DNA of 57,404 nt from Piscirickettsiaceae bacterium CG07_land_8_20_14_0_80_44_28. Lineage in GTDB: Bacteria > Pseudomonadota > Gammaproteobacteria > Thiomicrospirales > Thiomicrospiraceae. The notes beneath the pieces were generated by a model that searched no databases, was not told where the DNA came from, and saw only the letters and a list, made by a program, of their open reading frames with translations. The stretch is from contig PEWX01000107.1 of assembly GCA_002779995.1 (NCBI GenBank), forward strand, positions 1 through 57,404. The letters are read 5' to 3'. Positions 1-57,404 of the stretch are shown piece by piece. Both the position numbers and the translations under genes were made by a program. Each line of letters opens with the position of its first letter. Position 1 is the stretch's first letter.

Positions 1-515
1 ACAGAATTCAGATCAAATTGGGAGTGCCGCTTGACCTCTGAAATGAGTCCATACACCAGATTTGACAATAACTCCTTGGAATAAACGCATACACATTCCA
101 CAATGTGCAAAATATCCCCCACGTTAACTTCAGAGATGCATTTTATTGAGGTGAGCTACATATTAAAAAATAGTTAGTTTTAAAATTGATGTGTTAAGTT
201 GCAATAACTTGAACTTGTTACCTGAAGCTCCTCTTTTTCTCTAGTTGCTATGTGAGAAAGAGTCTTTGACGTGATAGTATTATTTCAAAAGCGGGTAATA
301 AAGAGGGTAATAATTTGTAAATCTTGCAATTTACCCTTTTAAATAAGCTAAGGATGAATCCCTTCCTCTGCCAGTTTTATCAATTAAGCCCGCTGTTGCG
401 GGTTTTTTTGTGTCTAAATAAATGCGAAGTGAAATTTAGTTTACAATCATAAAATATTTTGCAGAATCTTGGTTAGGGGTCTTTATTTGCTTTTAAGGAT
501 GTTTTAAAAATTGAT
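1..515. other. Gene-free left edge
   Basis: No convincing coding region is seen on either strand. The stretch holds two direct repeats of the form GNGGGTAATAA (291-301 and 303-313), an inverted repeat (AAGAGGGTAA at 301-310 against TTACCCTTTT at 331-340) and a terminator at 389-409. The 18 bases at 354-371 look somewhat like the 3' end of a tRNA, but the T-loop spacing does not fit a functional tRNA. The arrangement resembles the distal end of an integrated island, which is inference only. Confidence 0.4.
387..410 (+). terminator. Rho-independent terminator
   Basis: A CCCGC stem (389-393), a TGTT loop and GCGGG (398-402) are followed by seven T. It ends a transcript coming from the left of the window or from a lost gene, about 105 bases before the mlaE-like gene. 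Confidence 0.75.
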
Positions 516-1301
516 ATGCTAAATCAAATTGCACAATTAGGCGATCTGACATTAAAGCGTTTTAACAACACTGCCAGTGTTGTTAAATTTGCGCTGTCAG
601 TCTTTTGGCATGCTTTTTTACCCCAAAGTTATCATCCTGCCATGCGAATGGTATTGGTTAAACAAATCTACTTTACCGCTGTTCAGGTGTTGCCTGTTTT
701 TATCTTCATCGCATTTATTTTCGGTAGTATTATTATCGGTTCGGTGATTCTGCTGGCTTCAGAACTGGGGGTGTTAAATGAAATAGGCAGTATTTTGGTT
801 TATTTTATTTTTAACGAGTTTTCGCCATTTTTTACGGCATTGTTGGTTGCTTTGCGCTCAGGTGCAGCGGTTAATAGTGAGATTGCATTGATGCATGTTA
901 ACTATGAATTAAATGCGTTGCAGACTTATAAAATTGACCCAATTGACTATTTGTTTTTACCGAGAATTTTAAGCGGTGTTATTAGTGTTACTGGGTTGGC
1001 GATTGTTTTCTCGGTTATTATGCTGGTGAGTGGCTATGTGTTTTCAGTATTTTTTTTGCAAATGGAATTAATTAGTTACTTACGTATTTTATTAAATGCA
1101 GTGTCTTTGGATAATATTTTGATGTTGTTGCTAAAAAGCATGACGTTTGGTTTCTTTATAATGTTGCTGCCAATTCACAGCGGATTGAAAACGGGCAGTT
1201 GTTATAGTGATATTCCCGTTGCTGTTTTAAAAGGCATGGTGAGCTTATTTGTGGCGCTTTTTGTGATTGAGGCGGTGTCATTGCTGATATGGCTAGTGTA
1301 A
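516..1301 (+). CDS. MlaE-like ABC transporter permease
   Basis: A 261-residue inner-membrane protein of the MlaE/YrbE family, the permease of ABC systems that move phospholipids between inner and outer membrane. The sequence shows a long hydrophobic stretch from residue 49, the family-typical region around residues 85-145 (FNEFSPFFTALLVALRSGAA, then the LxxPRILSG segment) and further membrane spans to the C-terminus. Length equals that of typical MlaE. It is first in a four-gene unit and overlaps the next gene by 13 bases, so the two are probably translationally coupled. The Shine-Dalgarno sequence is poor (AAGGA lies about 16 bases upstream). Substrate is not shown by the sequence. Confidence 0.85.
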   Translation: MLNQIAQLGDLTLKRFNNTASVVKFALSVFWHAFLPQSYHPAMRMVLVKQIYFTAVQVLPVFIFIAFIFGSIIIGSVILLASELGVLNEIGSILVYFIFNEFSPFFTALLVALRSGAAVNSEIALMHVNYELNALQTYKIDPIDYLFLPRILSGVISVTGLAIVFSVIMLVSGYVFSVFFLQMELISYLRILLNAVSLDNILMLLLKSMTFGFFIMLLPIHSGLKTGSCYSDIPVAVLKGMVSLFVALFVIEAVSLLIWLV

Positions 1302-1753
1302 AATTTTTCAGACGTTATGCCGAAATGGAAGCGTGGATAAATAACCACCCTGAGGGGATAATCGTCTCTGATAAAACCCCTTTGCTGGCTAATTTGACGA
1401 TGAAGGAAAATATTGCGTTAATTGATGAAGTGCATCGCTTAATGCCTGTTCAGGAATCACAGCAACGGGCTAGCAGTTTATTGGCGAAGTTGAATTTAAC
1501 CACGATTGAAGAAAAGCGAGTTGGTACTTGTTCAGATTTGGAATTATTTGCTACGATGTTGTTGCGAGCAGAGCGGATGCCCAGAGAGGCCATCTATATT
1601 GTGTTACCGTTGTTATTATTGGGACACGCAGATGCGATTGAGCAGACTTTGGCGCTTCTAACCTTATTGGATAGTCAGAAAGATATTTTTATTCTAGAAC
1701 TGACCAGTAACCGAGTGCATTATCAAGGACAAGCATGTCATATTTCAGACTGA
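1289..1753 (+). CDS. Degenerate MlaF-like ABC ATPase lacking Walker motifs
   Basis: A 154-residue protein in the position of the MlaF ATPase. Residues 24-46 match the ABC helical region (PLLANLTMKENIAL resembles the pLLpnLTvxENIaL of MlaF-type ATPases), and the later CSDLELFATMLLRAERMP stretch sits where LSGGxxQRxxxARA would be, followed by a hydrophobic strand without the Walker B acid pair. The Walker A region is absent and there is no room for it, because the start lies inside mlaE. The reading frame is intact and overlaps both neighbours (13 and 19 bases), which argues against a random pseudogene. It may be a non-catalytic partner of the permease. The homology is inferred from short motifs and position. 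Confidence 0.55.
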   Translation: MASVKFFRRYAEMEAWINNHPEGIIVSDKTPLLANLTMKENIALIDEVHRLMPVQESQQRASSLLAKLNLTTIEEKRVGTCSDLELFATMLLRAERMPREAIYIVLPLLLLGHADAIEQTLALLTLLDSQKDIFILELTSNRVHYQGQACHISD

Positions 1754-2670
1754 AATTAGCGGTGGGTTTGTTTATGTTGACCCTGGGGGCGGTGACGTTA
1801 GGGTTAACAGGTTACTTACTTTTTCAAAAAGGGGTGTTTGCCCAAAAGTATCATTTCCATTTTACAACACCCAGCGCACAATCTTTTAAAGTGGGGATGC
1901 CGTTATTGTTATCTGGATTTGAAGTAGGGTATATCGATGATATTCATTTAACGGAAACGGGTCAGGTCAATTTGCGTTTTTATGTAAACGAGATGAATCG
2001 AAAGTGGATCACTGAGAATAGCCGGCTTATGCTAAAAAAACCGTTGATTGGCTCGCCTTATATTGAAATTCTTTCTGATCGAACATCACCCCTTTTAGAA
2101 GAGGGTCATGAAGTTGAGATGACTGTGAGTGATGATATTAATGACATTATTATTAAATTGGAACCGACGGTTAATCAATTGATAGCGATAGTGGCGGATT
2201 TGTCGTTAATTACGCACCAAATTTCTAATCCTGATGGCGCCTTGTTTCAGACGCTCAATCATTTAGAAGTGATTATTCGGGATTTAAAGGAAAGTCCTTC
2301 ATTTGTTTCAAGCCTAACGGGGAATCCCGAAGATGGTCAAACCTTATCGGATACCTTGAATAGAACCCAGGCGTCGATTGAAACGTTACAACAAACCATT
2401 TTAGGGGTGTCAGGCCTGGTCGAAAATTTAAATGAGACGATTGTGTTACCCTCAAAAGATATTATGGTGCAAGTTTCGACGATTCTGACGGATGTGACCC
2501 TTAAACTCAATACATTGGAAAGTACGGTTCAAGCAGTCGGTGGAACGGATCAAGATATTTTGATTTTAAAACAACAGTTGTTGAAGAGTGTAGAAAAAGT
2601 CAATCAACTGATTGATAAGGTTGATTATATGATGCAAGATGAAAACTCGAATCGTTTGGAGTTGCCTTAG
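1735..2670 (+). CDS. MlaD-like MCE-domain substrate-binding protein
   Basis: A 311-residue protein anchored by one N-terminal membrane segment (about residues 8-30), with an MCE domain at about 38-120 (FKVGMPLLLSGFEVGYIDDI, then PLIGSPYIEI) and a long C-terminal helical region rich in Leu, Thr and Ile. MCE proteins form hexameric lipid-binding rings or tubes in the periplasm and work with MlaE-type permeases. The start overlaps the preceding gene by 19 bases, and the stop codon directly adjoins the ATG of the next gene (TAGATG), so the four genes form a tight operon. It contains the 9-base partial repeat CAGGCCTGG at 2411. Confidence 0.85.
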   Translation: MSYFRLKLAVGLFMLTLGAVTLGLTGYLLFQKGVFAQKYHFHFTTPSAQSFKVGMPLLLSGFEVGYIDDIHLTETGQVNLRFYVNEMNRKWITENSRLMLKKPLIGSPYIEILSDRTSPLLEEGHEVEMTVSDDINDIIIKLEPTVNQLIAIVADLSLITHQISNPDGALFQTLNHLEVIIRDLKESPSFVSSLTGNPEDGQTLSDTLNRTQASIETLQQTILGVSGLVENLNETIVLPSKDIMVQVSTILTDVTLKLNTLESTVQAVGGTDQDILILKQQLLKSVEKVNQLIDKVDYMMQDENSNRLELP

Positions 2671-3423
2671 ATGAAAAGCAGGCTGTCAATTGTGTTAGGG
2701 GTTTCGATAGCGGTACTGTCGGGCTGCTCAATTAAGTTTACGCAACCGCAAAATGCTTGGCAGGTTAAGGCGGTTTCTGCCTTTCAAAATTATCAGCAAT
2801 ATTATTTGGAAGGACGAGTGATTTTAGCTGACAGCGAGCGTAAAAAAGCCATTAGTCAAGCAAAACAAAGCGCCAATCTGGAAACTTTAGCGCGGGTTTA
2901 TATTGCAGATTGCGCTATTCAGGCAGCGGTTCTTAGGTCGTCTGATTGTGCCTTGTATTTGCAGGTTCGTCCGTTGGTTAAGGCGCCAGAGTTGGAGGCG
3001 TATTATCATTTATTGTCTGGAGACCTCACCTTGTCAGAGGTGGATAAACTTCCGACACAATACCAAAGTTTTGCCAAGGCTTGGTTGTCTGGTAAAACTG
3101 GGGAACTGGATAAGTTGATATTGTCCATGGCATCGGTAGAGTCGCAATTGGTCGCGGCCTCTTTGGTGAAGGAAAAGCTTGCTCTAAATACGCTGAGAGA
3201 TTTAATTCAAAAAACGGCTAACTATGGCTATAAGTTAGCCAGTATTCGATGGATGGAATATTTGTCGAAAAGAACGCCTGATGCATTAGAAAGTCAGCAT
3301 CTTCTGCAAAAAATTGAGATATTGTCGCTGAGATATTGTCGCGAGAGCCCTAAAGGGATAAATCTCGGGTTAGAATCACCCTTGAGAAAAACGTTTGTCT
3401 TATCCCAAGGGACGAGTTTTTGA
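2671..3423 (+). CDS. Lipoprotein of the Mla-like operon
   Basis: A 250-residue protein with a lipoprotein signal peptide and lipobox LSGC (cysteine 19). The remainder is mainly helical, with no domain recognised. It starts immediately after the mlaD-like stop codon, so it is likely a functional partner, for example an outer-membrane or periplasmic component of the lipid transporter. Some Mla/MCE operons carry such auxiliary lipoproteins, and that role is inferred here from position alone. Its stop codon is one base from the stop of the convergent gene, with no terminator between them. Confidence 0.6.
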   Translation: MKSRLSIVLGVSIAVLSGCSIKFTQPQNAWQVKAVSAFQNYQQYYLEGRVILADSERKKAISQAKQSANLETLARVYIADCAIQAAVLRSSDCALYLQVRPLVKAPELEAYYHLLSGDLTLSEVDKLPTQYQSFAKAWLSGKTGELDKLILSMASVESQLVAASLVKEKLALNTLRDLIQKTANYGYKLASIRWMEYLSKRTPDALESQHLLQKIEILSLRYCRESPKGINLGLESPLRKTFVLSQGTSF

Positions 3424-3424
3424 G

Positions 3425-4480
3425 CTATTTTTGGGTCACGGTAGGCATATCAAAAACCGGTGTCCATTCAGCACCGTTTTTAGCGGTGTCGTTATACCAA
3501 GCAGCATCCTGTAATTGAGTGCTATTCGGGTTAAGGTTGTTGGTGTCCTGGATGCCGCCGGTGCTTGGGTTGAAAACGCCATGCCCATCTGTGCCAGTTG
3601 GATCAAAGTCTTCAAATCGCCAGGCATTGGTTAGATCAAAGGTAATCGTTACCTCAAATTGACTGTCGTCAGTGACGGTTAAGTTTAGGGGTGAGGCAAT
3701 ATTGTAAATGTCTTGTTCGCTGCCTTGGTTGGGATCATAGTAGGTAAAACCATTGTCAATCAGTGCGTTATTCCAAAGGTCTGTGTCTCCATAGTAACCT
3801 CGGGCATGCCCCGTTTCCTGGTCAACGCCTGCTGCCCCATTTTGCGTTTCAGAACGAATGTTGCTTACATTTGAAACAATCCAGGGTTTGTCCCCGATGG
3901 CCCAACCTTTTTCAATGCCATCAGCGCCGATTAGGGTAATGTCGCCCTGGTGATGGCCTAGGTTTCCTTCAGCGCTAAAGTCATCATCACTTAAGTAGAC
4001 ACGAATGACTTGAGATTCCACGGGAATGTTCATTGGCATGGTAATTTGATGATAATAAATTTCCGCTGAAATACTTTCATATTCGCCATTCGGGATATCA
4101 CTACTATTAATGACATAGGAATCGGTGCTTAAGTCGATAACGGTGCTATTGGTAAGGGTACCACTGTCTGGGATGAGGGCGTAGGTGGTGCCGTCTTTGT
4201 GGGTTAAGGTGGCACTTTTGAATGCCACTTTAAAGTTGGATGGTGTGATGGCTGTCCAAACTCCGCCATCCTCATCGGCGTCCTGCCCAAAGGTGGTTTC
4301 TGCTCGAGTTGTTTTGGTCGTGGTGTCATCATACTTGGCACCAATAATAAACTGTGCTGATTTTTGTTGGTCAGTGGTGTTGTTTGTTTCTGTTGTTGTG
4401 TCGCCACTACTTCCCCCGCAACTACTTAAAAGTGCAATTAAAGGAATGAAGACCATATATGGAGTGATTGAAAGTTGCAT
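3425..4480 (-). CDS. Unrecognised lipoprotein
   Basis: A 351-residue protein with a signal peptide ending in the lipobox LSSC (cysteine 21), followed by a Gly/Ser/Thr/Asn linker typical of surface or outer-membrane lipoproteins. The mature part is rich in Asp, Thr and Asn and appears mostly beta. It includes an acidic DADEDGG stretch near residue 68. No family is recognised. The ATG is preceded by AAGGAGG-like sequence (read on the minus strand just upstream of 4480). It is monocistronic, facing the Mla-like operon. Confidence 0.6.
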   Translation of the reverse strand: MQLSITPYMVFIPLIALLSSCGGSSGDTTTETNNTTDQQKSAQFIIGAKYDDTTTKTTRAETTFGQDADEDGGVWTAITPSNFKVAFKSATLTHKDGTTYALIPDSGTLTNSTVIDLSTDSYVINSSDIPNGEYESISAEIYYHQITMPMNIPVESQVIRVYLSDDDFSAEGNLGHHQGDITLIGADGIEKGWAIGDKPWIVSNVSNIRSETQNGAAGVDQETGHARGYYGDTDLWNNALIDNGFTYYDPNQGSEQDIYNIASPLNLTVTDDSQFEVTITFDLTNAWRFEDFDPTGTDGHGVFNPSTGGIQDTNNLNPNSTQLQDAAWYNDTAKNGAEWTPVFDMPTVTQK

Positions 4481-4713
4481 TTTGCCTCCTTGAGTGGGGG
4501 GAACGATTGATACTGAATATTTAATGACTAATTTCAGGTTTGATTAAGCTGTTCGGGGGTATGATTAATCCTGAGTAAGAATATAGCATAAAGTTAGATA
4601 GCTTGCTATAACGGCTTGCAAACACACTCAAGGTTTATATATCTCAATTGAATATCGTGTATATTGGCGGTAATATTAAGTCTAGTTTGTTTTTAATAAG
4701 AAGGGATGTAGTT

Positions 4714-5211
4714 ATGAAAAACCGTCCATTAAAGTACTTTTTTTCTTTGTTACCCAGTTTGATGTTGGTCTCTCTAACGGTACAGGCCGCGCCGCAATAT
4801 ATTTCCAGTAACAAGGCTAAGGTCTTGAAAAAACCTAATTTTCAAGCAGATTTGGTAGCCGAATTGGTGAAGGGCGATCAAGTCAATGTGCTTGACCAGC
4901 AAGGTGTTTGGTTGAACGTGTCCGTCGAAAAAAAAACTGGCTGGGTGTCAAAGTTCTTAGTGAGAGAAACCCCCACCAATGATCGGGTGACAGTATTACC
5001 GGGTGATGACCAAACGGAACTAAAGGATGTTAGGCGTCGTGCCTCTGCTATTACCACTGCTGCTGCGGCACGTGGATTGGCTGCAACTGCTCGGGCAGAA
5101 GCAAGTGGTGATATCGTTGCTAATTTAGAGGGCGTTCGTTATATGGAATCCTTTAGCGTTTCGAGTCAGGAACTAGAGCAATTTAGTCAACCCTTGGTAG
5201 GAGGTCGCTAA
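4714..5211 (+). CDS. Periplasmic SH3-domain protein
   Basis: A 165-residue secreted protein. The start at 4714 is preferred over an in-frame start at 4648 because AAGGGA lies 7 bases upstream and a clean signal peptide follows (cleavage after VQA). Residues about 28-80 form a bacterial SH3 domain (SSNKAKVLKKPNFQADLVAE, then GWVSKFLV). The C-terminal half is Ala/Arg/Glu-rich and probably helical. Such domains often bind peptidoglycan or proteins. Its TAA overlaps the ATG of the M48 protease gene by one base (TAATG), so both are coupled in the same operon. Confidence 0.75.
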   Translation: MKNRPLKYFFSLLPSLMLVSLTVQAAPQYISSNKAKVLKKPNFQADLVAELVKGDQVNVLDQQGVWLNVSVEKKTGWVSKFLVRETPTNDRVTVLPGDDQTELKDVRRRASAITTAAAARGLAATARAEASGDIVANLEGVRYMESFSVSSQELEQFSQPLVGGR

Positions 5212-6071
5212 TGAAAACAGTATGGCGCGTAAGTGATTCAAAATTATTAAAGGTGGCTGTGGTCGTTTTAGGTATGGCGGTAATGTCTAATGGTATGTCT
5301 CAGCCAGAGGATAATTTTCATAAGCGACTTTTTGCATCGATTCCCGATGCACCTTACACCGAAGATGATATTGAGACAGAGATTCTATTCGGCCGAGAGT
5401 TGGCGAGTAAAGTTCTTGGAAAATACCAACCACTTCAAAATGATCAGTTAAATGCTTATGTGAATAAAGTGGGTCAGGTCGTGGCACAAATGAGCGAGCG
5501 ATCTGAATTGCAATACCATTTTATCGTCCTTGATACCGATATGATTAATGCTTTTGCCGCACCCGGCGGTTATATCTTTGTTACGAAAGGGGCCTTAAAT
5601 AATGTTGAAGATGAATCGGAACTGGCTGCAATTTTAGCACATGAAATTGGCCATGTTGAGTTACGACATTATGTCAAAAAAGTGCGCTTACGCAGCGAGA
5701 AGGGGAGCAAAGAGGATGGCTTAGGTGCAATTCTTTCCGGTGGTGGTCGAGCAGCCACTCAAGCCTTTAATGAAGCCTTGGATGAAACGATGGAAATACT
5801 CTTTAATAAGGGGCTGCAATCGAAAAAGGATGAGTTTGAAGCGGATCGTACCAGTGTCTTTTTGCTGGCTAATGCGGGCTATGATCCAACGGCATTGATG
5901 CGTTATTTTAATCGAATTGAAAAGAATCAATCTGTGCAGATGCAAATCTTGTCTGAAACTCACCCGCCATTAGGTGAACGGATAAATGAAATGGACACTT
6001 TAATTGAGAAAAATGGCTTATCAACCATTAACTTGGCCAAGTTACAGGAGCGTTTCAATGAATATCACTAA
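5211..6071 (+). CDS. M48-family periplasmic zinc metalloprotease
   Basis: A 286-residue protein with an N-terminal hydrophobic export signal (about residues 12-30) and the zinc motif HEIGH at 144-148. The third ligand is Glu208 in EFEAD. The domain resembles the catalytic part of BepA/LoiP-type proteases that act on outer-membrane proteins, but the TPR region of BepA is missing. It is sandwiched between an SH3 protein and a beta-barrel gene, with a 1-base overlap upstream and a 14-base overlap downstream. This suggests a role in quality control or maturation of the envelope proteins made by the operon. Confidence 0.8.
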   Translation: MKTVWRVSDSKLLKVAVVVLGMAVMSNGMSQPEDNFHKRLFASIPDAPYTEDDIETEILFGRELASKVLGKYQPLQNDQLNAYVNKVGQVVAQMSERSELQYHFIVLDTDMINAFAAPGGYIFVTKGALNNVEDESELAAILAHEIGHVELRHYVKKVRLRSEKGSKEDGLGAILSGGGRAATQAFNEALDETMEILFNKGLQSKKDEFEADRTSVFLLANAGYDPTALMRYFNRIEKNQSVQMQILSETHPPLGERINEMDTLIEKNGLSTINLAKLQERFNEYH

Positions 6072-7419
6072 TTTAACATTAAAAAGATCAATTTTAGTTG
6101 CCATCTCTACTATGGTGATGTCAACGCCAACATTTGCGGATGAATATCATTACAAGGATATTTTAGTGGGGGATCGGTCTGCCGGGATGGGGGGGGCTTA
6201 TACTGCGATTGCAGATGATGCTTCTGGTTTGTATTACAACCCGGCCGGTGTGATTTATGGAACCAGTCCAAAAATTTCCGGCTCTGTGAATGCTTATAAT
6301 TATAAGACCATTGAGTACAGTAATATTAATAGCAGTAATCATAAATGGCAGCGTAATTCCTCTGGAATGGTTGCAAATTATTTCGGCGCCACTCAGCCTT
6401 TAGGGGATGACTGTACGGTTGGTTTTTCGATCGCAATTCCTAATTATGATTTGGAAGACCAGAGTGATCAATTTACAAATTTCACGCCCAGCACGAAAGC
6501 ACAAAGCCTAGGGATGACAAAAATAGATAACCAACAAATTGACTTTAATAATCAAGATACCACCACCTTGGCGGGGGTTTCTTATGCAACCGCCGTCAAT
6601 AAAGACTTGTCAGTTGGTGTCACTCTTTATGGTTATATGCGCAAAAAAGAGCTGACAAACTGGCAGTATATTAAGGCTACCGGGGTTATTCCGGCAGGCC
6701 AATCTAATGCAGGTCAAAATGCTTTATTAGACGGCACTTATTACCAAAAAATTCAAACAGAAGAATTTGGTTTACAGCCACGCTTAGGGGTTATGTGGGC
6801 ACCGGCTCCCAAAGTATCCGTTGGGTTAATGGCTCAAACAACCTTTATGTTGAGTCAGAATCCTGAGAGTCGAGAAAACGCAACCTATAATTTATGTACC
6901 GAAAGTGCCACGGTTGCAGGGGATTATTCAAACTGTTCAACTTATGATAACCAGCTGGATCCATTAGATTTAAGTCAGGCTGCCAGCTCAGCATTGCAGA
7001 AAAACCAAGACAATGAATTGCCGGTAGAACTCAATCTGGGCGTGGCTTATTTTGCAACCGATGCCTTGCTGTATTCTGTAGACTTTGGCTATGCTTCTAA
7101 AACAGATATTTATGAGGCAACATGGAATCTCGCCGGTGGGGTTGAGTTCTTCTTGAATCCAGCTTGGGCGGTTAGAGGGGGCGTCTATACCAATAATGCA
7201 AATACGAAAAGTGATGTGGCAACCTATAAACAAGATCATGTGGATATGATCGGTGGCGCCTTGTCTTTGTCTCGGTATACCAAGGGGTCGAATATTACGG
7301 TTGGGCTAAATTATGCTCAAGGTTCAGGTCAAGCTGACTTGTTTAATTCATCAACACGTGTACAAAATGTTTCGATTAACAGTATGAATCTGTTTATATC
7401 CACTGCAGCTTCATTTTAG
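6058..7419 (+). CDS. FadL/OmpP1-like outer membrane beta-barrel
   Basis: A 453-residue protein. The start at 6058 is chosen because AGGAG lies just upstream and the signal peptide (cut after TFA) then begins properly; a longer frame from 6004 would bury it. The mature N-terminus has the DRSAGMGGAYTAIADDASGL and YYNPAG pattern of the OmpP1/FadL and PorV group, which transports hydrophobic molecules. The rest is a pattern of amphipathic strands ending in a C-terminal phenylalanine, as expected for BAM-inserted barrels. The start overlaps the protease stop by 14 bases. The substrate is unknown. Confidence 0.75.
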   Translation: MNITNLTLKRSILVAISTMVMSTPTFADEYHYKDILVGDRSAGMGGAYTAIADDASGLYYNPAGVIYGTSPKISGSVNAYNYKTIEYSNINSSNHKWQRNSSGMVANYFGATQPLGDDCTVGFSIAIPNYDLEDQSDQFTNFTPSTKAQSLGMTKIDNQQIDFNNQDTTTLAGVSYATAVNKDLSVGVTLYGYMRKKELTNWQYIKATGVIPAGQSNAGQNALLDGTYYQKIQTEEFGLQPRLGVMWAPAPKVSVGLMAQTTFMLSQNPESRENATYNLCTESATVAGDYSNCSTYDNQLDPLDLSQAASSALQKNQDNELPVELNLGVAYFATDALLYSVDFGYASKTDIYEATWNLAGGVEFFLNPAWAVRGGVYTNNANTKSDVATYKQDHVDMIGGALSLSRYTKGSNITVGLNYAQGSGQADLFNSSTRVQNVSINSMNLFISTAASF

Positions 7420-7436
7420 AAATTGGAGAACATCAA

Positions 7437-7943
7437 ATGAAATGCACAAAACATTTAGCTGTACTCGGGTTAGCAGGGGCTTTAATGTTTTCAGGGTGTG
7501 CTTCAGCGCTTGATAAACCCGTGAATCTTGAACCGGTTGTGGTGTCACAGCCGGGAGATTCGCGACTGAGCTGTGATCAGCTTGAGCCCAAGTTATTGTT
7601 GATTGAAAAAGCGGTACAGGACTTGTTTAAAATCAAAGAAGATCGGCAAAAGCGGGTGTTTGGTATCCAAGCAGTGACGGATATGGCGCTTGCCTTTTTA
7701 TCGGGGAGCGCATCTGCAAACAATCATCTTGAACGCACAACTTTGGATGGACTGACAAAGCCAGAATTAGTGCGTATTGAAAGTCTTGCCGACCGTCATC
7801 ATCAATTACTTAAAATCGCAAAAAATAAAAAATGCACATTTGTCACTAAAATGGAAAAAAACATGGCAAAATACAAGGAAATGAATTCTACAGCCGTGCC
7901 TGCGGAGGAGGGGCAGTCCTATCGCCAGCGCATAACCCCTTAG
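7437..7943 (+). CDS. Small lipoprotein
   Basis: A 168-residue protein with a lipobox FSGC (cysteine 21) after a standard signal peptide. The mature chain is helical and basic, with a Lys-rich segment near residues 122-147. No family is recognised. It lies 17 bases after the FadL-like gene and 21 bases before the TraF-like gene, so it belongs to the same envelope operon. Confidence 0.6.
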   Translation: MKCTKHLAVLGLAGALMFSGCASALDKPVNLEPVVVSQPGDSRLSCDQLEPKLLLIEKAVQDLFKIKEDRQKRVFGIQAVTDMALAFLSGSASANNHLERTTLDGLTKPELVRIESLADRHHQLLKIAKNKKCTFVTKMEKNMAKYKEMNSTAVPAEEGQSYRQRITP

Positions 7944-7964
7944 TGCTAAATAGAGGATAAACCT

Positions 7965-9359
7965 ATGCAATTAAAAAAATTGACGCTCGCAACCCTGTTG
8001 GTTATGTCAAGTTCTGCTAGCCTTGCGGCATCAAAACCCCTTCTGACGGGGTCTAACTTAGGATATGGCCAGGCTAGTAATAATCATACCATTTTCTCTA
8101 GTACGGCAAACCCCGCTTGGATTGGTGGGAATTTACATATTGAAAATAATTTTGGTTTTGGATTAACTGGCGGATTTAGGTTTCAGCAAAAAGGGTTTGG
8201 TGAGTTGAATGATCAGTATGTGAATAACATCAAACCGATTCTAACCAAATTTGACAGTTCTTCGCAATCTGCGGTTGTTCAAGCAACAGAATTGGAGCAA
8301 GAGCTGGTCAACATGATTACCAAAGTACGGGATGACTTTTCCTTTCAATTGGATGCGCAAGGAAATCTGCCACTGGTTTTTACCCATAATAAATTAGGCG
8401 GATTTGGGCTAGAGATGTCTTTTGCAGCCTCCGGCACGGGTGGGCTTTTAAGTGATGATCGTCCGGTCACTTTCGACCCTAGCCAATTGGTTCCTACTGG
8501 GTTGAATAATACTTTTACCGATAACGACTTGGTTAATGCCTTGGATGTTAAAACGGGAATCTATCTTAAGACGGCGGTTTCAACAGAGGTAGCCTTAACC
8601 TATGGTGACGAGTTTTATCAAAACGATGACGGCCAGTTAGCGGTTGGCTTCAGAGCCAAAATGATTCAAGCCAGCTTGGTCAAGTCCGTCAATTCTTTTA
8701 AAAAATACCTGACACAAACAGCTAATAATCAAGATATTACCATTGCATCAGATCTCAGTGACCACAGTGATTTAAATGAAACTGAGAATGCTTTTGGATT
8801 AGACCTTGGTGCGCAATGGTTCGCCGAAAATTGGATGGCAGGCTTGATGGTGCAAAACATCAATAGCCCTAAATTTAATTATAACGATCTGGGGGTCGGA
8901 ATCTCTAATCAAGCTTATACTGAAAAATATTTTGCCAGGCAATATGCGCTCAACGAAGCCGTTGAATTAACACCTCAAGCGCGTGTAGAAGCAGCCTATT
9001 ATAGTAAAAATCGCCATTGGACGCTGTCGGGGTCAGCAGATTTAAATGATGCACCTAATCTTTTAAACCAGAAGCAACAATGGCTCTCTGTAGCAGCCGC
9101 TTATGCAACGGATGCGTCGGGTGATGAATGGTATTATGCATTGGTCCCTGACATCAGAGTTAGTTACCATTCTAATCTTGCTGGTGATAAGCGTAGCTTC
9201 TATGCCCCCGGCCTATCTTGGGGACCATTAAATCTGGATATTGCTTTTGAAGAAATGAGCGATTTATCAAAATTGGGTAACTTGGGTTCCGCAACAGATG
9301 AAACAATTGATTTGCCCAAAATGGTGCAAGTTAATTTAGGTCTAGAGTTTTATTTCTAA
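7965..9359 (+). CDS. TraF-like (TraF_2 type) outer membrane protein
   Basis: A 464-residue protein with a signal peptide cleaved after LAA and a long beta-rich mature chain ending in LGLEFYF, a C-terminal aromatic signature of barrels. The N-terminus (GSNLGYGQASNNHTIFSSTANPA) resembles the group annotated as conjugal transfer protein TraF (TraF_2), which despite the name is common on chromosomes without conjugation genes. No conjugation genes are near. It is the fifth gene of the operon. The family call rests on recognition of the N-terminal pattern and is moderate. Confidence 0.55.
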   Translation: MQLKKLTLATLLVMSSSASLAASKPLLTGSNLGYGQASNNHTIFSSTANPAWIGGNLHIENNFGFGLTGGFRFQQKGFGELNDQYVNNIKPILTKFDSSSQSAVVQATELEQELVNMITKVRDDFSFQLDAQGNLPLVFTHNKLGGFGLEMSFAASGTGGLLSDDRPVTFDPSQLVPTGLNNTFTDNDLVNALDVKTGIYLKTAVSTEVALTYGDEFYQNDDGQLAVGFRAKMIQASLVKSVNSFKKYLTQTANNQDITIASDLSDHSDLNETENAFGLDLGAQWFAENWMAGLMVQNINSPKFNYNDLGVGISNQAYTEKYFARQYALNEAVELTPQARVEAAYYSKNRHWTLSGSADLNDAPNLLNQKQQWLSVAAAYATDASGDEWYYALVPDIRVSYHSNLAGDKRSFYAPGLSWGPLNLDIAFEEMSDLSKLGNLGSATDETIDLPKMVQVNLGLEFYF

Positions 9360-9380
9360 AAAAGGGTTGAGGCGCTTATC

Positions 9381-10973
9381 ATGAAAAAATTATCAAACAG
9401 TTTATTTCAAAAGTCGATTATGGCCACCTCGGTTTCAGCGATATTATTGGCGATGGCCAGTTGTGGCGGTGGTGGGAGTAGTGATTCCGGATCTGTATCA
9501 ACGGTGCAGATGTCGGGTGCTGTGGTAGACGATTATGTTGCTTATGCAACCGTTTATGTCGATGTCAATAAAAATGGCAAATATGATTCAGAGTTCGAAC
9601 CCAGTGCCTTCACGGATAAAGACGGCTATTTCTCAGTGGCAAAAGATGGCACAAATTATTGTGAAAATCCGGCATCACGCAATTGTTTACAAGGCGATGC
9701 TTCATTGAAAGAAGGGGGGGTTATCCGAGTCGAGACGGGACGGGATTTGCTAACCACTCAGGTTTATAATGCGACCATGAGCTTGCTATTAGACAATAAT
9801 ACCAGCGGTTTAAAGGTGACCGCTATATCCACTCTAAATCAAGAAATTGAAAACTTGTCAAATGATGATATTCCCGATGGATTGACCAAGGCTGAATTTA
9901 AAACTAAATTTAACGACTTTATGAGCAGTTTTCTTGGGACGCAAACGCGAGCGACTGGGGAGGCACCAGATCCCAATAGCATAGATCCATTTGAGGCTAA
10001 TGTGCGAAATCAAGCGCGAGCGTTTAAAATGAGTATTCATTTTCATAAATTAGCGGAAGCCATCGCACAGGCTTTTGTCAATGAAAATACTAATCCGACT
10101 ACTCAGTTAAAAGATTTCTTGCCCGCTACATATCGTGCATTATTGTTAAATGCTGATTTTAGTGATGGTGAAAAAGTTGATCCACTTTCTGCGATTTCGA
10201 CAAAGGCCTCATCTATTTTCAGTTTCGTGGCAACGAAAACATCGAAAACGAATCCGTTTAAAGCCAGTGAAATTAGTGAATTGAACAAGTATCTAAACTG
10301 TGTCCTGGCAGTTTCAGAAGATAAAACTAGTTATAGTGATAATGCGGGCAATTGTAATGTAAGCCCATCAGCATCGCCAACATTGGCAGAATTGAAAAAG
10401 AGTTTATTTAGTGCAGAGGTTGCTAAAGACGTGGCATTGGAGGATAACTCTACTGACCGGCTTAAAAATGCAGTTGCCATTAGAACCGATAATACCTTTG
10501 ATTATACTTCTCGAGACTTTACAACTACTTTAGCAAGTGCCAAAAAAACTGCCAGTGGTGCTTTTAATCCAAATATTGGGACGACCAAAGTCTTTGAGGC
10601 CTTCGGAGGCAAAAATTTAAAAATAGCCAATCAAACAAATGGCTTCCGCTTTTTCTTCCAGTCAGATGGGACGGTTTCTGTTTGTCAAAAAGAAGAAAAT
10701 CAATATAACTTAATTAAGGGGAGTTACGCCCAAGATCCTAATCAGAAGTTTGTTGCTTACATTAATGTACTGGGCAGTACTTATACTTTAAAGAACTTGG
10801 AACCAACGGGAGTGAGTGAATGTAGTGGCGCGACTTCCTCATGTATCGCCACTTCTTATCGGTCATTGGAAACAAATGAATATGTACAAGAGTTCTTTGC
10901 AGATTCATTCGATTTGACTTCAACAATAACCAAGGTGCCAACGACGACTGAGCAATGTAAAACGGTATTCTAG
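9381..10973 (+). CDS. Large lipoprotein with calcium-loop-like N-terminus
   Basis: A 530-residue protein with lipobox MASC (cysteine 28) and a glycine/serine linker. Residues about 44-80 (VDVNKNGKYDSEFEP, followed by TDKDGYFSV) look like a transthyretin-like or carboxypeptidase-regulatory fold carrying a dockerin/EF-hand-like Asp-rich loop. The rest has no recognised domain and contains several cysteines. It is the last gene of the operon, followed by a strong terminator. Its lipobox region (SCGGGGSSDSG) is of the same style as the lipoprotein at 3425-4480. Confidence 0.6.
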   Translation: MKKLSNSLFQKSIMATSVSAILLAMASCGGGGSSDSGSVSTVQMSGAVVDDYVAYATVYVDVNKNGKYDSEFEPSAFTDKDGYFSVAKDGTNYCENPASRNCLQGDASLKEGGVIRVETGRDLLTTQVYNATMSLLLDNNTSGLKVTAISTLNQEIENLSNDDIPDGLTKAEFKTKFNDFMSSFLGTQTRATGEAPDPNSIDPFEANVRNQARAFKMSIHFHKLAEAIAQAFVNENTNPTTQLKDFLPATYRALLLNADFSDGEKVDPLSAISTKASSIFSFVATKTSKTNPFKASEISELNKYLNCVLAVSEDKTSYSDNAGNCNVSPSASPTLAELKKSLFSAEVAKDVALEDNSTDRLKNAVAIRTDNTFDYTSRDFTTTLASAKKTASGAFNPNIGTTKVFEAFGGKNLKIANQTNGFRFFFQSDGTVSVCQKEENQYNLIKGSYAQDPNQKFVAYINVLGSTYTLKNLEPTGVSECSGATSSCIATSYRSLETNEYVQEFFADSFDLTSTITKVPTTTEQCKTVF

Positions 10974-11015
10974 AATAGCGTCTTAGTCGTTTTTATACGG
11001 GTTTATACTCGAAAG

Positions 11016-11053
11016 AACCGCGCCCTTTGTAAATAAAGGGCGCGGTTTTTTTA
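11016..11053 (+). terminator. Strong rho-independent terminator
   Basis: A 13-bp perfect stem (AACCGCGCCCTTT, 11016-11028, with its complement at 11035-11047), a six-base loop and a run of T. It closes the six-gene envelope operon and, having a partial T-run on the other strand, may also end the mevalonate operon that converges from the right. Confidence 0.9.
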
Positions 11054-11070
11054 TGTATTAGCGGTGTGAT

Positions 11071-12237
11071 CTAACAGATTTTTTTATAATAACGGATATC
11101 GTTTTGGATAGCGGTTAGCCGATAGGGACCAAGGTTATTTTTAGCGAAGGTAATGTTATTTTGGCCTAAAGAGTCGGTGTGATAGAAGTCTAAATAGGTT
11201 TGATAGTCTAATGCTTGCCGATCTGCAATTTGCTGTTGATGGCTTTTTGTCATTAAGTATTTTTGATAGTTAGGTTGAATCAATCCACTAAAAAATTCTG
11301 CAACACAACCTGATCCATAACTAAAAAAACCAAATCGTTTTTGAGTGAGATCTTGATTTGAATTGTCTAAAAAAGAACAAAATCCGATAAATAAAGAGGC
11401 ACTATAACTGTTTCCAACCAAACGATTGTAGACTTGGCCTGGCTGTGTTTGTCTTTTAAAGGTGTCATCAGAAACCGAAATCGCTACTTTTTTAATCAAG
11501 GTTTTATGCGCTTTTTCAGTCATTCTTGAGAAGGGTATGTGATAGCAAAACGCATCAATCTCTTCAAAGGTTCGACCTGTCTCCTCGGTAAAGTGTTCCC
11601 AGGCGTGTTTTAAACTGTTTAAATAGACTTTCGTTGAATATTTACCATCGACTAACGCGGTCATCCGGTGATTGGGTCGCCAAAAATCCATCACATCTTC
11701 TGTGTAGTAACCTGATCCGGCTTCAATGGTTAAAATTCGTGGGTTCTCTGTTACTAACATTGCAACTGCGCCACATCCTTGTGTGGCTTCTCCGGAAGAA
11801 TCCACATCATATTTGGCGATATCCGCAGCGATCACTAAAATGGTTTCTTTAGGGTTAGCTCTCACCATGGTGGTGGCCATTTGTAAGGCAGCCGTGCCGG
11901 CATAACAAGCATGCTTGAATTCAACAACACGACAACGATTCGGTAAATCAAGCAGTCCATGCAAAAAAGCACCCGCGGATTTAGATTGATCTACGCCGGA
12001 TTCGGTGGCAAATAACACAGCGGTAATTTGTTTTTTGTCGATTTGATCTAATATAGGCGCCGCTGCTTTTGCAGATAGGGTAACAATGTCTTCATCCGGG
12101 GGGGCGATTGACATTTTTTCTTGGCCAATGCCAATTAAATATTTGTTTGGGTCAGTGCCTTTTTCCTGCGCATAGGTTTTCAGATCCAAATAATAGTTGG
12201 AGGTTGCAAAATGAATTAAGTCGATTCCCACTTTCAT
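11071..12237 (-). CDS. mvaS: Hydroxymethylglutaryl-CoA synthase
   Basis: A 388-residue enzyme joining acetyl-CoA and acetoacetyl-CoA to HMG-CoA, the first committed step of the mevalonate route to isoprenoids. Catalytic residues fit the bacterial family exactly by count: Glu79 (ATES), Cys111 (KHACYAG) and His233 (YHIPFSR), the same numbers as in the Staphylococcus enzyme. Last gene of a three-gene unit with fni and mvaA (19 bases after fni). Finding this pathway in a gammaproteobacterium, most of which use the MEP route, suggests an old lateral acquisition or a lineage-specific replacement. Confidence 0.93.
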   Translation of the reverse strand: MKVGIDLIHFATSNYYLDLKTYAQEKGTDPNKYLIGIGQEKMSIAPPDEDIVTLSAKAAAPILDQIDKKQITAVLFATESGVDQSKSAGAFLHGLLDLPNRCRVVEFKHACYAGTAALQMATTMVRANPKETILVIAADIAKYDVDSSGEATQGCGAVAMLVTENPRILTIEAGSGYYTEDVMDFWRPNHRMTALVDGKYSTKVYLNSLKHAWEHFTEETGRTFEEIDAFCYHIPFSRMTEKAHKTLIKKVAISVSDDTFKRQTQPGQVYNRLVGNSYSASLFIGFCSFLDNSNQDLTQKRFGFFSYGSGCVAEFFSGLIQPNYQKYLMTKSHQQQIADRQALDYQTYLDFYHTDSLGQNNITFAKNNLGPYRLTAIQNDIRYYKKIC

Positions 12238-12256
12238 CTAATAAAACAGTCTTCTG

Positions 12257-13333
12257 TTACGACTCAATTAAAGAGTCGTTTAAAAATAAATTCGCCAAGG
12301 TTGGCGCGCCAAGTAAGAATTGCGCTGTTCGAAATTCTTGATGTAGTTGTTGTATTGTTTCAAAAGTTGCTGCCGTTGATGCCAAAGCAGGCTTTAGTAA
12401 TGGCGACGCGACGCCACAAATTTGACCGCCCATTATAACCGATTTCACCATATCTATGCCATTGCGAATCCCCCCGCTGGCAATAAAGTTCGCCTGATTT
12501 TGATAAGCGCGCGCTGCGATTAAGGCTTGGGGGGTTGTCAGTCCCCAGTCTTGAAACAGAACGCCAATCTGTTTGTCCGATTTGTTTGAACTACGATTGG
12601 CTTCGATTCGGCTCCATGAAGTGCCCCCTCTGCCGGCTAAGTCAAACCATTGAATGCCGGCATCCAGCCCCAGTTGGATATCTGCAGCTGAAAGTCCGCA
12701 GCCAACTTCTTTTAGGATAACGGGTACAGGCAGGGTATCAACCAGTCGTGCAATTTTTTCGGCAAGGTGTGCAAAGTTGGTATCCCCTTCGGGCTGAATG
12801 ACTTCCTGAAGCGGATTAAGATGAAGATAAAGTGCATCTGCTTCAAGGGTGTCAATCATCATTTTTGCTTGATCCGCGCCAAATCCATAATTTAATTGCA
12901 CTGCGCCCATATTCGCAATTAAGGGGATGGAAGGGGCGAGTTGTCTGAGTTGAAAACTGCCTAAAGCGGCTTTGTTTTCAATCATTGTTCGTTGTGAACC
13001 GACAGCCATTGCCACTTTACCGGCTTCCGCCGCTTCCGCCAGATGTCGGTTAATGTCGGTGAGTTGATGAGCGGCACCGCCAGTCATGGAGGAAATAATG
13101 AGCGGAAAAGATAATTTTTTGGATAAAAAAACGGTTTGACTGTCGATGGCTTCAAAGTCACATTCGGGCAACCCTCTGTGTGTCAGCTTAATCGCATCAA
13201 AGCCTGACTGGTTACGTTCAATCAGTTTATCCTTAAGGATCCAGTCAATGTGATCGTGCTTGCGTTGAGTGATATTGGTGTGGCTCATGGTTTTATGCTG
13301 AATGGCTTTGACGTTCGAGTCGAAGGTGGGCAT
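12257..13333 (-). CDS. fni: Isopentenyl-diphosphate delta-isomerase, type 2
   Basis: A 358-residue FMN- and NADPH-dependent enzyme that interconverts IPP and DMAPP. Evidence includes the RKHDHI motif near the N-terminus, SSMTGGA, AVGSQRTM and the C-terminal flavin-binding GGIRNGID. The start at 13333 is kept because GGGAGAG lies 8 bases upstream, although it overlaps mvaA by 41 bases; the next ATG at 13288 would remove the overlap but has no ribosome binding site. Type 2 isomerase with mevalonate enzymes is a common bacterial combination. Confidence 0.9.
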   Translation of the reverse strand: MPTFDSNVKAIQHKTMSHTNITQRKHDHIDWILKDKLIERNQSGFDAIKLTHRGLPECDFEAIDSQTVFLSKKLSFPLIISSMTGGAAHQLTDINRHLAEAAEAGKVAMAVGSQRTMIENKAALGSFQLRQLAPSIPLIANMGAVQLNYGFGADQAKMMIDTLEADALYLHLNPLQEVIQPEGDTNFAHLAEKIARLVDTLPVPVILKEVGCGLSAADIQLGLDAGIQWFDLAGRGGTSWSRIEANRSSNKSDKQIGVLFQDWGLTTPQALIAARAYQNQANFIASGGIRNGIDMVKSVIMGGQICGVASPLLKPALASTAATFETIQQLHQEFRTAQFLLGAPTLANLFLNDSLIES

Positions 13334-14363
13334 TCATGAGCTCTCCCGGGTTGGTTTGTGCTGCCAATAGCGATAATTCACCGCACAGCGCTGTTGCGCC
13401 GGCGATACAAGCGAGTCGTCGGGAATTTTCACCAGGCCTGGCGGTTTTTTCAGCACACTTTAGTTGTTGAAGGTTGTCGAGTACAAAATCAAGGCCTTTA
13501 CCATTTCCAACCGTTCCCACAATTAAATTTGGAAGGGTTGTCGAGAAATATAAGTCCCCTTCGGGTGTGAGTTCGATGTGATTAATGGCTTGAGAGCCTT
13601 CAACAATATTGGCGGCATCCTGACCCGTCGCCAAGTAAAATGCCAGTAGCATATTGGCAACATGTGCATTGGCCGTTCTGAGGCCACCTGAAATGATGCT
13701 GCCCAATAAATCTTTTTTGATGTGAAGATCCACAATGGCTTCCGGGGTGGTTTTTAAAAATCGTTTGACCAGTTTTTTGGGAAGGGTTGTTTCACACACC
13801 ACATTTTTACCGCGACCGAGAATGCCATTGACTGCAGAAACTTTTTTGTCGGTGCAGTAATTACCGGAAATAGAGATATATTGTAAGTCAGGATGTTGCT
13901 CAAGAATCCAAGGAATGAGTTTATCTGCCGCGTTGGTCACCATATTGTGACCTGAGGCATCGCCTGTGTTAAATTCCAGTCTCAAATACAGTAGCTTGCC
14001 GACAATTTGACTATTAATCTCCAGTAATTTGGCATAGTGGCTGGATTGAGAGACCACTTGTTGCAAACGTGATTGCGCAGATTTTATTTGCTGGCTTTTT
14101 TGTAATGCAATGGTGGCATTGGGCGCTTCCAGTAGAATCGAGCGTGTCATGCGTTCATCAATAATAGTGACACGAATACCGCCGGCATGATGTGTTATGC
14201 GTGCACCGCGAGCTACCGATGGCCATAAAGGAGTTTCGTAGGTGGCTAAAGGGACACAAATGTGATCGTCTACGACATCGCCAATCAGTTTGAGTGGGCC
14301 GACGGATCGCATGGGGATTTGCGCAAATGCTGTCTGATTTGAAGTGGGTGATTCATTTTTCAT
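13293..14363 (-). CDS. mvaA: Hydroxymethylglutaryl-CoA reductase (class I type)
   Basis: A 356-residue enzyme reducing HMG-CoA to mevalonate. Visible family blocks are TGDASGHNM, the lysine block GNYCTDKKVSAVNG, GQDAAN, the VGTVGNGKG stretch and the C-terminal NAHLRLER holding the catalytic histidine. The DKK block and C-terminal His resemble class I (archaeal and eukaryotic-type) reductases rather than the class II enzyme of Gram-positive bacteria. It is the first gene of the mvaA-fni-mvaS operon. The mevalonate kinases and decarboxylase are not in the window. A CCAGGCCTGG palindrome lies in the coding region. Confidence 0.88.
   Translation of the reverse strand: MKNESPTSNQTAFAQIPMRSVGPLKLIGDVVDDHICVPLATYETPLWPSVARGARITHHAGGIRVTIIDERMTRSILLEAPNATIALQKSQQIKSAQSRLQQVVSQSSHYAKLLEINSQIVGKLLYLRLEFNTGDASGHNMVTNAADKLIPWILEQHPDLQYISISGNYCTDKKVSAVNGILGRGKNVVCETTLPKKLVKRFLKTTPEAIVDLHIKKDLLGSIISGGLRTANAHVANMLLAFYLATGQDAANIVEGSQAINHIELTPEGDLYFSTTLPNLIVGTVGNGKGLDFVLDNLQQLKCAEKTARPGENSRRLACIAGATALCGELSLLAAQTNPGELMNAHLRLERQSHSA
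13432..13441. repeat. CCAGGCCTGG palindrome, copy 1
   Basis: Exact 10-bp palindrome inside mvaA, followed on the plus strand by CGG and six T. It encodes Arg-Pro-Gly on the gene strand. Confidence 0.9.
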
Positions 14364-14454
14364 ATTCGGGTATTATATGCGAACTTGATTAGAATTTGAT
14401 TGAAAAGTGAACGCCGCAACTTGGCGAAATTTTGGCGAAATAATATAGGAAACC

Positions 14455-14739
14455 ATGATGGCATTAGCAAGCGCAAGACATATTTTAGTTAAAACGGAAG
14501 CAGAAGCATTGGCATTAAAAGCTCAGATTGAAGGCGGAGAAGATTTCGCACAGATCGCTAAAGCACATTCACAATGTCCGTCCGGAAACAGTGGCGGGGA
14601 TTTGGGGCAGTTTGGGCCTGGTATGATGGTGCCTGAGTTTGATAAAGTGTGTTTTTCGGCCGACGTGGGTTCATTGGAAGGGCCAATCAAAACCCAATTT
14701 GGCTATCACTTGGTTGAAGTGACTGAGCGTACTGAATAA
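14455..14739 (+). CDS. ppiC: Parvulin-type peptidyl-prolyl isomerase
   Basis: A 94-residue single-domain rotamase with no signal peptide, so cytoplasmic. It shows the parvulin blocks ASARHILVKT, FAQIAKAHSQCPS, GGDLGQFGPGMMVPEFD and PIKTQFGYHLV. This is the full length of the PpiC family. The start has two adjacent ATG codons (14455 and 14458) with TAGGA upstream. It is divergent from the mevalonate operon; the 91-base gap holds two near-identical TTGGCGAAAT words (14421-14441). Confidence 0.92.
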   Translation: MMALASARHILVKTEAEALALKAQIEGGEDFAQIAKAHSQCPSGNSGGDLGQFGPGMMVPEFDKVCFSADVGSLEGPIKTQFGYHLVEVTERTE

Positions 14740-14779
14740 CCTGGGGCTTGATGAGAACCTTTTTTGTCGGTAAATTTTA

Positions 14780-14789
14780 CCAGGCCTGG
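14780..14789. repeat. CCAGGCCTGG palindrome, copy 2
   Basis: Exact copy in the gap between ppiC and ggt, flanked by TTTTA and TGGTTTA. Confidence 0.9.
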
Positions 14790-14830
14790 TGGTTTATGCT
14801 CACATTGATGGTATTGGGTAAGGAGTTGTC

Positions 14831-16537
14831 ATGCGACATTTTTTCTCCGCAATAATTCTCTTTGTGGTTAGTAGCACGCCAATGGCGCAAGCGGCGGTTA
14901 GCCAAGCTGCTGTTGCTATGCCGGATCAATACAGTGCTGAAGTGGCACAGCAAATTCTGATCTCGGGTGGCCATGCCGTCGATGCAGCTGTCGCAGCCGC
15001 TTTTGTGTTAGCGGTTACCTATCCGGAGGCCGGGAATTTAGGTGGGGGAGGCTTTATGACGTTGGTTGATAAAGCCCAACCTTACTTTTTAGATTATCGT
15101 GAAAAAGCCCCCTTGGCTGCGCATCGAGATTTGTATTTAGATGCTCAGAAGCAGCCGGTTCGGTATCAATCTTTAATCGGACATCAAGCTTCAGGGGTTC
15201 CCGGAACCGTGATGGGGTTGTGGCAAGCGCATCGAAAATTTGGCCGCTTACCTTGGGCAGATTTACTGGATCCTGCCATCAAACTGGCTGAAAATGGCTT
15301 TCAAGTTGCAGATGCACTGGCTAAAAAAGCCAAATGGTATCAGTCTTACCTTGCTCAAAAGCCCAAAAAGATTCATCAGCCGCTTAATTTTAAGCAATAT
15401 TTTGGTGGCATTAAGCCGGGTAAGTCTTTTGTTCAGCCAGAACTGGCGGCAACCTTGAAGCGACTGGCTAAAACGGGTCCTTATGATTTCTATTTTGGCA
15501 AAACGTCTGAGTTGATTTTGGCTGAAATGAAAGCCCATAATGGGTTGATTTCAAAGCAAGATTTAGCCAATTATCAGGCCGTTTGGCGTCAACCTGTCTT
15601 GGCCGCTTGGCGAGGTCGTCAGGTTGTTTCTGCACCGCCACCGAGCTCTGGCGGAGTGGCTTTGGTTCAGTTGTTAAAAATGAGCCAAATATTGCAAAAT
15701 GATTTTCAAGTAGCGGTGATTAATGGCGAAAAGGCCGATTTTCCGGAAGCCGCAATTCGCGCACACTTTTATGCAGAATTATCAAAAAGAGTCTATGCGG
15801 ATCGTGCAGCCTATCTAGGTGACTCAGATTTTGTTAAAGTACCCCTAGCCATTTTGACGTCAGATGCTTATAGTTTAAAAAGAGCTGAATCTGTTAATCT
15901 GGAAGCGATTTCAGCAACCGATGAGATTCAACCAGGCCTGGCTGAATCGCATGATACCACCCATTTTTCGATCATTGATGGGCAGGGTAATGCGGTGTCT
16001 AATACTTATACCTTAAATATGCCGTTTGGTAACGGGGTTGTGGTAACCGGTGCCGGGTTTTTAATGAATAATGAAATGGATGACTTTAGTCTCAAACCGG
16101 GTGTAGCCAATGCTTTTGGGGTTATCGGAGGTCAGGCCAATGAGATTGCACCGGAAAAGCGGATGTTGTCTTCTATGTCCCCCACCATCGTCATGAAAGA
16201 TCAACAGGTTGAAATGGTGGTTGGCACGCCGGGCGGCAGTTCGATTATCACCTCGGTGTTTCAAACCCTTGTGAATGTTGTGGAACGGGATATGTCTGCA
16301 CAACAGGCGGTTGATGCCCCAAGAGTCCATCATCAATTATGGCCAAAAAATCTGATTCAGTATCACCCGGATTTAGACGGTGCCACCGAAGACGCACTGA
16401 CCATTATGGGCTATCAGCTCAAACGCAGCGCATATTTAGGCGATGTGCAATTAATTGTGCGGCAATATGGTGTGTTGCAGGCCGCTTCGGATCACCGTGG
16501 TCGGGGGGTGTCTAAGGTGTTTGATATTGCAAAATAA
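14831..16537 (+). CDS. ggt: Gamma-glutamyltransferase
   Basis: A 568-residue periplasmic enzyme that cleaves glutathione and transfers the gamma-glutamyl group. It has a signal peptide (cut after AQA) and the N-terminal AVAAAFVLAVTYPEAGNLGG block. The self-processing nucleophile is Thr376 in SHDTTHFS, and the PGGSS oxyanion block follows in the small subunit. The protein is made as a precursor and cut before Thr376. A CCAGGCCTGG copy lies in the linker just before the processing site (codons for Gln-Pro-Gly-Leu), where sequence constraint is low. Confidence 0.93.
   Translation: MRHFFSAIILFVVSSTPMAQAAVSQAAVAMPDQYSAEVAQQILISGGHAVDAAVAAAFVLAVTYPEAGNLGGGGFMTLVDKAQPYFLDYREKAPLAAHRDLYLDAQKQPVRYQSLIGHQASGVPGTVMGLWQAHRKFGRLPWADLLDPAIKLAENGFQVADALAKKAKWYQSYLAQKPKKIHQPLNFKQYFGGIKPGKSFVQPELAATLKRLAKTGPYDFYFGKTSELILAEMKAHNGLISKQDLANYQAVWRQPVLAAWRGRQVVSAPPPSSGGVALVQLLKMSQILQNDFQVAVINGEKADFPEAAIRAHFYAELSKRVYADRAAYLGDSDFVKVPLAILTSDAYSLKRAESVNLEAISATDEIQPGLAESHDTTHFSIIDGQGNAVSNTYTLNMPFGNGVVVTGAGFLMNNEMDDFSLKPGVANAFGVIGGQANEIAPEKRMLSSMSPTIVMKDQQVEMVVGTPGGSSIITSVFQTLVNVVERDMSAQQAVDAPRVHHQLWPKNLIQYHPDLDGATEDALTIMGYQLKRSAYLGDVQLIVRQYGVLQAASDHRGRGVSKVFDIAK
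15932..15941. repeat. CCAGGCCTGG palindrome, copy 3
   Basis: Exact copy inside ggt. It sits in a larger imperfect palindrome with arms GATTCA (15925-15930) and TGAATC (15943-15948). Confidence 0.9.
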
Positions 16538-16609
16538 GCGCTTGATCAGCATCAAATCGTGATGGCAGCCACAATTCAATCATGGAATGTGGTGGGTGTA
16601 TTTATAATC

Positions 16610-16688
16610 GAGACCTTTACACTGGGTGGCTAGACGAATAAAAAGTTTTCCGCATTTTTGTTTCGTGTCCCACTCCTGCAAAGGTTTC
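16610..16688 (+). mobile_element. MITE-like element, copy A
   Basis: A 79-bp non-coding element with terminal inverted repeats (GAGACCTTTACACTGGGTGG against the complement of CCACTCCTGCAAAGGTTTC) and a perfect 5-bp target duplication TAATC (16605-16609 and 16689-16693). It stands 35 bases upstream of gatC, in its leader or promoter. It has the same orientation as copy C and is opposite to copies B and D. Confidence 0.85.
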
Positions 16689-16723
16689 TAATCATTTTAA
16701 ACAGTTAAATTCGGAGAAAAATA

Positions 16724-17011
16724 GTGTCTTTACAGAAAACCGAAGTGGATGCGATTGCCCGTTTGGCAGGCATTTCAGTGGATCCAGCTGAAGGTGAACA
16801 ATTAACGGCAAAATTGTCCAATGTGTTGGCGATTTTTCAGCAAATGCAGGCAATTGACACAAATGGCATTGAGCCAATGGCACACCCTCTAGATCAAGTT
16901 CAGCGATTAAGAGAAGATTGCATCACGGAAACCAATCATCGCGAAGCCTATCAATCCTTAGCGCCTAAGGCTGAAAACGGTCTGTATCTCGTCCCACAAG
17001 TGATTGATTAA
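16724..17011 (+). CDS. gatC: Asp-tRNA(Asn)/Glu-tRNA(Gln) amidotransferase subunit C
   Basis: A 95-residue subunit that stabilises GatA on GatB in the complex that amidates mischarged Glu-tRNA(Gln) or Asp-tRNA(Asn). Typical blocks are EVDAIARLAGISV, LSNVLAIFQQMQAID and the C-terminal AYQSLAPKAENGLYLVP. It begins with GTG, preceded by GGAGAAA. First of the gatCAB operon; the MITE copy A ends 35 bases before the start. Confidence 0.95.
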   Translation: MSLQKTEVDAIARLAGISVDPAEGEQLTAKLSNVLAIFQQMQAIDTNGIEPMAHPLDQVQRLREDCITETNHREAYQSLAPKAENGLYLVPQVID

Positions 17012-17030
17012 GCATAAAGAGACTTTGTAA

Positions 17031-18485
17031 ATGCATACGTTATCCATAAAAGAAATGAGCGATAAGCTCCAAAAGCGTGAAATCACCAGTGTCGATTTGA
17101 CACAACACTATTTAAATCGAATCGATCAATATGATCCTACTTTAAATGCCTATGTAACCGTCACGCCAGAATTGGCATTAGAAATGGCAAATCAAGCAGA
17201 TGCTTTGTTGGATGCCGGAAAAGGACACCGGTTGACCGGCATTCCGATTGCCCATAAAGATATATTTTGTAGTTTGGGGATTAAAACCACCTGTGGCTCT
17301 AAAATGTTGGACAACTTTATTTCTCCTTATGATGCGAAAGTCGTCGAAATGACGCGTGAATTAGCGATGCCGATTTTGGGGAAAACCAATATGGATGAGT
17401 TTGCAATGGGCTCTTCCACCGAAAGCAGTTACTATGGCGCGACCTTGAATCCTTGGGATCATCAAGCGGTTCCGGGGGGATCCTCCGGGGGCGCAGCAGC
17501 GGTCATTGCCGCAGGATTAGCGCCACTGGCAACCGGGTCAGATACCGGGGGGTCGATTCGACAGCCCGCATCCTTTTGTGGGATTACCGGGATCAAACCG
17601 ACCTATGGTACGGTTTCTCGTTATGGCATGATCGCCTATGCGTCCAGTTTTGATCAAGGGGGCGCCATGACGCGATCAGCACAAGAAGCAGCTTGGTTAC
17701 TGCAAGTGATGGCCGGGTTTGATGAGCGCGATTCAACCAGCCTGGAGCAGGATGCAGCTGATTTTTCACAACAATTAGGCCAATCTATAAAAGGCTTAAA
17801 AATTGGTGTGCCAGCTGAATATTTTGAATCCGGTTTGGATGCCAGTGTCGAACAAGCCGTGCGGACGGCTTTGTCCGAGTATGAGGCTTTGGGGGCAGAG
17901 CTGATTTCGGTGAATCTGCCAAATAAAGATTTGGCGGTGCCCGCTTATTATGTATTGGCGCCCGCTGAAGCCTCCTCCAATTTGTCACGATTTGACGGGG
18001 TTCGTTATGGCTATCGTTGTGACAACCCACAAAGTTTAGAAGATCTTTATCATCGATCTCGCTCAGAAGGATTGGGCGCCGAAGTGAAACGCCGTATTAT
18101 GGTCGGTGCTTATGTGTTATCCGCCGGATATTATGATGCCTATTATCTCAAGGCGCAAAAATTGCGTCGTATGGTTCGAGATGACTTCACAAAAGCGTTT
18201 GAAAGCTGTGATGTGATTATGGGTCCTGTTGCACCCACCCCCGCTTTTAATATTGGTGAAAAATCAGATGATCCTGTCAGTATGTATTTGGCAGATTTAT
18301 ATACCATTCCGGTTAATTTAGCAGGACTGCCGGCCATGTCGGTGCCGGCAGGGTTTGCAAAAGGTCGTCCTGTCGGGTTGCACTTGATTGGCCCATATCA
18401 CAGCGAGGCCGCTTTGTTGAATATTGCCCATCAATATCAGCAAGTGACCGACTGGCATTGTCAGATGCCGGCAACCTATAAATAA
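17031..18485 (+). CDS. gatA: Asp/Glu-tRNA amidotransferase subunit A
   Basis: A 484-residue amidase-signature enzyme that releases ammonia from glutamine. The Ser-cisSer-Lys triad is visible as Lys76 (AHKDIF), Ser151 (PGGSSGG) and Ser175 (TGGSIR), three less than the numbering of the Staphylococcus protein. Full length. Lies 19 bases after gatC and 16 bases before gatB. Confidence 0.97.
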
Positions 18486-18501
18486 CGGAGACAGCAATAA
18501 T

Positions 18502-19935
18502 ATGACTTGGGAAGTTGTGATCGGGTTAGAGATTCATGCTCAATTAACCACAAAAACAAAGATTTTTTCCGGCTCGCCAATTGCCTATGGTGCAGAGCCG
18601 AATACACAAGCCAACTTATTGGATTTGGGCATGCCGGGGCAATTGCCCGTGCTCAACAAGGCCGTGATTCCAAAAGCCATCCAATTTGGTTTGGCGATTG
18701 GCGCAGACATTGGTCGGCGTTCAATTTTTGACCGTAAAAACTATTTTTATCCGGATCTACCGAAAGGCTATCAAACATCCCAGTTTAGTTTTCCGATTGT
18801 CGATAAAGGGGGGGTGGTTGAAATTGAGGTAGACGGTGAAACGAAGAAAATTGGTGTGACGCGTGCCCATTTGGAAGAGGATGCCGGTAAATCCTTGCAT
18901 GATGCTTTTCCCGGGCAAACGGGCATCGACCTAAATCGTGCCGGAACGCCTTTATTGGAAATCGTTTCCGAGCCGGATATGCGTTCTGCTAAAGAAGCGG
19001 TGGCTTATGCCAAAAAGGTTCATGAATTGGTGCAATATTTAGGCATCTGTGATGGCAATATGCAAGAAGGCTCTTTCCGTGTGGATTCTAATGTGTCTAT
19101 TCACAAACCGGGCACACCTTTTGGGACGCGAGCCGAGTTGAAAAACATCAACTCATTTAAGTTTATTGAGCAGGCCATTGAAATTGAAATTGACCGTCAG
19201 ATCGAAATTTTGGAATCCGGTGGCAAGGTGGTTCAAGAGACCCGTTTATATGATGCCGATAAAAATGAAACCCGTTCAATGCGCGAAAAAGAAGAGGCAA
19301 ATGATTATCGCTATTTTCCTTGTCCTGATTTATTGCCAGTTGTGGTTGCGCAAGCAGACATTGATGCGATTCAAGCGGAAATGCCGGAGTTGCCCGATGC
19401 GAAACGTGCGCGTTTTGTTTCACAGTTTGAATTGTCAGAATATGACGCCGCATTTTTAGCGGGTTCTCGGGCAACTGCCGATTATTTTGAAGCGGTTGTT
19501 GCTTTAACCAAAGCGCCGAAAATTTCAGCGAACTGGGTGATGGGCGAGCTTTCAAAATCACTTAATCAGCATGACTTAACGATTGATGCGTCTCCCGTGA
19601 CGGCTGCTCAGTTGGCTGGGTTAATTAATCGTATTCAGGATGGCACCATTTCCGGCAAGATGGCCAAACAGGTGTTTGATGCAATCTGGTCTGGTGAGGG
19701 CGATGCCGATACCATTATTGCTGCAAAAGGTTTGCAGCAAATTACCGACGTGGGTGCCATTGAAGCACTGGTCGATGAGGTGATTGCCAATCATACCGAT
19801 CAAGTAACGGCTTATCAAAACGGTCAAGAAAAAATGTTTGGTTTTTTTGTGGGGCAGGTCATGAAAGCATCAAAAGGGCAAGCTAACCCGGCACAAGTGA
19901 ATCAGCTCTTGAAGCAAAAGTTGCAAAACCCTTAA
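18502..19935 (+). CDS. gatB: Asp/Glu-tRNA amidotransferase subunit B
   Basis: A 477-residue tRNA-binding and kinase subunit that activates the tRNA-bound Glu or Asp with ATP. It starts with the hallmark [17 protein letters not shown], contains the DLPKGYQ and EEDAGKS blocks, and ends in a YqeY-like helical tRNA-binding tail. Last gene of the gatCAB operon. A CCAGGCCTGG copy with T-rich flank lies 27 bases after the stop. Confidence 0.97.
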
Positions 19936-19962
19936 AAGACTACGTAATACACCATAAAACAA

Positions 19963-19972
19963 CCAGGCCTGG
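19963..19972. repeat. CCAGGCCTGG palindrome, copy 4
   Basis: Exact copy 27 bases after gatB. With flanking AAAAC and GTTTT it can form an imperfect hairpin and may serve as the gatB terminator. Confidence 0.9.
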
Positions 19973-20006
19973 AGGTTTTGGATGGTGTAGATAAATTTAA
20001 AAAAGA

Positions 20007-20034
20007 CTTGAAAGTCTATAGAAAAACCTTATAT
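20007..20034 (+). promoter_or_regulatory. Candidate heat-shock promoter of htpX
   Basis: CTTGAA (20007-20012), 14 bases, then CCTTATAT (20027-20034), close to the RpoH pattern. The same spacing and words stand before htpG. The site also reads as a sigma-70 promoter (TTGAAA, 16 bases, TATATT). Confidence 0.5.
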
Positions 20035-20098
20035 TACTTATTAACAATTGTTATTGTGATGGCAATGTTTAAAAATAATTCAATGGAGAGTTAAGTCA

Positions 20099-20995
20099 AT
20101 GAAACGTATCGGTTTATTCTTATTAACAAACATTGCAGTATTGGCCGTGGCGATGCTGATGATGAACTTGTTAGGGGTTGGTAATTATATGCAGGGCACC
20201 AATCTCGATTTAGGCAATTTATTTGCCTTTGCTGCGATATTTGGCTTTGCGGGCTCTTTTGTGTCATTAGCGATGTCTAAATGGATCGCAAAAATGTCAG
20301 TGGGTGCTCAGGTCATTACGCAACCTAGAAATGCTGACGAGCAATGGTTAATGGACACGGTTGGTCGTCACGCTGAGAGAGCGGGCATTAAAATGCCGGA
20401 AGTGGCAATTTACGATTCACCTGAACCCAATGCCTTTGCAACCGGGATGACTAAAAATTCATCTTTGGTGGCCGTTTCCTCGGGGCTATTGCGTAGTATG
20501 CGTCAAAATGAAGTGGAAGCCGTCTTAGCTCATGAAGTGGCGCACGTTGCAAATGGTGATATGGTGACCATGGCCTTGTTACAAGGAGTCTTGAATACGT
20601 TTGTGATTTTCTTTGCGAAAATTGTTGCTTACGTTGTGGATCGCGTTGTGCTGAAAAATGAAGAAGCAGGTCATAGTTGGACCTTTATTATTGTGGATAT
20701 TGTGGCACAAATTTTATTTGGTATTTTGGCCAGTATTGTGGCTATGTGGTTCTCGCGTCGTCGTGAGTTTCATGCCGATAATGGCGGAGCCTACTTAGCG
20801 GGAAGAGAAAATATGATTGCGGCATTACAACGTTTGCAAACCATGCAACCGGGCGAATTACCCGACCAAATGGCCGCGTTTGGGATTTCAGCCAAAAAAT
20901 CAAGCTTTGGCGATTTATTCCGCTCACATCCACCGCTAGAAGATCGTATTGCTGCCTTGCGTGCCACCACGGAAGATCAATTAAAAATTGCATAA
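20099..20995 (+). CDS. htpX: Membrane zinc metalloprotease HtpX
   Basis: A 298-residue inner-membrane M48 protease of the heat-shock membrane quality-control system. Two N-terminal spans (about 5-25 and 38-60) and two later spans (about 155-185 and 195-220) bracket the zinc motif HEVAH at 145-149; the third ligand is in REFHAD. GGAGAG precedes the ATG. Monocistronic, with its own promoter and terminator. Confidence 0.96.
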
Positions 20996-21030
20996 TCTTC
21001 TGAGCAGTATCTAAATCCCCTTGATTGATT

Positions 21031-21054
21031 AAAACCCCTTTATTGGGGTTTTTT
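21031..21054 (+). terminator. Terminator of htpX
   Basis: AAAACCCC, a six-base loop and GGGGTTTT followed by more T, 36 bases after the stop. Confidence 0.85.
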
Positions 21055-21186
21055 ATTGTGTAACATTTAGATAAATGGGAGGGTATTAATAATCAGTTGG
21101 TTGTTGCTGATGGTCTTGAGTACAATATTAACTTGGCATTGTATTTGTTATGCTTTGTGTCTTGGTAGTCGTTGGGATTTAAATAT

Positions 21187-22239
21187 ATGAATGATTTTGT
21201 TGCACAGGTATTAAGAATAGAGGGTATTGCCCAAGCGGTTCACCTCACTAAGCGGACTGTGCGGAACCTCTATGAGGCAGATTATCTATCGACAGGTGAT
21301 GTCATCGTGTTGGCGGATCATGCCACAGTGGTATTGGCTATGAATAATGGCCACCATTTTTTATTGGATGAGACAAGCTCTTTTATGAGTCAATACCACA
21401 GCGTTTTTATTGAGGACTTAGTCGCAGCCACTTCCAGTCATGACGAAGTCAATGAGACGCCGAAAGAACCGATTCCGGAAAGCATCGCAAAACTCCTTGA
21501 AGAAAGCTATATTTCCTCCAATATCAAAGCCTCTTTGGAGGGTTGGGTCAGCTCTGCTATTGAGCCGGCTGAGATAGTGTCTCGTCATATTGTCAATGTT
21601 GATGCGGTTAATGATTTCAGGGGGTTAACTTTACCGATTCCGTTTGATGACCCGAAGATGGAGGTGCTTACTCAAGAGATACTCGGGGCGGTGACACTGA
21701 ATTTGACAGGGTTAGATCAAGTGTCAGAGGGAAGTCTAGCTAACTATACCTTGAGTTTGTCCAAGCCTCCTGTAACCCCGTTCACAGTCGTTTTATCAGT
21801 CGGTAATGTTGAAACAGATGACGAAGATTATGATGCACCCACTTTATCAGTCATCTTTGCACCTAACCAAATGGTCGCGACTTTCGGTATTGAAGTGCGA
21901 TTGGATAAAGTGGTCGAAGGTGAAGAGCGTTTTGAGGTGGCGGTAATACAAACCCATGGCGGAGGGTTTGAGCAAGATCCAGTTTTGCCATCATCAATTT
22001 TGACAACGATTATTGGTGAGGGAACGGCTAGCAGTCGTTCTTTGTTACCGCAATTGATGGAGTCTGAATCTATGGATGGGTATTTCAGTTATACCCAGAG
22101 TTCGCAGGAGGGGGGCGTTTCTAAATTAATGATTTCTTCTGGTTATGACGCCAACAATCTCGAAACCATACAGTTTTTGGTCAATGACATGACTAAAAAC
22201 GAATGGATAGAAGAAGACGTTACCCTAGTGGAACATTAA
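21187..22239 (+). CDS. Short LapA-type adhesin-like protein with Calx-beta domain
   Basis: A 350-residue acidic protein. The ATG at 21187 is preferred to an in-frame TTG at 21172. Residues about 5-60 resemble the retention module of giant RTX adhesins (VRNLYEADYLSTGDVIVL, then a hydrophobic strand and a FLLDE turn). Residues about 155-285 look like one Calx-beta domain (LNLTGLDQVSEGS, then NYTLSLSK, and VVEGEERFEV). There is no repeat array, RTX nonapeptide or visible C-terminal secretion signal, so it is either a reduced adhesin or an unrelated protein with similar parts. No LapG/LapD or type I secretion genes are near. No signal peptide is seen. Confidence 0.45.
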   Translation: MNDFVAQVLRIEGIAQAVHLTKRTVRNLYEADYLSTGDVIVLADHATVVLAMNNGHHFLLDETSSFMSQYHSVFIEDLVAATSSHDEVNETPKEPIPESIAKLLEESYISSNIKASLEGWVSSAIEPAEIVSRHIVNVDAVNDFRGLTLPIPFDDPKMEVLTQEILGAVTLNLTGLDQVSEGSLANYTLSLSKPPVTPFTVVLSVGNVETDDEDYDAPTLSVIFAPNQMVATFGIEVRLDKVVEGEERFEVAVIQTHGGGFEQDPVLPSSILTTIIGEGTASSRSLLPQLMESESMDGYFSYTQSSQEGGVSKLMISSGYDANNLETIQFLVNDMTKNEWIEEDVTLVEH

Positions 22240-22245
22240 AAACAG

Positions 22246-22255
22246 CCAGGCCTGG
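22246..22255. repeat. CCAGGCCTGG palindrome, copy 5
   Basis: Exact copy between two convergent genes. On the minus strand it is followed by CTGTTTTT, so it may end the sufE transcript. Confidence 0.9.
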
Positions 22256-22266
22256 TTATATTTCTC

Positions 22267-22701
22267 TTATCTGAGCCTGGATTGGGCTTCGGCTTGAATG
22301 CGTTTAATCATGTGGTAAAGTCCGGTGGAACGATTTGGAGAGAGGTGTTGAAGTAATCCAATCTCTGCTAAAAAATCTAAAGGGGCATCCACAATTTCTT
22401 GTGGCGTTCGTCCGTTATAAATTCTTAATAACAGTGCAATCAGTCCGGATACGATGGCGGCATCGGACATGGCCTGCATATAAAGCCGACCGTCCTTTTC
22501 GGTAATTTCAATCCATACTTGCGATTGACAGCCGTGAATACGGTTGGCTTCCGTTTTAGATTCTTCCGGCATTTTTTGTAATTGTTTTCCCATATCAATC
22601 AAATACTTATAGCGATCTTTCCAGCTTTCAAAGTGAGTGAAGCGCTTGGTTAAATCTGCTTGGACGTCGCTTAGTGTCGGTAATTTAGCATCTGTATTCA
22701 T
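22267..22701 (-). CDS. sufE: Cysteine desulfuration protein SufE
   Basis: A 144-residue sulfur acceptor that takes persulfide from a cysteine desulfurase for Fe-S cluster assembly. The active cysteine is Cys58 in HGCQSQVW, and the FxxWxxRYKYLIDMG helix and the DFLxxIGLxxHLSPNRSxGL tail are typical. No other suf gene is near, as is common for stand-alone SufE/CsdE. Precedes (downstream of) the tonB cluster on the same strand with an 80-base gap. Confidence 0.93.
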   Translation of the reverse strand: MNTDAKLPTLSDVQADLTKRFTHFESWKDRYKYLIDMGKQLQKMPEESKTEANRIHGCQSQVWIEITEKDGRLYMQAMSDAAIVSGLIALLLRIYNGRTPQEIVDAPLDFLAEIGLLQHLSPNRSTGLYHMIKRIQAEAQSRLR

Positions 22702-22781
22702 AAATAACTCTTTGAAAGAAATAGGGGTTGTATTTTAACAAAATCTATTAGCCAGCAGGGCGTTGCTTTTGAATTTCACTG

Positions 22782-23489
22782 TTATCGTAAAATGTAGTTG
22801 ATAGGGACTTGAATGCGCATGGGGTTTTTGGGCATCTGCGGTGGAAAAGGTAAATATTGATAAGCCATACGCTTGCGAATAATATCCAGTGCCGCTTGAT
22901 TCAGTAACGGATGGTTGCTTGGCTGAATGAGTTTTAATTGTTGAATTTGGCCATTGGGGTGAAGGGTAAATTGCAAAATCACATCGCCTTGTTGTAAGCG
23001 ACGTTTTGCCCTGCGGGGGTAATTTTTTTGCGCTAAACGACTTAGGTGTTGAGCAAGCTGTTGGGTGTATTGTAATTCCGCTTTCTCTGCGGCTTCAGCC
23101 ACTGACTGTTGGGCGAGTTGTTGTTCAATATCGGGCTTAGGTTCAGGCTTGGGTTCAGGCTTGGGTTCAGGCTTGGGTTCAGGCTTGGGTTCAGGCTTGG
23201 GTTCAGGCTTGGGTTCAGGCTTGGGTTCGGGCTTGGGTTCAGGCTTGGGTTCGGGCTTGGGTTCAGGCTTGGGTTCGGGCTTGGGTTCGGGCTTGGGTTC
23301 AGGCTTGGGTTCGGGCTTGGGTTCAGGCTTGGGTTCGGGCAAACTGTTAAACATGGCTGTGGTCACTGCCACCTGGGTTTCGGGCGTGGGAAGGTTAAAT
23401 TTTTGTGTGTTTAAAAAGGCGATGCTACTGGTAATCAGGACGATGTAGAGCAGTAACGTAATGAAAAAGGCTTGAATGCCATTATGCAT
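22782..23489 (-). CDS. tonB: TonB energy-transducing protein
   Basis: A 235-residue protein that passes proton-motive energy to outer-membrane receptors. It has an N-terminal membrane anchor (about 8-26), a rigid linker of 17 PEPK units (residues 51-119) and a C-terminal TonB fold (about 155-235) with the VxxxGxVxxxxxxxSS-like pattern of family members ([24 protein letters not shown]). The start overlaps the exbD stop by 8 bases. With exbB and exbD it forms a complete TonB motor; the receptors are elsewhere. Confidence 0.93.
23131..23341 (-). repeat. 12-bp tandem repeat coding the TonB (PEPK)17 linker
   Basis: About 17 near-identical 12-bp units, differing only by the A/G alternation in the glutamate or proline codon. 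The repeat is open in other frames, so overlapping reading frames there are not genes. Copy number may vary between strains by slippage. Confidence 0.9.
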
Positions 23490-23868
23490 TGTGCTTCCGA
23501 GTGAGAATATTGAGTTGGTTCAGTTGGTATTTTTTTAGCAGGTCGATCACTTTGGTAAAGGGGCCAAATTCGGCTTTTTGATCGACGCGAAGTTCTATGG
23601 GTTGATCTGGGTCAGTTTGTTGGAGTTGGTGCTCTAAGTCAGTAAAGGCGATGGGTTGATCGTTTAAGAAATATTGGTTTTCGGCGTTAATAGCAAGTCG
23701 TAAACTTAAGTTTTCGGGTGGGGTGTAGTTTTGGGTTTGTTGCGTTTCCGGTAGGTCGATATTGAGCTTGTCTTGAACGATAAAGCTGGCAGAGGTGAGG
23801 ACAATTGCCAGCAGAACCAGCATGACATCAATCATGGGGATGACATTGATTTGATCGAATCGCTTCAT
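23482..23868 (-). CDS. exbD: ExbD, TonB-system proton channel subunit
   Basis: A 128-residue protein. The start at 23868 ([22 protein letters not shown]) is chosen because ExbD proteins begin this way; a longer frame from 23946 would add an unrelated tail. One transmembrane helix carries Asp14, the proton-path residue in the family ([10 protein letters not shown]), followed by a periplasmic domain. Ten bases after exbB. Confidence 0.92.
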
Positions 23869-23878
23869 TATTATCAGG

Positions 23879-24310
23879 TTAGCTTGATATTGATTGCTGT
23901 GCGTAAAAGCGCAGTTCAATGACTTCAGTTTGGCGAACCAAACCATTATAGATAATAATGCTGGGGATCGCTAAGGCAATTCCACCCGCTGTTGCTTTTA
24001 AAGCCAGTGCCAGTCCCATCATAATTTGACCGGTTTCTATCTGGTTATTGAGCCCGAGTTCATAAAAAGTAATGAGGATGCCTAATACGGTTCCCAATAG
24101 TCCAACATAGGGCGCATTAGAGCCAATGCTGGCAATGGTGGTTAAGTTATTGGTGGTGGCGACCTTGAGTTCGTGGATAGAGTTATAATCATTGAGTCGC
24201 AGCCGTGCATAGAATAGTTTACGTTCAATGGCGAGCCAAATCATAATAAAGCTCATTATGCCCAGTAAGCCAAAAATACTTATGTCTAAATAGGTTTTAA
24301 GAAGATCCAC
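23879..24310 (-). CDS. exbB: ExbB, TonB-system proton channel subunit
   Basis: A short-type ExbB of about 143 residues (TonB-system energizer) with three membrane spans, including ASIGSNAPYVGLLGTVLGIL and the last span of LALALKATAGGIALAIPSI. The reading frame is open to an ATG at 24424, but that ATG and the codons before residue 5 lie in the end of MITE copy B. The family-typical start DLLKTYLDISIFGLLG points to the GTG at 24310. The exact start is therefore uncertain. Confidence 0.85.
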   Translation of the reverse strand: MDLLKTYLDISIFGLLGIMSFIMIWLAIERKLFYARLRLNDYNSIHELKVATTNNLTTIASIGSNAPYVGLLGTVLGILITFYELGLNNQIETGQIMMGLALALKATAGGIALAIPSIIIYNGLVRQTEVIELRFYAQQSISS

Positions 24311-24411
24311 TCTGTTTTGCCAATGTAATGAATTTGAAAGTAACAATATTGTATAAGAGTCTTGTATCGAAAAATTAAGAAATCGTGAATATAAAGATAA
24401 ATAATATCTAT

Positions 24412-24489
24412 GAGACCTTTGCATGAGTGGGACGCGAAAGAAAAACTTTAACCCTTTTTATTGGTGCTGCCATCTCGTGCAAAGGTCTA
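24412..24489 (-). mobile_element. MITE-like element, copy B
   Basis: A 78-bp element with ends GAGACCTTTGCATGAGTGGG and CATCTCGTGCAAAGGTCTA, flanked by the perfect duplication TCTAT (24407-24411 and 24490-24494). Inverted relative to copies A and C. It lies directly upstream of exbB and supplies an ATG that is in frame with it. Confidence 0.85.
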
Positions 24490-24576
24490 TCTATGAAGAA
24501 TACCGGGTAAAGGGCTTGCCGTTATAAAAAATCTGTATATAATTAAAAGCTTATATTTTAAAGTAAGGAGTTATGG

Positions 24577-25581
24577 ATGCGTGCAATGAAACGACGGATA
24601 TTTTTAAAGTCGGCCTTAGGGGCTGGTGCTGGTCTAGTTGGGTTGTCGGCTTTATCCCCTTTATATGCCAGTGAACCGGATGAATTTAAAGGGCCGGATG
24701 TTCCCGATATTGACGCTGTTAAGGTGTCTGAGCATTGTTATTATGTACCCGCTTTAGGGTCGCACCCCACCCCTGAAAATTTTGGGATGTTTAGTAATCC
24801 AGGGTTTGTTGTAACAAATGAAGGGGTTGTGGTGATTGATACCGGTAGTTCGGTTCAGATTGGTGAAATGGTGTTACGGCAAATTAGAAAAGTCACCTCT
24901 TTGCCTGTCGTGAAGGTGATTAATACCCACTATCATGGAGATCACTGGTTAGGGAATCATGCTTTTGTGGCCGAAAACCCTAAACTAGCGCTTTATGCGC
25001 ATCCAAGCTGCGAGAAAGTGTTAAAAAATGGCCAAGATAAGTTTTGGTTTGATTTCATGCAGAGCAATACCAATAACAAGATCACCGGTACGGTGATTAC
25101 TGTACCAGATAAGCATTTTAAGGGCGGTGAAGTCTTTAAACTGGGCGGTGTTGAGTTTAAAATTCACCATTTTGGCAGAGTGCATACACAATCAGATCTG
25201 GCGATTGAAGTCACAACGGATAAAACCATGTATATGGGTGATATGGTGATGCGCCGAGTCGCAAATATGGCGGATGGTTCTTATCGCGGTTCGATTAAAG
25301 CGCTGTCTGAAATTGAAAAAATGCCCATTAATCATTTTATTCCGATGCACGGTCACCATGAAGCTGTTCAGTTGATTAAAGATGGCCGCCAATTTATGGA
25401 AACGATTTATAACAAAGCAGGCGAATATTATGAAGAGGGATTGTCTGACTTTGAAATGAAACCCAAAATTATGGCGGAGCCCTTTATGAAGAAAGTTGCC
25501 AGCCAATGGTCCGGCTATGAATCGACAATCGGCAAGTTTATTGTGATTGCGATTCAAGAGTACGAGAAGAGCCTTTTTTAA
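24577..25581 (+). CDS. Tat-exported metallo-beta-lactamase-fold hydrolase
   Basis: A 334-residue protein with a twin-arginine signal (KRRIFLKSALGAGAG, residues 5-19) and a metallo-hydrolase domain. The metal motif THYHGDHWLGN places ligands at His118, His120, Asp122 and His123, followed by an HTQSDL block, an Asp in MYMGDMV, and the final PMHGH. Such Tat-exported hydrolases occur in sulfur-oxidation (SoxH) and quinoprotein accessory roles; that assignment is inference. AAGGAG precedes the ATG. Monocistronic. Confidence 0.75.
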   Translation: MRAMKRRIFLKSALGAGAGLVGLSALSPLYASEPDEFKGPDVPDIDAVKVSEHCYYVPALGSHPTPENFGMFSNPGFVVTNEGVVVIDTGSSVQIGEMVLRQIRKVTSLPVVKVINTHYHGDHWLGNHAFVAENPKLALYAHPSCEKVLKNGQDKFWFDFMQSNTNNKITGTVITVPDKHFKGGEVFKLGGVEFKIHHFGRVHTQSDLAIEVTTDKTMYMGDMVMRRVANMADGSYRGSIKALSEIEKMPINHFIPMHGHHEAVQLIKDGRQFMETIYNKAGEYYEEGLSDFEMKPKIMAEPFMKKVASQWSGYESTIGKFIVIAIQEYEKSLF

Positions 25582-25604
25582 ACTCACTTTTTAGTGGTTT
25601 TTTT
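25581..25604 (+). terminator. Weak terminator of the metallo-hydrolase gene
   Basis: A short imperfect hairpin (AACTCACT, TTTT, AGTGGTT) followed by T7, overlapping the stop codon. Confidence 0.5.
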
Positions 25605-25620
25605 GTTATTAACTGGTGCA

Positions 25621-26454
25621 TTAAGCACCAGTGATAAAATCGAGTACCTTATCCAAACCGCCAAAATTGATACTGACATCGGCTTGTTGTTGAACGGCAG
25701 GTTTTGCGTGATAGGCAATGCTTAATCCCGCTTCTTTCATCATGAGTAAGTCATTTGCACCGTCACCAATTGCAATCGTTTGATCGCTTGTAATATTGAG
25801 CGTTTTACATAACTGTGTTAAAAACGCTGCTTTGGCTTCTGCGCCAACTATGTTTCCAACAACCTTGCCCGTTAAATAACCGTTGTTTTCTTCCAAAACA
25901 TTCGCTAGGGTGTAATCAATATCGAGTTGTTTTTGCAGGCGATCAGTAAAAAAGGTAAAACCCCCTGATACCAGCGCAAACGCAATGTGTTGGTTCTTGA
26001 GTCCTTGTAACCAAGCTTCGGCGCCAGGGTTTAAAAAAAGTCGTTCATTAAAAACAGTTTCTAGTGCTCGCGTTTCCAAGCCTTTGAGTAAGGCAACTCT
26101 TTGTGTTAGGGAACTTTCAAAATCACACTCGCCACGCATTGCCGCATCTGTAATGGCGGCTACTTGGGGTTTTAAATTCATCATGTCAGCAATTTCGTCA
26201 ACGCACTCAATACCGATCAAGGTTGAATCCATATCGCTGATTACCAGTCGAATATTTTGAGCGTTAAATCCTTTTGGAAGGGGGTTAATATCAATCCCTA
26301 TTTTTTTAGACAAGGCCTTGGTGGTATCAAGACAATAGTTGGTTGTTTTAATGCGGTAATGGTTGTTGACCTTTTCCGGCCTGCCTAAAATTTCAGTAAT
26401 TAACTTAATTTGATCGTGGTTTAAATCATTTTCATGAAGAATGAGTGTTGTCAT
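25621..26454 (-). CDS. serB: Phosphoserine phosphatase
   Basis: A 277-residue HAD enzyme that makes serine from phosphoserine. The nucleophile motif DMDSTLIGIE has Asp74 and Asp76. Motif II (LVSGG) and the GDGANDLLMM motif follow. The start at 26454 is chosen because its ATG overlaps the stop of the upstream RDD gene as TAATG; a TTG two codons earlier is less likely. The N-terminal third is a divergent ACT-like region. Confidence 0.93.
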   Translation of the reverse strand: MTTLILHENDLNHDQIKLITEILGRPEKVNNHYRIKTTNYCLDTTKALSKKIGIDINPLPKGFNAQNIRLVISDMDSTLIGIECVDEIADMMNLKPQVAAITDAAMRGECDFESSLTQRVALLKGLETRALETVFNERLFLNPGAEAWLQGLKNQHIAFALVSGGFTFFTDRLQKQLDIDYTLANVLEENNGYLTGKVVGNIVGAEAKAAFLTQLCKTLNITSDQTIAIGDGANDLLMMKEAGLSIAYHAKPAVQQQADVSINFGGLDKVLDFITGA

Positions 26455-26864
26455 TAACAAGGGTCTCTTTTTTGAATCGGCACTATTTTAGTCTTTGAGA
26501 TTCGATCCTGCAAAGTTTGTTTGACGGGGGGAATAAAGAGCCCAATCCAGCCAATGGTAAATAATAGAATGCCTGTTAGAAATCGAAGGTTTGCTTGGTA
26601 ACGACTCATTAAGTAACCTTGGCTGGTTACTAATTGTAAATGCCAGACTCGCAGCCCGGGCGTTTGACCATTGAGTGTCCAGAAATAGCTGAGATAAAAG
26701 TAGCTAATTGTGAGTAAATAGGTCTGAAAGGCCAGTAATTTGACAGGGTTTTGCTCAAAACCAGCGCCTTGCCAAAGGACAAAAGGGATGGCGCTGACAA
26801 ACCATACGGCCAGTAAAAGCAACAAATCATAAAGGAAGGCAAATAATATTTTTATCGCAAGCAT
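26454..26864 (-). CDS. RDD-family membrane protein
   Basis: A 136-residue protein with three to four membrane spans. The C-terminal half contains the typical TPGLRVWHLQLV segment and an FL...GWIGLFIPP span of RDD proteins. Function unknown. It overlaps serB by one base and is co-transcribed with it. No clear Shine-Dalgarno sequence is seen. Confidence 0.7.
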   Translation of the reverse strand: MLAIKILFAFLYDLLLLLAVWFVSAIPFVLWQGAGFEQNPVKLLAFQTYLLTISYFYLSYFWTLNGQTPGLRVWHLQLVTSQGYLMSRYQANLRFLTGILLFTIGWIGLFIPPVKQTLQDRISKTKIVPIQKRDPC

Positions 26865-27012
26865 GGGTCTGTTTCTTTCTTTTAAAAAACAAATGATAAT
26901 CGATCTGGCGTGTTTTTTTCGGTTAATATAATCTGAAGTCCTTTGGGATAAAGCGGTTGTTGAAAGGGGTATTCGAGCAACCCGATAGTCATTAGAGTAT
27001 TTAGAGAAAATT

Positions 27013-27678
27013 ATGAATTTGCACGATAATGGATTAACTTGGCCATGGATATTGTTTGGTTTTGCTTTTTATCTGCCTGTACTCATATGGGCATTGAAAA
27101 CGGCACCTTGGTATAAGATTAAAGATAAGGCTTCACAGCACGTCTTCTTAGGAACCTCAGTGATCGTATTTCTGACATGGAATTCTGTGGCTTCGATTGG
27201 CCCGGGATTGAGCTTTCATTTGCTATTAGCCGCCTTAGTGACTTTAATGTTTGGTGCTCAATTTGCTTTGATGTCATTAAGTTTAGCGCTGGTGGGGGTG
27301 ACTGTTATGGGAAATGCCGGCTGGATGGCTTTTGGCTTAAACGCACTGGTGATGGATGTTATTCCTGTGTTGATTGTTTGGGGGATTGCGGTTTGGTCTT
27401 ATCGTGCTTTAGATCGTAACTTCTTTGTTTTTATTTTATTAAATGGTTTTCTGGCATCCAGTTTAAGTGTGATTGCTGCCTCTGCTGTTGCGGCGATTAT
27501 TATGTCTCAAAGTGGGCTTTATGAAATTGAGGTATTAGAGAGATCTTTTATTCCCTATATTCCTTTGATTGCCATTCCAGAGGGCTTTGTGAATGGTGTA
27601 TTGGTGTTGGCTTTGGTAATTATGAAACCTCAGTGGGTGAGTTGTTTTACTGATGAACAATACTTAAAAGGCAAATAA
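27013..27678 (+). CDS. CbiM/NikM-like energy-coupling-factor permease
   Basis: A 221-residue membrane protein with six predicted spans. The region LMFGAQFALMSLSLALVG followed by FGLNALVMDVIPVL and a C-terminal FVNGVLVLAL resemble the CbiM family of ECF transporter S-components, which take up cobalt or nickel. Many gammaproteobacteria carry a stand-alone paralog without ECF ATPases, as here. Substrate not established. Confidence 0.6.
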   Translation: MNLHDNGLTWPWILFGFAFYLPVLIWALKTAPWYKIKDKASQHVFLGTSVIVFLTWNSVASIGPGLSFHLLLAALVTLMFGAQFALMSLSLALVGVTVMGNAGWMAFGLNALVMDVIPVLIVWGIAVWSYRALDRNFFVFILLNGFLASSLSVIAASAVAAIIMSQSGLYEIEVLERSFIPYIPLIAIPEGFVNGVLVLALVIMKPQWVSCFTDEQYLKGK

Positions 27679-27679
27679 A

Positions 27680-27703
27680 ACCGCCAGGCCTGGCGGTTTT
27701 ATA
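27680..27703. terminator. Bidirectional terminator formed around palindrome copy 6
   Basis: A perfect 24-base palindrome (AAAACCG to CGGTTTT around CCAGGCCTGG at 27684-27693), giving a 10-bp stem with a GGCC loop and a T-run on both strands. It lies between two convergent genes, 1 base after one stop and 12 bases after the other. Confidence 0.85.
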
Positions 27704-27715
27704 AGCGCGTGGGGG

Positions 27716-28048
27716 TTATTTAATCCAGCCTGGTTTGAAATCTTTTCCTGCTTCATACTGAGCCATTTCGGCTTTGGCAATTTTAAGCGCTTTTTGGGCA
27801 TGGAACATGGCGGTTTTATCGTCTTTTTTGGTTTTAGCTTCTTTTGCTAACGCTAAGTGATGTTCAACATAAGGTTGTTTCATTTTCTTTTGCTTGAAAA
27901 CATGGTGATGGCTTTTTGCTGATGCATGAATCTTCATGGCTTCAGAAACCGTTGTATCATAAGCAGACGTTTTAACGGGTGCGTTGTTGGCGCAAGCCGA
28001 CATAGACAGGGTTGCCGCAACGGCAGTGATAACGAGTAAATTTTTCAT
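27716..28048 (-). CDS. Small helical lipoprotein, SoxK-like
   Basis: A 110-residue protein with lipobox MSAC (cysteine 19) and a Lys/His/Ala-rich helical mature part (SHHHVFKQKKMKQ, then KALKIAKAEMAQYEAGK). The pattern of lysine- and alanine-rich helices ending near Gln/Tyr resembles SoxXA-binding proteins (SoxK) of sulfur-oxidising bacteria, but no sox genes are in the window and this call is weak. AAGGA and GGAGG-like sequence precedes the ATG. Confidence 0.5.
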   Translation of the reverse strand: MKNLLVITAVAATLSMSACANNAPVKTSAYDTTVSEAMKIHASAKSHHHVFKQKKMKQPYVEHHLALAKEAKTKKDDKTAMFHAQKALKIAKAEMAQYEAGKDFKPGWIK

Positions 28049-29855
<1,807 letters not shown>

Positions 29856-29907
29856 CCAACCGAAAAGCATAATGGATGTGCTTTTTTAAATAAACCCTAA
29901 ATTTTGC

Positions 29908-29917
29908 CCAGGCCTGG
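29908..29917. repeat. CCAGGCCTGG palindrome, copy 7
   Basis: Exact copy in the guaB-guaA gap, flanked by ATTTTGC and TGAAAAT. No T-run follows in the transcription direction, so readthrough to guaA is likely. Confidence 0.9.
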
Positions 29918-29969
29918 TGAAAATCAGGCATTTTGGGTCGCCTTAATTGACCTCTTTTTGGAAGTATTT

Positions 29970-31550
29970 ATGTCACACCCGAATATTCATGAACATCGTA
30001 TTTTAATTTTAGATTTTGGTTCTCAATACACTCAGTTAATCGCGCGTCGTATCCGAGAAATTGGCGTATATTGCGAGGTTGAGCCTTGGGATGCTGATGT
30101 CAATGAACTGATTGCGTTTGGTGCCAGAGGGGTGATTTTGTCTGGCGGGCCAGAGACAGCGACAGGAGAGGGTGCACCGGTTGCGCCTGCAGCTTTGTTT
30201 GACCTGGGGGTGCCTATTCTAGGTATTTGCTATGGTATGCAGACGATGGCAGCACAATTGGGGGGCAAGGTCGTTAATGCTTCAGAGCATGAATATGGTT
30301 ATGCGCAAGTCCGCGCCCATGGGCACACACAATTTTTAAATGAGATTGAAGATCATGTGACCCCGGAAGGGTTTGGTATGCTGGATGTTTGGATGTCTCA
30401 TGGCGATCGTGTTGAACAGTTGCCGACCGGGTTTAAGTTAATGGCTTCTACGCCCAATTGCCCAATTGCAGGCATGGCCAATGAAGAAAAACAGTTTTAT
30501 GGCATTCAATTTCACCCGGAAGTGACCCATACAACTCAAGGTCAACGCATGATTGAACGATTTGTGGTTGATATTTGTGGCTGTGAAAAACTTTGGACAA
30601 CGCAAAATATTATTGAAGATAGTGTCGCGCGGATACAGCAACAGGTCGGCACTGATGATGTTTTGTTGGGCTTGTCCGGAGGCGTGGATTCTTCAGTGGT
30701 GGCCGCCTTATTGCATAAAGCGATTGGCGCTCAGTTGACGTGTGTATTTGTCGATCACGGTCTGTTACGTCACCAGGAAGGCGAGCAGGTTATGGCTATG
30801 TTTGCCGAAAATATGGGTATAAAAGTCATTCGAGTGGATGCCGAACAAACGTTTATGGATGCCCTTAAAGGCGAAGCGGATCCTGAAATAAAACGTAAAA
30901 TTATTGGTCATGCCTTTATTGAAGTCTTTGATGAAGAGGCGTCAAAGTTGACCAATGTTAAATGGCTTGCACAGGGTACGATCTATCCAGACGTGATTGA
31001 ATCCGCTGGGGCTAAAACGGGCAAGGCGAAGGTGATTAAATCCCATCATAATGTTGGCGGATTACCAGAAGAAATGAAGTTAAGTTTGTTGGAGCCTTTG
31101 CGTGAACTCTTTAAAGATGAAGTCCGTAAGCTAGGTGTCGCGCTTGGCTTGCCTTCTGAGATGGTATATCGTCATCCTTTCCCGGGACCTGGATTAGGCG
31201 TTAGGATTTTAGGCGAAGTTAAAAAGGAATATGCCGACATATTGCGTTTAGCGGATCATATTTTTATCGAAGAACTCAGGGCAGCGGATTTGTATGATAA
31301 AACGTCACAAGCCTTTAGCGTATTTTTACCGGTCAAATCGGTCGGCGTGGTGGGGGACGCTCGTCGTTATGATTATGTGGTGGCTTTAAGAGCCGTTGAA
31401 ACCATTGATTTTATGACAGCGCGTTGGGCGCACTTACCTTACGATTTCTTGGAAAAGGTCTCAAATCGTATTATTAATGAAATTCCTCGAATTACTCGGG
31501 TGACCTATGATATTTCCAGTAAACCCCCTGCCACGATCGAGTGGGAATAG
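29970..31550 (+). CDS. guaA: GMP synthase (glutamine-hydrolysing)
   Basis: A 526-residue enzyme that aminates XMP to GMP. The glutaminase domain has Cys87 (GICYGM) and the His-Glu pair in FHPEVTHT; the ATP-pyrophosphatase domain has the P-loop [10 protein letters not shown], and the C-terminal dimerisation domain ends in KPPATIEWE. The start at 29970 is chosen because TTGGAAG lies upstream and the protein begins [14 protein letters not shown]; a longer frame from 29904 would extend it. Confidence 0.97.
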
Positions 31551-31580
31551 CTTGTGGCTTCTAGCTAAAGGTTGCCTAGA

Positions 31581-32111
31581 ATGCTGGTCAACAGTTCAAA
31601 AGCATTAACCCAAGCCGAACAAGATTTGTTTTGGATGCAATATGCCTATCGATTGGCACAAAAAGCGGAATCTGAAGGAGAGGTGCCGGTTGGTGCGGTG
31701 ATTGTCGAAAATGGGAATAGGGTCGCGGAAGGTTGGAATCAAACCATTCAAAATTATGATCCAACCGCGCATGCTGAAATTGTCGCGCTCAGGGCTGCGG
31801 GTCAAGTCTTGCAAAATTATCGACTAGGAGATTTGACCCTATATGTGACGTTGGAGCCTTGTCCGATGTGTGCCAGTGCCATGGTTCATGCTCGTATTAA
31901 GCGCTTGGTTGTCGCCACCAAAGATCCCAGAACGGGTTCAGCCGGCTCGGTTTTTAATTTGACTCAAGATGCACGACTAAATCATCATATTGAAGTTGAA
32001 TTTGGTGTGTTAGAAGCAGATGCAAGCGCGCAATTGAAAAGCTTTTTTAAACAAAAGCGATCTCGGAAAAAAGACCAAGTTTTAGCCAACGTAACGGCAA
32101 AAGATTGTTAG
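31581..32111 (+). CDS. tadA: tRNA-specific adenosine deaminase
   Basis: A 176-residue enzyme that makes inosine at position 34 of tRNA-Arg(ACG). The zinc and catalytic residues are His64 and Glu66 (HAEI) and Cys94 and Cys97 (PCPMC). The ATG at 31581 is preferred over an upstream TTG at 31572 because AAAGG sits about nine bases before it. It follows guaA by 30 bases. Confidence 0.92.
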   Translation: MLVNSSKALTQAEQDLFWMQYAYRLAQKAESEGEVPVGAVIVENGNRVAEGWNQTIQNYDPTAHAEIVALRAAGQVLQNYRLGDLTLYVTLEPCPMCASAMVHARIKRLVVATKDPRTGSAGSVFNLTQDARLNHHIEVEFGVLEADASAQLKSFFKQKRSRKKDQVLANVTAKDC

Positions 32112-32295
32112 GGTTGTTATGGCGCAAGTTTTAAACAAATACTTGCCACAGGGTGTAATAAATGCGACTATTATTTCCTAATTAAAAAGTGCAAAAATAG
32201 CAGTTGTTGTTAACGGGCTACATTAGCATGGGCAACGCAATTAAGTGATTCAGTTTTAAACCTTTAAGTTTTAATATTTAGGCTATTATAAAAAT

Positions 32296-32871
32296 ATGCA
32301 AAAAAGTGTGGATCCAGCAGAAGGGATTACGACCTATAAAATATTGCCGGGAGAATTTTATGTTACCAGTACCAATGAAAGAATTGAGACGGTGTTAGGT
32401 TCCTGTATTTCTGCTTGTGGTAGAGATCCGGTTACGGGGGTTGGCGGTATGAATCACTTTATGCTCCCCATGGATAAAAATGCTGTGGGGGCATCAGAAC
32501 TATCCGATGCCAATCGTTATGGTAACTATGCAATGGAGAATTTAGTTAACGCTTTGTTGTCGGCGGGTGCAAAACGTGATCGCCTTGAATTTAAGTTGTT
32601 TGGGGGCGGTCGAATTATGAGCTCTAGTACCAATATTGGTTGGTACAATATCGGCTTTGCATTTGACTATATCTACACTGAAGGTTTTAAAATTGTTTCT
32701 CAGGATATCGGTGATGTGTACCCAAGAAAAATCTTATATTACCCCAATTCAGGGCGTGTTCGAGTAAGACGCTTAAATGCGATGCATAACCAATCATTGG
32801 CAGATGAAGAAAACCGTTACATTAACAATATTGGATCGAAGCCTGTTGAAGGCGACGTAGAACTTTTTTGA
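32296..32871 (+). CDS. cheD: Chemoreceptor glutamine deamidase CheD
   Basis: A 191-residue enzyme that deamidates chemoreceptor glutamines and can interact with CheC. The catalytic Cys37 (TVLGSCISAC) and His54 (MNHFMLP) are at the family spacing. The protein continues past the usual fold by about 20 residues. No Shine-Dalgarno sequence is seen before the ATG. Ten bases upstream of cheA, so both form an operon. A weak FliA-like box (TTAAGTTT, about ten bases, GCTATTA) lies just before, which would give an almost leaderless message; this is speculative. Confidence 0.92.
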   Translation: MQKSVDPAEGITTYKILPGEFYVTSTNERIETVLGSCISACGRDPVTGVGGMNHFMLPMDKNAVGASELSDANRYGNYAMENLVNALLSAGAKRDRLEFKLFGGGRIMSSSTNIGWYNIGFAFDYIYTEGFKIVSQDIGDVYPRKILYYPNSGRVRVRRLNAMHNQSLADEENRYINNIGSKPVEGDVELF

Positions 32872-32881
32872 GGATCGAATT

Positions 32882-34954
32882 ATGGACATGATGGAAACTT
32901 TTCGCCAAACCTATCTTGAAGAGAGCTTTGAAGGGTTAGACATAATGGAAGCCGGACTTCTTGATTTAGAGCCTGGTACGCCAGATACTGACAAAATTAA
33001 TGAGATTTTTCGTGCAGCACACTCAATTAAAGGTGGCAGCGGGACTTTTGGGTTTAATGAGATTATTGACTTTACCCATGTATTAGAAACCCTATTAGAT
33101 GAAATGCGTGATGGTCGTCGGAATGTGACGCAAGAAGCAACCGATACGATGCTTCAAGCGGTAGATGTGTTGAGAGACATGATGACCCGTCTTCAAAATC
33201 ATGAAGAGATTGATGAAGCGAAGGCCGCTGAAGTACAGGCCGATATGGAACGTATCTTAAACGGTGGGAGTGAGGCGGCGGCAAGCTCAGATGACAGCGT
33301 TGACAATAGTCCTAGCAATCAAGCCGGTGGCAGTGGTGAATGGAAAATTGAAGTTATACCAGAGCCAGACTTGTTACAAACCGGTAATGAGCCCATTCGA
33401 ATTTTCCGTGAATTAGAAGGGCTGGGAGATCTAACGGTTGTTGTTGATGATACGGATCTTCCCGATATGGATTCCTTAAACCCGGAAAACCTCTATTTAA
33501 AGTGGCAGATGACGTTAACCGGTGACGGTATTGCTGAAGAAGATGTAAGAGAAGTCTTTGAATGGATTGATGGCGATGGTGCTCAAGTTAGCATTACCGG
33601 TGGGTCGAGCCAGCCAACAGCAGAAGCGGTGACAGAGATTCCGAAAGCCGTGCCACAGCCGCAAGTAAACGAGTCAAAACCGCCTGCAAAACCTGCACCG
33701 AAAGCAGCGGCAAAAGCACCTCAAAAACACGCACCGAAACAAGATAGTTCGATTCGCGTTGATTTAAGTAAAATTGATCAATTGGTTAATTTAGTCGGAG
33801 AATTGGTTATTACGCAATCGATGCTGAGTCAATTTGGAGACCAAGCGGAACAGGCTGATCAAGGCGCAAATTCGGTTGATTGGGTGGATAAGCTAAAAGA
33901 AGGATTAACGCACCTTGAAAGGCACACGCGGGACTTACAAGAAAGTGTTATGAATATCCGAATGTTGCCGGTAAGTTTTGCGTTTAATCGTATGCCAAGA
34001 ATTGTCCATGATGTCAGTCAGAAACTGGGTAAATCTATTGAGTTGGTGATGGAAGGTGAAAACACTGAGTTGGATAAAACCATGTTAGAAGCCTTGACGG
34101 ATCCTTTGGTTCATATTGTTCGCAATTCCATTGATCATGGTGTCGAATCTCCAGACGTGCGCTTAGCCGCCGGGAAGTCGGAAACGGGGACAGTCAAAAT
34201 GGCGGCTTTCCACCAAGGGGGCAACATCCTTATTCAGATTACCGATGATGGCGCGGGCATTGATGCGGCCAGAATTGAACAGAAAGCGATCGAAAAAGGG
34301 GTGATTGAACCGGATCACAACCTCACGGAAGAAGAGATTGTTGACCTGATATTTAACCCTGGTTTTTCAACTGCCGAAGTCGTGAGTGATGTTTCCGGTC
34401 GTGGCGTTGGGATGGATGTTGTTCGTCGAAATATTAGAGGTCTTGGCGGTTCGGTTGAAGTGAAAACTGAAATTGGTGTTGGCAGTGTGTTTACCATCCG
34501 CTTGCCGTTGACGTTAGCGATTTTGGATGGACAGCTTGCAAAAGTTGGCGCTGAAACCTATGTTTTTCCGCTCGTGTCAATTGTAGAATCTATTCAGGTA
34601 GATAAGTCTCTAATCAAAGGAATTGCCGGTCAAACAGAACTGTATAAATTGCGCAATAGCTATATTCCGGTGATTCGCTTACACCAGAAAATGGGTATAA
34701 AAAATGCCCGTACCGATTTGGCCGAAGGTTTATTGGTTGTGGTCGAAGAAGGTGGAAAACGTGCCGGTATTTTTGTTGATGATTTGCTTGGACAGCAACA
34801 AGTGGTTATCAAAAGCTTAGAAAACAACTTTATGAAAATCAGTGGGGTTGCCGGTGCGACCATTCTGGGAGATGGTACAGTTTCTCTTATTTTAGATGTC
34901 ATGGAAACGCTCGCCAGCCATAAAGGTGGTGGCTTGCATTCTCATGCAGCTTAA
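32882..34954 (+). CDS. cheA: Chemotaxis histidine kinase CheA
   Basis: A 690-residue kinase. HPt domain with phosphorylated His47 (AAHSIKGGSG), a linker and a middle domain of unclear type (about 155-240), a Pro/Ala/Lys-rich hinge near 250-285, dimerisation helices (about 290-370), the ATPase domain with N-box VHIVRNSIDHG, and a C-terminal CheW-like domain. The chemotaxis proteins CheW, CheY, CheB and CheR are not adjacent. The message continues to the CheZ-like gene 39 bases further. Confidence 0.95.
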   Translation: MDMMETFRQTYLEESFEGLDIMEAGLLDLEPGTPDTDKINEIFRAAHSIKGGSGTFGFNEIIDFTHVLETLLDEMRDGRRNVTQEATDTMLQAVDVLRDMMTRLQNHEEIDEAKAAEVQADMERILNGGSEAAASSDDSVDNSPSNQAGGSGEWKIEVIPEPDLLQTGNEPIRIFRELEGLGDLTVVVDDTDLPDMDSLNPENLYLKWQMTLTGDGIAEEDVREVFEWIDGDGAQVSITGGSSQPTAEAVTEIPKAVPQPQVNESKPPAKPAPKAAAKAPQKHAPKQDSSIRVDLSKIDQLVNLVGELVITQSMLSQFGDQAEQADQGANSVDWVDKLKEGLTHLERHTRDLQESVMNIRMLPVSFAFNRMPRIVHDVSQKLGKSIELVMEGENTELDKTMLEALTDPLVHIVRNSIDHGVESPDVRLAAGKSETGTVKMAAFHQGGNILIQITDDGAGIDAARIEQKAIEKGVIEPDHNLTEEEIVDLIFNPGFSTAEVVSDVSGRGVGMDVVRRNIRGLGGSVEVKTEIGVGSVFTIRLPLTLAILDGQLAKVGAETYVFPLVSIVESIQVDKSLIKGIAGQTELYKLRNSYIPVIRLHQKMGIKNARTDLAEGLLVVVEEGGKRAGIFVDDLLGQQQVVIKSLENNFMKISGVAGATILGDGTVSLILDVMETLASHKGGGLHSHAA

Positions 34955-34993
34955 AATATAGCTCATTATTAACCCATTCTATTTGAGGGATTT

Positions 34994-35560
34994 ATGTCAT
35001 TTGCTTTAGGTGCTAAAGAAGTTCAAGAAACCATTATGGTTTTAAATTTGTCAGTTGCTCAAATTGAATTGACAATTACCGATGGTGATAATTCGGTCAA
35101 TACCTTAATTGATTCATTCGAGTTTATGTCAAAGCACATTGAAGATATAGAAGTTTCAAGTCGAAAGATAGCTGAAATGTCAAATGGTGTGGAAGGGATT
35201 GAAGAACACAATCAATCTTTATTAATGCAAACGGATGACTTGGCAAAAAAAATGCAACAAGCCATTATTGCCTTTCAATTCTACGATAAATTAAGCCAGC
35301 GCCTTAATCATGTGTCCTATGGTTTATCGGGTCTTTCTGAGATTGTCTCTCATGAAATGCATGCTCAGGATGAAGCGCAATGGGAGACCTTTAAGTCGGA
35401 AGTTCGAAAAGGCACAACGATGCGAGAAGAAGAAGAATTATTTGAATTAATTTTTGACGAAAAGATGCCTGCAAAAGACGCTATCGAGTTAATGAAAATC
35501 AGAATGCGAGAAAGGATGAATTCTGAGGAAACTGAAGAAGAGGAAATTGAATTCTTTTAA
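34994..35560 (+). CDS. CheZ-like chemotaxis protein
   Basis: A 188-residue helical, acidic cytoplasmic protein downstream of cheA. Residues 95-110 (QFYDKLSQRLNHV) contain Asp98 and Gln102, the D-x3-Q spacing of the CheY-phosphate phosphatase CheZ. Coiled-coil-like helices surround it (residues 40-75), as in CheZ, and the C-terminus is very acidic. The protein is shorter than E. coli CheZ (214). The motif and position support a CheY-P phosphatase role, but full homology is not established. Confidence 0.55.
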   Translation: MSFALGAKEVQETIMVLNLSVAQIELTITDGDNSVNTLIDSFEFMSKHIEDIEVSSRKIAEMSNGVEGIEEHNQSLLMQTDDLAKKMQQAIIAFQFYDKLSQRLNHVSYGLSGLSEIVSHEMHAQDEAQWETFKSEVRKGTTMREEEELFELIFDEKMPAKDAIELMKIRMRERMNSEETEEEEIEFF

Positions 35561-35590
35561 ATGACAAAAGCTTTTTTCAGGATTTAGATA

Positions 35591-35614
35591 AAACGCCTTT
35601 TCAGGCGTTTTTTT
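35591..35614 (+). terminator. Terminator of the cheD-cheA operon
   Basis: AAACGCC, a six-base loop and GGCGTTT with extra T, 30 bases after the CheZ-like gene. Confidence 0.9.
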
Positions 35615-35727
35615 GGGTTAAAACCGCCTAAAAAGGCAAAGCTTGATATTTTTGATTTGAGCATAAAAAAAATGAATTTTTCATTTAAAGAAAAATTGAT
35701 GATGATAAAGCCTCTTACAATTAAATA

Positions 35728-36627
35728 ATGGTAATGAATGATATGATCTTCAAGTTTTCTCGTTGGATAACGGTGGCTTCTTTAGCTTTAATCAGCTCAA
35801 TTGCAATGGCTGCAGACTACAAACCTTTTATTTTGGGCTCGGTTTCACAAGCATCCGTTTCAGAAGTTACTAATGAAATTCAAGCCAGTTTACAAACTCA
35901 TGGCTTTGAGGTGGTTGGTCGTTATCAACCGAATATTGAGACTCAAGTTATTGTGGTGACGCATAAAGACCTTAAACAACTGGCGAGCAAATCTAACCTG
36001 GGTGGTTTTGGCGCCATGCTTAGAGTTTCTATCGTGAGTCGTTCCGGACAAACAGAAGTGTCTTACACCAATCCAACCTATTTATGGAATGTCTATCGTA
36101 TGAGTGGAGATATTTCGCCAATCCAGCAGCGTATCGAAAAAACCTTAGGGTATAGCAAAACTTTTGGTTCAGAAACGGCTTTATCCGCTGAAGCATTACG
36201 TGAATATCACTATAAATTCTTAATGCCATATTTCGATGATATTGACGAATTGGCAGAGTACGAAAGTTATGATGCAGCGCTCAAAGCGGTGGAGGCTGGG
36301 TTGGCAGCTAAAAAGGGTGGCGTCTCAAAAGTATATCGGATTGATCTACCCGGTAAAAACGAAACGGTTTTCGGTGTGGCGTTTAGTCAAGGCGCCCCAA
36401 AAGATGCCAATATTTTGCATCAAATTGATCAAACGGGTTTGTCGCACGCGGCACATTTACCCTATGAGCTGTTAGTAACCGACAATGAAGTCATTGCTTT
36501 GAACGCAAAATTCCGAATTGCCATTAACTGGCCTAGCTTGTCTATGATGGGGTCAGGGAGCTTTATGTCCATTGCGGATGCGCCAGATGAAATTATCGAT
36601 GCATTACAAGAGGTTGTTGCACCATAA
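35728..36627 (+). CDS. Periplasmic protein of unknown function
   Basis: A 299-residue protein with a signal peptide (cut after AMA). The start is ambiguous, as ATG codons at 35728, 35734 and 35743 share the frame and none has a good ribosome binding site. The mature N-terminal part (residues about 35-110) has a pattern of short strands and helices weakly reminiscent of DUF302-type folds. No conserved metal or catalytic motif is seen. Own terminator downstream. Confidence 0.5.
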   Translation: MVMNDMIFKFSRWITVASLALISSIAMAADYKPFILGSVSQASVSEVTNEIQASLQTHGFEVVGRYQPNIETQVIVVTHKDLKQLASKSNLGGFGAMLRVSIVSRSGQTEVSYTNPTYLWNVYRMSGDISPIQQRIEKTLGYSKTFGSETALSAEALREYHYKFLMPYFDDIDELAEYESYDAALKAVEAGLAAKKGGVSKVYRIDLPGKNETVFGVAFSQGAPKDANILHQIDQTGLSHAAHLPYELLVTDNEVIALNAKFRIAINWPSLSMMGSGSFMSIADAPDEIIDALQEVVAP

Positions 36628-36648
36628 AAGCGTGAAGTTTCTTCTCTT

Positions 36649-36676
36649 AAAAAGCTCTCTTTATGGGGGCTTTTTT
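36649..36676 (+). terminator. Terminator after the periplasmic protein gene
   Basis: Stem AAAAAGCTCTC with GGGGGCTTTTTT (two G-U pairs in RNA), five-base loop and T-run, 22 bases after the stop. Confidence 0.75.
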
Positions 36677-36706
36677 ATTTTCCGGTCAAAGAAAATCATC
36701 AATAGG

Positions 36707-36734
36707 CTTGAAAAAAAATGAACTGACCTTATTA
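36707..36734 (+). promoter_or_regulatory. Candidate heat-shock promoter of htpG
   Basis: CTTGAA (36707-36712), 14 bases, then CCTTATTA (36727-36734), the same design as before htpX. Start of transcription near 36741, leader about 110 bases. Confidence 0.5.
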
Positions 36735-36852
36735 ACCTGCCATCTCAAAATGATTAACCTTTTGGCTTAGGAATTGTTGTACGGCGTTGGTTTTGCCAGC
36801 CCTTGATGAATCCTGGCCACTATTTATTTGAAATTAAGGAGTAAGAGTCCAA

Positions 36853-38745
36853 ATGAGTCATACCGAAACCCATGCTTTTCAAACTGAAGTGAATCAGTTG
36901 CTTAAATTAATGATTCATGCCCTTTATAGCAATAAAGAAATCTTTTTAAGAGAGCTGGTGTCTAATGCCTCCGATGCCCTTGATAAGTTACGTTTTGAAG
37001 CCGTTTCTAACGATGCCTTATCAGAAGGCGAATCCGAATTGGCGATTGTTGTCGGCTTTGACAAAGAGGCCAAAACCATTAGCATTTCCGATAATGGAAT
37101 TGGTATGACACGCGACGAAGTGGTTGAAAATATTGGCACCATTGCCAACTCAGGCACCAAGAAGTTCTTAGAGAATATGACAGGTGATCAGGCCAAGGAT
37201 AGTCATTTGATCGGCCAATTTGGTGTTGGGTTTTATTCCTCTTTTATCGTAGCGGATAAGGTGACCTTAACGACTCGTAAAGCCGGGGATGATAAAGCAT
37301 CAGCAACCCGTTGGGTATCGACAGGTGAAGGTGAATATACACTTGAAACGGTTGAAAAAGACACCAAAGGGACAGAGATTGTTTTGCATCTGAAAGAAGA
37401 CATGGATGAGTTTTTAAATGACTATCGTTTAAAAAATATTATCACGACCTATTCGGATCACATTAATTTCCCAATTAAAATGTGGCAAGCCAAAATGGAT
37501 GAAGACGGTAAGGAAACCGAAGAAAAGACACTTGAACAGGTCAACAAAGCCACTGCGTTATGGACACAACCAAAATCTGAGCTGTCAGATGAAGACTACA
37601 ACAATTTTTATCAAACTTTGTCACATGATTTTGAAGCGCCTTTAGCACACATTCACAACAAAGTTGAAGGCACGCTTGAATATACCTCATTGCTATACAT
37701 TCCTAAAAAAGCGCCATTTGATTTATATGATCGTGATCGTCGTTATGGGCTTAAGCTTTATGTGAAGCGTGTCTTTATTATGGATGATGCTGAGCATTTG
37801 ATGCCGACCTATTTACGGTTTGTCCGAGGGGTGATTGATTCTAATGATCTACCGCTTAATGTTTCGCGTGAGATTTTACAAAGCAACCGCGTGGTTGATA
37901 AAATCCGCTCTGCGTCGGTTAAGCGGGTTCTCGATCAATTAACGAAACTGGCTAAAGCAGACGATAGTAGTGATTATGATACTTTTTGGGATCAATTTGG
38001 TAATGTGTTGAAAGAAGGCCTGATTGAGGATTTTGCGAATAAAGATAAAATTGCTAATTTGTTACGCTTCTCAACCACCCATGAATCTTCAACGGCTGAA
38101 CAGCGTGTTAGTCTACAAAATTATGTAGATCGTATGACAGAAGATCAAGAGGCTATTTACTATATTACTGCGGATACTTATGCTGCTGCGAAAGGCAGTC
38201 CGCATTTAGAAATGTTCCGTAAAAAGGGCATTGAAGTCTTATTATTAACGGATCGGATTGATGAGTGGTTGGTCTCACACTTAACGGAATTTGAGGGTAA
38301 GCCATTGAAGTCGGTGACGGCAGCAGACTTAAAAGAGTTTGAAGAAGAAGCCGAGAAAGCGTTGAGCGAAGAAGACAAAAAGGCGCGTGAAGCCTTAACG
38401 GAGAAAGTGAAAAAAACATTGGAAAATCAGGTTTCAGATGTCAAAATCACCCACCGTCTAACCGACTCTCCAGCCTGTGTGGTGTCTGCTGATGGCGATA
38501 TGTCTGCTCATATGGCACGGATGATGGAACAAATGGGGCAAACCATGCCAAAGCAAAAACCGATTTTAGAGTTGAATCCGGAGCATAGTTTGGTGAAAAA
38601 GCTGGATAGCTTATCTGACGACACCAAATTAAAAGAATGGTCGCTCTTTTTATTGGAACAAGCACAATTGGCAGAAGGAGATTCTTTGGAAAATCCGGCT
38701 GAGTTTATTAAACGGATGAATGCACTGTTAAGTGAAGTGATTTAA
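36853..38745 (+). CDS. htpG: Hsp90-family chaperone HtpG
   Basis: A 630-residue chaperone. N-terminal ATP-binding blocks are [21 protein letters not shown], and [11 protein letters not shown]; the middle and C-terminal dimerisation regions are full length. AAGGAG precedes the ATG. Monocistronic with strong terminator. Confidence 0.97.
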
Positions 38746-38781
38746 AAGCAAGTTCGCTTAGCGATTCGTCTTTACATCGTC

Positions 38782-38817
38782 ACCCCAAAACAATTCTTGC
38801 TGTTTTGGGGTTTTTTT
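38782..38817 (+). terminator. Terminator of htpG
   Basis: An 11-bp stem ACCCCAAAACA with TGTTTTGGGGT, eight-base loop and T7. The A-rich left arm may also serve the convergent ldhA gene. Confidence 0.9.
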
Positions 38818-38835
38818 ATGCCGGAAAAAAAGGGG

Positions 38836-39831
38836 TTAACACTGCACACAATTCTCGCGTGGTAATTTACCCTGTTCAAAATCTGTTAGGTTTTTCAGGG
38901 TCGTTGCGGCAATTTGGTTCAAGGCTTCTTGGGTAAAAAAGGCCTGATGTGCGGTAATCAAAACATTGGGGAAGGTCACCAGCCGTTCAAAGATATCATC
39001 TTGAATTATTTCTTCAGAATGGTCTTCAAAAAACAAGTGTTCTTCTTGTTCATAAACATCTATGCCTAAATAACCAATATGGCTCGTTTTCAAACCATTA
39101 ATTAAGGCTTGCGCATCGGTTAATGCACCTCGACTGGTATTGATCAACATCACACCACGCTTCATCTTAGCGATGGCTTCTGCATTGATTAGATGATGGG
39201 TGTCGGCTAATAACGGCACATGTAAGCTGATAATATCACTGTGTTGATAAAGCGTGTCTAGGCTAACATAATCGGCATAGGGTGCAATGGCAGTATTAGG
39301 GAAAGGATCATAGGCTAAGACCTTAAGGCCAATGCCGGATAAAATTCTGGCCATTTCTTGGCCAATACGGCCGGTACCAATAATACCCGCAGTTTTATTG
39401 AACATATCAAATCCGAGCAAACCTTCTAAGGTAAAGTTGCTGTCTCGAATGCGGTTATAGGCTCGGTAGGTCTTGCGGTTTAAACTCATCATTAATGCCA
39501 GTGCATGTTCTGCCACCGCCATAGGAGAATAGGCCGGAACTCTTAAAACCGTGAGTCCAAATTCTTTGACCGCATGATGGTCAATATTATTGAACCCTGC
39601 GCAACGCAAGGTAATCAGCTTCACCCCCAGTCGTGCGATTTGAGCCACGACAGTGTGATTGAGTTGATCATTAACAAACACACAAACAGCGTCAAAGCCT
39701 TGTGTCAAAGGGGCTGTTTTCTCAGTCAGATGCACCTCAAAAAACGTCAGCTTAATGCGGGGCGGGCAAGGTACGGATTCAAAAAGTTGCTTGTCAGTTT
39801 TAGTGGTACTAAAAAAAGCCACATTCAGCAT
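38836..39831 (-). CDS. ldhA: D-lactate dehydrogenase (2-hydroxyacid dehydrogenase)
   Basis: A 331-residue NAD-dependent enzyme interconverting pyruvate and D-lactate. The Rossmann motif is GTGRIGQEMA (residues about 152-161); RGVMLINTSRG and the catalytic His in TAHQAFFT are visible, and the length and C-terminus match the fermentative LdhA of enterobacteria. Divergent from the ABC-F gene. Confidence 0.88.
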   Translation of the reverse strand: MLNVAFFSTTKTDKQLFESVPCPPRIKLTFFEVHLTEKTAPLTQGFDAVCVFVNDQLNHTVVAQIARLGVKLITLRCAGFNNIDHHAVKEFGLTVLRVPAYSPMAVAEHALALMMSLNRKTYRAYNRIRDSNFTLEGLLGFDMFNKTAGIIGTGRIGQEMARILSGIGLKVLAYDPFPNTAIAPYADYVSLDTLYQHSDIISLHVPLLADTHHLINAEAIAKMKRGVMLINTSRGALTDAQALINGLKTSHIGYLGIDVYEQEEHLFFEDHSEEIIQDDIFERLVTFPNVLITAHQAFFTQEALNQIAATTLKNLTDFEQGKLPRENCVQC

Positions 39832-39875
39832 GGTTCAATCCTTTGTTTTGATGGTGGTATTGAGTTAAAAATAAC

Positions 39876-39885
39876 CCAGGCCTGG
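39876..39885. repeat. CCAGGCCTGG palindrome, copy 8
   Basis: Exact copy in the divergent gap, 45 bases before the ldhA start, with AAAATAA on one side and CTGTTTTTT on the other. Confidence 0.9.
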
Positions 39886-39956
39886 CTGTTTTTTGGGTAA
39901 ATTTATGCCACAATAGCGCTCTCTTCTTCGGCTGACATATGCTAAAACTATTTTAT

Positions 39957-40042
39957 GAGACCTTTGCACGAGATGGCTACACGAATAAAAAGGGTTAAAA
40001 TTTCCCATATTTTCTTTCGCGTCCCACTCATGCAAAGGTCTC
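39957..40042 (+). mobile_element. MITE-like element, copy C
   Basis: The clearest copy: 86 bp, ends GAGACCTTTGCACGAGATGG and its near-complement CCACTCATGCAAAGGTCTC, duplication TTTAT on both sides (39952-39956 and 40043-40047). It ends 37 bases before the ABC-F start. Confidence 0.9.
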
Positions 40043-40079
40043 TTTATGTCAAAGCCACTGACTATTTAAGGATTTTGTT

Positions 40080-41672
40080 TTGATTTCTACCGCAAATATT
40101 ACCATGCAATTTGGCGAGAAGCCGCTTTTTGAAAATATAAATATTAAGTTTGGTGACGGTAACCGTTACGGACTGATTGGTGCCAATGGTTGTGGTAAGT
40201 CGACATTTATGAAAATTCTCGGAGGTGACTTGGAACCCACTGCTGGCCAAGTGATGTTAGACCCTGATGACAAGTTAGGGAAGCTAAAGCAGGATCAGTT
40301 TGCCTATGAAGGGTATTCCGTTGTCGATACGGTGATTATGGGCGATTCAGCGCTTTGGGAGATTAAACAAGAGCGTGATCGGATTTATGGTCTAGCGGAA
40401 ATGCGTGAAGAAGATGGCTTAAAAGTCGCTGATTTAGAAATCGCTTTTGGTGAAATGGATGGCTATACAGCAGAATCTCGAGCAGGTGAATTGTTGTTGG
40501 GATTAGAGATTCCCGTAGAACAACATTTTGGGTTAATGTCTGAAATTGCGCCCGGCTGGAAGTTACGGGTGTTGTTAGCACAAGCGCTGTTTGCGGATCC
40601 GGATATTTTGTTGTTAGATGAACCGACCAACAACTTAGATATCAACACCATTCGATGGTTGGAAGGGGTGTTAAATGAACGAAAAAGTACGATGATTATT
40701 ATTTCCCATGATCGCCATTTTCTAAATGCAGTGTGCACCCATATGGCCGATTTGGATTATGGTGAATTGCGTGTTTATCCCGGAAATTATGATGAATATA
40801 TGTTTGCAGCGACCCAAGCAAGAGAGCAATTGTTGGCCGATAATGCTAAGAAAAAAGCCCAAATTAATGAGCTAAAAAGTTTTGTCAGTCGTTTTTCTGC
40901 AAACGCATCTAAGGCAAAGCAAGCCACGTCGCGTCAGAAACAAATTGATAAAATTGAGCTAACTGAAGTGAAGCCCTCTAGCCGTGTGAATCCGTTCATT
41001 CGTTTTGAACAAGATAAGAAACTGTTTCGCCTTGCCTTGGAAGTTAAAAACTTAAGTAAATCCTATGATGAACTGACGGTTTTTAAAGACCTTAATTTTA
41101 TGCTAGAAGCGGGTGAGAAATTGGCCGTCTTAGGCCCCAATGGGATTGGTAAAACCACCTTATTAAAAGCCCTTGTAGGGGATATAGAGGTGAATTCAGG
41201 CAAGGTCAAATGGTCTGAAAATACCGATATTGGATATTATGCTCAGGATCATGCGCATGAGTTTGCAGAAAACCTGACTTTGCTTGATTGGATGAGTCAA
41301 TGGAAAGCGTCAACTGACGATGAACAGGTGGTTCGCGGTATTTTAGGGAAAATGTTATTTTCCCAAAAAGACATTAATAAATCGGTCAAAGTGCTTTCCG
41401 GTGGTGAGCAAGGACGTATGCTGTTTGGTAAGCTGATGCTGCAAAAACCCAATATTTTAGTCATGGATGAACCGACCAATCACTTGGATATGGAATCTAT
41501 TGAATCTTTAAATCAGGCTTTAGAAGCCTATGAAGGCACGGTCATTTTCGTATCGCATGACCGGGAGTTTGTGTCTTCGTTAGCGTCACAGCTACTGATT
41601 ATGACCTCGGATGGGGTTGAAATCTATCGGGGCGACTACGAATCCTATTTAGCAGAACAGCAAGATGGCTAA
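40080..41672 (+). CDS. ABC-F ribosome-associated ATPase, YbiT-like
   Basis: A 530-residue protein with two ABC domains and no membrane part. Walker A motifs are GANGCGKST (about residue 34) and GPNGIGKTT (about 357), each followed by an LxxDEPTN Walker B. The linker of charged helix is near 240-310. It starts with TTG, with AAGGA 8 bases upstream, and the N-terminus matches YbiT ([14 protein letters not shown]). ABC-F proteins act at the ribosomal exit site and can modulate translation. Confidence 0.88.
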
Positions 41673-41683
41673 GCTGCACAACT

Positions 41684-41705
41684 GCCAAGCCTTTTAAGGC
41701 TTGGC
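41684..41705. repeat. 22-base palindrome between convergent genes
   Basis: GCCAAGCCTT with its complement AAGGCTTGGC (41696-41705) lies across the convergent junction, over the stop of the DUF4136 gene. It lacks a T-run, so whether it works as a terminator is unclear. Confidence 0.5.
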
Positions 41706-42293
41706 GGCATTGGGTGGATATTGTTCTAACAACTTTTTAACCCCCTCTTGAATCCTTTGGGTCAGTTCTTCGGGCGCCAAGTGTTCTTCAATATAGCGAG
41801 TGCTGATGCCGCGCCAAATCAGTTTTTTCTCAGCATTGAATAAATCAATCACCAATTTTTCTTGGTCATAATAATCGCCATCCGGGTATGTCTGAAAACC
41901 AAATCCGCCATAACGACCAAAACTCCCAAAGCCAAAAGATGTTGTGACTTGGCTTCCACGTTTTTTTGAGAAGGTTTCAAGATGATACGTAACATAGCCG
42001 GTAGGATTTTGGTCGACAAACGTGATGCCTTTCTGGGGCAGCTCAATGGTAATCGCCTGGTGAATGCGCTTAGCAATCAGTGGGTTTTTGGCAGCAAACG
42101 TCGCGGCCTTTGGCTCAACTTGATCGGCGTCATCAAGCCACTGAACCGTCTTAATGTCGTTAAAATGCGCTGTCGCATCATAATCCTGGCTCACTTGAAT
42201 GCTACTACAGCTGCCTAATAGCAGTGGGCTGAGCAGTAGGCTGATCACCCTCAGGGTTTTGAATAACGATAGGGTAAAGGGGGTTGTCATCAT
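41694..42293 (-). CDS. DUF4136-family lipoprotein
   Basis: A 199-residue lipoprotein with lipobox LGSC. The start at 42293 is chosen because AAGGA lies 6 bases upstream and a longer frame would prefix the signal peptide. The QDYDATAHFNDIKTVQW opening and the LVIDLFNAEKKLIWRGISTR segment are characteristic of DUF4136. Its ATG overlaps the stop of the upstream EamA gene (ATGA). Function unknown. Confidence 0.8.
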   Translation of the reverse strand: MMTTPFTLSLFKTLRVISLLLSPLLLGSCSSIQVSQDYDATAHFNDIKTVQWLDDADQVEPKAATFAAKNPLIAKRIHQAITIELPQKGITFVDQNPTGYVTYHLETFSKKRGSQVTTSFGFGSFGRYGGFGFQTYPDGDYYDQEKLVIDLFNAEKKLIWRGISTRYIEEHLAPEELTQRIQEGVKKLLEQYPPNAAKP

Positions 42294-43183
42294 AGATTCC
42301 TTGAGGCTTTTTGTGTAATAAAGATACTGCCTATGACAATGGGAATTGCGCCCAGTATCTGTACCCAAGTGGGGGGCGTATCTAAATAGAAATACACCAA
42401 CCCCAGTGTCAGCAGGGGTGAGAAAGCAAACAGTGCGGTGACTTTGGTAATGGGGAGGCGGTGTAATGCTTCCACCCAGAATATTTTAGAGACCACAAAA
42501 ACCAGCCCACCGGTTAACAATAGCCAAACCGCTTGGGCTTTAATTTCAGACCAACCGGGATCGACTTCAAATATTTTCGCTAAAAGATATAAAAATGGCA
42601 ATGCAATAATACTGCGAACCATTAAGATAGTTTCGCTAGAAACATCGGCTCTTGCGCGTTTTTGAAATAAGTTAGCAAAAGGGGCAATGACTGCGGCTAA
42701 TAACGCTAAGCCATCGCCAAGCTTAAGCGTAAATTGATTTGGAAACAAGATCACCAGTGCCCCAAAAGTCATTAAAATCACCCCAATAAGATGGGTTCGA
42801 TCTAATTTTTCTCCGGGTTTACGGCCCAAAAATAAATAACTAAATAACACTTGTAAGAATAATATGATGGCAACATGACTGGGTGAAGTGGTTTGTAACG
42901 CTAAAAAAATCAAGCTAAACAGGCTGGTGATAAACAAGCTGGTCAGTGCCAGATTTTTATAGGCATGGGTTCGTTTAAGTTCAGAGAACTTTTGCCGAAT
43001 GGAACACCAAGCAATCAATAAAATTGCGGCAATCACCAGGCTATAAAAATAAGCATGCAGCCCCCCTAAGGCGGAAACACTAAAAAATGCAAAAATTGGA
43101 AAATGCGCTTCAATGATAGATAGCGCAAGCGAGTATAGCTCGCCTTTGCGTTGATGCTTTTGGTCTAGTTTGGATGGCTGCAT
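42290..43183 (-). CDS. EamA/DMT-family transporter
   Basis: A 297-residue membrane protein with ten predicted spans in two internal repeats, typical of drug/metabolite exporters. The second half carries the GxxxLxKxFW...P repeat signature (VSKIFWVEALHRLPITKV). Substrate unknown. Starts 15 bases after the cyclase stop on the same strand, so it may be co-transcribed. Confidence 0.85.
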   Translation of the reverse strand: MQPSKLDQKHQRKGELYSLALSIIEAHFPIFAFFSVSALGGLHAYFYSLVIAAILLIAWCSIRQKFSELKRTHAYKNLALTSLFITSLFSLIFLALQTTSPSHVAIILFLQVLFSYLFLGRKPGEKLDRTHLIGVILMTFGALVILFPNQFTLKLGDGLALLAAVIAPFANLFQKRARADVSSETILMVRSIIALPFLYLLAKIFEVDPGWSEIKAQAVWLLLTGGLVFVVSKIFWVEALHRLPITKVTALFAFSPLLTLGLVYFYLDTPPTWVQILGAIPIVIGSIFITQKASRNL

Positions 43184-43198
43184 TCGTTTCAGAGTCGG

Positions 43199-45403
43199 TT
43201 ATTTGGTGGTTAAGGTAAAGACACCGTCCCAGTTTTCTGGCGGTGGGGTTTTAAGATAGGCTTGGCAGCGTTGATCGTAAAGGGCTTTAAAGTGTACAAA
43301 TGGATCATCAGGCAATTGTTGAAAAATTTGGTTTGCATGCAGAAAATCCTTAGCATGATAGGCATCAAAAGCTTGATGGCAAATCTCAACCAGCTTAAAA
43401 GCTTCTTCTAAATCGGGATCATCAAGATCCGCTAACGGCAAGTAAATTTTAACGGGTTTATTTTTTCCTTTTACCTTCACTTGATCAATGAGTGCGCAGG
43501 GAATTTGTTGGTGAATTTCCGCTTGGGTAAATTCAGAAATGAGCATTTTTAAACCATATTGTTTGGTTAAGCCTTCTAAGCGCGAGCCTAAATTAACTGC
43601 ATCACCGATAACGGTGTAATCCAGTTTTTGACTGGAGCCTATATTGCCTAAAATGACCGAACCCGTATTGCCGCCAACCCCAATTTTAATCGTCGGTAAA
43701 CCCCTTTCAGTTAGCGCTTGATTAACCTTATTGACTTTTCGAGTCATGTGAATCATCGCTCGAGTCGCATGTAATGCGTGCTGTGGGTCGGGCAAAGGGG
43801 CGCCCCAAAATGCCATAGTGGCATCGCCGATAAATTTATCCATAGTGCCTTTGAAGTCGAAGGTGACTTGGGTCATGGCATCCAGATGGATATTCAGTAG
43901 GGTCACGACTTCACCCGGTGATAAGGATTCCGATAGCGTGGTAAAGCCGCGAATGTCAGAAAACACCACGGTCATTTGTTCTTCTTTGCCCACTTCTGCT
44001 TGGATTTGATCTTGGTAATTGTCGAGTACCATATTTAATGCAGAGGGTGAAACGTATTGTGAAAGCATATTGCGAACCCGACGTTTTTCACGACCTTCCG
44101 TCGCGGAGAGATAGCCACTGATCATTAACCAGGTTGTTAGAATGCTTGCTAATAAGGGCGCTAAATCCCAGTTTTGAGCAAAATTGGCTTGCGCCCAAAT
44201 GCCCAAGATGACAATGATACTGGCCAATAAGAATGGGTAGATGGTTTGTAGCAGGATTGCATCTTGAAAAATTGCCAGACGCATGGTTAATAGCGCCAGA
44301 AAAAATACGAGTATGACAACCCAGTAAGCGGGTACTTGGTAAACAAAGTCTTTATTTAATAAATTACTGGTAATGGAGGCATGCAAAAAGACCCCTGGCC
44401 AACGGCTTTCTAGCGGGGTGGTTTTCATATCTTCTAAGCCGACGGCACTGGTGCCAATAAAAACAATTTTATTGCTGAACTTTTCCGGGTTAAGCAGGCG
44501 AGGGTCAGTATAAAGTGCTTCTAAATTACCTTTGCGTAGTTCATCAATAGAGGCTAAAACACTCCCAATGGAGTAGGTCGTGAAGTCCTTATAGAAATTG
44601 ACTTCATAAAATCCTTGTCGGTCTAATGGGATCTTTAAGCCCCCAAATTTTAGCATGGGTGGATTACTTGTTTGTTCGACGGTATCAATTTTGAGCGGGT
44701 CAATTAACGGCGCGACTGATAAAACCGGGTAAAAGTCGCCTAAGAAATCTCGGAATAAACGGGTGCGGCGATAGACACCATCACTGTCCGGGGAAAACTC
44801 GACCACGCCGACATGTCGAGCGTTTTTATACAGACCGGGAAAGGGAATATAACGTGTATTGTTTTGGCTTTGTTTGAGGTTAGTGATATTGGGGATGGCA
44901 AATTTGCTTTTAAAAATATCCGGTAAGGGTCGATTTGGGAGGGGGTTGGATGGGTCGTGTAATAATTGAATGGCGTGAATGGCAATACCCGATTCGGCTG
45001 TTGACTCAATAAAGGCCAAGTCATGTTCTGATTGGTTTTTGTTTTCTAAAAGAGCGCGTTCAGTAAAGAGAATATCGAATGCAACACTTTGGGCACCCCC
45101 CATAGTCATAAATTCCAGGACATCTGCCCAAACAGATCTTGGCCAAGGCCAACGCCCGACAATGGGTTCTAAGGTGGATAGCGAGGCCTCATCGACCAGT
45201 AATACCACTATGTCCGGGTTGGCGGTGGCTTCACCCCGCAGGAGTTTGGTTTTGGCGTCATCTATTTGCCACTCTAGGGTATTGAAGCCGCCGAGCAAAA
45301 AGATGGCTGAAACCAAAATCCCGGCAGTAAATGCCAAAAGGCTACCGTGAAATAAACGACGTTGTCGTTTAGTCAGTGAAATGGATAGCCCAAATTTTTT
45401 CAT
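43199..45403 (-). CDS. CHASE2-domain adenylate cyclase
   Basis: A 734-residue membrane sensor. After one N-terminal span (about 18-40) an extracytoplasmic CHASE2 domain spans about 45-340, then three membrane helices (about 360-432) and a class III cyclase domain (about 475-620). Metal ligands Asp483 (FSDIRGFT) and Asp527 (GDATMAFWG), and the Lys523/Asp595 pair that specifies ATP over GTP, are present, so cyclic AMP is the likely product. A helical tail follows. The input signal is unknown. Confidence 0.9.
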   Translation of the reverse strand: MKKFGLSISLTKRQRRLFHGSLLAFTAGILVSAIFLLGGFNTLEWQIDDAKTKLLRGEATANPDIVVLLVDEASLSTLEPIVGRWPWPRSVWADVLEFMTMGGAQSVAFDILFTERALLENKNQSEHDLAFIESTAESGIAIHAIQLLHDPSNPLPNRPLPDIFKSKFAIPNITNLKQSQNNTRYIPFPGLYKNARHVGVVEFSPDSDGVYRRTRLFRDFLGDFYPVLSVAPLIDPLKIDTVEQTSNPPMLKFGGLKIPLDRQGFYEVNFYKDFTTYSIGSVLASIDELRKGNLEALYTDPRLLNPEKFSNKIVFIGTSAVGLEDMKTTPLESRWPGVFLHASITSNLLNKDFVYQVPAYWVVILVFFLALLTMRLAIFQDAILLQTIYPFLLASIIVILGIWAQANFAQNWDLAPLLASILTTWLMISGYLSATEGREKRRVRNMLSQYVSPSALNMVLDNYQDQIQAEVGKEEQMTVVFSDIRGFTTLSESLSPGEVVTLLNIHLDAMTQVTFDFKGTMDKFIGDATMAFWGAPLPDPQHALHATRAMIHMTRKVNKVNQALTERGLPTIKIGVGGNTGSVILGNIGSSQKLDYTVIGDAVNLGSRLEGLTKQYGLKMLISEFTQAEIHQQIPCALIDQVKVKGKNKPVKIYLPLADLDDPDLEEAFKLVEICHQAFDAYHAKDFLHANQIFQQLPDDPFVHFKALYDQRCQAYLKTPPPENWDGVFTLTTK

Positions 45404-45424
45404 GGTGATACGGTTGAAATCTGA

Positions 45425-45434
45425 CCAGGCCTGG
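45425..45434. repeat. CCAGGCCTGG palindrome, copy 9
   Basis: Exact copy between gshB and the cyclase, with T-run GCGTTTTT on the plus side, opposite to transcription, so it is not a terminator for gshB. Confidence 0.9.
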
Positions 45435-45451
45435 GCGTTTTTAAGGACAGT

Positions 45452-46507
45452 TTAGGCATTGTTATCCAAAATATCTGCTTGTCTAAATTCGCTGATGCGT
45501 TTTAACAGAAACTCGAGTTCTGCATGTTTTTCTTCTTTTTCGTTGACCTTTTCTTCTAGAAAGTCGACAACATTTTTATGGAGTTTTAATTTATTTAACG
45601 TATTGATATTGGTGATGCCGCCGGGGTTTAGGACGTTGACTTCTAAAATTTTGTCGCCAATCATATCCACGCCGACAAAATAGAGGCCGTCAGCAATCAG
45701 TTTAGGGCCGATTTTGCGACAAATCGCCATTTGGGATTCGGTCATTTTGTATTTGTGTGCGGTACCACCGATTTGGATATTGGCGCGCACATCCCCTTCC
45801 GGCGGTTTGCGGTTATAGGCGCCGATAAATTTACCATTCAGCATCAAAACCCGCACATCGCCTTCCTCTGCACCTTCAATATACTCTTGTACGATCACGT
45901 AGCTTTTGTCTTGGCTGTCGATATAAAAGTCTAAGATTGAGTTAATACTGGTTTGTGCATTTTTTTCCAATACGATGACGCCATGCCCACCTGATGCATT
46001 AAGCGGCTTTAAAATGACTTTATTCCCCGGCATATCATCAATACGTTGACGAATATAGTTTTTACTTTTCGAAACATGGGTGATCGGCAAGAAGTTATTA
46101 TGTGGGTCGTTGAAGGTAGTTGTGTAAAGTTTATTATTGGCTTTACGCATGCCATCCACATCATTGACAATGACCACTTCATTTTTAACGGAGTCCAGAA
46201 AGTTGAATACCATGGGATCAATTGGCGGATCACGGCGAAACATAATACAATCCAAACCATGTAGCGGCATCATCACTTCGTCGAATTTAACTTTCTTATA
46301 AAACTGCAAAATGTTTTCCGGAATTTTTTCCATTGGCAAAATACGCTTGACATAGCCATGTGTGACATTGTTCCGCACGGTTAAGTTACTGGGGTAGAGG
46401 ATAGAAATTTTGTGATTTCGTTCCATGCATTCTTTGATAATGCGAAGCGTCGAATTTTTTGCTGGGGTGATGCTGTCCCAATTTTCAAAAATAAAACCAA
46501 TATTCAT
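45452..46507 (-). CDS. gshB: Glutathione synthetase, GshB-like
   Basis: A 351-residue ATP-grasp enzyme adding glycine to gamma-glutamylcysteine. The VILKPLNASGGHGV block, the QEYIEGAEEGDVRVLMLNGK block and the VDMIGDKILEVNVLNPGG metal site are diagnostic. It is about 35 residues longer than the E. coli protein because of a charged C-terminal helix (from about 315). Gamma-glutamylcysteine ligase is not adjacent. Confidence 0.9.
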   Translation of the reverse strand: MNIGFIFENWDSITPAKNSTLRIIKECMERNHKISILYPSNLTVRNNVTHGYVKRILPMEKIPENILQFYKKVKFDEVMMPLHGLDCIMFRRDPPIDPMVFNFLDSVKNEVVIVNDVDGMRKANNKLYTTTFNDPHNNFLPITHVSKSKNYIRQRIDDMPGNKVILKPLNASGGHGVIVLEKNAQTSINSILDFYIDSQDKSYVIVQEYIEGAEEGDVRVLMLNGKFIGAYNRKPPEGDVRANIQIGGTAHKYKMTESQMAICRKIGPKLIADGLYFVGVDMIGDKILEVNVLNPGGITNINTLNKLKLHKNVVDFLEEKVNEKEEKHAELEFLLKRISEFRQADILDNNA

Positions 46508-46578
46508 AACAAATGTCCTTTCTCTAAGACGCTAGTATAGCGCCAAATTTTGACCGTTTTAAGGGGAAATGTAAACCG

Positions 46579-47451
46579 CTAATTTTTGGTGTTTTTGTTG
46601 ACATCGCTGACCGTTTGAATCAGGCTGGAAATCGTGTTATCCGCTAAGTCACGGCTTGGCGATTCTAGTTGATTAATCAAGTCTTGCGGGGTGAGTTGTT
46701 CAGAATTGTAGACAAATATCCCCAACTGATCATCCGGTTTTAAAAAAGTGGTTTCACCATAAGGTGTATAGCGCGTTGCCCCTAAACTGATAATTAATTG
46801 CTTGGGATAGTTCGCTGTTGACAGTAGATGACGCAAGTCTTCAAGGGGGCCAAAATCGGTTTGGTTGTTAAAGGTTTCAATCAACCATTGCTGAAGCGGT
46901 TGATAAAAATAACTGTAATTTACCACAGGGCTATCAATGCCATAAGGTTTGATGTGATCGCCTCGCTTTAAATAACAAGCGATTTGAAAAGCATCTAAGT
47001 GGCCGCCAGTGTCAAATTGATCTAAGCTAATCCAGTGGGACGAGATGCCTGTCGAGTTGACCCCCCAGTTTTTTTTCTGACTGATTTTGGTGGCATTTGG
47101 CCGGCGAATGGAACAATCATTAAATGCGGCAAAGGCCTGCGGCGTTAACTGGCGAATAGCATGGTTTTCTTCATATTCAACCTTAAACAATACACACAAT
47201 TCGGGTTCCATTTGCACATTGATTGGATGCGAAAAGTCGGCTTGCAATTGTTGGTCGGATAGCGGAAAGGTTCCTAAAAAAGAAGGGTGGCCGGGAATGT
47301 AAATCGGAAAAATGCCTTTGGGGGCATTCGCTTCTTGGGTTTTGATTTTCAAAAAATCGGCATCTTCTCCGGCTTGGTTCAAATGCTCGGCAAAGTTGCC
47401 GGCAATACCAAAAACGGCTATTTCTTTGAGTTGTTGTTTAGTCAACTGCAT
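46579..47451 (-). CDS. DUF5718-like protein
   Basis: A 290-residue cytoplasmic protein. The opening FGIAGNFAEHLNQAGE and the block APKGIFPIYIPGHPSFLGTFPLS resemble DUF5718 proteins, whose function is unknown; some have a fumarylacetoacetate-hydrolase-like shape. It ends in a Lys/Asn tail. Ten bases after the TPR gene on the same strand; placement beside gshB and mutS gives no hint of role. Confidence 0.6.
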   Translation of the reverse strand: MQLTKQQLKEIAVFGIAGNFAEHLNQAGEDADFLKIKTQEANAPKGIFPIYIPGHPSFLGTFPLSDQQLQADFSHPINVQMEPELCVLFKVEYEENHAIRQLTPQAFAAFNDCSIRRPNATKISQKKNWGVNSTGISSHWISLDQFDTGGHLDAFQIACYLKRGDHIKPYGIDSPVVNYSYFYQPLQQWLIETFNNQTDFGPLEDLRHLLSTANYPKQLIISLGATRYTPYGETTFLKPDDQLGIFVYNSEQLTPQDLINQLESPSRDLADNTISSLIQTVSDVNKNTKN

Positions 47452-47460
47452 AAAATGCTC

Positions 47461-48006
47461 CTAAAATAAAATGCCTTGTAACTGGCGACGATAGGCATTA
47501 ATCTGTTGCGGGTGGTCGTCTTGTAATAAGGTGAAAATGGCTAATAGCAGTTGCTGTGCTCGTCCGCCCCGGTCTGTTTTGTCGAAGCGGATCGATTGCA
47601 ATAAACAGTCCATGGCTTTTTCTATTTGATGATGTAACATCCAATAGGCAGCCAATTGATACAGGGACTCAAGGTGATTTGGATTTTGTTGTAAAGTGTC
47701 TTTCAGGTTATTCATTTCAGGTGCGTCAGCAATAATCTCACTAAACTGAAACAAGGTCGATAAGGTTTTGGCCTCATGGGTTGTTCTTTGGCTTTTTGGC
47801 AGCGACGCTAATATGGCTTTGGCTTTAGCAAGACGGCCGGTTTGAAAAGTCATACGGGCTAAATCTAATCCCCAAGTGGGATGGTTCGGATCGGTTTCTA
47901 TGGCTTGTTTTAATAAAGACAACGCCTCGGCATGGTCGCCTGCCACAAATGCCGCTTGAGCTTGCTGGCTGACGGATTGAGATATTGCGTTGGTCGGGGT
48001 TTCCAT
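47461..48006 (-). CDS. TPR-containing protein
   Basis: A 181-residue helical protein with TPR-like repeats (AFVAGDHAEALSLLKQAIETDPNH, then a second at about 50-75 and one at 108-140). Its N-terminal stretch is short, without a thioredoxin domain, so it resembles only the C-terminal part of CnoX-type chaperones. Its ATG directly adjoins the mutS stop codon (TGAATG on the minus strand), so it is translationally linked to mutS. Confidence 0.65.
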   Translation of the reverse strand: METPTNAISQSVSQQAQAAFVAGDHAEALSLLKQAIETDPNHPTWGLDLARMTFQTGRLAKAKAILASLPKSQRTTHEAKTLSTLFQFSEIIADAPEMNNLKDTLQQNPNHLESLYQLAAYWMLHHQIEKAMDCLLQSIRFDKTDRGGRAQQLLLAIFTLLQDDHPQQINAYRRQLQGILF

Positions 48007-50619
48007 TCAGCCTTCCTTAAGGTTTTCGGTCAATTCATAGAGTTTTTCCAAAGCCTGTTTGGGCGTGAGGTCATCCACTGATAGGGATTTCAGCGTGTCT
48101 AAACAGCCCTGCTCCGTCGGCGACAAGGACGGGGCAGCAAACAGATCAAATTGTTGAACATTTAACGGATGGGCTTGCCGGTTGAGATTGGATTGCGCGT
48201 TGATCGACTGATTTTCCAAACGTCGCAAATGCTGTTTGGCCGAGTCGATGACTGTGGCCGGTACCCCTGCTAATGCCGCTACTTGTAAACCGTAACTTTG
48301 AGAGGCAGGCCCATCATTGACTTGGTGCATAAAGACGATTTTGTCTTGATGTTCTAGTGCGGTTAGGTGGATATTGACCGTATTGTCAAATTGCTCCGCT
48401 AGGGCGGTCAGCTCAAAATAATGGGTGGCGAATAAACAATAGCCTTGGATTTTGCGCGCCATTTGCTCAGCGATTGCCCAGGCCAGTGCCAAACCATCAA
48501 ATGTTGAAGTCCCTCGGCCAATTTCATCCATTAAAATCAGTGATTGTGGCGTTGCATGATGCAATATGTGCGCAGTTTCAGTCATTTCGACCATAAAAGT
48601 CGATCGCCCCGATGTTAAGTCATCTGAAGCGCCAATGCGTGTAAAAATGCGGTCAATTGGGCCGATTTGTGCCGATTCTGCCGGGACATAGCTGCCCATG
48701 TGCGCCATAAGCACAATTAACGCTGTTTGGCGCATAAAGGTCGATTTACCCCCCATATTGGGGCCGGTAATGATTTGTAAGCGCCTTTGATCGGAAAATC
48801 GGCTGTCATTGGCAATAAAGGGTTGGTCAGATAAGGCTTCTACCGTTAAGTGCCGTCCTTGTCGGATATCCATCCCCGGGGCAGACGTCAGTTGGGGTCG
48901 CGTTAAATTTAAGGTGATAGCGTGTTGCGCCAAGCTCACCAATACATCGGTTTGCGCTAAAGCAGAAGCGGTGTTTTGTAAATCACTCAGCTGGGCATTG
49001 AGGGTTTCAAGCAGTTGTTGATATAGCAGCTTTTCCCTTGCTAGCGCCTTCTCATTGGCGCTCAGCACCTTGTCTTCAAAGCTTTTTAATTCAGGGGTGA
49101 TATAGCGTTCTTGCGCCTTTAAAGTTTGGCGACGAACATAATCGGCAGGCACTTTTTCAGATTGCAGCTTACTGACTTCAATATAATAACCATGCACGCG
49201 GTTATAGCCGACTTTTAAGGTGCTAATGCCGGTACGCGCTTTTTCTCGAGTTTCCAGTTCTAGTAAGTAGCTGCCGGCTTCATTTTTTAAATTTCGTAAT
49301 TCATCGAGTTCTGCATCATAACCTTCTGCAAACACCCCTCCCTCTCGAATCATCATCGGCGGGTTTTCAACCAAGGCTTGCGTCAGTTGCGTGGTTAATT
49401 GTGGGTAAGTCCCCATCTTAGTCGCCAATTGTTGCCACTGATCGGTTTGTTGGTTTGTTAAAAGGCCTTGCAATTCGGGCAGTTGTGCTAAAGAACGCCT
49501 CAATACAAATAAATCGCGGGGGCGGGCAGAATAGAGTGAAACACGGCTTAAAATGCGCTCTAGGTCGCCAATCGGTTTAAGCACTTTACGAAAGGTGGTG
49601 GCACTTTGTTCTGTCAAAATCGATTCAATCGCATCCAAACGATGATTCAATTGCGTTTGGTCACGTAAGGGTTGGTTTAGCCAACGATTCATCAGTCGAC
49701 TGCCCATTGCGGTAACCGCATTGTCTAAAATGGAAAAGAGGGTGTGTTCTTTGCCACCACTTAGGTTGGTGTCGAGTTCCAAATTTCGTCGGCTATTGGC
49801 ATCAATCACTAATGCATCATCCGGTTGGTAGGTTTGCAAATGATTGACATGGGACAGCGCATTTTGCAACATCGTGGTGGCATAATGCAGAATGACGCCT
49901 GCTGCTCGGATAATTGGCGGGAAATGCTCGCAACCAAATGCCATTAAGTCCTGGGTGTTGAAATGCTGTGTTAAACGGGTTCTACAGCTGTCGGTATCAT
50001 AGTGCCAGCCGGGATAATTAACCAGGCCTGGGTGTTTTTGCACCGATTCAGGCAAGGATTGTTTGAAAAGCGCATCATCCGGCAAAAGGATTTCAACGGG
50101 TCTTAACCGTTCAATTTCACTAATCAGTTGCTCTGCATCCGCCAGTAATGTCGCTTCGAATCGGCCACTGGATACCTCTAAAAATGCTAACCCAAATCCA
50201 TTGCCATTTGGCGCAATCGCTGCCAGCAGATTGTCGCGTTTATCATCTAATAGTGCTTCTTCAACGAGCGTTCCGGGGGTAATGACGCGAACTACCTTAC
50301 GTTCGACGGGTCCTTTGGATGTTGCCGGGTCACCAACTTGTTCACAAATTGCAACCGATTCACCAAGTTTGACTAACTTTGCCAAGTAACCTTCTGCCGA
50401 ATGATGTGGAATACCGGCCATCGGGATCGGTTCCCCGGCGGATTTTCCGCGAGCCGTGAGGGTGATATCGAGAAGACTCGCGGCTTTAACCGCATCTTCA
50501 AAAAATAGCTCGTAAAAATCCCCCATTCTATAAAACAGCAGTTGATTTGGATATTCTGCCTTAAGCGCGAGATATTGTTGCATCATAGGCGTGTGTGTTG
50601 TTGTTTTATCTTGCGTCAT
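48007..50619 (-). CDS. mutS: DNA mismatch repair protein MutS
   Basis: An 870-residue mismatch-recognition ATPase. The Phe35-Tyr-Glu37 mismatch wedge is in GDFYELF, and the P-loop GPNMGGKST and the [12 protein letters not shown] Walker B block are visible. The ATG at 50619 is preferred to an in-frame TTG at 50637. Its C-terminal region has the short tetramerisation tail of gammaproteobacterial MutS. A CCAGGCCTGG copy lies in the coding region. Confidence 0.96.
50022..50031. repeat. CCAGGCCTGG palindrome, copy 10
   Basis: Exact copy inside mutS, in a loop of the connector region, encoding Pro-Gly-Leu in the gene frame. Confidence 0.9.
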
Positions 50620-50850
50620 GGTCTTAAAGTATGTCAAAAAAAATTGATTAGAGGTGCTATGTTACACATTCAACTGTCAGAAAAGTACTGTTTTGGCAAA
50701 AAAATGGTTGGGAAAAATGTCAAGCTTTCGCCAGTGCCTTGAGGGTTTGGGCTGTTATTCGTGTTTAAAAAAAGGTATGCTAATTCTTTTGGTGCCCATT
50801 TGAGTATCTTGTGGTGTTTGCATGATGTTTGATGTTAAGGAGCTTAAGTA

Positions 50851-51348
50851 ATGGTGATCTCTTCTGGTTTGAATGATTTGGTGTTGGAGGTTGCAGCGGC
50901 GCTGAAACAAAAAAATAAAATGGTCGTGACCGCAGAATCTTGCACCGGCGGCATGATTGCAGAAGTATTAACAAGCCTTGCAGGCAGTACAGCTTGGTTT
51001 GATCGAGCTTATGTCACTTATAGTTATGAATCCAAAATTGAGATGCTTGGTGTTCATCAAACAACGATTCAACGCAATGGTGCGGTGAGCCTCGCCTGTG
51101 TTGAGGAGATGGCGGTCGGGGCTTTACAATCGTCACATGCGACTCTAAGTGTTGCTTGTTCAGGCATTGCCGGGCCTGGCGGTGGCAGTGAAGACAAGCC
51201 GGTGGGAACCGTTTGGATGTCTTGGGCACTTCAAGGTCATGCCAGCTTGATGACTGAATGTTACCATTTTGAAGGCGATCGAGAAGCGGTCAGGGTTCAA
51301 TGTACCGAACAAGCCCTAAAAGGCATTCTTGCCATTTTAAACGATTAA
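50851..51348 (+). CDS. pncC: Nicotinamide-nucleotide amidase (CinA C-terminal family)
   Basis: A 165-residue enzyme that deamidates nicotinamide mononucleotide for NAD recycling. TAESCTGGMIAE and the block SGIAGPGGG (with the catalytic serine in TAESCTGG) are diagnostic, and the length fits the stand-alone form. AAGGAG precedes the ATG. The pncC-recA order is standard in gammaproteobacteria. Confidence 0.93.
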   Translation: MVISSGLNDLVLEVAAALKQKNKMVVTAESCTGGMIAEVLTSLAGSTAWFDRAYVTYSYESKIEMLGVHQTTIQRNGAVSLACVEEMAVGALQSSHATLSVACSGIAGPGGGSEDKPVGTVWMSWALQGHASLMTECYHFEGDREAVRVQCTEQALKGILAILND

Positions 51349-51355
51349 CCAATAA

Positions 51356-51442
51356 GCGTCTTCTGTATGGGTGGAGCGCGAGAGAAAAATATGGCTAATC
51401 TTAATTGTCTTTATTCGTGTCCCCCTCTCGTGCAAGGGTCTC
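51356..51442 (-). mobile_element. MITE-like element, copy D (decayed)
   Basis: An 87-bp element in the same orientation as copy B, starting 8 bases after the pncC stop. The right end GTGCAAGGGTCTC is nearly intact; the left end has diverged (GCGTCTTCTGT against GAGACCTTTGC). Flanks are AATAA and ATTAA, an imperfect duplication. Oldest copy of the four. Confidence 0.75.
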
Positions 51443-51498
51443 ATTAAAAAAGATGTCAAATTAACCCAAGTGTGGGATAATTGTCGGCCAATAAAATT

Positions 51499-51562
51499 AA
51501 ACCCTTTGCGTTTGTTTTTGTTCAAAAAGTGTTGTTTTGAATAAACAAAGCAAGGGTTTTTT
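51499..51562 (+). terminator. Long hairpin with T-run between pncC and recA
   Basis: An imperfect stem of about 25 bp. The left arm starts AAACCCTTTGCG (51499) and the right arm ends CAAAGCAAGGG with T6. Inner arms TTCAAAA and TTTTGAA are exact. It may end the pncC message or attenuate recA; it starts 57 bases after MITE copy D. Confidence 0.65.
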
Positions 51563-51618
51563 AATGACCTTTTTAGGGGGGTGGCAGTGCCCTAAATCAA
51601 ACAGGAACGGTGAGCAGA

Positions 51619-52653
51619 ATGGATGAGAATAAAAGAAAAGCTTTAGACGCGGCCTTGGGTCAAATTGAAAAACAATTTGGAAAAGGTTCCATTATGCGAA
51701 TGGGTGATAAGGGGGTGATTCCTGATATTGCCTCTGTTTCGACTGGCTCTTTAGGGTTGGACATTGCACTGGGTATTGGCGGTTTGCCCCGCGGGCGAGT
51801 GGTTGAAATTTATGGTCCGGAATCCTCTGGTAAAACCACTTTAACGTTACATGTGATTGCTGAAATGCAAAAGTTGGGTGGTACGGCGGCATTCGTGGAT
51901 GCGGAACATGCACTTGATCCGCAATATGCTCAAAAACTGGGTGTTGATGTGGATAATTTATTGGTTTCGCAGCCAGATACTGGCGAACAAGCATTAGAAA
52001 TTACCGATTCGCTGGTGCGTTCCGGGGCGGTTGATATTGTGGTGGTTGACTCGGTTGCGGCCTTGACGCCAAAAGCCGAAATTGAAGGCGATATGGGCGA
52101 CTCACACATGGGGTTGCAGGCGCGTTTAATGTCACAGGCATTACGGAAGTTAACCGGTAATATCAAACGAACCAATACCCTCGTTATTTTCATTAACCAA
52201 ATTCGGATGAAAATCGGGGTGATGTTTGGTAATCCGGAAACCACCACTGGCGGTAATGCGCTAAAATTCTATGCTTCTGTTCGGTTGGATATTCGTCGCA
52301 TTGGCTCCATTAAGAAAGGCGATGAAATTCTCGGAAATGAAACCCGTGTGAAGGTGGTTAAAAATAAAGTCGCGCCGCCGTTTAAGCAGGTGGAATTTGA
52401 TATTTTGTATGGCGAAGGGATTTCACGTCAGGGTGAAGTGATTGATCTGGGTGTCAAAGAAAAACTGATTGATAAAGCAGGCGCTTGGTATAGTTATCAA
52501 GGCCAGAAAATTGGTCAGGGCAAGGATAATGTTCGCCAATTTTTAAAAGATAACCCGGACATTTATGAAACCCTACAAGCACAAATTAAAGAACGATTGT
52601 TGCCCGTCAAAGCCGATCAAAATTTGTCAGTAGATGAGGCGTCAACCGACTAA
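51619..52653 (+). CDS. recA: Recombinase RecA
   Basis: A 344-residue strand-exchange protein and SOS activator. Walker A is GPESSGKTT and the L2 loop [18 protein letters not shown] region is intact. The start [19 protein letters not shown] is typical; the ATG at 51619 and a GTG at 51610 are both possible, with AGGA close to the GTG. No LexA box of the CTGT-N8-ACAG type was seen upstream. Confidence 0.97.
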
Positions 52654-52677
52654 CTGTCAGGCTTAAACTGAGTAATT

Positions 52678-53151
52678 ATGGCGGAAGTGGATTCAGAATT
52701 ATTGCAGCAACTGGAAAATCGTGCTGTCGCGCTATTGGCCATACGAGAACATGGCCGCAAAGAACTTAAATACAAGCTCTTACAGAAGTTGCCGGAAGCT
52801 GAAAAACAACCAGGCCTGGTCGATTTTGCACTGGATGAGCTTGAAGAAAAGGGTTGGTTGTCAGAAGCGCGGTTTATAGAACGATATGTTCAGCAGGCGT
52901 GTGAAAAAGGTCAAGGGCCTTATAAGATTCGCCAAGCATTGCAACAGCGTTCTGATGCCAATGAGTTGATTGAAGCGCATTTGGCAATGGACGATGATGA
53001 TTGGGCTGAATTTGCCGGTGAGTGCTTATTCAAGAAATATGGTGAGCGTATAAAGCCGACTCAGCCAAAAGAGCAAGCCCGAAGAATGCGATTTTTGCAA
53101 TCTCGTGGATTTAGTCAAGCCCAAATTTGGAAAGCGTTTCAATCTGCCTAA
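52678..53151 (+). CDS. recX: RecA regulator RecX
   Basis: A 157-residue helical protein that inhibits RecA filaments. Three helical repeats typical of RecX are seen (AIREHGRKELKYKLLQK, then DELEEKGWLSEARF, and RFLQSRGFSQAQI). It lies 24 bases after recA, normally co-transcribed. It carries a CCAGGCCTGG copy (Gln-Pro-Gly-Leu) in a turn. Confidence 0.93.
   Translation: MAEVDSELLQQLENRAVALLAIREHGRKELKYKLLQKLPEAEKQPGLVDFALDELEEKGWLSEARFIERYVQQACEKGQGPYKIRQALQQRSDANELIEAHLAMDDDDWAEFAGECLFKKYGERIKPTQPKEQARRMRFLQSRGFSQAQIWKAFQSA
52810..52819. repeat. CCAGGCCTGG palindrome, copy 11
   Basis: Exact copy inside recX, encoding Pro-Gly-Leu in frame, as in ggt and mutS. Confidence 0.9.
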
Positions 53152-53200
53152 TTGATAGCAGAGAGATCCAATAAAATTTTTAAGAGTTTAGGAAAAAAAT

Positions 53201-55795
53201 ATGACCAGCGCAGAACTCAGAAAAGCGTTTTTAGACTTTTTTGTAAAGCAAGGCCACACCGCAGTTCACTCTAGCCCGGTTGTTCCGGCTAATGATCCCA
53301 CCTTATTGTTTACCAATGCCGGGATGGTACAGTTTAAAGAAACCTTTTTGGGGCAAGAAAAACGGGACTATGTGCGCGCTACCAGCGTTCAGCGCTGTAT
53401 TCGTGCGGGTGGTAAACATAATGATTTGGAAAACGTCGGCTACACGGCACGTCATCACACCTTTTTCGAAATGCTCGGTAACTTTAGTTTTGGGGATTAT
53501 TTTAAGCATGAAGCCATTCAATATGCTTGGACCTTTCTCACAGAAGAACTCAAATTACCTGCCGAAAAACTTTGGATTACGGTTTTTGAAGAAGACCAAG
53601 AAGCGGAAGATATTTGGTTAAACGAAATCGGTGTGAGTGCCGATCGGTTTTCACGTTGTGGGGCAAAGGATAATTTCTGGTCAATGGGCGATACCGGGCC
53701 TTGTGGGCCTTGTTCTGAAATTTTTTATGATCACGGTGCTGAGGTGGCGGGTGGCCCTCCGGGTTCTCCGGAAGAAGATGGTGATCGGTATATTGAAATC
53801 TGGAACCTGGTCTTTATGCAATTTGACCGTTCTGAAGATGGTACCTTAACGCCTTTGCCAAAGCCGTCTGTGGACACCGGAATGGGACTGGAGCGACTGG
53901 CCGCCGTGATGCAACATCAGCATAACAACTATGATATTGATCTTTTTCAGGCGATTGTTAAAAAAGCCGCTGAGTTAACTGGCGAAACCGATTTGACTAA
54001 TAACTCATTACGGGTCATTGCAGATCATATTCGTTCTTGTGCTTTTATGATTGTGGATGGCGTTTTACCTGCAAATGAAGGCCGAGGATATGTGCTGCGT
54101 CGTATCATTCGTCGTGCCATTCGACATGGGTATAAGTTGGGTCAAACAGGCCTGTTTTTCAATCAGTTGGTGGAAGTGTTGGTTCAACAGATGGGGGATG
54201 CTTACCCAGAATTGGTACAGCAACAAGCGAATGTTGAGCGGGTTTTGACGCTTGAAGAAAAACGCTTTGCCGAAACGCTCGAAAACGGCATGCGGATTTT
54301 AGAAGAAGCTTTTGCACAATTGACCGGCACGGTGGTGAGTGGAGCTGTGGCGTTTAAACTCTATGATACCTACGGTTTTCCATTTGATTTGACTGCGGAT
54401 GTGGCTAGAGAGCGCAACTTAACCGTTGATGAGGTTGGTTTTGCTAAAGAAATGGAAGCGCAAAGAGCGCGCGCCAGATCCGCGAGCCAATTTGCAACGC
54501 AAGGGTCTTTAAAGGTTGATTTTGATTCACCGACACTTTTTGTGGGCTATGATAAGGATACCGAAGCGGCAGAAATTCAAGCTATTTTTGTTAAGGGGGA
54601 ATCGGTTGAGTCGGTATCGGAAGGGACAGAAGCCATTATTGTGCTTAACCAAACGCCTTTCTATGCTGAATCAGGGGGGCAAGTCGGCGACCAAGGCAGT
54701 CTCACTGAAGGAATGAACAGTTTCCATGTGGATAACTGCCAAAAACAAGGGGCGACTTTTTTACATATCGGCAAGGTCACTGCCGGTACTTTGGTGGTCA
54801 ATCAAACGATACAGGCGCATATTGATGTTAAAGCCAGACGTGCCTCTGAACGAAACCATTCGGCAACGCATTTGTTGCATGCCGCATTAAGATCGATTTT
54901 AGGAACGCATGTCGGTCAAAAAGGGTCTTTAGTCGAACCGGAACGATTACGATTTGACTTCTCCCATTTTGAACCCATTTCAGCGGAAACCTGTTTAGAA
55001 ATTGAGCAGTTGGTGAATCGTCAAATCATGAAAAATGCAACCGTTAAGATGGCCGAAATGGATATTGAGGCCGCCAAATCCAAAGGGGCAATGGCACTGT
55101 TTGGTGAAAAGTATGGTGATGTGGTGCGTGTTGTTGAATTGGGCGAATTTTCGATTGAGCTTTGTGGCGGCACCCATGTGAATTCAACCGGTGACATTGG
55201 GCCTTTTCGGATTCTGTCAGAAAGCGGGATTGCTTCAGGTGTTCGACGCATTGAAGCGGTCACCGGAGAAGCCGCTTGGGAAGCCATTTATGATTCTGAG
55301 CAGCGTCTTCTTGAAGTGGCATCACAGTTGAAGACCGATAAATCGCAAGTCGTAACAAAGCTGACTCAATGGGTTGCGGAAAGTAAAGACATTGAAAAAC
55401 AGTTAAAAAAATTACAGTCTAAATTGGCATCAAGCCAAGGGGATGATCTGACCCGATCAGCAGTTGAAATTAATGGTGTTAAGGTGTTAGCCGCGCAAAT
55501 TGAGGGCGCAGATGTCAATACCTTACGTGAAACCCTAGATAAACTGAAAGACAAGCTTGCACCAGCCGCCATTGTTTTAGCTGCTGTGGATGGCGACAAA
55601 GTCACTTTGGTTGCCGGGGTTAGCAAATCCATTACCGATAAGATCAAAGCCGGGCAGTTAGTCAATCATGTGGCGCAACAAGTCGGTGGCAAAGGCGGCG
55701 GGCGCCCGGATATGGCACAAGCGGGTGGCAAGGAACCTGAAAAGTTACCCCAAGCACTGGCATCCGTTCCTGCTTGGGTAGAAACATTAGGGTAA
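53201..55795 (+). CDS. alaS: Alanyl-tRNA synthetase
   Basis: An 864-residue enzyme. The aminoacylation domain begins [16 protein letters not shown]; the editing domain has the [11 protein letters not shown] and CGGTH zinc motifs. A glycine-rich C-terminal domain ([16 protein letters not shown]) completes the standard length. Contains the partial repeat CAGGCCTG near 54148. Confidence 0.97.
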
Positions 55796-55836
55796 AATAT
55801 TGACATTCTTTGGGATGTTTTACAGGCTTGGGTGTT

Positions 55837-55871
55837 GATCTAAAAATTTTGATCTAAAAATTTTGATCTAA
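55837..55871. repeat. 14-bp tandem repeat after alaS
   Basis: Unit GATCTAAAAATTTT occurs twice (55837-55850, 55851-55864) plus a partial GATCTAA. It lies between the alaS stop and its terminator; no function is evident. Confidence 0.9.
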
Positions 55872-55894
55872 GCGCACAGAGACGTTTCTATATC

Positions 55895-55931
55895 AAACCG
55901 CAGATAGCCAAATTGGCATCTGCGGTTTTTT
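55895..55931 (+). terminator. Terminator of alaS
   Basis: A stem AAACCGCAGAT with ATCTGCGGTTT, inner stem GCCAA with TTGGC, and a T-run. It separates alaS from lysC. Confidence 0.85.
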
Positions 55932-55986
55932 AAGTTTATGACTGGCTGAAAACAGACAGTTTTTTGTGGAGAAGGCAAAACAAGCA

Positions 55987-57213
55987 ATGGCATTAATTGT
56001 TCAAAAATATGGCGGCACTTCAGTGGGGAATGTTGAACGCATTCAAAATGTCGCCCAAAAAGTCCGTCAATTTGTTGCAGAAGGGCATCAAGTGGTGGTG
56101 ACGGTTTCAGCAATGAGTGGTGAAACCAATCGGTTAACCGCATTGGCTAATGAGATTCAATCACAACCCTGTAAGCGCGAAATGGACGTGTTACTCACGA
56201 CCGGGGAGCAGGTGACCATCGCATTGCTCAGCATGGCATTGCAAGAAATCGGCGTGAGCGCAGTTTCCTATACCGGATGGCAGGTCGCGATTCGCACCAA
56301 TGATATCCATTCGAAAGCTCGCATTGAAGGGATTGATGCCGAAAAAATTAACCATCAATTAAGTGATGGTAAGGTGGTCATCGTTGCCGGCTTTCAAGGG
56401 GTGACGGATGAGGGGGATATAACCACCTTAGGTCGTGGGGGGTCTGATACAACAGCCGTCGCGCTAGCCGCCGCTTTAAAGGCGGATGAATGCCAAATCT
56501 ATACAGATGTCGATGGGGTTTATACCACTGACCCAAGAGTGGTGCCGGAAGCAAGGCGATTAGACTATGTCACTTTTGATGAAATGTTGGAGTTGGCGAG
56601 TTTGGGCGCTAAGGTGTTACAAATTCGCTCGGTTGAATTTGCCAGTAAATATAAAGTGCCTTTGCGGGTATTATCATCATTGAAAGAGGGCGGCGGTACA
56701 CTGCTGATCTCTGAAGAAGATTTTGAAGGATTAAATATGGAAAAACCATTAATTTCGGGGATCGCATTCAGTCGCGATGAAGCAAAACTGATGATTTTAG
56801 GTGTGCCAGACAGGCCAGGGGTTGCTTTTCAGATTTTGGGCCCTATTTCGGATGCGAATATTGAAATTGATATGATTATTCAAAACCAAGGGGTTGATGG
56901 CACCACTGATTTTACCTTTACCGTTTCCAGAGGAGATTTACGCGCTGCTAAAGCCATTTTAGAAGAGACCGCTGCAACCTTAGGGGCAAGAGAAATTTTA
57001 TGTGATGACACTATTGTTAAAATTTCAATGGTCGGCGTGGGAATGAAGTCGCATTCAGGGATTGCCAGTAAAATGTTTAAAGTGCTGGCTGAAAATGAAA
57101 TTAATATTCAAATGATTGGTACAACAGAGATAAAAATTTCCGTGGTTATTCATGAATCCATGTTAGAAACCGCAGTTCAAGCGTTACATCAAGCCTTTGA
57201 GTTGGATCAATAA
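55987..57213 (+). CDS. lysC: Aspartate kinase
   Basis: A 408-residue kinase that phosphorylates aspartate, feeding lysine, threonine and methionine synthesis. The kinase domain starts MALIVQKYGGTSVGNVERI (lysine in KYGGTS), and two ACT domains (about 270-400) mark it as feedback regulated. The ATG at 55987 is preferred because GGAGAAGG lies 11 bases upstream; an earlier GTG at 55966 is less likely. No homoserine dehydrogenase domain is fused. Confidence 0.96.
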   Translation: MALIVQKYGGTSVGNVERIQNVAQKVRQFVAEGHQVVVTVSAMSGETNRLTALANEIQSQPCKREMDVLLTTGEQVTIALLSMALQEIGVSAVSYTGWQVAIRTNDIHSKARIEGIDAEKINHQLSDGKVVIVAGFQGVTDEGDITTLGRGGSDTTAVALAAALKADECQIYTDVDGVYTTDPRVVPEARRLDYVTFDEMLELASLGAKVLQIRSVEFASKYKVPLRVLSSLKEGGGTLLISEEDFEGLNMEKPLISGIAFSRDEAKLMILGVPDRPGVAFQILGPISDANIEIDMIIQNQGVDGTTDFTFTVSRGDLRAAKAILEETAATLGAREILCDDTIVKISMVGVGMKSHSGIASKMFKVLAENEINIQMIGTTEIKISVVIHESMLETAVQALHQAFELDQ

Positions 57214-57252
57214 TCGCTATGGAATTAGGGCGTAAAAGGCAGTGGCTGTCCC

Positions 57253-57281
57253 TTTACAACCGTATTATTTCAAGGTATCAT
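57253..57281 (+). promoter_or_regulatory. Candidate sigma-70 promoter of the tRNA-Ser gene
   Basis: TTTACA (57253-57258), 17 bases, TATCAT (57276-57281), followed by a GC-rich ACGCGCCAC discriminator of the stable-RNA type. Confidence 0.6.
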
Positions 57282-57319
57282 ACGCGCCACAATTAATGCT
57301 TTCGCATTGATTCTATTAT

Positions 57320-57404
57320 GGTGAAGTGGCCGAGAGGCTGAAGGCGCTCCCCTGCTAAGGGAGTATAGGGTTTATCCCCTATCGAGGGTTCGAATCCCTC
57401 CTTC
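57320..57404 (+). tRNA. tRNA-Ser (anticodon GCT), 3' end cut by the window
   Basis: GGTGAAG opens the acceptor stem; the D-arm and the long variable arm of a class II tRNA are visible, the anticodon GCT is at 57354-57356 between CTCCCCT and AAGGGAG, and the T-arm GGGTTCGAATCCC is complete. The window ends within the 3' acceptor strand (CTTC of an expected CTTCACC), so about seven bases are missing. Confidence 0.95.

Follow-up and report, generated by a model that had tools for sequence, protein, structure and literature searches.

The Six-Gene Run and Its Surroundings

The window analyzed here, a stretch of 57,404 nucleotides from a genome of 2.28 Mb in 122 contigs (the source genome), carries a run of six open reading frames (ORFs) on its forward strand. 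The first three, which we treat as the core, encode an exported SH3_3 protein (4714-5211; Pfam, 35.9 bits vs. a cut-off of 27), a periplasmic M48 metalloprotease of 286 aa that carries an HEIGH motif and no TPR half (5211-6071; Peptidase_M48, 107.8 bits vs. 20.3), and a 453-aa protein predicted to form an outer-membrane barrel of the FadL fold (6058-7419). Three accessory genes follow: a small lipoprotein of 168 aa (7437-7943), a barrel-type protein of the TraF_2 family (7965-9359; PF13729, 115.5 bits vs. a gathering cut-off of 25), and a large lipoprotein of 530 aa with a CGGGG start (9381-10973). Neither lipoprotein has a Pfam match above any cut-off. The signal sequences and lipoboxes of the six ORFs were assigned by eye, and the starts at 4714 and 6058 are chosen ATG codons, the mechanical ORF list beginning both at an upstream TTG.

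An earlier, sequence-only reading of the window had described these genes as a tightly spaced, same-strand operon closed by a strong terminator, and in these respects it holds up well. All six ORFs lie on the forward strand where that reading placed them. The SH3 and M48 genes overlap by 1 base and the M48 and barrel genes by 14, and the gaps after the barrel, small lipoprotein and TraF-like genes are 17, 21, and 21 bases. At the 3' end of the operon stands a terminator-like hairpin with a T run (11011-11052, forward strand; -29.7 kcal/mol, z -8.0 vs. 200 shuffles). A consensus scan of positions 3500-12500 did not include this hairpin among its terminators, and promoter-like sites in the same interval were not in excess (19 vs. 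20.5 expected).

The surroundings merit brief description. Upstream, positions 516-3423 (forward strand) hold an Mla-like set consisting of a permease-like ORF, a short ORF, an MlaD protein (Pfam) and a lipoprotein; the odd-looking short middle ORF, of 154 aa, occupies the usual place of the ATPase. Between this set and the operon, and divergent from the latter, lies a gene for a 351-aa lipoprotein with a CGGSSGD start (3425-4480, reverse strand), for which Pfam gave no match and which is 72% identical in the nearest relative that has all six genes (G006), a genome placed in the same genus as the source genome. Downstream, positions 11071-14363 (reverse strand) include an HMG-CoA synthase (NCBIfam equivalog), whose neighbors are presumably a type 2 IPP isomerase and an HMG-CoA reductase; these are mevalonate-pathway genes in a Hydrogenovibrio-type bacterium.

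The Core Proteins

The predicted FadL fold of the barrel comes from an AlphaFold2 model (pLDDT 86.8, pTM 0.82), which compares best with E. coli FadL (Z 36.8 over 381 residues, rmsd 3.4) and TodX (Z 33.0), followed by FadL-fold chains from Bacteroidota BAM complexes (Z 32.6, 32.3, and 32.3); a type 9 translocon chain falls below the FadL and BAM chains (Z 26.8), a comparison that ranks folds only. We read the BAM chains as BamG from the structure titles and from an article that reports BamG as the anchor for a surface lipoprotein in the F. johnsoniae BAM complex (PMC12611786). In the hatch region of the barrel, N61-P62-A63-G64 is invariant in 50 sequences. By its predicted fold and this N-P-A-G stretch the protein resembles FadL/TodX and BamG, but it differs from them in lacking any FadL-family Pfam match up to E 1 and in being tied to an M48 protease and a cyclase. 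Its Pfam scores for UPF0164 (20 vs. a cut-off of 21.4) and LigD_N were below cut-off, as was the NCBIfam PorV_fam score (32.7 vs. 90).

The fold matches and the invariant hatch residues could be taken to mean that a hydrophobic compound is imported through the barrel in the manner of FadL/TodX, with the M48 and SH3 proteins as housekeeping helpers and the cyclase either sensing what has been imported or merely regulating the transporter. Besides the absent FadL-family match, the gene neighborhood speaks against such a role, as mechanical clustering of the neighbors at the loci described below brought up no recurring transporter, ligase or degradation gene. We regard an importer as improbable.

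The M48 protein has 3c37 and BepA as its nearest solved structures. It shares the M48 domain with BepA and LoiP, but lies far under both NCBIfam cut-offs (BepA, 99.1 bits vs. 570; LoiP, 54.6 vs. 365) and is without the TPR half. A restricted regular expression found HExxH in 65 of 71 M48 copies. One relative (G013, locus L166) encodes an M48 protein of 626 aa rather than 286 (4666-6546); after it come the barrel and a lipoprotein of 1684 aa with cadherin repeats. The SH3 protein is marked by a C-terminal stretch, R-x-R-A/T-S ... A-A-R-G-L, within which R107, R109, S111, A118, R120, and G121 are invariant in an alignment of 11 sequences, and a loose form of the motif occurs in 43 of 64 copies. 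Pfam returned no FecR match for the SH3 protein or the barrel up to E 1, nor for the cyclase up to 0.01.

Recurrence of the Core Cassette

When 369 genomes of the host's class were searched with the barrel, 35 matched at E 0.001 and 14, the source genome among them, at E <1e-40, the next match being at 4e-9. All 14 of these strong barrels are preceded by the M48 gene, which is itself preceded by the SH3 gene in 13; the contig of the remaining genome (G223) starts inside the set. A further gene, encoding a cyclase, precedes SH3 in 11 of the 14, and the two of these cyclases that were scanned both combine CHASE2 and Guanylate_cyc domains.

An alignment of 13 barrels, used to search a wider collection, retrieved 149 relatives, the best 80 of which were analyzed (12 of the 80 loci are the same places as in the class-genome barrel or TraF-locus samples). 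Among these best 80 of 149, 57 loci hold the cyclase, SH3, M48, and barrel genes within 6.5 kb; the remainder have SH3 and M48 only (8), M48 only (4), cyclase and SH3 (1) or none of the partners (10, half of which have <5 kb of upstream sequence). Carriers of the four-gene core include the two Oceanospirillum records. The profiles used for these loci had one misframed or misplaced seed of nine for the cyclase (L066) and one of nine for SH3 (L070), with X at stops. Matches to M48 and barrel are separated by a median of 45 bases and at most 665 (61 loci). At 8 of the 57 four-gene loci, seven with betaproteobacterial titles and one titled 'Proteobacteria', the barrel gene is inverted, in a tail-to-tail orientation, and yet remains adjacent. 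Cassette-linked cyclases occur in records of Pseudomonadota, Nitrospirota, Nitrospinota, Thermodesulfobacteriota, Myxococcota and Bdellovibrionota; most of these records are metagenome-assembled genomes (MAGs), and some of the phylum assignments may therefore be affected by misbinning. In a MAG (L071, 5432-7542, and L121) the cyclase gene is split into two overlapping ORFs, perhaps through a frameshift or an assembly error.

The neighbor clustering, which covered the 80 loci and the window, yielded no further partner of comparable constancy, its largest cluster spanning 12 loci and including a GAF/HD protein. The conserved unit is the SH3 protein, the M48 protease and the FadL-fold barrel (4714-7419), with a CHASE2 class III cyclase as the usual fourth gene. 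The suggestion in the sequence-only reading that these genes form a functional unit survives in so far as an M48 protease is tied to one barrel, in an SH3-M48-barrel order that recurs in many lineages. Nine loci (L140, L143-146, L148, L151, L153, L155), all deltaproteobacterial by title and four with <5 kb upstream, have a related barrel with no partner found. The family of such barrels thus extends beyond the module, which counts against a strict bond between barrel and signaling. At four of these loci (L140, L143, L145, L148) the barrel lies near a recurring set that by eye looks like an ABC transporter.

The Accessory Genes

The second half of the run behaves differently from the core. Of the 55 genomes searched, 16, including the source genome, have a TraF-like homologue, and the 15 other loci were examined over 9.6-15 kb each. 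Two of the 15 hold other genes of the set: the relative of the same genus (G006) has all six in the same order, and a genome of another genus (G014) has all but the small lipoprotein, its SH3 gene being truncated where the contig ends. At the other 13, TraF stands without the other five genes within the span examined. It is followed in seven of these 13 by a protein of 242-257 aa, which in an eighth is divergent. A homologue of this usual neighbor sits on another contig of the source genome (C11:73367), so TraF seems to have left its neighbor behind and, from this sequence comparison, looks to have been recruited into the six-gene run. A Thiotrichales MAG (L077), its contig broken inside the barrel gene, carries in a row the barrel, the small lipoprotein, TraF, the large lipoprotein, and a 245-aa protein.

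The sequence-only reading had gone further and taken all six genes for a single outer-membrane machine. Tight spacing, a single terminator, the identical order in G006, and the retention of most of the genes in G014 and L077 favor that idea, but the 13 solitary TraF loci and the survival of TraF's usual neighbor elsewhere in the source genome do not, and we think it very improbable. The co-conservation on which such a machine would depend extends to SH3, M48, and barrel, whereas the TraF-like protein stands apart from that core in most relatives examined, the small lipoprotein was seen in the window, G006, and L077, and the large one in these three and G014. The TraF_2 barrel and the two lipoproteins are additions in the host lineage.

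Two functional assignments for the TraF-like protein were considered and set aside. A role in conjugation was dropped after the protein gave no plasmid match. Type IX secretion was dropped as well, the barrel and the TraF-like protein both failing the NCBIfam cut-offs; the latter reaches 17.2 vs. 90.55 for T9SS_PorP_fam and just passes the Pfam cut-off for PorP_SprF (24.1 vs. 22.3), far under its own TraF_2 score.

The model of the large lipoprotein was not usable (pLDDT 45). By eye, its MSGAVVD stretch recurs in a cassette-adjoining lipoprotein of locus L078 and, in weaker form, in the 1684-aa protein of G013 with its cadherin-like repeats. The notion of a large lipoprotein in every cassette was abandoned after inspection of neighbors and a lipobox count. 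The count applied a regular expression to mechanically called ORFs at 61 forward loci and matched 5 of the 32 ORFs lying first downstream, compared with 6 among 420 other ORFs; two of the five positives (L109, L122) come from one bin, and the control is full of spurious ORFs, so that the resulting P of 0.0004 is biased and not trustworthy. Five flipped cassettes (L099, L107, L110, L123, L129) have a lipoprotein family of the CGGG type nearby, and a protein of ~300 aa, which may be a barrel, is common to L099, L103, L110, L123, and L129.

The lipobox count, despite its compromised control, bears on the main alternative, in which the set is an accessory unit for outer-membrane assembly or quality control, with a BepA-like M48 protease, a BamG-like barrel, surface lipoproteins such as the large one of the window as clients, and a cyclase that does no more than report on assembly. 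Consistent with this are the BepA structure among the nearest to the M48 protein, the fit of the barrel model to the BAM chains, and the reported lipoprotein-anchoring role of BamG. FadL nevertheless fits the barrel better than the BAM chains do, and a common fold shows no function; moreover, 27 of the 32 downstream ORFs have no lipobox match, and an assembly role alone does not explain a co-inherited cyclase. We judge a dedicated assembly unit unlikely, if less so than an importer.

The CHASE2 Cyclase

In the source genome the fourth member is displaced. A cassette-linked cyclase used as query has a single match there (43202-45358, reverse strand; 42% identity over residues 8-738), within a 734-aa ORF of the same window, ~32 kb from the core cassette (43199-45403, reverse strand). 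CHASE2 (2.2e-47) and Guanylate_cyc (2.4e-22) domains occur together in this one protein (Pfam, 43202-45403), a CHASE2 class III nucleotide cyclase.

Co-inheritance argues for a bond between cyclase and barrel. At 1e-60 the cyclase matches 98 of the 369 class genomes; the top 14 score at least 408 bits, the next 320, and those 14, from nine families, are exactly the 14 strong-barrel genomes. The query in this search was a single real protein, which served to check the profile-based cyclase result. The thresholds for both sets were fixed afterwards, at clear gaps, and the 14-vs-14 agreement is a raw count in this sample of 369 that ignores kinship. The cyclase is away from the cassette in the source genome and in G271, and in G223 it is on a different contig, the cassette contig beginning before M48. 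Among the 55 relatives, an orthologous cyclase (E <1e-150) is present in five genomes (G000, G006, G013, G014, G019) and a strong barrel in the first four; G019, with a cyclase and no barrel, is evidence against the bond. Its cassette-type cyclase (L169, G019:C129, 179-2377) has a C-terminus without the W-D-G-V-F tail, which is present in the cyclases of the window and of the other three family members and in most linked ones inspected. Thiomicrospira microaerophila (L147) has a cyclase fragment ~6 kb from SH3, beyond an 1834-aa lipoprotein, that is 48-60% identical to the five family cyclases and far from the barrel-free ones.

A quick tree, with SH-aLRT as its only support measure and a midpoint root for drawing, compared 51 of the 58 cyclase matches at the loci (seven fragments were dropped) and the five family cyclases, the window's included, with nine of ten cyclases from barrel-free genomes (L177 was left out). 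The linked and family cyclases share one side of a branch with 99% SH-aLRT, the barrel-free ones standing on the other. Six catalytic positions are unchanged in 51 of 51 linked and five of five family cyclases: two Asp, which we take to bind metal, a Lys and a Thr, which we take to contact the substrate, an Asn, and an Arg. These residues are intact, but the same six positions are kept in nine of nine barrel-free cyclases, so they do not mark the module.

The source genome contains one detected class III cyclase, and a search of it for a class I cyclase found none. Three genomes that have no strong barrel (G007, G002, G008) gave neither class III nor class I cyclases, and a fourth (G009) has another class III cyclase.

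A Candidate Route from Outer Membrane to cAMP

Taken together, we give an even chance to the reading that FadL-fold barrel, M48 protease, SH3 protein and CHASE2 cyclase are a four-protein signaling unit spanning the envelope. Co-inheritance by itself shows no contact between parts; the signaling step is proposed because of the nature of the cyclase and because of precedents in other bacteria. According to two articles, signaling through the CHASE2 cyclases CyaK and CyaD1/D2 of S. meliloti needs the outer-membrane barrel NsrA (PMC7529298, PMC13001267). The present set would be analogous in pairing a CHASE2 cyclase with a barrel, a partnership suggested here by co-inheritance in 14 of 14 genomes. 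NsrA differs in being a large protein with its barrel at roughly residues 600-1200 (PMC7529298), whereas the FadL-fold barrel here has 453 aa and its SH3 and M48 partners are proteins of their own. Three Clr-target genes of S. meliloti, one with a FecR domain, are reported to be dispensable for perception (PMC5498481). A Campylobacterota cluster reportedly combines a CHASE2 cyclase, a phosphodiesterase, a FecR-domain outer-membrane protein, and a TPR protein (PMC9239204), and is similar in grouping CHASE2 cyclase genes with an outer-membrane protein. The core described here, in contrast, has no FecR and has M48, SH3, and the FadL fold instead; it is a variant of signaling between CHASE2 cyclases and outer-membrane barrels that falls outside the FecR form. 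A literature search that covered few subscription papers returned no description of the SH3/M48/FadL-fold barrel/CHASE2 cyclase set.

The following scheme can be envisaged. The barrel, presumably in the outer membrane, would meet an outside cue, which might be membrane damage or else a ligand, either hydrophobic or a lipoprotein at the surface. In the periplasm, the M48 enzyme would aid assembly of the barrel, or else cut a faulty barrel or its cargo, and the exported SH3 protein would either convey the barrel's state to the inner membrane or tie the barrel to peptidoglycan. There, the CHASE2 domain of the cyclase would read that state and alter output of its probable product, cAMP. The TraF_2 barrel and the lipoproteins added in the host lineage would perhaps be surface clients. 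More specifically, we propose tentatively, as something short of an even chance, that the FadL-fold barrel and its dedicated M48 protease, acting through the SH3 adaptor, control the CHASE2 cyclase, that this enzyme is the sole cAMP source of the cell, and that outer-membrane state would thereby set cAMP both in autotrophs of the Hydrogenovibrio type and in several other phyla.

To our knowledge, the cue is not known for nearly all CHASE2 domains. With its defined barrel, protease, and adaptor, a partnership of these four genes would provide a concrete upstream path for CHASE2 signals in several phyla. As to possible readers of the output, the source genome encodes six cNMP-binding proteins, among which a loose regular expression for a CRP-type pocket matched one, a 626-aa protein in which the match lies outside the expected motif. 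By eye, the cNMP-binding protein at locus L181 contains a GE...PRVAS stretch.
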